This document shows, one piece after another, positions 1 through 24,976 of a stretch of 24,976 bases of DNA. The notes below the pieces were generated by a model, which did no database searches, was not told where the DNA came from, and was given only the letters and a program-made list of their open reading frames with translations. The stretch covers positions 1-24,976 of IMG/VR virus record IMGVR_UViG_3300018080_000566; one strand, 5' to 3'. Position 1 is the stretch's first letter. The number at the start of each line of letters is the position of its first letter. This DNA is from a virus. Position numbers and translations under genes: made by a program.

Positions 1-97
1 CGCCGGAAATGTCATAAACCTCACCCGCCACGTAATTACGGCGGCTGTAACCGTCCGGGTAATAGGTCATGGTGCGAAGCATTTTCACAAGCGCCAT
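1..97 (-). CDS. partial phage structural-region protein (cut by window edge)
   Basis: An ATG at 97 is preceded by GGAG at a sensible distance (GGAGATTTACC). The frame stays open to base 1, giving 32 residues that begin MALVKMLRTMTYYPDG and contain YVAGEVYDISG. It is the last visible gene of the leftward head operon, downstream of the decoration-like gene. That position in HK97-type operons usually holds a small accessory or head-tail joining protein. The family is not recognised, and no function is assigned beyond the context. Confidence 0.7.
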   Translation of the reverse strand, partial: MALVKMLRTMTYYPDGYSRRNYVAGEVYDISG

Positions 98-107
98 GGT
101 AAATCTC

Positions 108-135
108 CAAAACGGGCGGAGCCGAAGCCCCGCCC
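108..135 (-). terminator. intercistronic hairpin with UUCG tetraloop (weak terminator or processing site)
   Basis: Read on the minus strand, a 9-bp stem (GGGCGGGGC with GCTCCGCCC, one G-U pair) closes on a TTCG tetraloop at 114-135. It is followed by GTTTT and then directly by the ribosome binding site of the next gene. The U-run is only four bases, so this may be a partial terminator or an mRNA-stabilising hairpin, not a full stop. Confidence 0.5.
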
Positions 136-147
136 AATAGAAGCCGC

Positions 148-597
148 TTAGGTGGCGGCGGTGCCCGCGTCGATGGAGGCCGTGCCCTGAATGGAGCGAT
201 AGCCCTTCACCGCGATAACCGTCACCGCGGCATCGGTGCCGGTCGTGCCAGTGGCAACCACCCGCACATAGCGCTTTTCACCGCGATAACCGATAGAGCC
301 GACAAGCACGTTGTCGTCCGTGTCATCGGTCACGGTCAAAGCGCTTTCCAGGCCGATCAGGTCAGCATCGGCAACGGCGGTCGCACCAGACGCCGCCGTG
401 GTGTCGCCTTCCTGGATTTCGAACGAAAAGCCGGAAGCGTCACCGGCATCGGTAACGGTCCCGGTGGAAACGACAAAGGTCAGGGCCTCGAAGCCCTGCA
501 TGTCGATCCAATCGCCCGCCGCGGGCGTCGCGCCGCTCAGCGTGGCGGAAAGCGCCAGCCCGTATTCGCACGGGTTGCGCATATCGTACTTAGCCAT
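148..597 (-). CDS. probable head decoration / capsid-accessory protein
   Basis: A 149-aa protein, Ala/Thr/Gly/Asp-rich and predicted to be mostly beta. The segment around residues 100-115 reads IGYRGEKRYVRVVATG, a pattern seen in phage proteins encoded next to major capsid genes. There is no signal peptide or membrane segment. The ATG at 597 has AAAGGA upstream (AAAGGATATAGCCC). It lies 27 bp after the major capsid gene in the same leftward operon, where decoration or stabilisation proteins are commonly found. The decoration role is inferred from position and composition only; a minor structural role is equally possible. Confidence 0.6.
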   Translation of the reverse strand: MAKYDMRNPCEYGLALSATLSGATPAAGDWIDMQGFEALTFVVSTGTVTDAGDASGFSFEIQEGDTTAASGATAVADADLIGLESALTVTDDTDDNVLVGSIGYRGEKRYVRVVATGTTGTDAAVTVIAVKGYRSIQGTASIDAGTAAT

Positions 598-624
598 GGG
601 CTATATCCTTTCTGTCAGCCGCCG

Positions 625-1827
625 TTAGGAGGCAATCTTGCCGATCTTGATGGCGTCAAAGCTGGTCACGTCGCCGCCCGTGCGCTTCGTGGTGTAGTAG
701 GTCACGAAGCCATGGGAGGAATACGGATCGCGCAGCACGATGACGCCCACCCGGTCATAGACCGTGTAAGCCGTGCGCCAGTCCGCATACGCCACCGCCA
801 GCGCGCTGCCCGCCACGACCGGCATATCGGCCATGAACCGAACCGGCTTTCCGAGCATGGTCATGGACGGCTGGCCATCGCGAAGCAGCACCGGAGAGAA
901 GTGGTACTGATCCGCGCCCTTGAGCGCGAGCGCCGCCGCAAACGTGGTGCGGTGCATCGCCCATACCGCGCCCGGCTGGTAGATTTCGTGCAAGTCGCCC
1001 TGCAACTTAATCAGGCCATCCGAATTGAGCGAGGTTGCGCTGCCGAGGTTGCGCTGCTCAATCTTGCCGCGCTCATAGACGCCAGCGGCAGCCCATGCCG
1101 GATAGGTCAGGAAGCCCCGAATTTTCGTCGTGCCGGTGACGAAATCGGTGTTTTCCTTGCGTTCGATCCGGTTGCGGACCTTGCCAGCCAGCCAGCCTTC
1201 CACGTCGAAAGCCGCATCCTGCAGCATCTCCGTGGTCACTTTCGGCGCGGCCTCGTACTTGTGCGCGGTGATGGTTTTCAGGCCGATTTCCGGCGTATCA
1301 GTCTCGCCGCCGGACGCGCCCTCACCAACCCGAACCGCATCCGCCTCGTCATCATCGATCAGCATTTCAATGGATTTGGCAGAGCCGACAATGACATCGG
1401 CAATGGCGCGCATCGGGCTCGTTTCGAAGTCGCGAGACACAACCTTGTTGACGAACTCAGGGCGCACCAGATAGCCGCCGTCCGGCTGCACGTCCGTGGA
1501 CATGGCGCGAAGCTCAAGCGGCAGCTTGCCTTCATACCGGCCCTTGCCGCGTAGGAACTCGTCAAAGCTCTTGCGCGCCTCGTCGGCGGCTTTTTCGCTT
1601 TCGCTCTTGCCGAAGTCCTCCCGATTGAGCGCGGCTTCAAGAGCCTTGCCCTGGTCGGTCAACTTCTGGAGCCGTTCCGCCATTTCTGCCACCGCTTCGG
1701 ACTGCTTGCGGAAACGCTCATCGTCCAGCGGGTCGCGGTTCTTAACGCTGTCAACCTCATTGCGGAGATCGACAAGAGCCGGGTTGATCTGCTCAACCAA
1801 GCCCTTCAGTTCTGCAAAGTCGCTCAT
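625..1827 (-). CDS. major capsid protein, HK97 family
   Basis: A 400-aa protein with the two-part layout of HK97-fold capsid proteins. Residues 1 to about 75 are charged and coiled-coil-like (the scaffolding delta domain), and the mature shell domain starts near residue 108 with TDVQPDGGYLVRPEF. The (D/G)GGxLVP/RxEF motif at that junction is typical of the family. Length is normal for a capsid protein with a fused scaffold. The protease gene immediately upstream presumably removes residues 1 to about 108 during maturation. The start codon overlaps the protease stop (ATGA, 1824-1827), so the two are translationally coupled. The exact cleavage site is not determined here. Confidence 0.93.
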   Translation of the reverse strand: MSDFAELKGLVEQINPALVDLRNEVDSVKNRDPLDDERFRKQSEAVAEMAERLQKLTDQGKALEAALNREDFGKSESEKAADEARKSFDEFLRGKGRYEGKLPLELRAMSTDVQPDGGYLVRPEFVNKVVSRDFETSPMRAIADVIVGSAKSIEMLIDDDEADAVRVGEGASGGETDTPEIGLKTITAHKYEAAPKVTTEMLQDAAFDVEGWLAGKVRNRIERKENTDFVTGTTKIRGFLTYPAWAAAGVYERGKIEQRNLGSATSLNSDGLIKLQGDLHEIYQPGAVWAMHRTTFAAALALKGADQYHFSPVLLRDGQPSMTMLGKPVRFMADMPVVAGSALAVAYADWRTAYTVYDRVGVIVLRDPYSSHGFVTYYTTKRTGGDVTSFDAIKIGKIAS

Positions 1828-2501
1828 GGTTTGAGCCCTTTCAGTGTTTGTTTAAGGGAATTGGCAAGCGCAGCAACCTCCCGTTGCGCCTCCGCCATTT
1901 CGGCATAGTCGCCAGCATCCCGCTGGCCAGCCCATGCCGTGAAGCCGTGCGAGGCGATCTGCTTCGCGTCGGATCGGCTAAAGCCAACAGCGCGCAACGC
2001 AGCTTCAAACTCTCTAGTGGTTTTTACCGACTTAAAGTCGGTCACATTCGCAAGCGGGTTGCTCGCCAAACTGACAAGGGAAACCTCCCACAAATCGATT
2101 TCCAGCAATTTGCGGACACCCGTATCGTAGTCCATTTGCGACTTAATCGTTCTGAAGCCGACGCTAAGCCCCTTTAGAGCGCCCATTTCGAGCAATTCCA
2201 CGGCGTCCGCGCCGCGTTGCGTTCGCGCTGCAACACGGCCCTTAACTACCAAGCCGTGGCCATCCTCTCTAAACTCATCCCATCGCCCGACAAGTTCACG
2301 AAGGTCGTGCTGCCAAGCCATTTTAGGCTCGCGCCCGGAAATGCTGTTAGCAAACGCACCTGGCTCAATGATTTCGTTGTCACTGTCCACATTGCCAAAA
2401 ACCGCGCCATAGCCTTCTATTTCACGATAGCGGCCATCGTCGGTCATCTTTCCGGCCTTTAATTCGACCGGCAGAAATTTGGTCTCTAGCATGTCAGTCA
2501 T
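1824..2501 (-). CDS. prohead maturation protease, HK97 gp4 family (peptidase U35)
   Basis: A 225-aa serine protease that cleaves scaffold from the capsid precursor inside the prohead. The family motifs are visible: YGAVFGNVDSDNEIIEPGAF (residues 31-50), AWQHD with the likely catalytic His65, KGLSVGFR with the likely catalytic Ser113, then LLEIDLWEVSLVS, whose acidic residues (Glu134/Asp136/Glu139) would complete the active site. The C-terminal ~60 residues are a helical extension, probably binding scaffold. It sits between the Mu F-like gene (8-bp overlap) and the capsid gene (4-bp overlap), the usual order. A second ATG at 2492 is a possible alternative start. Confidence 0.93.
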   Translation of the reverse strand: MTDMLETKFLPVELKAGKMTDDGRYREIEGYGAVFGNVDSDNEIIEPGAFANSISGREPKMAWQHDLRELVGRWDEFREDGHGLVVKGRVAARTQRGADAVELLEMGALKGLSVGFRTIKSQMDYDTGVRKLLEIDLWEVSLVSLASNPLANVTDFKSVKTTREFEAALRAVGFSRSDAKQIASHGFTAWAGQRDAGDYAEMAEAQREVAALANSLKQTLKGLKP

Positions 2502-3270
2502 CCGTCACCCATGAAATCGCACACCGGCAGTTAATCGTGCCGTGTGCTGGTGCGTTCGGATCGCCCGGAAAGGCGATCATGTACGCCGGGTCATTGCGAA
2601 TGGCCGGGGCCATCCATGTTTCATCCTGCCCCACCACCTTCCCGCTTAATGCGGCGTGCTGGAAGCGGGTGCGCTCGTCTATGGCGGCAATCCACTCCTT
2701 GCGGAGCGCTAGACCTGTTTCCTTAGCCGCCTGCACCGCGCCATAGTTCGCGGCGTTGTGTGTTTCCGTTCGCGCAATCAGGTTTGCCCGCTGGCGAGCC
2801 ATGACCGGCACTAGATCGCGGATTAGCTTGCCAGTGCCATCTTGGCCTAGCCCTGCGTTAAAGCCCTGTTCAACTGCGGCAATGATCTGATTGCGCGTTG
2901 TTTCGGCAATCTGCGAAATCCGCCGCCGGAAACTCTCCGCGGCGATAAACATCGTGGCAAACTTCAGCAGCGTTGTGGCGAAGTCCTTATGATGCTCTGG
3001 CATCGGCCCGCTTTTGGGCGCGTTTAATAGCCGGTTGCCGAATACCCGGATGGCCTCGGTTGCCTGCTGCTGAGTGATGGTTTCCAGCGCCGCCATATGC
3101 TCCGCCTGCCGGTCGATTGCGCCGGTTGCCTCCCATGCCTCAGCATAGGCCAGCATCGCGCGGGCAATCTCATCACGGTATCGCGGCTCAAATTGGCGCT
3201 CGATTTGCGCCATGAGCCTATCCTGCCGCCGCTGCTCCCGCTGCGGATCGTCGTCAATCAGCCTTGCCAT
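2494..3270 (-). CDS. phage head morphogenesis protein, Mu gpF-like
   Basis: A 258-aa minor head protein. The C-terminus carries the Mu gpF-like signature: RTETHNAANYGAVQAAKE around residues 170-185, an IDERTRFQHAALSGKVV stretch, and the closing HGTINCRCAISWV. Members of this family are minor capsid or portal-vertex proteins. The reading frame is open up to 3372, but the ATG at 3270 (MARLIDDDPQ) gives a normal N-terminus and a 17-bp overlap with the portal gene; the longer version would lie mostly inside portal. No good Shine-Dalgarno is visible, consistent with coupling to portal translation. Confidence 0.88.
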   Translation of the reverse strand: MARLIDDDPQREQRRQDRLMAQIERQFEPRYRDEIARAMLAYAEAWEATGAIDRQAEHMAALETITQQQATEAIRVFGNRLLNAPKSGPMPEHHKDFATTLLKFATMFIAAESFRRRISQIAETTRNQIIAAVEQGFNAGLGQDGTGKLIRDLVPVMARQRANLIARTETHNAANYGAVQAAKETGLALRKEWIAAIDERTRFQHAALSGKVVGQDETWMAPAIRNDPAYMIAFPGDPNAPAHGTINCRCAISWVTDD

Positions 3271-4522
3271 AGGCCATCGCCACCATTGCCTTGATGGCGT
3301 TTTCATCCTGGGGCATGTTTGCCGCCGCGTTTGATACGGTATCGACCGGATCAAGCATAGCCGCAGCACCACCTAGCTCATCCCAGCCAAGCGCCAAACG
3401 GGCTTCGTCTTGCGTCAGAATGGGCTTACTGCCCACCGCCACCTTCATCCGCTGATAGGCGCGATCCCGCATGGGCTCCAGCGCCGGAATGTCGTCCATA
3501 TCGATGGCAAACCGCAATCCCTCGCCATAGGCTGGCAGCAACCAATTGCCCAGTTGGTCTAGGAACTCCTGAAACATCGGAATGACGGTGTCAGTGTAGA
3601 ACCGCTCCTTCGCTTCCTTCATGTTATTGAAGGTGGCGGCGTCATTGTCGATCAGCGGCAACGGCACGCCATAGGCCCGCGCAATCAACTTTTCCGCCTT
3701 GGTCAGCGAGCCGCCATAATCCATGTCAGCAGGCGTTTTGCCAATGTCCTGCCACTCCATGCCATCCGGCAGCATGGGGATTTCACCCGCATTCTCGGAG
3801 CCCTGAATTTGCCGCTTGAAATACTCCCGCGCCCTAGCGATGCTTTCCCCTGACACGCCCGCCAGCATCTTGATAATGCCGGGCGGACGCGCGCCATTCC
3901 GCAGCAAGCGGTAGTTCCATTGCATCCCGGTGTTATGCAAGTCGCCGGCCAGCGCCGCCGCCATCAGGGGGGATTGGCCGCGCCAGTAATTGTCCGGGTT
4001 GTAGCGTTTCATAAAGAACAGCGCCGACCGGCCCGTGACCTGATCAACTGGAAACTCAATTTCCTGGTTTTGCCGCTTGTGGACATACTTTAGCGGAATG
4101 CCGCGCCGCCCAGGTTTCACCGTGATATCATACGGGCAAAGATGCCAAAGCTCACTCGGCACGCCGCGCCCGTTGACCGGGTAGCGCACAAGCGCCAATT
4201 CGCCATAAATGCCGTAATCGACAAAAAGTTGTTTGCAGAAGCCTGACCAGCCCTGCGTTACGTTAGGGCGATCCAGCAACTCAAGCGCCGGGTGATCTTC
4301 CACAAGCCCGTTGTCGCCATGCACCTCGACCGTCAGGCTGGCAATCGCCATCGCGATTTCCTGGATGGCGGCATACACCACCACATTGCCCTGATAGCCC
4401 TCTACCAGATAATGCTTGGCGTCCTTAACCCGCGTCCAGCTATTGCCCATATCGACATAGTACGATGCGCCCGCCGGGTGCGCCTTTCGTTCTGTGCCGA
4501 TCCAGGGGATGCGAAGTTTCAT
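3254..4522 (-). CDS. portal protein, HK97 family
   Basis: A 422-aa protein forming the dodecameric ring through which DNA enters the capsid. Family features include the N-terminal AIQEIAMAIASLTVEVHG segment, DHPALELLDRPN (about residues 77-88), a central FFMKRYNPDNYWRGQSPLMAAAL patch, and YGVPLPLIDNDAATFNNMKEAKERFYTDTVIPM (about residues 285-317), which is characteristic of HK97-type portals. Length is typical. The start overlaps the terminase stop (ATGA, 4519-4522) and the end overlaps the Mu F-like gene, giving the standard terminase-portal-head order. Confidence 0.94.
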   Translation of the reverse strand: MKLRIPWIGTERKAHPAGASYYVDMGNSWTRVKDAKHYLVEGYQGNVVVYAAIQEIAMAIASLTVEVHGDNGLVEDHPALELLDRPNVTQGWSGFCKQLFVDYGIYGELALVRYPVNGRGVPSELWHLCPYDITVKPGRRGIPLKYVHKRQNQEIEFPVDQVTGRSALFFMKRYNPDNYWRGQSPLMAAALAGDLHNTGMQWNYRLLRNGARPPGIIKMLAGVSGESIARAREYFKRQIQGSENAGEIPMLPDGMEWQDIGKTPADMDYGGSLTKAEKLIARAYGVPLPLIDNDAATFNNMKEAKERFYTDTVIPMFQEFLDQLGNWLLPAYGEGLRFAIDMDDIPALEPMRDRAYQRMKVAVGSKPILTQDEARLALGWDELGGAAAMLDPVDTVSNAAANMPQDENAIKAMVAMAYGKAD

Positions 4523-5934
4523 AGCGTTTGAAATTCCATCATCGCCGCGGCGACTTTGTTAAACGCGCCGCCCGCCGCGTCGATCTGGTCTTTGTATTTC
4601 CCGACCGGGAACGATTTATGCTCATCGATAAATTCCTTGTTCCACAGTCCCTCGACCAATTCAACGTTACCCGCCTCCACCTGGACGGCATAAGGCTCTG
4701 CCCTCACGGCCTTGTCACCAGTGGCCCGCTCTGCTTTCGCGGCATAGCCAGCAAGATTGCGGATCGTGGCCTCGGCGCTTTCCTTGCCGCCGCTTCCGGG
4801 CTCTTGCTCAATCCAGATGCGGCAGTTCATGCCGTCAATGTTGGCAGTTTGTTTAATGACTGCCTCCCGCTCTGCCGCCGCCCATTGGCCGCGGACCACG
4901 TCCATCACGATGTAGCGGCCATCGACTGTCCGGCCCATCTTGACGCCTGCCGTGTATGCGCCACCAAGCTCTGTTCCGGCCTTATCCCAAAAGCGCACCA
5001 CCTCAACGCATCGAGGCGCAGCCCGAATGATCTTTAGCTTTTCCCAATCAAAAAACCCGCCAGAGCGAGGCGCGGGGCGTTGCTGCATCTGGCCAGCGTA
5101 GGCATATGCGCCCATGATTTTCTTATCCCGCTCCACCACTTCCGGCGGGAAGCGTTCGGGAAAGAGTAACTCGCCATCGGCCTCGCGTGGATCGCTAAAC
5201 CCTATCGACGTTGCGCAATGCCGATCCGGCTCGTACTCCATCGGCAGGCACAAATGGTCGTAACCGAAGTCGTTTTCCAAGATCAGGCCGCTCACGTCGC
5301 TTTCATGCAAGCGCTGCATGATGATGACGATGGCCGACCGATCCGGGTTGTTCAGGCGTGTAGGCAGCGTTTCCTGAAACACCCGCAACGCCGTTTCCCG
5401 GTGGGCCTCCGATAGCGCCGCCTCGACGCTGTGCGGATCGTCCCATATCACAACATCACCGCGCCGCCCCGTCATCGAAGCAACCGCGCACGCCTGACGC
5501 CAGCCCGTCGCGTCATTCTCGAAATAGGTCTTTTGGTTCTGGTCGCCAACGAATGCAACCGGCCATAGGTGCTGATACCAATTGCTGGCCACTAGCTGGC
5601 GCATTCGCCGGGCGTCGCGGGTAGCCAAGCCCATCTCATGCGAGGCGCTAATGATCCGGTTGCTAGGCAAGCCACGCGGCCCCCATTGCCACGCAGGCCA
5701 AAATACCCCAACCAACATGCTTTTCATGGTGCCGGGCGGAACATTAATCAGCAGCCGGGTTATGTCGCCATTCGTGACGGCTTCCAAGTGCTCGCACATT
5801 GCATCTATGTGCCAGCCGTGAACGTAGGGCTGCCCTGGCTCCAGCACCTTCCAGGAATCGCGGACAAAAGCGGCAAGCGAGCGGCGGTATAGCTCCCGCT
5901 TTGCTGCGTCAATCGTCGCTTGGTCTAGGTGCAT
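4519..5934 (-). CDS. terL: terminase large subunit (packaging ATPase and nuclease)
   Basis: A 471-aa DNA-packaging motor. The ATPase half has Walker A NVPPGTMKS (residues 64-72) and Walker B VVIWDDP (161-167). The C-terminal RNase H-like nuclease has the three acidic positions: FWDKAG (Asp317), IWIEQEPGSGGK (Glu376) and KDQIDAAGGAFN (Asp449/Asp452). The YAGQMQQRPAPRSGG linker before the nuclease is typical of this terminase group. ATG at 5934 is chosen over an in-frame TTG at 5943, which lies inside the U-tract of the upstream terminator. No strong Shine-Dalgarno is visible (GGGCGTT only). It is the first gene of the head operon. Confidence 0.95.
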   Translation of the reverse strand: MHLDQATIDAAKRELYRRSLAAFVRDSWKVLEPGQPYVHGWHIDAMCEHLEAVTNGDITRLLINVPPGTMKSMLVGVFWPAWQWGPRGLPSNRIISASHEMGLATRDARRMRQLVASNWYQHLWPVAFVGDQNQKTYFENDATGWRQACAVASMTGRRGDVVIWDDPHSVEAALSEAHRETALRVFQETLPTRLNNPDRSAIVIIMQRLHESDVSGLILENDFGYDHLCLPMEYEPDRHCATSIGFSDPREADGELLFPERFPPEVVERDKKIMGAYAYAGQMQQRPAPRSGGFFDWEKLKIIRAAPRCVEVVRFWDKAGTELGGAYTAGVKMGRTVDGRYIVMDVVRGQWAAAEREAVIKQTANIDGMNCRIWIEQEPGSGGKESAEATIRNLAGYAAKAERATGDKAVRAEPYAVQVEAGNVELVEGLWNKEFIDEHKSFPVGKYKDQIDAAGGAFNKVAAAMMEFQTL

Positions 5935-5941
5935 AACGCCC

Positions 5942-5968
5942 AAAAAGAAAGCCGCCCCGAAAGACGGC
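5942..5968 (-). terminator. intrinsic terminator directly before terL
   Basis: On the minus strand GCCGTC pairs with GGCGGC (5951-5968, one G-U pair, loop TTTCGG), followed at once by TTTCTTTTT (5942-5950). This is a complete rho-independent terminator shape, only 8 bases upstream of the terL ATG. It stands between the upstream regulator genes and the structural operon, so full late expression would need read-through or antitermination. Confidence 0.72.
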
Positions 5969-6029
5969 CAGTTGCATGGATCATCAAGGAAACGCCAATG
6001 CTAAACGCCACTTGCGCAGCGTCACACAG

Positions 6030-6059
6030 CCCTTAGCACTTTGGCCCCGGTTGTGTCAA
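6030..6059 (-). promoter_or_regulatory. candidate late promoter upstream of terL
   Basis: On the minus strand a perfect -35 TTGACA (6054-6059) is followed after 16-18 nt by GCTAAGGG. That resembles the GCTA-type -10 described for alphaproteobacterial housekeeping promoters better than TATAAT. It lies just after the 156-aa gene. Transcription would start near 6020 and run through the terminator at 5942-5968 before reaching terL. The -35 is clear; the -10 is weak. Confidence 0.45.
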
Positions 6060-6061
6060 GT

Positions 6062-6532
6062 CTATTTCCAGCCCTTTAGCGCAGCCATCACGTCCAGCGC
6101 CTTTAGCAGTTGTTCGGTCGCTTTCATTCTGGCGCGCGAGCCTTGGTGTAGATCGCGGATAAAGCCGCCCTCCGCCAACACATAAACACACGGCTGCGGG
6201 TCGATGCCATCGGCGGCGCAATCTTTCCACCACTGGCAGTAATCAAGCCAATGCCTGTGATAGACATCGTCAGGCATTTCTGCCCCACGCGGGGCAAGGC
6301 GCTTGCTTAGGTCCGTTGCCTTGTTTGGCGAGCCGTGGACGATCTGGTGGCACTTGCTGACATGCTCGGCGGCGGCTTGGCGCGGTTCGCTTAGGCTGTT
6401 CCATAGCCGAGCATGAGCTTTGCAGCGCTTGGCGATGATCTGCGTTTTCTTGCCCGTTGCCGTATGGGCAATGGTCACGCTTACATCATCAACCGGGTGA
6501 TATTTCTCACGATGGCGCTGCACGTGGTCCAT
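6062..6532 (-). CDS. unknown 156-aa protein in the position of a late regulator
   Basis: A 156-residue soluble protein, rich in His, Lys, Arg and Trp, containing KRCKAHARLWNSLSEPRQAA (about 35-55) and HRHWLDYCQWWKDCAADG (about 95-112). There is no recognisable domain, signal peptide or membrane segment. The ATG at 6532 has GGAGG about a dozen bases upstream, inside the end of the sigma-like gene, so the two are probably co-translated. Its position is suggestive: last gene before a promoter and terminator that precede terL, the place lambdoid phages put antiterminator Q. I see no sequence similarity to known Q proteins, so that role is an inference from position. Confidence 0.75.
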   Translation of the reverse strand: MDHVQRHREKYHPVDDVSVTIAHTATGKKTQIIAKRCKAHARLWNSLSEPRQAAAEHVSKCHQIVHGSPNKATDLSKRLAPRGAEMPDDVYHRHWLDYCQWWKDCAADGIDPQPCVYVLAEGGFIRDLHQGSRARMKATEQLLKALDVMAALKGWK

Positions 6533-6538
6533 GCTTGG

Positions 6539-7120
6539 TCACGCCTCCACGCCAATTTCATGCTCCTTAAGAGCATTCCTTAGCTTTCTGATTGCCTTTG
6601 CCTCCATTTGCCTAACGCGCTCCCTACTCACGCCGCCAACGGCGTGGCCTACGTCATCCAGTTTCATTGGATTCCCGGTCATGCCAAAACGCATTTCAAG
6701 CACGGCCTTTTCTCGTGGGTTAAGCCTCTCATCCATGAGCTTTAATATTGCGTGCTTATGGTCTTTAGAGGAAATGATTTCCTCTGGCGTCGGTAAGTAG
6801 TTGAACGCGTCCGGGCTAGACAATTGCTCGAAAGTCATTTCAACCTCCTTGCTATTGGTTTTCAGCACTTCCCAAAGGTGCCGTCGTGGAAACAAATCTT
6901 CAGGCAGTACGCGAAGCGCATCCGCTATTTTTAGCGCGCTCCCCTTCCATTCTCCATTCGTTTTAAGAGGGGACCGCTTTAACGCCAAGTATTTGCCGAT
7001 TGTATTTTTATCGACGCCGCTAGCGCGCCACAGATCGGCGGCAGTTTCCATGCCATTTGCCCGCATAATGCGCAGCATAGGGCCATTTCGAACTGTGACT
7101 TTTACAACATAATCGCTCAT
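6539..7120 (-). CDS. XRE-type HTH fused to sigma-70 region 4 (transcription regulator)
   Basis: A 193-aa DNA-binding protein. Residues 15-78 look like a Cro/CI-type helix-turn-helix (RIMRANGMETAADLWRASG, then VDKNTIGKYL and LKIADALRVLPEDLFP). Residues 131-186 match region 4 of primary sigma factors: LNPREKAVLEMRFGM and GVSRERVRQMEAKAIRKLRN, i.e. the -35-binding and beta-flap-binding module. No sigma region 2 is present, so it cannot be a complete sigma factor. It probably binds phage DNA with one end and RNA polymerase or a -35 element with the other. ATG at 7120 has GAGGTG 7-8 bases upstream. It lies between the terminase subunit genes. Confidence 0.85.
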   Translation of the reverse strand: MSDYVVKVTVRNGPMLRIMRANGMETAADLWRASGVDKNTIGKYLALKRSPLKTNGEWKGSALKIADALRVLPEDLFPRRHLWEVLKTNSKEVEMTFEQLSSPDAFNYLPTPEEIISSKDHKHAILKLMDERLNPREKAVLEMRFGMTGNPMKLDDVGHAVGGVSRERVRQMEAKAIRKLRNALKEHEIGVEA

Positions 7121-7138
7121 TACTGCACCTCATCTGCG

Positions 7139-7633
7139 TCATTTTTCTTCCTCGCCAGCCGCCGCGACAATTTCCTTAAGCGCCTCGGTCGATAGCTTAG
7201 AAACATCTAAGCCCGCTTTCGGCGTCATGCTGCCATCGCTTGAGGTATGGTCTAGCTTGTCACCAAAGATTTTCGGCAGCGCTTTGCTCAAAAGCCATTT
7301 GCGCGTATCGAGACGAAGGCGAGAGCGTTGGACGTGTTCACCGTTGATCTGCCAGCCTGGGTTATCCTCTGCGTGACGCTCCATCCAATCGTTCTGGCCA
7401 TCGTCTGCGATTTCAAGCACTTCATCGGCCATACAAAAATAGCCGATTTGCCTCGCTTCCGTGTATTGCGCGAAAAAGCCTTCTATATCACGCAGCGCCC
7501 AATATCGAACGGTGCTTTCCGGCGGCATTCCTTTATCGCGGCAAACATCGCGCAAAGTTCTGCCTGTCGCAAGCTCTTGGCAAATGCGATCCGCTATTTC
7601 TTGCGTGTATATTGTTGGCCTGCCTTTTTCCAT
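7139..7633 (-). CDS. terS: terminase small subunit
   Basis: A 164-aa protein. The N-terminal helix-turn-helix (TGRTLRDVCRDKGMPPESTVRYWA, residues about 23-46) is followed by YTEARQIGYFCMADEVLEIADD and RSRLRLDTRKWLLSKALPKIFGDK, a pattern typical of the small-terminase family that recognises pac or cos DNA. ATG at 7633 has AAAGGCG six bases upstream. It is separated from the large subunit by about 1.2 kb holding two regulator-like genes, unlike the usual adjacent arrangement. The family assignment comes from the HTH plus the DTRKW...PK.(F/Y)G motif. Confidence 0.88.
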   Translation of the reverse strand: MEKGRPTIYTQEIADRICQELATGRTLRDVCRDKGMPPESTVRYWALRDIEGFFAQYTEARQIGYFCMADEVLEIADDGQNDWMERHAEDNPGWQINGEHVQRSRLRLDTRKWLLSKALPKIFGDKLDHTSSDGSMTPKAGLDVSKLSTEALKEIVAAAGEEEK

Positions 7634-7656
7634 TTTTCGCCTTTACCATCAAAGCG

Positions 7657-7675
7657 GGCGGGCATCAAGCCCGCC
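7657..7675 (-). other. GC-rich hairpin between the 68-aa gene and terS
   Basis: A perfect 7-bp inverted repeat (GGCGGGC, loop ATCAA, GCCCGCC on the plus strand) lies in the 66-bp gap before terS. Neither side has a good T-run (CGCTTTG leftward, GTTTGCG rightward). It is therefore more likely an mRNA-processing or attenuation hairpin than a strong terminator. Confidence 0.4.
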
Positions 7676-7699
7676 GTTTGCGTTCCCATCTTTTGCCAA

Positions 7700-7906
7700 T
7701 CAGTCAGGAATGGGGAGAATGCCACGGCGCAAGCAGCGGTTAAGCGCCAAAGAGGAAACAAAAGGCACTTCCATGCTACGAAGCTCTAACAGCGTTGCAT
7801 CGCTTGCGCTGTCCAGCGCCGCACAAAGCTTTTTATAAGCATCGCCCGCCGGATCAATCGTCTTAATCTTTGAAAACTCTGCTTTGAGAACTTCGATCTG
7901 CGTCAT
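7700..7906 (-). CDS. unknown 68-aa protein, first gene of the leftward packaging operon
   Basis: The frame is open to 8020, but the ATG at 7906 (MTQIEVLKAEFSKI) has a clear GGAG upstream (ACGGAGTTAAGCAG) and lies just downstream of a good promoter; longer versions would translate through the promoter and operator. The 68-residue product is mostly helical, with an amphipathic N-terminus and a basic C-terminus (NRCLRRGILPIPD). There is no known domain. Being the promoter-proximal gene of a switch-controlled operon, it could be a small regulator, but nothing in the sequence proves this. Confidence 0.72.
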   Translation of the reverse strand: MTQIEVLKAEFSKIKTIDPAGDAYKKLCAALDSASDATLLELRSMEVPFVSSLALNRCLRRGILPIPD

Positions 7907-7941
7907 CTGCTTAACTCCGTTTCTTTCGTTTCGATGACTTA

Positions 7942-7970
7942 TATATACGCCCTTCCCCTCTCGAATGCAA
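7942..7970 (-). promoter_or_regulatory. sigma70-type promoter, leftward, for the 68-aa/terS unit
   Basis: On the minus strand, TTGCAT (7965-7970), exactly 17 nt, then TATATA (7942-7947). The -35 box begins inside one arm of the operator-like inverted repeat at 7968-8007. Transcription would start about 30 bases before the 7906 start codon. Confidence 0.7.
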
Positions 7971-8007
7971 CACAAAAAAATCGAACTCAATATCTTTTTT
8001 TGTGTTG
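7968..8007. promoter_or_regulatory. 13-bp inverted-repeat operator between divergent promoters
   Basis: CAACACAAAAAAA (7968-7980) and its exact reverse complement TTTTTTTGTGTTG (7995-8007) are separated by 14 bp. Each arm runs into the -35 box of one of the two divergent promoters. The same 13-mer occurs again at 18101-18113 in the other switch region. This is the expected geometry for a dimeric phage repressor that shuts both promoters at once. Confidence 0.7.
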
Positions 8008-8033
8008 ACGCCTTCGCCATGCCGCCCTATATT
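8005..8033 (+). promoter_or_regulatory. sigma70-type promoter, rightward, for the 58-aa gene
   Basis: TTGACG (8005-8010), 17 nt, TATATT (8028-8033). The first three bases of the -35 are the last three of the operator arm TTTTTTTGTGTTG. It would drive the 8084-8260 gene with a leader of roughly 45 nt. Confidence 0.75.
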
Positions 8034-8083
8034 CAAGTCATCAACAACGCGGGACACCCTGCGCCAACAGAAGGAACAGACAG

Positions 8084-8260
8084 ATGGATACCCTGACCGC
8101 CATCATTCGCAAAGACGGCTTTATCAAGTCCCGCCCGTGGACCATTGACCTAATGATCGAAGGGCGGCTTTGGAAAGGCTGGGCATGCGGGTTCAAAACC
8201 CGCCAAGCCGCTGAAGGTCACTGTGTCGCCGTCGAGATCGACTACACAACCAAAGACTAA
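8084..8260 (+). CDS. unknown 58-aa protein from a single-gene rightward transcript
   Basis: ATG at 8084 follows AAGGAACAGACAG. The product starts MDTLTAIIRKDGFIKSRPW and ends VAVEIDYTTKD; it is a small, probably beta-rich soluble protein with no recognised family. Support for it being real: a strong promoter 50 bp upstream under the operator, a good ribosome binding site, and an intrinsic terminator just after the stop. It is expressed divergently from the packaging genes. If the operator is bound by the lysogeny repressor, it would be switched off in the lysogen. Confidence 0.72.
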   Translation: MDTLTAIIRKDGFIKSRPWTIDLMIEGRLWKGWACGFKTRQAAEGHCVAVEIDYTTKD

Positions 8261-8281
8261 CCCGCGGGGCTCCGGCTCCGC
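8258..8281 (+). repeat. post-stop hairpin, copy 1 (second copy at 21920-21943)
   Basis: Starting at the TAA stop codon, 24 bases match those at 21920-21943 with one difference (T here, C there). The core GCGGGGC-TCCG-GCTCCGC (8264-8281) folds into a 7-bp stem with a UNCG-class tetraloop. Both copies follow the stop of a small rightward gene. Confidence 0.6.
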
Positions 8282-8294
8282 ACAAACCCATTTT

Positions 8295-8323
8295 AAGGCC
8301 CCGTGAGGGGCCTTCTTTGTTTG
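8295..8323 (+). terminator. rho-independent terminator after the 58-aa gene
   Basis: AAGGCCCC (8295-8302), loop GTGA, GGGGCCTT (8307-8314), then CTTTGTTTG. The 8-bp perfect stem and T-rich tail face rightward, between the converging 58-aa gene and the 71-aa gene. Confidence 0.82.
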
Positions 8324-8328
8324 ATGGA

Positions 8329-8544
8329 TCACCGCAACCACTCCTGCGGGATTTCGCGCCAGCCGTTTTCGTATGGCTCGCATGCTGGCGTTGCTGGCCC
8401 TACTGCCTCGCCAAGCACACGCTTGCATCGGCTGCACCCCATATAAGCCTGCCCGTTGCGGCTTACGTCCGCCAGCAAGCGCTTGCATGTATCCATGCCG
8501 CGGCTTTCGTCCGACCAGCATGTTGGATCAGACAGCGCAATCAT
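8329..8544 (-). CDS. small Cys-containing protein (71 aa), last gene of leftward unit B
   Basis: The start at 8544 overlaps the stop of the previous gene (ATGA), a strong sign of a real, coupled gene. The 71-residue product has cysteines in DPTCW, MDTC and MGCSRCKR plus a later PAC; the CxxC could bind metal, but there are too few ordered ligands to call a zinc finger. It ends ENGWREIPQEWLR. The family is not recognised. It ends right beside the terminator of the convergent 58-aa gene. Confidence 0.6.
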   Translation of the reverse strand: MIALSDPTCWSDESRGMDTCKRLLADVSRNGQAYMGCSRCKRVLGEAVGPATPACEPYENGWREIPQEWLR

Positions 8545-8858
8545 GGGCAGCCCCGGATCAGCGCGGCGCGGCAGTCACGATACCATGCCTCAATTTTTGC
8601 CGCTTTCATTTCCGCCAGTTCGCGGATTTCCGCAGGAACGGGCATCCAATCCCGCGACTGCATCCACCGCTGGAAAGCCCAGCGCACGGCAAAAAGCGGG
8701 AGGCCATCGAGCCCCACCTTCCAGGCTAGCAGCCCGTCACCGCTTGGCGCATCGCCGCGTGCCTTGAGCGCACTATGACACCCGGCCAGGAACCGGCCTA
8801 GCTCGGCATCTGTTATCCGCTCGGCAAGTATCATGTGCGCCAGATCATGCACCGCCAT
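8541..8858 (-). CDS. small replication-associated protein (105 aa), downstream of the DUF1376 gene
   Basis: ATG at 8858 (MAVHDLAHMILAERI) has GGGAAG just upstream and overlaps the end of the DUF1376 gene by 14 bp; the frame is open further upstream, but that part lies inside the larger gene. The helical product has VRWAFQRWMQSRDWMPVPAEIRELAEMKAAKIEAW (about 58-92). The W-x-P-x-PxE(I/F) pattern recalls the C-terminal part of phage helicase-loader-type proteins. With a replication protein directly upstream, an accessory or helicase-loading role is plausible but unproven. Confidence 0.72.
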   Translation of the reverse strand: MAVHDLAHMILAERITDAELGRFLAGCHSALKARGDAPSGDGLLAWKVGLDGLPLFAVRWAFQRWMQSRDWMPVPAEIRELAEMKAAKIEAWYRDCRAALIRGCP

Positions 8859-9765
8859 CACTTCCCGGCGACAGCCTTGGGGCGGTGGCTCCAGGCATCG
8901 GCGCATCCCCTGTGAGCCAGTCTGGCCATCCTCCATCATCGACCACTGCCGCCGTGTTGGCTTGCTCAGCCATGACCAAAGCTGCGGCTTCGTTCCAGTC
9001 CATCCGTCCACCATTCTGGCGAGGCGCGTCATTGGATCGGGCACGCTCTGCGAACTCCACCGCTTTGCGACACCAGCTTCGCCAAGAGGCTCGCCATCCG
9101 CGGTCAGTTGTTCGGGTTTCGGCGCGGATGTGGTAGTCACGGAATTTCGGCCATTCGGCTCGCCAGTCGATGCCGTGTTGCTCCGCGTGCTGTATGTCTT
9201 TTTCAGTCGGCTCAGCACACTCCCCAATGGCTCGCTTTCCGATTCCGGTTTTTTGCTTGGCCGTTCCGGCCTCGTGATCCGGTGCTTCATCGCCGCCGCT
9301 TTTTCGCTCTGCATCGTCGTTCCCCTTCGCGCGCGCGCTACACTCTTGTTTATCAAGAGTGTAATATGGTTCTGGTTCTGGTTTGCATTGCCGGCGCAAT
9401 GCGCCCGCATCGTCCTGCCTTTGTTTTTGTTGGCTTTTTTGCCATCGTGTTTTTGCGGCGGCCTTCGCGCTAGTTCGCCGCTCGCAGCGTTGCGCGATAT
9501 GTTTTTCGCATTTTTCCGACCATATGCCTTCGTCTAAAACGGCTATTTTTCCGTCTGCCTCCAACCTTTCCACGGCGCGATTGAACGCGGGCAAAGTGCA
9601 TCCGCAGCGCCGCGCCAAGTCATCCCACGCTTGCGGCAGCGGGGCTTCACGCTCGTAGATAAGGCATAGCAGCGTAATGTAGACGCCCTTTGTGGCGGCG
9701 GTCATGCCGCCGGTTCCCGCAAGGAAATCGGACGTGTAAAATGGCACAAATGGCGATTGGCTCAT
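8845..9765 (-). CDS. DUF1376 (YdaU-like) phage replication protein
   Basis: A 306-aa protein. Residues 1-95 are a DUF1376 winged-helix domain: FVPFYTSDFLAGTGGMTAATKGVYITLLCLIYE, then PLPQAWDDLARRCGC and FNRAVERLEADGKI. A long charged, low-complexity linker (about 96-195) follows, then DWRAEWPKFRDYH and DRGWRASWRSWCRKA, the C-terminal motif common in phage primosome-type proteins. The family is found in phage replication modules and is thought to act in initiation. ATG at 9765 has AAAGG seven bases upstream; the frame continues to 9822 without a better start. The linker-coding DNA contains a striking palindrome (9339-9363). Confidence 0.85.
   Translation of the reverse strand: MSQSPFVPFYTSDFLAGTGGMTAATKGVYITLLCLIYEREAPLPQAWDDLARRCGCTLPAFNRAVERLEADGKIAVLDEGIWSEKCEKHIAQRCERRTSAKAAAKTRWQKSQQKQRQDDAGALRRQCKPEPEPYYTLDKQECSARAKGNDDAERKSGGDEAPDHEAGTAKQKTGIGKRAIGECAEPTEKDIQHAEQHGIDWRAEWPKFRDYHIRAETRTTDRGWRASWRSWCRKAVEFAERARSNDAPRQNGGRMDWNEAAALVMAEQANTAAVVDDGGWPDWLTGDAPMPGATAPRLSPGSDGGA
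9328..9363. repeat. 10-bp palindrome beside a CG-alternating tract inside the replication gene
   Basis: TACACTCTTG (9339-9348), spacer TTTAT, CAAGAGTGTA (9354-9363): a perfect 10-bp inverted repeat that is AT-richer than its surroundings. It directly follows an 11-bp CGCGCGCGCGC run (9328-9338). It lies in the part of the gene that encodes the low-complexity linker, as iteron-type origins do in lambda O. The origin assignment is a guess. Confidence 0.5.
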
Positions 9766-9861
9766 TTTTGGCCTTTCATGTTGGCCAGGGTATTGCGCAG
9801 CGCTTCCCTGTGTGCTACACAATCACCCGGCTTAGGGTTCCTGATTGCACCATAGCCGCAT
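9762..9861 (-). pseudogene. small gene apparently broken by one extra base (about 32 aa)
   Basis: A strong AAGGAGG (9863-9869) precedes an ATG at 9861 that reads only nine codons. One base out of that frame, a protein-like reading continues from 9854: YGAIRNPKPGDCVAHREALR and then NTLANMKGQK. It stops exactly in an ATGA overlap with the DUF1376 start (9762-9765), the coupling signature used by almost every gene pair here. Removing one base of CGGC near 9856 would give an intact 32-aa protein starting MRYGAIRNP. Alternatives are a sequencing error, programmed frameshifting or an unusual start codon. Confidence 0.5.
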
Positions 9862-9878
9862 TCCTCCTTCCGTTCAAG

Positions 9879-9911
9879 AACGGCCCCGCTTCCCTGGTGG
9901 GGCCGTTTTTG
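9879..9911. terminator. GC-rich hairpin between the ParB-like gene and the frameshifted gene
   Basis: AACGGCCCC (9879-9887) pairs perfectly with GGGGCCGTT (9899-9907), 9 bp with an 11-nt loop. The T-run (TTTTT, 9906-9910) is on the plus strand, so as a terminator it would stop rightward, antisense transcription. Leftward it has no U-run and sits directly before an AAGGAGG ribosome site, like the hairpins at 114-135 and 21926-21943. Confidence 0.6.
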
Positions 9912-9914
9912 CGT

Positions 9915-10727
9915 TCAAACCGGATAGCCAGTGGCGGCGCTTATTTCCACGACGCATTTTTCACGCGGCGGCGACATAAACCGCGAGTTGTTCCGCTTGG
10001 CTGGATCGAAAATTGCCCATGCGCTGCATAGCGTGCGCACGCGCCCGGCGTTGCCCGCGCCGTGCGCAGTAAATCCGCCCTGCAAAAACATTCGCATAGC
10101 TGCGTGCCCAATGGGCGGCAATTCCTCAGTGTGCGCCAACACAAGCTGCCGATATAGTTCGTGAACGTGCCCACTATCCGCTCCGCCCATGATGCGCGCA
10201 ACTGCCGCCAGCCGGAACGGCGCGGACGAAAACACAGGACGCACAGTGTTGCAATGTTCCAGCAATTGCCTGTGCCCTTCCTGAATGCATTCCGCCGCCC
10301 GCGAGACGGCAAAATCATTCACCGAGTTATGCGCGCCGCCCTGAATTACGCAAAGCAGCGTCGCCGCTTCCGTGAGCTTTTTGTCTAGCTCCATTGCGTC
10401 TGCCGTTGATCGCTTTGCCCCGCGATCTAGCACGGAAAACACATCATCCGGCGGACCGTAGATCATAAAAAATTGCTGCGGCAAGCCAGACGCGACAACC
10501 GCGTGCAATCGATGCTGGCCATTCAACAGCCGCCCGGTTGCCGAAATAACGATGGCCTCCGGTGACAGTTTCCAGTCGCCGTCTTTCATCAATTGCGCAT
10601 ACTGCGTGACAACACCGGGGCGAAGCCGCCGGTTTTTGGTATTCTGGAATTTCAGAATGTCCGCGGCGCGTTCAGGCGTCACGGTTTCAGATCGGCAAAC
10701 CCATTCCGCTGTGTGCTTTTCGGTCAT
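9915..10727 (-). CDS. ParB/DGQHR-like domain protein
   Basis: A 270-aa cytosolic protein. The N-terminal half resembles ParB/Srx-like nuclease-fold proteins: TPERAADILKFQN, RPGVVTQYAQLMKDGDW (about 36-52) and the signature RLLNGQHRLHAVVASG (66-81), followed by FFMIYGPPDDVFSVLDRGAKR. The NGQHRL motif matches the GERR/DGQHR box of this superfamily. Family members bind nucleotides or DNA; the phage role is unknown. ATG at 10727 is preferred to the GTG at 10742, which has no ribosome site. It follows RusA with a 1-bp gap, in unit B. Confidence 0.78.
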   Translation of the reverse strand: MTEKHTAEWVCRSETVTPERAADILKFQNTKNRRLRPGVVTQYAQLMKDGDWKLSPEAIVISATGRLLNGQHRLHAVVASGLPQQFFMIYGPPDDVFSVLDRGAKRSTADAMELDKKLTEAATLLCVIQGGAHNSVNDFAVSRAAECIQEGHRQLLEHCNTVRPVFSSAPFRLAAVARIMGGADSGHVHELYRQLVLAHTEELPPIGHAAMRMFLQGGFTAHGAGNAGRVRTLCSAWAIFDPAKRNNSRFMSPPREKCVVEISAATGYPV

Positions 10728-10728
10728 T

Positions 10729-11100
10729 TCATCGGTATCCACTGGTGATGGTTACGGTAATTTTTCCGCCCCGTTCGGGCTCGGAAAACTCTTTCGGCCA
10801 CTGGTGCAAGAAGTGCTGGTCATCAATGCCTAGCGCGTCTTGTATGCCGTCTATGGCGGGTTTCAACGCCGCTATGACGTTCGGCAGATCACGGCGGCGT
10901 CTGTCCGGCGGGTGTATCGTCCAGGCAAGCTGCGGCTGGCCGGTGATGATCAGGCCACATCTGCCAGCCCATTGGACTTCGAAGCACGCCCGCTGGCGGT
11001 GCGATTTTGTGGCACTTCTGCGCACCGTCCAATGCGCCCGGCTGTTTTGCCATAGCGCCCGGTCAGGCCAGGGCAGCGTGACGGTTATGTTTTCAGTCAT
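10729..11100 (-). CDS. rusA: RusA-family Holliday junction resolvase
   Basis: A 123-aa endonuclease that cuts four-way junctions arising in phage recombination and replication. The RusA motif is present: RRDLPNVIAALKPAIDGIQDALGIDD, with Asp71, Asn74, Lys80, Asp84 and the metal-binding Asp93/Asp94 in the expected spacing. ATG at 11100 overlaps the end of the Cro-like gene by 8 bp; longer starts would lie inside that gene. Length is typical of the family. It works logically with Erf, NinB and SSB encoded divergently from 11415. Confidence 0.9.
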   Translation of the reverse strand: MTENITVTLPWPDRALWQNSRAHWTVRRSATKSHRQRACFEVQWAGRCGLIITGQPQLAWTIHPPDRRRRDLPNVIAALKPAIDGIQDALGIDDQHFLHQWPKEFSEPERGGKITVTITSGYR

Positions 11101-11308
11101 TGCCGCCTCGCCGCCTAAAGGAAAAACACTCATCCGGCACGAAAAGCGGCGGCGACAGGCTGCCAGCAACGGCGCGAACGCCCGGAGCCCACGACGCGGG
11201 CATTTTCTCGTGCCAGCGGTAGCGGTTGATTGTTTCGGCCTTGACGCCCGTCGCGGTCGCCAACGGTGCCAGGCCGCATCTTTCGATTACATCGCATGGC
11301 TTTGTCAT
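11093..11308 (-). CDS. Cro-like helix-turn-helix protein (first gene of unit B)
   Basis: A 71-aa basic DNA-binding protein: VIERCGLAPLATATGVKAETINRYRWHEKMPASWAPGVRAVA (residues 7-48) is a Cro/YdaS-like HTH. It resembles the 68-aa protein at 17854-18060, sharing the K-M-P-A-x-W-A ending of the recognition region, and the two start at equivalent points. The chosen ATG (11308) has no Shine-Dalgarno; an in-frame ATG at 11356 has AAGGAAAAGG upstream and would add 16 residues using codons unusual for this genome. It probably autoregulates the 11309-11414 divergent region. Confidence 0.75.
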   Translation of the reverse strand: MTKPCDVIERCGLAPLATATGVKAETINRYRWHEKMPASWAPGVRAVAGSLSPPLFVPDECFSFRRRGGND

Positions 11309-11414
11309 GCCAAACACACTGCATGATATTTTATCCGCGCGCAAGCGATTTTTCATCTTGCCTTTTCCTTTTGGCGCTGGCAACATGCCTCACAAATCAA
11401 ACCGGAGACAGATG
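11309..11414. promoter_or_regulatory. divergent intergenic region between Cro-like/RusA and Erf units
   Basis: A 106-bp spacer, AT-richer than its flanks, separates two divergent units and so must hold both promoters. I see only weak candidates: rightward TTGCCT (11358-11363), 17 nt, CAACAT; leftward TTGCCA, 17 nt, CAAGAT. Neither is convincing. The TTTTTTTGTGTTG operator of the other two regions is absent here, and no GANTC site is present. Confidence 0.4.
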
Positions 11415-12077
11415 ATGGACCAAACCAAACACACTTCAATTGCGGCGGCGCTTGTGGCCGCTCAGGCCGAAATGGGGCCAGCGTTGCGGCAGGCGATCAA
11501 CCCGCATTTGAACTCGAAATATGCAGACCTTGCTAGCGTCATGGATGCGTGCATGGACGCTCTGCACAATCACGGCATCGCGGTTATCCAGCCGCCGGGA
11601 CAGGATGAAACCGGCCATTATGTTGAAACTGTTTTGCTGCACACCAGCGGCGAGCGTCTCGTCTGCCGGGTGCCGCTGATATTCGGCAAGAACGATATGC
11701 AAGGTTATGGCTCGGCAATGACCTATGCTCGCCGCTATGGGCTTATGACTATGGCAGGCGTCGCGCCGGAAGATGACGATGGCGAAGGCGCAAAGGGCAG
11801 CGCGTCTAATGATCGTCTAAAGAAAGGCCATGACCCGTCTAAAAACACGCCCGGCAATGTCTCGGACAAGCCCGCCGCCGCCACGATTGCCGCGGCTAAG
11901 GAAATGCTCGAAAACGCCGAAAGCCTAGATGACCTGAAGGCAAAATGGACCATGCTGCCCAAGCCCGTCCAAGTCGCGCCCGGTGTTGCCGACGCCAAGG
12001 ATCGGCGGAAAGCGCAATTGGCGGCGCAAGATCAGCCGTCAATTAATGACGATCTAGCAGACGATATTCCCTACTGA
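11415..12077 (+). CDS. erf: Erf-family single-strand annealing recombinase
   Basis: A 220-aa protein that pairs complementary single strands in phage recombination. The ERF signature is present: INPHLNSKYADLASVMDAC (about 27-45), GIAVIQPPG, and YGSAMTYARRYGLMTMAGV (about 98-116). A Gly/Lys/Pro linker follows, then a helical region. Unusually, the last residues are NDDLADDIPY, close to the acidic SSB C-terminal tip. The start is ATG 11415 (GGAG seven bases upstream) or the adjacent ATG at 11412. It is the first gene of the rightward recombination unit. Confidence 0.92.
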   Translation: MDQTKHTSIAAALVAAQAEMGPALRQAINPHLNSKYADLASVMDACMDALHNHGIAVIQPPGQDETGHYVETVLLHTSGERLVCRVPLIFGKNDMQGYGSAMTYARRYGLMTMAGVAPEDDDGEGAKGSASNDRLKKGHDPSKNTPGNVSDKPAAATIAAAKEMLENAESLDDLKAKWTMLPKPVQVAPGVADAKDRRKAQLAAQDQPSINDDLADDIPY

Positions 12078-12090
12078 TGGAGCACAGACG

Positions 12091-12312
12091 ATGACAGACA
12101 CAAAGCCCCGCGGGAAATATGTGCGGTGCGACCGATGCGACGGCCACGGCCAGATATCATCGTGGCAATTTGGCGTTAAAGAGCCTGATGAGTGCCCAGA
12201 CTGTGGCGGCGGCGGCTCTCTTTGGCTGTATCCCAAAGGCGCGTTGGCAAAATATTACGGCGGCCCATTGATTGGGCGTTATACCAAGAGGGAAATGGAG
12301 CATGACCGATAA
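12091..12312 (+). CDS. DnaJ-like zinc-ribbon protein (73 aa)
   Basis: Two CxxCxGxG-type knuckles are visible: CDRCDGHG (Cys13, Cys16) and CPDCGGGG (Cys35, Cys38), the same pattern as half of a DnaJ cysteine-rich zinc domain. They would bind one zinc ion. There is no J-domain. ATG at 12091 follows GGAG (GGAGCACAGACG), 13 bp after erf. Small proteins like this recur in phage replication/recombination operons; partner and role are unknown. Confidence 0.78.
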   Translation: MTDTKPRGKYVRCDRCDGHGQISSWQFGVKEPDECPDCGGGGSLWLYPKGALAKYYGGPLIGRYTKREMEHDR

Positions 12313-12994
12313 CCCCCGCGCCGTGATCGGCGGCAACAATCCTCCCGATCCAGTCGAAGTTACGCTAGCCCCGTTCGACGATGCGCTGGCAGAAGCTGCC
12401 AACTGGCTTGATGGCGAGCCCGTCACCAATGCCGAGCAAATGAAGGCCGTTGATGCACTAGCGAAGCAGGTCAAAGCCGCTCGCAAGGCGATCAAAGAAG
12501 CCCGCGACGCCGCCACCGGCCCGCTACATGAGGCATGGAAAGCAGAGGTTGCGCGGTGGAAGCCTGCGGAGGATGATCTGGACCGGATCACCAAAGGGCT
12601 TGCGGCCATCGTCAACGACTGCAAGCGCAAGCTGGCGGCGGAACAGGAAGCCGCCCGGCGTGCCGCGTATCGAGAGGCGGAACGCAAAAAGGCGGAAGCA
12701 GAAGCCGCCGCTCGTGCTGCCGATGCAGGCAACATTGAAGCCCAACGGCAGGCGGCGGAAGCCAAGCAAGCCGCCATTGATGCGGCGAAGCAAGCCAGCA
12801 ACACCAAAGTTGAAGTCCGCGGACTGCGGACGGTTCACCGCTACGAAATCACCGATCACCGCGCAACGCTTAACTGGATCGCCAAAAACGACCGCGCCGC
12901 GCTGACGGCGTTTATTGAGGAATACGTCAGCAAAAACCACCGCGGCCCGGCAATCGACGGGGTGCGGACGTGGCAAGAAAAGGAAGCGTTTTGA
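12302..12994 (+). CDS. coiled-coil protein next to Erf (230 aa)
   Basis: The N-terminal region has GGNNPPDP and PFDDALAEAANWLDG. A long Ala/Lys/Glu/Arg helix spans about residues 50-165 and is strongly coiled-coil-like (AARKAIKEARDAA, KRKLAAEQEAARRAAYREAE). A compact C-terminal domain follows (VEVRGLRTVHRYEITDHRATLNW and HRGPAIDGVRTW). This arrangement is common for proteins encoded beside phage annealing recombinases; the role is unknown, perhaps structural or regulatory in recombination. ATG at 12302 overlaps the zinc-ribbon gene by 11 bp. Confidence 0.8.
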   Translation: MTDNPRAVIGGNNPPDPVEVTLAPFDDALAEAANWLDGEPVTNAEQMKAVDALAKQVKAARKAIKEARDAATGPLHEAWKAEVARWKPAEDDLDRITKGLAAIVNDCKRKLAAEQEAARRAAYREAERKKAEAEAAARAADAGNIEAQRQAAEAKQAAIDAAKQASNTKVEVRGLRTVHRYEITDHRATLNWIAKNDRAALTAFIEEYVSKNHRGPAIDGVRTWQEKEAF

Positions 12995-13392
12995 TGCCCG
13001 GCAACACCATCATCCTCGCCGGGGAGGAGCAGCGACGGCTTGCAACTCACGCCATCGTGCGAGCGCCTGCTGGCTCTGTCGTCACCATCAAGCCGCCCAA
13101 ACGCACCTTGGATCAAAACGCGCTCATGTGGGCAATGCTGACAGACATATCCCGGCAATGCCCCGAAGGACGGCATTACACGCCAGAAACATGGAAGGCG
13201 TTGTTTATGCACGCTTGCGGGCACGAGGTGCAATTTATTCCCGGCCTGTCGGGCGAGCCGTTCCCCCTTGGCTTTCAGTCCAGCAAATTGGACAAACGCC
13301 AAATGGCCGAATTGATCGACTGGATTTGCGCCTATGGCGCGGAGCAAGGCGTCAAGTTTCACGCGCCAAAGGCGATGGAGGCGGGCAGATGA
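12994..13392 (+). CDS. ninB: NinB / lambda Orf-like recombination mediator
   Basis: A 132-aa protein matching the NinB (lambda Orf) family: PKRTLDQNALMWAMLTDIS (36-54), ETWKALFMHACG (65-76), GEPFPLGFQSSKLDKRQMAELIDWI (87-111). In lambda, Orf binds single-stranded DNA and SSB and can replace host RecFOR. ATG at 12994 overlaps the previous stop (TGATG) and has AAAAGGAAG upstream; the in-frame GTG at 12970 is rejected. It fits with Erf and SSB in the same transcript. Confidence 0.9.
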   Translation: MPGNTIILAGEEQRRLATHAIVRAPAGSVVTIKPPKRTLDQNALMWAMLTDISRQCPEGRHYTPETWKALFMHACGHEVQFIPGLSGEPFPLGFQSSKLDKRQMAELIDWICAYGAEQGVKFHAPKAMEAGR

Positions 13393-13619
13393 CGCAACCA
13401 CGGTTTATCATTGGCCGGGACGAATACCCGGACGCCGCGGCATGGTATGCTGCATTTACGGAGCGGGTGACGGACACACACAAGGCGCAAGCGTTCGCGC
13501 GCATCAATGGCCCTGACGTTCGCGTGTTGGCCAAAGACCACCGCATCGCCGAGGCGTGGTGGATTATTGACGATTTGCAGCGCCTGGGCGCATTCCCAAA
13601 AGCAAAGGAAACATCATGA
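13389..13619 (+). CDS. unknown 76-aa protein
   Basis: ATG at 13389 overlaps the NinB stop (ATGA). The 76-residue soluble product begins MTQPRFIIGRDEYPDAAAWY and includes DVRVLAKDHRIAEAWWIIDDLQRLG. The upstream extension of the frame lies within NinB and is ignored. The family is not recognised. Overlaps at both ends support it as a real, coupled gene in the recombination operon. Confidence 0.75.
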   Translation: MTQPRFIIGRDEYPDAAAWYAAFTERVTDTHKAQAFARINGPDVRVLAKDHRIAEAWWIIDDLQRLGAFPKAKETS

Positions 13620-13804
13620 CGGAACACGAAAAAGAAGTTATGCGCAAGCTGGCCATGAGCCTCGATGCGTGCATGGAGCTTGTAGAGAGTAAGGCAAATG
13701 CAGAGCGCAAATCTGGCGACGGGCAACCATTTCGGCAAGTGACATGGCAAAAGCGCCACGAAGCGTTTGAGCGCTTGTTGAATGAGGCCGATCAGCTTCT
13801 TTAG
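13616..13804 (+). CDS. unknown 62-aa helical protein
   Basis: ATG at 13616 overlaps the previous stop (ATGA). The product is short, charged and helical ([20 protein letters not shown], then [17 protein letters not shown]). No domain is recognised. It lies just before SSB, separated from it by 29 bp holding the SSB ribosome site. Confidence 0.75.
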
Positions 13805-13833
13805 CCACCCTTTTGACTAACGGAGACATAAAA

Positions 13834-14259
13834 ATGAGTAGCGTTAACAAGGTGATATTGCTGGGGCGTCTCGGACGCGATCCAGAAGTCCGGCATACGC
13901 AATCAGGGTCAAAGATTGCCAATCTGTCGCTGGCAACATCAGAGCGATGGACGGACAAAAGCAGCGGGGAAAAGAAGGAAAAGACTGAATGGCACCGCGT
14001 TGTTATTTTTGATGATGCGCTTGCCGGGGTTGCTGAAAAGTACCTGCAAAAAGGCTCGCAATGCTACATCGAAGGCCAGTTGCAAACACGCAAATGGACT
14101 GACCAGAGCGGGGCAGACCGGTATAGCACGGAAGTTGTTTTACAGCGCTTCCGTGGCACGCTGACCCTGATAGGAGATGGCGGGGGGTATGTCGCCTCGC
14201 AAGGGCGGGAAGCGGGGCGGCCTGCTCAAGACGATCTGGACTCAGACATACCGTTTTGA
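13834..14259 (+). CDS. ssb: single-stranded DNA-binding protein
   Basis: A 141-aa protein. The OB-fold is complete: [70 protein letters not shown] and [11 protein letters not shown]. After a short linker it ends DDLDSDIPF, the acidic tip that recruits SSB-binding partners. It coats single strands and probably interacts with NinB. ATG at 13834 has GGAGACATAAAA upstream; an in-frame ATG at 13813 lacks a ribosome site. Confidence 0.95.
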
Positions 14260-14281
14260 TGTTAAGTGAAGGAAACAGATC

Positions 14282-14533
14282 ATGACTGAAGCAATCACAA
14301 GCGGCCAGTTGCGCGCTTACGTTGAGCGGATCGAGCGGCTAGAGGAAGAAAAGGAAGGGCTGGCCGCTGACGTTCGCGAGGTTTACGCGGAAGCAAAGGC
14401 CAACGGCTTTGACCCAAAGGTTATGCGCCAGGTCATCAAGCTCCGTAAGATGGAGCCGCAAGATCGGGTGGAACTGGAAAGCCTGCTAGACCTCTACATG
14501 CGCGCGCTAGGCATGGAGCCGGATGATGACTGA
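14282..14533 (+). CDS. gapR: GapR-like protein (DUF2312)
   Basis: An 83-aa protein closely following the alphaproteobacterial nucleoid protein GapR: SGQLRAYVERIERLEEEKEGL (coiled coil, about 7-27), VREVYAEAKANGFDPKVMRQVIKLRK (about 31-56), and a C-terminal LDLYMRALGMEP. GapR encircles overtwisted DNA ahead of forks and polymerases and stimulates topoisomerases. The phage copy may help phage replication or transcription, or interfere with the host protein. ATG at 14282 has AAGGAAAC upstream. It follows ssb by 22 bp and overlaps the GcrA-like gene. Confidence 0.9.
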   Translation: MTEAITSGQLRAYVERIERLEEEKEGLAADVREVYAEAKANGFDPKVMRQVIKLRKMEPQDRVELESLLDLYMRALGMEPDDD

Positions 14534-15029
14534 CGCTCGCCATGCAGAATTTGCTCGGATGTATCGCCGGGGCGTGGCCATGGCGGGGATCGCCAAGGCA
14601 ATGCGGATTAGCAAGAAAACCGCAAGGCGCTGGCGTGATATGCTTGGCCTGCCTGAGCGCCCGCGAACCACGTCACTCGGCGCTTGCCTGGACGATGCCG
14701 CACTGGCTTTTATCCGCCGGCACTACGGAACGCGAGAATGGAGCGCCTTCGCCATCGGCAAACGGCTTGGCGTTAGCAAGAACGTCATCATAGGACGCGC
14801 GCGACGCATGGGGCTGCATAAGAAGAAAGAGCCGCCAACGCATCGATGGGGGATGCCCATTGCCCCGCGTCTGTCGCGCTGTCAGTGGATTGATGGTGAC
14901 GTGACGCCAGCAGGAAACTTCCACTATTGCGGCGAACAAATCATTGCTGGCCATTCGTATTGCACGAAGCACGCTAAGAGGGCGTTTACACCTGCTGCCT
15001 TTGAACGGATTGCGCCTTCCGTGCAATGA
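14526..15029 (+). CDS. GcrA-like regulator with an extra N-terminal helix-turn-helix
   Basis: A 167-aa protein. Residues 1-45 are a resolvase/homeodomain-like HTH (MYRRGVAMAGIAKAMRISKKTARRW), not part of standard GcrA. Residues 55-100 match the GcrA DNA-binding region (WSAFAIGKRLGVSKNVIIGRARRMGL). Residues 117-155 match the GcrA C-terminal motif, with Cys119-x-Trp, GD, FHYCG (Cys135) and YCTKHAKRAF (Cys146, His149), which likely bind metal. GcrA activates sigma70 promoters carrying methylated GANTC in Caulobacter. The long linker of host GcrA is missing. Start ATG 14526 (or 14523) overlaps gapR. Confidence 0.85.
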   Translation: MTDARHAEFARMYRRGVAMAGIAKAMRISKKTARRWRDMLGLPERPRTTSLGACLDDAALAFIRRHYGTREWSAFAIGKRLGVSKNVIIGRARRMGLHKKKEPPTHRWGMPIAPRLSRCQWIDGDVTPAGNFHYCGEQIIAGHSYCTKHAKRAFTPAAFERIAPSVQ

Positions 15030-15068
15030 TGCTACAAGCGGGCAGACTGCATCTGTCTCCGCGAACTT

Positions 15069-15097
15069 GCCCCGCCCTAAACAGGCGGGGCTTTTTT
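15069..15097 (+). terminator. strong rho-independent terminator closing unit C
   Basis: GCCCCGCC (15069-15076), loop CTAAACA, GGCGGGGC (15084-15091), then TTTTTT. The perfect 8-bp GC stem and 6-T tail lie 40 bp after the GcrA-like stop, at the convergence with the methyltransferase gene. Confidence 0.9.
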
Positions 15098-15098
15098 C

Positions 15099-16082
15099 TT
15101 AGGCGGCTAGGCCAAACAGATCGCCTGCCGACGCCTCAGCATCGGCAAGGTTCTTGGATGCTTGCGCGATATATTCCGGCTTCAATTCGAACCCGACATA
15201 GCGCCGCATCATCTTGACCGCCTGATAGCCGGTGCTGCCGATGCCGTTGAACGGATCTAACACCACGTCACCGGGCTTGCTGTAGAGCCGCAGACAGTTC
15301 TCGATCACGTCCAGTTGCAACGGGCATACGTGCTTCTCATCGTTTTCCGCTTTGATGCGGTTGAGCACATTGCCCTGTTGGATATTCATCCATACCGGCG
15401 ACGCCAGTTTCTGCCATTCGTACACGTCAAATTCCGCGTGCTTGACAAGCTCGGCTAGCATCTTGTCATCCGGCACGTTGGATGCGAGCCCCGCGCGGTG
15501 CATTTCATCGAGCCATTTCTTGGCGATCTTGACGGCTTCCGCATCCCCTGGCGCGGCATGTTCAATCCGGTCGGGATTGTCACCGGGCGCGCGGAAAAAC
15601 AGCATGTAATCCGGCATTCCAACTCGGTTCATGGCGCTATCTTTGCGGATTTGTTTGTAGAGCAATCCCAGCGCCTTTGTGCGTTGCATCTCAACCACGG
15701 GGTCTTTCCATATCGTCGTGCGGCCATGGTAGATCATGCCCGCCGCCGTGTGCGCCTTGATCAGATCGCCACTGAAATCTTGCAGGCCGATATAGCCATG
15801 CTTGCCCTTGCGCGTTGGCAGATCGGTGCAATGCACGCAAGCAATGCGGCCCGGCTTCATTACCCGCGCCAGCGCCTCGGCAAAAAATCGATATTGCCCG
15901 ATAAATTCTTCCTCGCTGCCAGCATTGCCCAGGTCGCGCTCGCTGTCGGAATAAACAAACAAGTCGCCAAACGGCGGCGAAAACACGCTGCAATCGACCG
16001 AATGCGCTGGCATGGCGTGCATGCCCTCGATGCAATCTGCGTGATAAAGAGCCCATCCGGCCCCGTGATAATCGGCATTCAT
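15099..16082 (-). CDS. DNA methyltransferase, beta class, SPPF motif (predicted N4-cytosine)
   Basis: A 327-aa S-adenosylmethionine-dependent DNA methylase. Catalytic motif IV is SPPF (35-38, in VDCSVFSPPFGDLF) and comes before the SAM-binding motif I DPFNGIGSTG (276-285) and GFELKPEYI; this order defines the beta group. SPPF/SPPY favours cytosine-N4 methylation, whereas CcrM-type adenine methylases carry DPPY. The long middle part (about 90-265) would recognise the target. No cognate restriction gene is nearby, so it is an orphan methylase. ATG at 16082 overlaps the helicase stop (TAATG), with AGAGG upstream. Confidence 0.9.
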   Translation of the reverse strand: MNADYHGAGWALYHADCIEGMHAMPAHSVDCSVFSPPFGDLFVYSDSERDLGNAGSEEEFIGQYRFFAEALARVMKPGRIACVHCTDLPTRKGKHGYIGLQDFSGDLIKAHTAAGMIYHGRTTIWKDPVVEMQRTKALGLLYKQIRKDSAMNRVGMPDYMLFFRAPGDNPDRIEHAAPGDAEAVKIAKKWLDEMHRAGLASNVPDDKMLAELVKHAEFDVYEWQKLASPVWMNIQQGNVLNRIKAENDEKHVCPLQLDVIENCLRLYSKPGDVVLDPFNGIGSTGYQAVKMMRRYVGFELKPEYIAQASKNLADAEASAGDLFGLAA

Positions 16083-17467
16083 TACTGCATCCTCTCGGTT
16101 TTTACCCATTCCGGGAATTGTAGGTTAAGGGGGCGATCATAGGTCCGCCGCACATCGGCGCTCAACTGGACCTCTCGCATAGCTTCCGCCATTCTGCGTT
16201 TCATTTCATCATGTTTTTCACTCTTGGTCGCAATTACCTCCCATATGACGCGCTCCGTATCCGCCAAAACGATATCATTTCGCACCATTTCATTCTGTCC
16301 GAACCGATGCGAGCGCCGCACGGCCTGATAGTGCTGCTCATAGCTAAAGCTGATGCTGGCGAACACGGCATGGGAGCAATGCTGCCAGTTGACGCCAAAG
16401 CCTGCCAGCTTGGGCTTCGTTACCATGGCCCGGTATTTGCCATCGGCGAACCCTAACAACCGCGCCTCTTTTTCATCCGGCGATAGCGAGCCATGCACCT
16501 CGATGGCGTCCGGCACTAGCTTGGTAAGAAGCGCGCTTTCCTCATTGGTTTCACACCATACCGTCACCGGTTTGTCATGGGTCGCCAATTCCGCGGCCAT
16601 TTCGCACCGATGGCGCATTGTCAGGCGCTTTTCCTTGTGAAAGCTGGTTGCTGACATTTCAGGAATGCGGAACAGCAATCCGCCCGTATCCTCGCCGCGG
16701 TCGGCTGCCACTTCATGGATGCGGCGGTAAATCTCCGGCAGGAGATAGCCGGTATCGTCGCCGCCCAGGTCGCTTGGCAGCGTGGCACAACGCGACCATG
16801 ACGCTACCCATCGCCAAAAATCCTTAACGGCATGGCCTTTTAGCCGCCATTCCTGGCTTGCCGTTGAAGTGTCATTGATGAACCACTTCGAGAGCATTTC
16901 TTGCTGCCGCATGACGCCCATAAACTCGGCGTGGTTGCCTAGTTCGGTATGGTCGTTTGGCGATGGCGTTGCGGTTGCCGCAAGCTTATATTCGTGATCG
17001 GCAAATGCCGCTTGGATGCGCGCGCGCGTTTGCCCGGCATAGCTTTTCAGAATGCTGCTTTCATCCAGGATGATTGCCCCAAACGCTTCTGGGTTCAGCT
17101 TCGGCAGGCGTTCGTAATTCGCCACCATGACGCCCGCGCCGACTTCGGACTGTTCACGAATTTGCCGCGCGTTGATATCGAATTTCTGGCCTTCCCTGAC
17201 CATCTGCCCGGCAACTGCGAGAGGCGTCAGGATCAGCGAAGGCTTGCGGGTTTCCTCTGCGCATTGCCGCGCAAATTCCAGTTCGATAAACGACTTGCCC
17301 AGCCCCGTATCAAGAAACGCGGCGGATTTCCCCTGCTCCAAGGCGAACCGGATAACCGCCTCTTGATGCGCTTTGGCTTTGGGGTTTATGTCGCCTGCCG
17401 CAAAGCCATGGCCTTGCGTAACGGGCTGGCGTGACGCGATAAATTCGCGATATTCTGCCAAGCTCAT
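16082..17467 (-). CDS. SF2 (Snf2-like) DEAD/DEAH-box helicase
   Basis: A 461-aa ATPase. Visible motifs: I DTGLGKS (53-59), Ia ILTPLAV, II LDESS (134-138, DESS in place of DEAH/DExH), III TATPSP (165-170), then in the second RecA lobe VTVWCETNEES, AGFGVNWQ (V) and QAVRRSHRFGQ (VI, 381-391), which is Snf2-like. It probably translocates on double-stranded DNA. ATG at 17467 has GGAGG six bases upstream and overlaps the DUF7220-like gene. Direct overlap with the methylase suggests they work together; whether in replication, recombination or anti-restriction is unknown. Confidence 0.9.
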   Translation of the reverse strand: MSLAEYREFIASRQPVTQGHGFAAGDINPKAKAHQEAVIRFALEQGKSAAFLDTGLGKSFIELEFARQCAEETRKPSLILTPLAVAGQMVREGQKFDINARQIREQSEVGAGVMVANYERLPKLNPEAFGAIILDESSILKSYAGQTRARIQAAFADHEYKLAATATPSPNDHTELGNHAEFMGVMRQQEMLSKWFINDTSTASQEWRLKGHAVKDFWRWVASWSRCATLPSDLGGDDTGYLLPEIYRRIHEVAADRGEDTGGLLFRIPEMSATSFHKEKRLTMRHRCEMAAELATHDKPVTVWCETNEESALLTKLVPDAIEVHGSLSPDEKEARLLGFADGKYRAMVTKPKLAGFGVNWQHCSHAVFASISFSYEQHYQAVRRSHRFGQNEMVRNDIVLADTERVIWEVIATKSEKHDEMKRRMAEAMREVQLSADVRRTYDRPLNLQFPEWVKTERMQ

Positions 17468-17667
17468 TGCATCCTCCGAAATATGCGCCGCAACACGTAT
17501 GCGCGGGCAGTTGATAGTACAAAAAACAGCCCGGCAACCATTGAGGATTGCTCAACAGTTGCCTGCCAGCCGAACAGCGGCCAAGCGACCTGCACCGTTG
17601 CCGCTGATATAATCAGCCCAGCGATGGCATTCGCCGCGGCCTCTACGGCGTCAATGCGGCGGGTCAT
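17464..17667 (-). CDS. DUF7220-like small membrane protein
   Basis: A 67-aa protein with two hydrophobic helices (about residues 12-30 and 38-56), an intervening WPLFGWQATVEQSSMVAG and a C-terminal TARAYVLRRIFRR. This matches the small phage membrane family I know as DUF7220 (PLFG... then ..(S/A)R(S/A)Y.LRR.F). The function of the family is not established. ATG overlaps at both ends (17664-17667 and 17464-17467) show tight coupling with neighbours. Confidence 0.75.
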   Translation of the reverse strand: MTRRIDAVEAAANAIAGLIISAATVQVAWPLFGWQATVEQSSMVAGLFFVLSTARAYVLRRIFRRMQ

Positions 17668-17846
17668 GGCTGCAGCAGGCTTACAAAGTTATTACGAGCG
17701 GCTTCCGCCCATTCTGCGGCGCGCTTTTGATAAATAATGCTTTCCTCCAAACGCCAGCGGTCCCGCTTTAAGCGCGACACATCGGCGGCAAACTCCGCTT
17801 CCGTTTGCATAGCAATGATCTGTTTTTCTGCGCCTGTCTTTTTCAT
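17664..17846 (-). CDS. unknown 60-aa helical protein
   Basis: ATG at 17846 has GAGGA four bases upstream; the frame is open further, but that part overlaps the repressor-like gene. The product is one long charged helix (EAEFAADVSRLKRDRWRLEESIIYQKRAAEW), probably a coiled coil, ending RNNFVSLLQP. No known family. It is coupled to the downstream membrane protein by ATGA. Confidence 0.7.
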   Translation of the reverse strand: MKKTGAEKQIIAMQTEAEFAADVSRLKRDRWRLEESIIYQKRAAEWAEAARNNFVSLLQP

Positions 17847-17853
17847 GACTTCC

Positions 17854-18060
17854 TCACTTGTATGCAAAGATTTCGTCGGGCGCTTCCGCCATTGGGTCGC
17901 GTCCTTTTTCCGCCAGCAAGCGGCGGACTTGCATCGCCCATTTGGCAGGCATCTTCGCCCGATGGCGGTAGTTTCGAACGGTTTTGATATTGCTTCCGAC
18001 CGCATCCGCGAGCCGGTCACAATCAATCAGCGCAAGGGCTGTTTTCGGTGTTGCTTCCAT
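17854..18060 (-). CDS. Cro/CI-like helix-turn-helix regulator
   Basis: A 68-aa DNA-binding protein: LIDCDRLADAVGSNIKTVRNYRHRAKMPAKWAMQVRRLLAEKG (about 11-53) contains a helix-turn-helix. It is encoded leftward, divergent from the XRE-type protein at 18175, the normal lambda-style switch layout. ATG at 18060 lies only 8 bases after a TATAAA -10 and has no Shine-Dalgarno, so its mRNA is probably leaderless. It is a paralogue of the protein at 11093-11308. Which of this protein and the 18175 protein is the repressor cannot be told from sequence. Confidence 0.82.
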   Translation of the reverse strand: MEATPKTALALIDCDRLADAVGSNIKTVRNYRHRAKMPAKWAMQVRRLLAEKGRDPMAEAPDEIFAYK

Positions 18061-18068
18061 GCCGCATA

Positions 18069-18096
18069 TTTATACGCACAAAAAATTTTATAGCAA
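18069..18096 (-). promoter_or_regulatory. leftward promoter of unit D, predicted leaderless transcript
   Basis: On the minus strand: TTGCTA (18091-18096), 16 nt, TATAAA (18069-18074). The start codon at 18060 is 8 nt past the -10, so transcription should begin at or within a base or two of the ATG. A half-operator CACAAAAAA (18077-18085) lies inside the spacer. Confidence 0.62.
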
Positions 18097-18113
18097 GCGC
18101 TTTTTTTGTGTTG
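18077..18113. promoter_or_regulatory. switch-region operator (second site of the shared 13-mer)
   Basis: TTTTTTTGTGTTG at 18101-18113 is identical to the arm at 7995-8007. An imperfect opposing arm CACAAAAAA is at 18077-18085, with 15 bp between A-run and T-run (14 bp at the other site). One arm lies in the leftward promoter spacer, the other touches the candidate rightward -35. Confidence 0.65.
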
Positions 18114-18139
18114 CGCCTCACGCCGGATTGTGCGACAAG
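18111..18139 (+). promoter_or_regulatory. candidate rightward promoter of unit E
   Basis: TTGCGC (18111-18116), 17 nt, GACAAG (18134-18139). The -35 has the same relation to the operator arm as in the 8005-8033 promoter, but the -10 is poor. It is supported mainly by position and by the need for a rightward promoter here. Confidence 0.4.
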
Positions 18140-18174
18140 GGGGCGTCGATAAACGAAAGAACGGAGACAGACAG

Positions 18175-18387
18175 ATGACGCCGCAAGAGTTCCGCCGCAT
18201 TCGTGAAATGTACGGTCCCGATCAAAAGGGCTTGGCTATTTTGCTCGGCTTTGCCGACGCAAATCAAATCCACCGCATGGAAACCGGCAAGCGAGGCATC
18301 ACTCCGCAAACTGCCATCCTGATGCGGCTCATAGAGCGCGATCCCGTTGCCGTGGCAATCGCAAGCCATAAGGAGCAAAACCAATGA
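18175..18387 (+). CDS. XRE-family helix-turn-helix regulator (70 aa)
   Basis: Residues 2-53 form an XRE/Cro HTH: TPQEFRRIREMYGPDQKGLA, then the recognition segment ANQIHRMETGKRGITPQTA. ATG at 18175 follows GGAGACAGACAG, nearly the same leader as at 8084 and 11415. It is the first gene of the rightward early unit and divergent from the HTH gene at 18060; the pair likely forms the lysis-lysogeny switch. No protease/LexA-type C-terminal domain is present, so SOS induction would need another factor. Confidence 0.85.
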   Translation: MTPQEFRRIREMYGPDQKGLAILLGFADANQIHRMETGKRGITPQTAILMRLIERDPVAVAIASHKEQNQ

Positions 18388-18644
18388 ACGAACACGCCAC
18401 CCGCGCTATTGAGCGCGCCCGGCTTGCGGAAAATGCAACTGAAGCCGACGCATGGGCATATGCCTTCGACGCAGTCGAGGCGCTAAGCAAAAGCATCCGC
18501 GCAGGCGAGCGCGGCACAGATCAACAGCAGGCGATTGCCAAGATCAAGGACGCCTTTGCTGCCCAGTTCCGCCGCAACCTGAAACACCCAATCGACGCCG
18601 CCGCCGTTCCCGGCGCGCAGTGGGGAGGGAAAAGTGATGTTTAG
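18384..18644 (+). CDS. unknown 86-aa protein
   Basis: ATG at 18384 overlaps the XRE stop (ATGA). A soluble helical protein (MNEHATRAIERARLAENATE, then QQAIAKIKDAFAAQFRRNL). No recognised domain. It is coupled to both neighbours, consistent with a small early phage gene. Confidence 0.75.
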   Translation: MNEHATRAIERARLAENATEADAWAYAFDAVEALSKSIRAGERGTDQQQAIAKIKDAFAAQFRRNLKHPIDAAAVPGAQWGGKSDV

Positions 18645-18810
18645 CGATATGTTTGACCGCATCATGACGCTTGCCGAAAGCACAAAGCGCAGCGACCGGA
18701 TGATAGCAGGCGCATGGCTTATTGCCATTGCTCCGGCTCTGGCGGTTTTCGCGCCGCTGTTTTGCCTCGCGTATGGCTTTATCCTGATATTTGGAAGGAA
18801 GCCGCTATGA
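18637..18810 (+). CDS. small membrane protein (57 aa)
   Basis: ATG at 18637 follows GGGGAGGG and overlaps the previous gene by 8 bp. The product starts MFSDMFDRIMTLAESTKRSD, followed by a hydrophobic stretch (about residues 23-53: GAWLIAIAPALAVFAPLFCL and onward), long enough for one or two membrane helices, then GRKPL. Role unknown. Confidence 0.72.
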   Translation: MFSDMFDRIMTLAESTKRSDRMIAGAWLIAIAPALAVFAPLFCLAYGFILIFGRKPL

Positions 18811-18947
18811 ACGACGACGACGAAATCGCCCTGCTTTGGGCACGCACGATCCTTGCCGCCGCCGTGTTTGTAATCGTGCTGGTGGCAATAGGCATGGTCG
18901 CAACTGCCGCAATCGATACGGCCATTTACATGCTGGGAGTGGAGTGA
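18807..18947 (+). CDS. small single-pass membrane protein (46 aa)
   Basis: ATG at 18807 overlaps the previous stop (ATGA) and has GGAAGGAAG upstream. Acidic N-terminus MNDDDE, then a hydrophobic segment at about 12-42 (TILAAAVFVIVLVAIGMVAT). Two tiny membrane proteins in a row in an early operon suggest a function at the host membrane, such as superinfection exclusion; this is inference only. Confidence 0.72.
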   Translation: MNDDDEIALLWARTILAAAVFVIVLVAIGMVATAAIDTAIYMLGVE

Positions 18948-19531
18948 TGCAGGAATGGGATTTTGCATGGGAGGTTGCCGCCCACGTTGTAGGCTTGGAG
19001 CCCGCCGATTTGATCGAAAAGAGCAACCCTGGCGGCGCGGTGCAATCGGCAAAGCGCGGCGTGTTCCGGTTCATGCAACGCATGGGCATGCCGGTTGCGG
19101 AAATTGCCAAATGGGCAGGCCGGGACCGTAGTACAGTCTTTCATATGCTCCGCCGGGTTGATAGCCAAGGGCTTTGCCCGCAAGGGCGCGAGGTTGTGCT
19201 GGCGCTGTCCAGCGAATACCGCCGCCGCAAGCTGGGCACGGAGGAAGATCGCAAACAAGCCAAGCGCATTGCCACGGCTTTGCGCGTGCAGAAAATCCGC
19301 GCAGAGGCAAAAGCCGCCGAAAAGCGGGAAGCGGAGGCCGCGCGGCTGGCGGAAAAGACCGGCACCAAGCCCGGCTCATCGCAGGACTTTAAGGCGCATT
19401 TGCCGCTCGTAGTCCCGGACAATATGGCCTCTGTCTTTTGGGCTGGGGGTTGCACGATCAGGCGGCACCCGGAAACTGGCGAGATCATGTGGAGCCAGAA
19501 TAACAAGCACCTTGCACGATATATGAGGTGA
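18947..19531 (+). CDS. DnaA domain IV-like DNA-binding protein
   Basis: A 194-aa protein. Residues 35-71 (AKRGVFRFMQRMGMPVAEIA then KWAGRDRSTVFHMLRRVD) closely follow the DnaA-box-binding domain, including the GRD(H/R)STV(L/F)H signature. The AAA+ part of DnaA is absent. A basic/acidic coiled-coil segment (about 90-140) links to a C-terminal piece (LPLVVPDNMASVFWAGGCTI, then RRHPETGEI). It could bind DnaA boxes in host or phage DNA as a regulator or competitor. ATG at 18947 overlaps the previous stop (TGATG). Confidence 0.8.
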   Translation: MQEWDFAWEVAAHVVGLEPADLIEKSNPGGAVQSAKRGVFRFMQRMGMPVAEIAKWAGRDRSTVFHMLRRVDSQGLCPQGREVVLALSSEYRRRKLGTEEDRKQAKRIATALRVQKIRAEAKAAEKREAEAARLAEKTGTKPGSSQDFKAHLPLVVPDNMASVFWAGGCTIRRHPETGEIMWSQNNKHLARYMR

Positions 19532-19535
19532 GGTC

Positions 19536-19712
19536 ATGGATATCCGCGACTATCAAACGCTAAAGCGCCGGATTATCGAAATGCAGGAAGAATTGGTGTT
19601 CTGGGCATATGAGCAAACCGGCGGCAACAAAGATCAGGCTGCGCGTATGATCGGGATGCACCGCAGGCAGTTTCAACGCATTTTCAAACGCCACAAGGAG
19701 GCGCAACGATGA
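19536..19712 (+). CDS. Fis-type helix-turn-helix protein (58 aa)
   Basis: ATG at 19536 follows GAGGTGAGGTC. Residues 24-53 (AYEQTGGNKDQAARMIGMHR and RQFQRIFKRH) match the Fis/NtrC C-terminal HTH (GNxxxAAxxLGxxRxxxxRxLK). It is probably a small dimeric DNA-binding protein: a nucleoid or transcription factor of the early unit. Confidence 0.75.
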   Translation: MDIRDYQTLKRRIIEMQEELVFWAYEQTGGNKDQAARMIGMHRRQFQRIFKRHKEAQR

Positions 19713-19879
19713 CAGATGAACAAAAGACCGAACTTGAGCGCGACCGTGATAAGGCGCTGATCCGCGAATTGCTGGACGCCGCTTATCGGGCGCGAAAGCA
19801 AGGCCGGGAGGAAGATTGCGATCTGATCCAGCGGGCAATTGCCCGGATCGAAGGCCGGGAATGGGATGGGCTGGCATGA
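19709..19879 (+). CDS. unknown 56-aa charged helical protein
   Basis: ATG at 19709 overlaps the Fis-like stop (ATGA) with AAGGAGG upstream. Product: MTDEQKTELERDRDKALIRE, AAYRARKQGREEDCDLIQRA, ending IEGREWDGLA. Probably a helical bundle or coiled coil. No family recognised. Confidence 0.7.
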   Translation: MTDEQKTELERDRDKALIRELLDAAYRARKQGREEDCDLIQRAIARIEGREWDGLA

Positions 19880-19989
19880 TGGCGCTTGTCATCATCGGCA
19901 TTGCCGCCGCGCTGATTTTCGGCGTATGGTTCATTAACCATTGCCGAAAGTGCCAAGAACCGAACTTGCACAATTGGAGGGGAGAATGA
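19876..19989 (+). CDS. tiny membrane protein (37 aa)
   Basis: ATG at 19876 (or 19879) overlaps the previous stop. Residues 2-20 are hydrophobic (MALVIIGIAAALIFGVWFI), followed by HCRKCQEPNLHNW with a CxxC. The next gene starts within its stop (ATGA). Either a single-pass membrane peptide or a signal-peptide-like element; role unknown. Confidence 0.62.
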   Translation: MMALVIIGIAAALIFGVWFINHCRKCQEPNLHNWRGE

Positions 19990-20327
19990 CAGTTATCGAC
20001 TTTACCGACCGGCGCAACGAAAAGCACAAAAACGAAAGCGAATATGCTTTTGATCTTGTTTGTTTCAAAACGTCAGAAGGTCAGCCATGGGCGACGGCTC
20101 AAAGCGACATGCCGTTTGATGAAGTGATGCATTTGATGCGCCGTCTAATTTTATTGCACGGCATGGAAGAGAGCGACCCGGTTGTCGCGACGCTGACTTT
20201 TCGGAAATCGGGCAGCGTAAACCTGAATTGGGACAATGAGGTCATCGCGCCAACGCCAGAACAAGCGCAATGGCTGCGTGACCAGCTTGAAGTTGCAATC
20301 GGCGAAATGAAGGAAAGCACATCATGA
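19986..20327 (+). CDS. unknown 113-aa protein
   Basis: ATG at 19986 has a strong GGAGGGGAG upstream. Soluble alpha/beta product: MTVIDFTDRRNEKHKNESEY, a central FDEVMHLMRRLILLHGME, a beta-rich VVATLTFRKSGSVNLNWDNE and a C-terminal helix. No known family. It is coupled to the PEP-CTERM-like gene by ATGA. Confidence 0.78.
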   Translation: MTVIDFTDRRNEKHKNESEYAFDLVCFKTSEGQPWATAQSDMPFDEVMHLMRRLILLHGMEESDPVVATLTFRKSGSVNLNWDNEVIAPTPEQAQWLRDQLEVAIGEMKESTS

Positions 20328-20914
20328 AGCACCTATTCGCAGCCGCGGCCCTTACCGCTTTCACCGCCCCAGCCGCCGCGCTGCCTATCGTCTCCGGCGA
20401 CGGCAACGAAACATGCAACGGCGGCGCTTGCGTCGCCATCCAGCCGCACCCGGCTTGGCAAGCGCCCGGCGCTGGTCAGTGGATCAGCTATGCCGACACG
20501 GGCTACGGCGGGGCTGTTCTCGCGCCTCCCGGCAGTATGTGGACGGCGACGGAAACATTTACGGTCGCCCATCGATCCTGGCTCGATTTCACCGCATGGG
20601 CGGACGACACGGCACAAGTTTTTCTGAATGGCGTGGCGCTCAATCTGCCGAACATGACCCAAGGGACGTGCGCCATCGGCCCGCTTGGGTGCGAGCCGGG
20701 CGAGGGCGAGGCCTTCGCCATGGAAGTTGCCGCGGGCACGCACGAACTGAAATTCGAGGTTCGGCAGATTGGCGTCGGTCAGGACACGATCAGCAACCCG
20801 TCGGGCCTTATGTACGAGGGCGAGGTCAACGCCATCCCGCTCCCGGCATCGGCGCTGCTGCTGGCCGGAGGCCTTTTCGGCTTGTGGTCAATGCGCGGAT
20901 TGCGCATGGAATAG
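20324..20914 (+). CDS. secreted protein with PEP-CTERM/VPLPA-like C-terminal sorting signal
   Basis: A 196-aa protein. The N-terminal signal peptide MKHLFAAAALTAFTAPAAA is followed by a likely cut near residue 19-20. The mature part is beta-rich, Gly/Trp-containing, with four cysteines (31, 36, 116, 123), possibly two disulfides, and WLDFTAWADDTAQVFLNG typical of jelly-roll domains. The tail is IPLPASALLLAGGLFGLWSM plus RGLRME: a P-x-P-type motif, a hydrophobic helix and basic residues, the layout of exosortase-sorted proteins. It is unexpected in a phage early operon, yet its ATG overlaps the preceding gene. It likely alters the lysogen surface or was acquired from a host. Confidence 0.85.
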   Translation: MKHLFAAAALTAFTAPAAALPIVSGDGNETCNGGACVAIQPHPAWQAPGAGQWISYADTGYGGAVLAPPGSMWTATETFTVAHRSWLDFTAWADDTAQVFLNGVALNLPNMTQGTCAIGPLGCEPGEGEAFAMEVAAGTHELKFEVRQIGVGQDTISNPSGLMYEGEVNAIPLPASALLLAGGLFGLWSMRGLRME

Positions 20915-21041
20915 GGGCGGGCGTACCTCCACGGGCGGGCCGGGGCGTCCGCCAAGCCATACCTGCCAGAGCGTCAACGCGCGGTGCCTAGCCCCTGATC
21001 GTCAGGTGACCCGCGCAAAGGATGGCATCCCCGGCATAAAG
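20915..21041. other. intergenic spacer after the PEP-CTERM-like gene
   Basis: About 127 bp of G+C-rich sequence with no credible ORF, promoter or repeat that I can see. It ends in the bidirectional terminator at 21042-21068. Confidence 0.5.
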
Positions 21042-21068
21042 AAAGGGCGGCTTAAGTGCCGCCTTTTT
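21042..21068. terminator. bidirectional rho-independent terminator
   Basis: GGCGGC (21046-21051), loop TTAAGT, GCCGCC (21058-21063) then TTTTT. The stem extends by A-T pairs, and the minus strand also has TTTCTTT after the stem. It lies between the converging units E and F, three bases from the 21071 stop. Confidence 0.88.
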
Positions 21069-21070
21069 CG

Positions 21071-21400
21071 TTAGTCCCGCCCCTCCGCTTTGGCGATGGC
21101 TGCGTTTATTTTTTGCATGTCGTAACGTCCGTCGTAGTCAAGCCACAGTTGCGCCATTTTTAACGCCTCCAGCATATCTGGCGCGGCGGCGATCAGGCAG
21201 GCATTGGCTTCCCATTCGGCAATGCCAGACCAGCCCAGTTCTGCAATCGTGTGTGTCCAAGAACGCGCGCCACCGGTGCCGGGGCACAGAATGCCGAGCG
21301 GGCTTCCGTCGTCGCAAGCGCCACCGTCGGCCTCGATTATCGTTCCCCGCGTGCCATGATATACCCTCCAAGGCCCCGGCGTGTGTTTCGTGTTATCCAT
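21071..21400 (-). CDS. HTPGPW-type phage protein
   Basis: A 109-aa soluble protein with the N-terminal KHTPGPWRVYHG motif and EANACLIAAAPDMLEALKMAQ, a combination widely seen in small phage and prophage proteins of unknown function. ATG at 21400 has GGAGCG upstream (GGAGCGAAAAG) and overlaps the ribbon-helix-helix gene by 8 bp. Last gene of the two-gene leftward unit F. Confidence 0.85.
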   Translation of the reverse strand: MDNTKHTPGPWRVYHGTRGTIIEADGGACDDGSPLGILCPGTGGARSWTHTIAELGWSGIAEWEANACLIAAAPDMLEALKMAQLWLDYDGRYDMQKINAAIAKAEGRD

Positions 21401-21548
21401 CTTTTCGCTCCATCTTCTCCGCCTTTTCGAGCGCCGCCACGCGGCAGAAATCCGCGACGCTGCGCATGTCGGCCTCCGCCGCCCTAATCAGGCGATCCAG
21501 GTCTTTCGTTGTTACGCGCACGTTAATGCGCTGGTCTCTAGGCTCCAT
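21393..21548 (-). CDS. ribbon-helix-helix DNA-binding protein (51 aa)
   Basis: The sequence RINVRVTTKDLDRLIRAAEADMRSVADFCRVAALEKAE (8-46) fits the ribbon-helix-helix fold (Arc/MobC/antitoxin type): a beta strand then two helices. ATG at 21548 has AAGGAGG six bases upstream; the adjacent ATG at 21551 is also possible. It is the first gene of a leftward unit transcribed from a near-consensus promoter and divergent from unit G, so it is a good candidate repressor of that region. No toxin-like partner is evident. Confidence 0.78.
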   Translation of the reverse strand: MEPRDQRINVRVTTKDLDRLIRAAEADMRSVADFCRVAALEKAEKMERKDG

Positions 21549-21575
21549 CATCGGCCTCCTTAGTTTCGATGCCTC

Positions 21576-21604
21576 ACTATACCGCTGGCGCTTTTGTGTG
21601 TCAA
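21576..21604 (-). promoter_or_regulatory. near-consensus leftward promoter of unit F
   Basis: On the minus strand: TTGACA (21599-21604), 17 nt, TATAGT (21576-21581). It is the best promoter in the window by hexamers and spacing. Its -35 is 7 bp from the divergent -35, the two forming TGTCAA-7-TTGACA. Confidence 0.8.
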
Positions 21605-21632
21605 TAGGCGCTTGACAGGCGCAAGGTGGCGC
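21587..21632. repeat. four GGCGC repeats phased along the divergent promoters
   Basis: GGCGC occurs at 21587, 21607, 21618 and 21628, i.e. spaced 20, 11 and 10 bp, about whole helical turns, across both -35 boxes and spacers. This looks like an operator array on one DNA face, such as ribbon-helix-helix proteins use. In a G+C-rich genome chance occurrence is possible. Confidence 0.45.
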
Positions 21633-21640
21633 GATATGGT
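21612..21640 (+). promoter_or_regulatory. rightward promoter of unit G
   Basis: TTGACA (21612-21617), 17 nt, TATGGT (21635-21640). The -35 is perfect. It drives the 21671 gene with a leader of roughly 25 nt. Confidence 0.75.
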
Positions 21641-21670
21641 GTCTATGCAATCAAACAAAGGAGACAAGTG

Positions 21671-21922
21671 ATGCAGGATGAAGTGGGCGACTGGACGGAA
21701 TACACCCGGGACCGCGCGCTGCCAGCCATGCAGGGGTTCCTGCGCACGGGCGCTAAGGAATTCGTGCATTACATGTTCCATACTCACAAGACGCCGCAGG
21801 GCGCTGCGTTCTGGCAGGATTTGGGGACGCCGCTGCCCGGCGCAGTGGAACGGATCGAGCGCGCGCGCGACTTTGTGGAGCGCGTGCGTGATGCGATTTT
21901 GGCGGATATGGATGACAAATAA
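21671..21922 (+). CDS. unknown 83-aa protein, first gene of unit G
   Basis: ATG at 21671 has AAAGGAGACAAGTG upstream; longer starts would include the promoter. Helical soluble protein: MQDEVGDWTEYTRDRALPAM, FVHYMFHTHKTPQGAAFWQD, ending RVRDAILADMDDK. No recognised family. It is followed by the repeated post-stop hairpin. Confidence 0.75.
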   Translation: MQDEVGDWTEYTRDRALPAMQGFLRTGAKEFVHYMFHTHKTPQGAAFWQDLGTPLPGAVERIERARDFVERVRDAILADMDDK

Positions 21923-21943
21923 CCCGCGGGGCTCCGGCCCCGC
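21920..21943 (+). repeat. post-stop hairpin, copy 2 (first copy at 8258-8281)
   Basis: Starting at the TAA stop, 24 bases match 8258-8281 with one difference. GCGGGGC (21926-21932), tetraloop TCCG, GCCCCGC (21937-21943) is a perfect 7-bp UNCG-class hairpin, followed within a few bases by the GGAGG of the next gene. Confidence 0.6.
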
Positions 21944-21957
21944 TTTGGAGGATGATG

Positions 21958-22170
21958 ATGATTCTGGTATCGGAAAATAGGGCGGCAAGGCTCGCCAAGG
22001 ATTGGCAGGCAGAAGCCCGTCATTTTGCGCGCACTTGCGAGTTAGACCAGCGGGTATGGCGGAACGGTTTAGACGAGGACGCGCACATATGGCGTTGCGA
22101 CCAGATGAGCGCCCGGAATGCCGCGGCAACTGCGCGGACTATTCTGCTTGGGCTGCTGGCCAATGACTGA
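21958..22170 (+). CDS. unknown 70-aa protein
   Basis: GGAGG (21947-21951) precedes three tandem ATGs at 21952, 21955 and 21958; the last has the best spacing (6 nt). Product: MILVSENRAARLAKDWQAEA, then WRNGLDEDAHIWRCDQMSAR and TARTILLGLLAND. Soluble and helical. No family recognised. Confidence 0.68.
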   Translation: MILVSENRAARLAKDWQAEARHFARTCELDQRVWRNGLDEDAHIWRCDQMSARNAAATARTILLGLLAND

Positions 22171-22315
22171 TCTCCCGCCAGACTTCCCGCGCGACATTGC
22201 CGACATGCTCGGCGTCAAGCCGGAGCGCCCGGCGCTGCCCGGCCCGGCACCAATCACACAAGCCATGCGTGACGCACTGAAAGCAGCGCATGAGGCGAAA
22301 GGGAAATGCATATGA
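22163..22315 (+). CDS. unknown 50-aa protein
   Basis: ATG at 22163 overlaps the previous gene by 8 bp. Product begins MTDLPPDFPRDIADMLGVKP, then a Pro-rich stretch (ERPALPGPAP) and a C-terminal helix ending AKGKCI. Coupled at both ends; function unknown. Confidence 0.6.
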   Translation: MTDLPPDFPRDIADMLGVKPERPALPGPAPITQAMRDALKAAHEAKGKCI

Positions 22316-22383
22316 GCGATGACACCGTGACCGTCCCGCGCGAAAACGAACTCCGCCGGGCGGCAGAGATGGAGGAAGGGTGA
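22312..22383 (+). CDS. tiny coupled ORF (23 aa)
   Basis: ATG at 22312 overlaps the previous stop (ATGA) and its own stop overlaps the next start (TGATG). It encodes MSDDTVTVPRENELRRAAEM plus EEG. Its last codons supply the GGAGGAAGG ribosome site for the next gene. It may be a real micro-protein or only a translational relay. Confidence 0.45.
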   Translation: MSDDTVTVPRENELRRAAEMEEG

Positions 22384-22568
22384 TGACCTGGGGGGACGTG
22401 TTGCAGGCGGCAATTGCTGCCTGCATGGTTAAGGGCCAAAACGCCGAGGTGGACCCGGACGAACTAGCCGCGCTTATTACGCAAATCCTGGGCACATTTA
22501 GACACACCGACCCATACTCAGTCCCGCTTGGGTTGGCGGATGCTGAAAGCGATGGAGAAGGAAGATGA
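22383..22568 (+). CDS. unknown 61-aa protein
   Basis: ATG at 22383 with GGAGGAAGG upstream. Helical N-terminus (MTWGDVLQAAIAACMVKGQN), then DPDELAALITQILGTFRHTD and a polar tail. No family recognised. Its stop overlaps the next start (ATGA). Confidence 0.62.
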   Translation: MTWGDVLQAAIAACMVKGQNAEVDPDELAALITQILGTFRHTDPYSVPLGLADAESDGEGR

Positions 22569-22666
22569 CTGAGGACGAACGCGAGGCGCTGGCCCTCAGA
22601 CTAGAGCAAACGCCATTCCAAGACTTCCTTCATATGCGCGCTGCCGCCCACAACCGCGGCCCGTAA
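22565..22666 (+). CDS. tiny ORF (33 aa), last of unit G
   Basis: ATG at 22565 overlaps the previous stop (ATGA) and has GGAGAAGGAAG upstream. Product begins MTEDEREALALRLEQTPFQD and ends AAAHNRGP. Function unknown. Confidence 0.5.
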   Translation: MTEDEREALALRLEQTPFQDFLHMRAAAHNRGP

Positions 22667-22774
22667 GGGCGTCCGGGGCTTAGGCCATTTCGCCCCGTCC
22701 TTATGCGGCTTGCCTGAGTGACTATGAGGCAGGCTACCCCATTCGTCATACCCGCGGCAGGATCAGTGCGCAAC
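22667..22774. other. convergent spacer with two imperfect hairpins
   Basis: Between units G and H. CGGGGC pairs with GCCCCG across a 12-nt loop around 22674-22697 (tail TCCTT). GCTTGCCT (22708-22715) pairs with AGGCAGGC (22727-22734), 8 bp with one G-U. Neither has a proper T-run, so I do not call a terminator, though one is expected here. Confidence 0.35.
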
Positions 22775-24559
22775 CTAACCGTTCGCCTCCAGCCAGTCAA
22801 GATCATCGCGGATGCGCGCGAACCTGACCGCCCGCTCGCCCGGCTGCGGATCAACCGGCGGCTCGACGGGCGGGTCAATGACTGGCGCGTCATAGGCGGC
22901 GATCATTTTTTGCAGTAGATCGGATTGGCTGTCCCACGATGGCAGGATAGACCAGAAGCCTTGGCCATAGGTCTGACCTGCTTTAAATTCCTCGCCCGTA
23001 ATGCCCATGCCGTAGACCATGGTTGCCCATGGCCGCTCGCTCGATAGATCGGCAGCCATCTTGATATTCATCAGGTCGCCATCGACCGAGAACCGCTTGG
23101 CGGTCCACCAGTCGGCTGGACGCCCGTCGCGGCCATCAATGAAGGACAGGCCCATTTCATAAACGCCAAAGCGCCACCCGGCAGGCTGCGCCACGACATT
23201 CCCAAGCATAAGCCCCAGCGCCCGCTGCCAGCCCGCTTCCGCTGCGCCCCAAAACTCCGCATTGGTCGGATCATTCGGCGCGCGGGCATGGGTCGGGAGC
23301 GCCTGCGTCACGTACTGGTAGGCAAGGTACGGCGCAAACGCGAAGCCGGTGAAATAGTCCTGGACCGTCTGCCAGTCCTGCGGCACCAGCGCCTCGGCAA
23401 ACACTTTCACGATGTTCTCGACGAATCGAGCATTGCCGTTCTGCCCGCCCATGGTGTTGTAGATGCGGACGCCGTGCTTGTTCACGAAACACCGCTCGGC
23501 AGCGTCCCATTGCCAGTTGACCAGCATCACCGCCAGCGCCTGCGATGCGTCATACATCGCCATCGCATAGGCCGCTTCATTGGATAGCAGGATCGGATCA
23601 ACGCGCCCCGCATCGCGCGCCTGCTGTTTCAGCTTGTCCGGCCACATCTGCCCCGATGGCGTGTAGGCCATGGCGTCATCCTCCAGCACCCAGCCCGGCT
23701 GCGCATAGTCCAGAATGCCGCCCGGCGTGCCGTGGAAGGTGCCATAGGCTTGGTGTGCCCGGTTCAGGTAGTAAGTGCCGCACTTCTGCGACGCGCCGCG
23801 GTTCCAGATTTCATTGCCGCCGTGTTCCAGCGTCACCGCGGGGCAGCCGCTGTAATCGTCCAAAGCCGCCACCAGGACGGCAGGAGACATGCCGGGAGGT
23901 ACGGATAGCCAAATATGCTGCCATGCGCACTCCTGCGCCATCCGCAGGCTTTGGGAGACGGTTATGCCCGCGAAATCGCCGCGCCAGTCGCCATGCATGG
24001 TCGGATAGGCGATATCGCGGATTTTGTGATCCTGTTCGGCGTATTTGGACCGCTGCTCGTCCATTGTGCGCGCGCCGGTCAGGCCCTGCGCCGCAGACCA
24101 TGCGCGGAATGCTGGCGAAGTAAATTTGTCATCCTCGGCAATGCCGAAACGGAACTCGCCCACCCATTCGGCGGCAGCAGGGTTGCGAATGATGATGAAT
24201 TGCGGCAGCGACGGATCAAGCGTCACCGGTGGCGGGTCATTGACCGGCACAAGCCCCTTCCATTCCGGCGTTGCGACTACGCCGCGCTGCACAATCGTAA
24301 TTTCGAGATCGTGCATAGCCATGCCGCGCCAGAAGAATTGATATGGCCGCGGCTTGCTTGGCCCTAGCTTTGACCGCAGCCGCCCGAATGCGTAGGTGTA
24401 GGATGCACCCGGTGCCATGCGCGTGATCCAGCCATCGGTAAGCGTCACGTCAGGCGTGGACACGAAATCGAACTGCCCTGTCTCAAACAAGAGATCGGAA
24501 AAATAGTTGTTCGCTATGCTGTAATGGTCATCGACCAAAAGGTTTGCGCCAAAAGTCAT
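22775..24559 (-). CDS. large phage protein with glycoside-hydrolase-like motif (possible tail fibre/depolymerase)
   Basis: A 594-aa protein. Around residues 241-253, AVTLEHGGNEIWN resembles the Asn-Glu acid/base strand of clan A glycoside hydrolases (Glu250 candidate), with WRGDFAGITVSQSL and WQHIWLSVPPGMS before it fitting earlier strands of a TIM barrel. The C-terminal region has a Pro-rich linker (IDPPVEPPVDPQPGE) and a final short helix. ATG at 24559 follows GGAGCGGAA. A virion-associated enzyme that binds or cuts host surface polysaccharide is the best guess; neither the structural nor the catalytic role is proven. Confidence 0.72.
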   Translation of the reverse strand: MTFGANLLVDDHYSIANNYFSDLLFETGQFDFVSTPDVTLTDGWITRMAPGASYTYAFGRLRSKLGPSKPRPYQFFWRGMAMHDLEITIVQRGVVATPEWKGLVPVNDPPPVTLDPSLPQFIIIRNPAAAEWVGEFRFGIAEDDKFTSPAFRAWSAAQGLTGARTMDEQRSKYAEQDHKIRDIAYPTMHGDWRGDFAGITVSQSLRMAQECAWQHIWLSVPPGMSPAVLVAALDDYSGCPAVTLEHGGNEIWNRGASQKCGTYYLNRAHQAYGTFHGTPGGILDYAQPGWVLEDDAMAYTPSGQMWPDKLKQQARDAGRVDPILLSNEAAYAMAMYDASQALAVMLVNWQWDAAERCFVNKHGVRIYNTMGGQNGNARFVENIVKVFAEALVPQDWQTVQDYFTGFAFAPYLAYQYVTQALPTHARAPNDPTNAEFWGAAEAGWQRALGLMLGNVVAQPAGWRFGVYEMGLSFIDGRDGRPADWWTAKRFSVDGDLMNIKMAADLSSERPWATMVYGMGITGEEFKAGQTYGQGFWSILPSWDSQSDLLQKMIAAYDAPVIDPPVEPPVDPQPGERAVRFARIRDDLDWLEANG

Positions 24560-24570
24560 TTCCGCTCCGA

Positions 24571-24660
24571 TCAGTCTATGTGCTTGATCCTGTCAACCAG
24601 CGCGGCCAACTCTACGGCAAGTTGCTGGTTACGCGCAATGCCGCGCTTTAACTCTAACAA
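24571..24660 (-). CDS. possible tiny ORF (29 aa, TTG start)
   Basis: It fills the 94-bp gap between the membrane/coiled-coil gene and the 594-aa gene. A TTG at 24660 overlaps the upstream stop (TTGTTAG). It encodes a charged helix (LKRGIARNQQLAVELAALVD then RIKHID) and stops just before the ribosome site of the next gene. The frame is open far upstream only as a shadow of the other gene. No ATG is present, so this is tentative. Confidence 0.32.
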   Translation of the reverse strand: MLELKRGIARNQQLAVELAALVDRIKHID

Positions 24661-24976
24661 GGCCCGCCGGGCTTCTTCTTGAGCGCCTCTATCGCCGCCC
24701 GGAATGCGTTCCCCGTCATCTCCGCCGCCTTTGCCGCCTCGAACATTTCCTGAGCATGGCGGCGTTCCGCCTCCCTCCAGGCTGTTTGCGTTTCCACCAA
24801 CTGCCGATACAGGCAGGATATGCGCCTGTTCATCTCGGAATGGAGGTCGCCATTCTGCTTGTTCTTCTGCCCATTGAGCCGCCAAAGCTGGACAACGGCC
24901 AGCGATAGGCCACCCACCACCGCCCAAAGGAGCGCTACCATATCCGCCGGAGGCGTTGACGTGATTTGCTCTAGCA
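24654..24976 (-). CDS. membrane-anchored coiled-coil protein, cut at window edge (holin/spanin-like?)
   Basis: The frame is open to the edge and reads LEQITSTPPADMVALLWAVV, GGLSLAVVQLWRLNGQKNK, then a long charged helix (VETQTAWREAERRHAQEMFE). The edge codon ends in TG, so the true start may be an ATG or GTG whose first base lies outside; the internal ATG at 24941 has no good ribosome site. One N-terminal membrane helix plus a coiled coil suits a lysis accessory (holin or inner-membrane spanin) or tail-region membrane protein. The class is not certain. Confidence 0.65.
   Translation of the reverse strand, partial: LEQITSTPPADMVALLWAVVGGLSLAVVQLWRLNGQKNKQNGDLHSEMNRRISCLYRQLVETQTAWREAERRHAQEMFEAAKAAEMTGNAFRAAIEALKKKPGGPC

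Follow-up and report, generated by a model that had tools for sequence, protein, structure and literature searches.

A phage operon gene for a putatively secreted protein with a PEP/VPLPA-CTERM-like tail

The exosortase substrates known to date are host chromosomal or plasmid proteins linked to exopolysaccharide, and the question raised by this locus is what a gene resembling those that encode them is doing at the end of a phage operon. The window considered here is the whole stretch of DNA that was analyzed, a linear viral record of 24,976 bases that is itself a fragment, and no paper describing a phage-borne exosortase substrate was found in the literature searched, which omits most subscription papers.

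The gene, its operon and its phage

The gene under study (20324..20914, + strand) has an intact reading frame (ATG to TAG) and encodes a 196-aa protein with a PEP/VPLPA-CTERM-like tail, referred to here as P0001. It closes a rightward run (18172..20914, +) of small genes that overlap or lie close together, delineated from the open reading frames and helix-turn-helix (HTH) matches; the run opens with HTH regulators and also contains several small membrane proteins and orphans. One such orphan, with no relative in viral contigs, immediately precedes the P0001 gene (19986..20327, +), and the two overlap by an ATGA at 20324-20327. A preliminary description of this DNA had made the gene the last of a rightward unit and translationally coupled to its neighbor, and both features are plainly seen in the sequence. 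Beyond it, a terminator-like hairpin (AAGGGCGGCTTAAGTGCCGCCTTTTTCG, 21041..21068, +), recognized from sequence and fold, lies between convergent genes, and a pattern scan places it on the − strand.

The same description spoke of an “early” operon and of a “lysogen”, both inferred by its author. Lysogeny found no support, as tyrosine integrases are absent from the window (a fragment) and from the nearest phage contigs; 2 of 22 related contigs possess one. A suggestive hint of a temperate phage comes from a divergent small ORF (17854..18060, −; from the ORF list, with an HTH recognized by eye only and no PHROG match) that faces the ORF at 18172-18387, with an inverted repeat (CACAAAAAA/TTTTTTGTG, 18077-18110) between them; the two are possible partners in a regulatory switch.

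Phage genes recovered in the window comprise those for capsid, portal, terminase, Erf, SSB (assigned from the reading frame only), RusA, a primosomal protein, helicase and methylase (assigned by synteny with annotated phages). Naming a host from them was rejected, because terminase relatives are scattered (Rhizobiales, Pseudomonas, Halomonas) and the nearest helicase is that of Pseudanabaena phage Pan4. Beside the terminase genes, 6539-7120 encodes a protein with an HTH (PF13443) at its N-terminus and a sigma-70 region 4 at its C-terminus, a candidate transcription regulator of the phage, and the 594-aa product of 22775-24559 matches nothing in Pfam, NCBIfam, PHROGs or the annotated phages. 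Window ends 1 and 24976 coincide with ends of sister contigs L004 and L054 (one sample), and another sister contig, L011, extends past position 1; the ends are likely assembly breaks at variable points, a physical end being also conceivable.

An exported body with chromosomal relatives

The N-terminus of P0001 (MKHLFAAAALTAFTAPAAA-LP) looks like a Sec signal, with an 11-residue Kyte-Doolittle maximum of 1.9, and its hydrophobic core and AxA-like end delimit a putative signal peptide at residues 1-20 (MKHLFAAAALTAFTAPAAAL; 20324..20383, +). The predicted exported body (residues 21-169; 20384..20830, +) is acidic (3 basic and 16 acidic residues) and has 4 Cys; hydropathy reveals no hydrophobic helix inside it (17-residue maximum 0.63), and it appears mostly beta as judged from alignment, composition and low-confidence models. 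By hydropathy and composition, P0001 thus has a putative N-terminal signal and no membrane helix other than that of the tail, in agreement with PEP-CTERM proteins, which by definition combine a signal-peptide-like N-terminus with few basic residues and the absence of an internal helix (PMC1569441). At 2.7%, however, the Cys content of the body exceeds the 0.4% usual in PEP-CTERM proteins (PMC1569441). As for the layout originally proposed, the hydrophobic N-terminus, the 4 Cys and the IPLPA tail stand, whereas the “beta domain” is a low-confidence assignment drawn from relatives and from models such as that of AlphaFold, which, run without homologues, was poor (pLDDT 45). A profile search of the PDB gave chance matches only, and a weak Pfam match of one homologue (E 0.046) provides a lead towards a PA14-like body.

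When 385 alphaproteobacterial genomes were searched with P0001 alone, two full-length relatives emerged, P0002 (46% identity, E 4e-32) and P0003 (40%, E 2e-25). Each sits between ordinary chromosomal genes, ends in a PEP-CTERM tail scoring above cut-off and occurs in a genome encoding exosortase A (XrtA), likewise above cut-off. W-, ADDTA- and GCEP-type motifs, P-x-PA and a Cys pair (Cys116 and Cys123 of P0001) are common to all three. P0001 therefore resembles exosortase A PEP-CTERM proteins (TIGR02595/TIGR03109; P0002, P0003) in its homologous body (40-46% identity) and in the order of signal peptide, beta body and P-x-PA tail, but these are chromosomal and carry VPEPA, whereas P0001 has IPLPA, a shorter basic end and a place in a phage operon. 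Such full-length homology to accepted PEP-CTERM members appears to be better evidence than the curated models that the tail is a sorting signal. Given that the relatives are ordinary bacterial surface proteins, the phage probably borrowed the gene to alter the exterior of the infected cell. A family profile applied to 391 Rhodobacterales genomes, with few candidates scored per genome and no positive control, returned no full-length homologues.

The C-terminal tail and exosortase D

Residues 171-196 (IPLPASALLLAGGLFGLWSMRGLRME; 20834..20911, +) form a sorting-signal-like tail, defined by TIGR03370, tail alignment and a predicted helix (~175-191), in which IPLPA, a hydrophobic stretch and R..LR follow one another. 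The best curated model, TIGR03370 (VPLPA-CTERM), scores 16.6 bits (E 0.006) with the whole protein and 22.4 bits with the isolated tail against a cut-off of 25.35, PF07589 (PEP-CTERM) reaches 12.6 bits against 20.7, and TIGR02595 is not among the profile matches; in P0002 and P0003 the reverse is seen, i.e., TIGR02595 scores their tails and TIGR03370 does not. The profile searches that the preliminary description had proposed thus leave the tail below every curated cut-off, and owing to these scores P0001 is not filed under TIGR03370 or PF07589.

The tail is nevertheless not a product of chance, since its pattern together with a hydrophobic helix is found in 2 of 16,374 ORFs from phage-related loci (both the same 95-aa reading, without a signal sequence) and in one of 20,000 shuffled versions of P0001, and since on a Rhodobacteraceae tail profile its score is 41.8, compared with a maximum of 26.1 among 20,000 tail shuffles, a somewhat circular comparison given that the profile was built from proteins found with P0001 as query. 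Both P-L-P-A and the GGL.GL pattern of the helix are closely kept (14/20 consensus positions). The tails of PEP-CTERM-type proteins in general consist of a P-x-P motif, a hydrophobic helix and a basic cluster, of which P0001 has the motif and the helix; its basic end is short (MRGLRME vs the RRRR type), the cluster being reduced to two Arg.

A sample of 296 Rhodobacteraceae genomes, searched with P0001, yielded 20 matches, all of them weak. Those in 13 genomes span the C-terminal part of P0001 (to residues 190-194) and are mostly confined to it, and the proteins matched end in VPLPASALLL..GL-type tails. With E-values of 2e-4 to 1e-2 no single match says much, so the weight is carried by the enrichment of exosortase D (XrtD), which 67 of the 296 genomes encode, namely 10 of the 13 with tail matches and 57 of the other 283 (P = 3e-5). 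An exosortase occurs in 13 of 15 genomes with similar tails or bodies. With body homology on one side and Rhodobacteraceae tail matches on the other, the original proposal of a secreted protein with a PEP/VPLPA-CTERM-like tail in a phage operon is supported. The likeness to Rhodobacteraceae VPLPA-CTERM proteins (exosortase D; TIGR03370/TIGR04152) lies in the tail motif PLPASALLL..GL.GL; P0001 differs in its sub-threshold tail, its unrelated body and a putative XrtD host. Flocculation-associated PepA (NF033554), which keeps exopolysaccharide cell-bound (PMC9850573), shares the kind of tail, but P0001 matches that model in the tail only, at 10.4 bits and far below its cut-off of 80.

As the relatives of the body are linked to XrtA and the tail resembles those of XrtD substrates, P0001 looks like an XrtA-type body with an XrtD-type tail and a shortened basic end. 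One could imagine that the phage gave a surface protein whose chromosomal relatives go with XrtA an XrtD-type tag for display by its own host, altering the slime layer, an idea that we regard as tentative and rather doubtful. The shortened basic cluster and the sub-threshold tail would also fit an exported but unprocessed protein, its trimmed tail a plain membrane anchor holding a periplasmic beta domain that serves, e.g., in superinfection exclusion by keeping the DNA of a second phage out; membrane or periplasmic exclusion proteins are common in phages. We consider such an anchor unlikely, as it would have no need of the P-L-P-A and GGL.GL features that P0001 has kept, and the full-length homologues are of the exosortase type.

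Gene exchange at the operon end and a candidate role in the infected cell

From the last codons of the P0001 gene onwards, a 137-bp element (20904..21040, +; blastn and alignment) is 93% identical in the sister phage contig L054, whose helicase is 92% identical to that of the window. L054 has no P0001 gene; an unrelated 72-aa ORF occupies the slot and ends at the same stop codon. By exact pattern the element was found in no viral contig other than L054, and its interpretation as a structured RNA was rejected (no Rfam match, folding no better than in shuffles). The last codons of the P0001 gene (GCATGGAATAG) lie within the DNA common to L054, so that recombination may have cut the tail back and left it with a short basic end. 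A second contig, L052, is otherwise 99.9% identical to the window but differs further upstream in the same operon, where at 18634-18950 another small membrane protein is encoded together with an additional gene of ~130 aa. With L054 differing at the P0001 slot and L052 upstream of it, the operon is a variable cargo region and a hot spot of gene exchange, and the P0001 gene swappable cargo at an exchangeable junction. The gene had been portrayed as integrated and not loosely inserted, of which the ATGA coupling stands, but the sister phage with an unrelated gene at the same junction shows it to be exchangeable. Its GC content (0.65) is above that of the window (0.58) and of the preceding gene (0.49), which suggests recent acquisition.

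Searches of 50,697 phage and 72,556 plasmid records gave no P0001 homologue, nor did a pattern scan of viral and genome contig collections (nearby records were possibly excluded from all of these); such searches are blind to unrelated phage proteins with similar tails. A tblastn of the short tail against phages also gave nothing, a result without power given that the same type of query was blank in plasmids too. A single phage copy is thus known, which, like the divergent GC and the sister phage with another gene in the slot, would suit a fragment of a host gene captured recently at the end of the operon, by illegitimate or homologous recombination, its tail already decaying and the fragment of no benefit to the phage. 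The intact reading frame, translational coupling and preserved motifs speak against such passive carriage, as does the identity of only ~40-46% to known chromosomal relatives, and we hold it to be less probable still than a plain anchor. That a bacterial gene was misjoined into the phage contig during assembly is highly improbable: the gene is known from one contig only and its neighbor at 19986-20327 also lacks viral relatives, but the 3' junction enters an element equally placed, with the same stop codon, in the independent contig L054, and the 5' junction is the ATGA coupling.

We favor, with moderate confidence, a phage cargo gene from an alphaproteobacterial PEP-CTERM family whose product is Sec-exported, handled by a host exosortase and alters the surface of the infected cell, the sub-threshold tail, short basic end and Cys-rich body counting against it. 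Family members are known to be exported by signal peptide, retained in the membrane by the tail, sorted in an exosortase-dependent manner and associated with exopolysaccharide (PMC1569441, PMC12188702, PMC9850573), and PEP-CTERM proteins keep exopolysaccharide cell-bound and influence flocculation, motility and biofilm (PMC9850573, PMC12188702). We postulate that the gene was acquired from this surface-protein family and kept at the end of a regulatory operon, that P0001 is probably exported via Sec, with the tail helix anchoring it in the inner membrane, and that a host exosortase, most likely the VPLPA-specific XrtD, probably recognizes IPLPA. After its release, P0001 would reside in the envelope or slime layer, and its small beta domain could there alter surface properties of the infected cell, e.g., adhesion or phage access; the adsorption block or biofilm effect put forward earlier is a guess.

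A phage copy of such a gene would mean that phages remodel the surface of the cells they infect by exploiting this sorting route of Gram-negative bacteria. The type of tag could also serve as a host clue and, if the tag on this phage protein is indeed of the XrtD type, it would point to the host of the phage.
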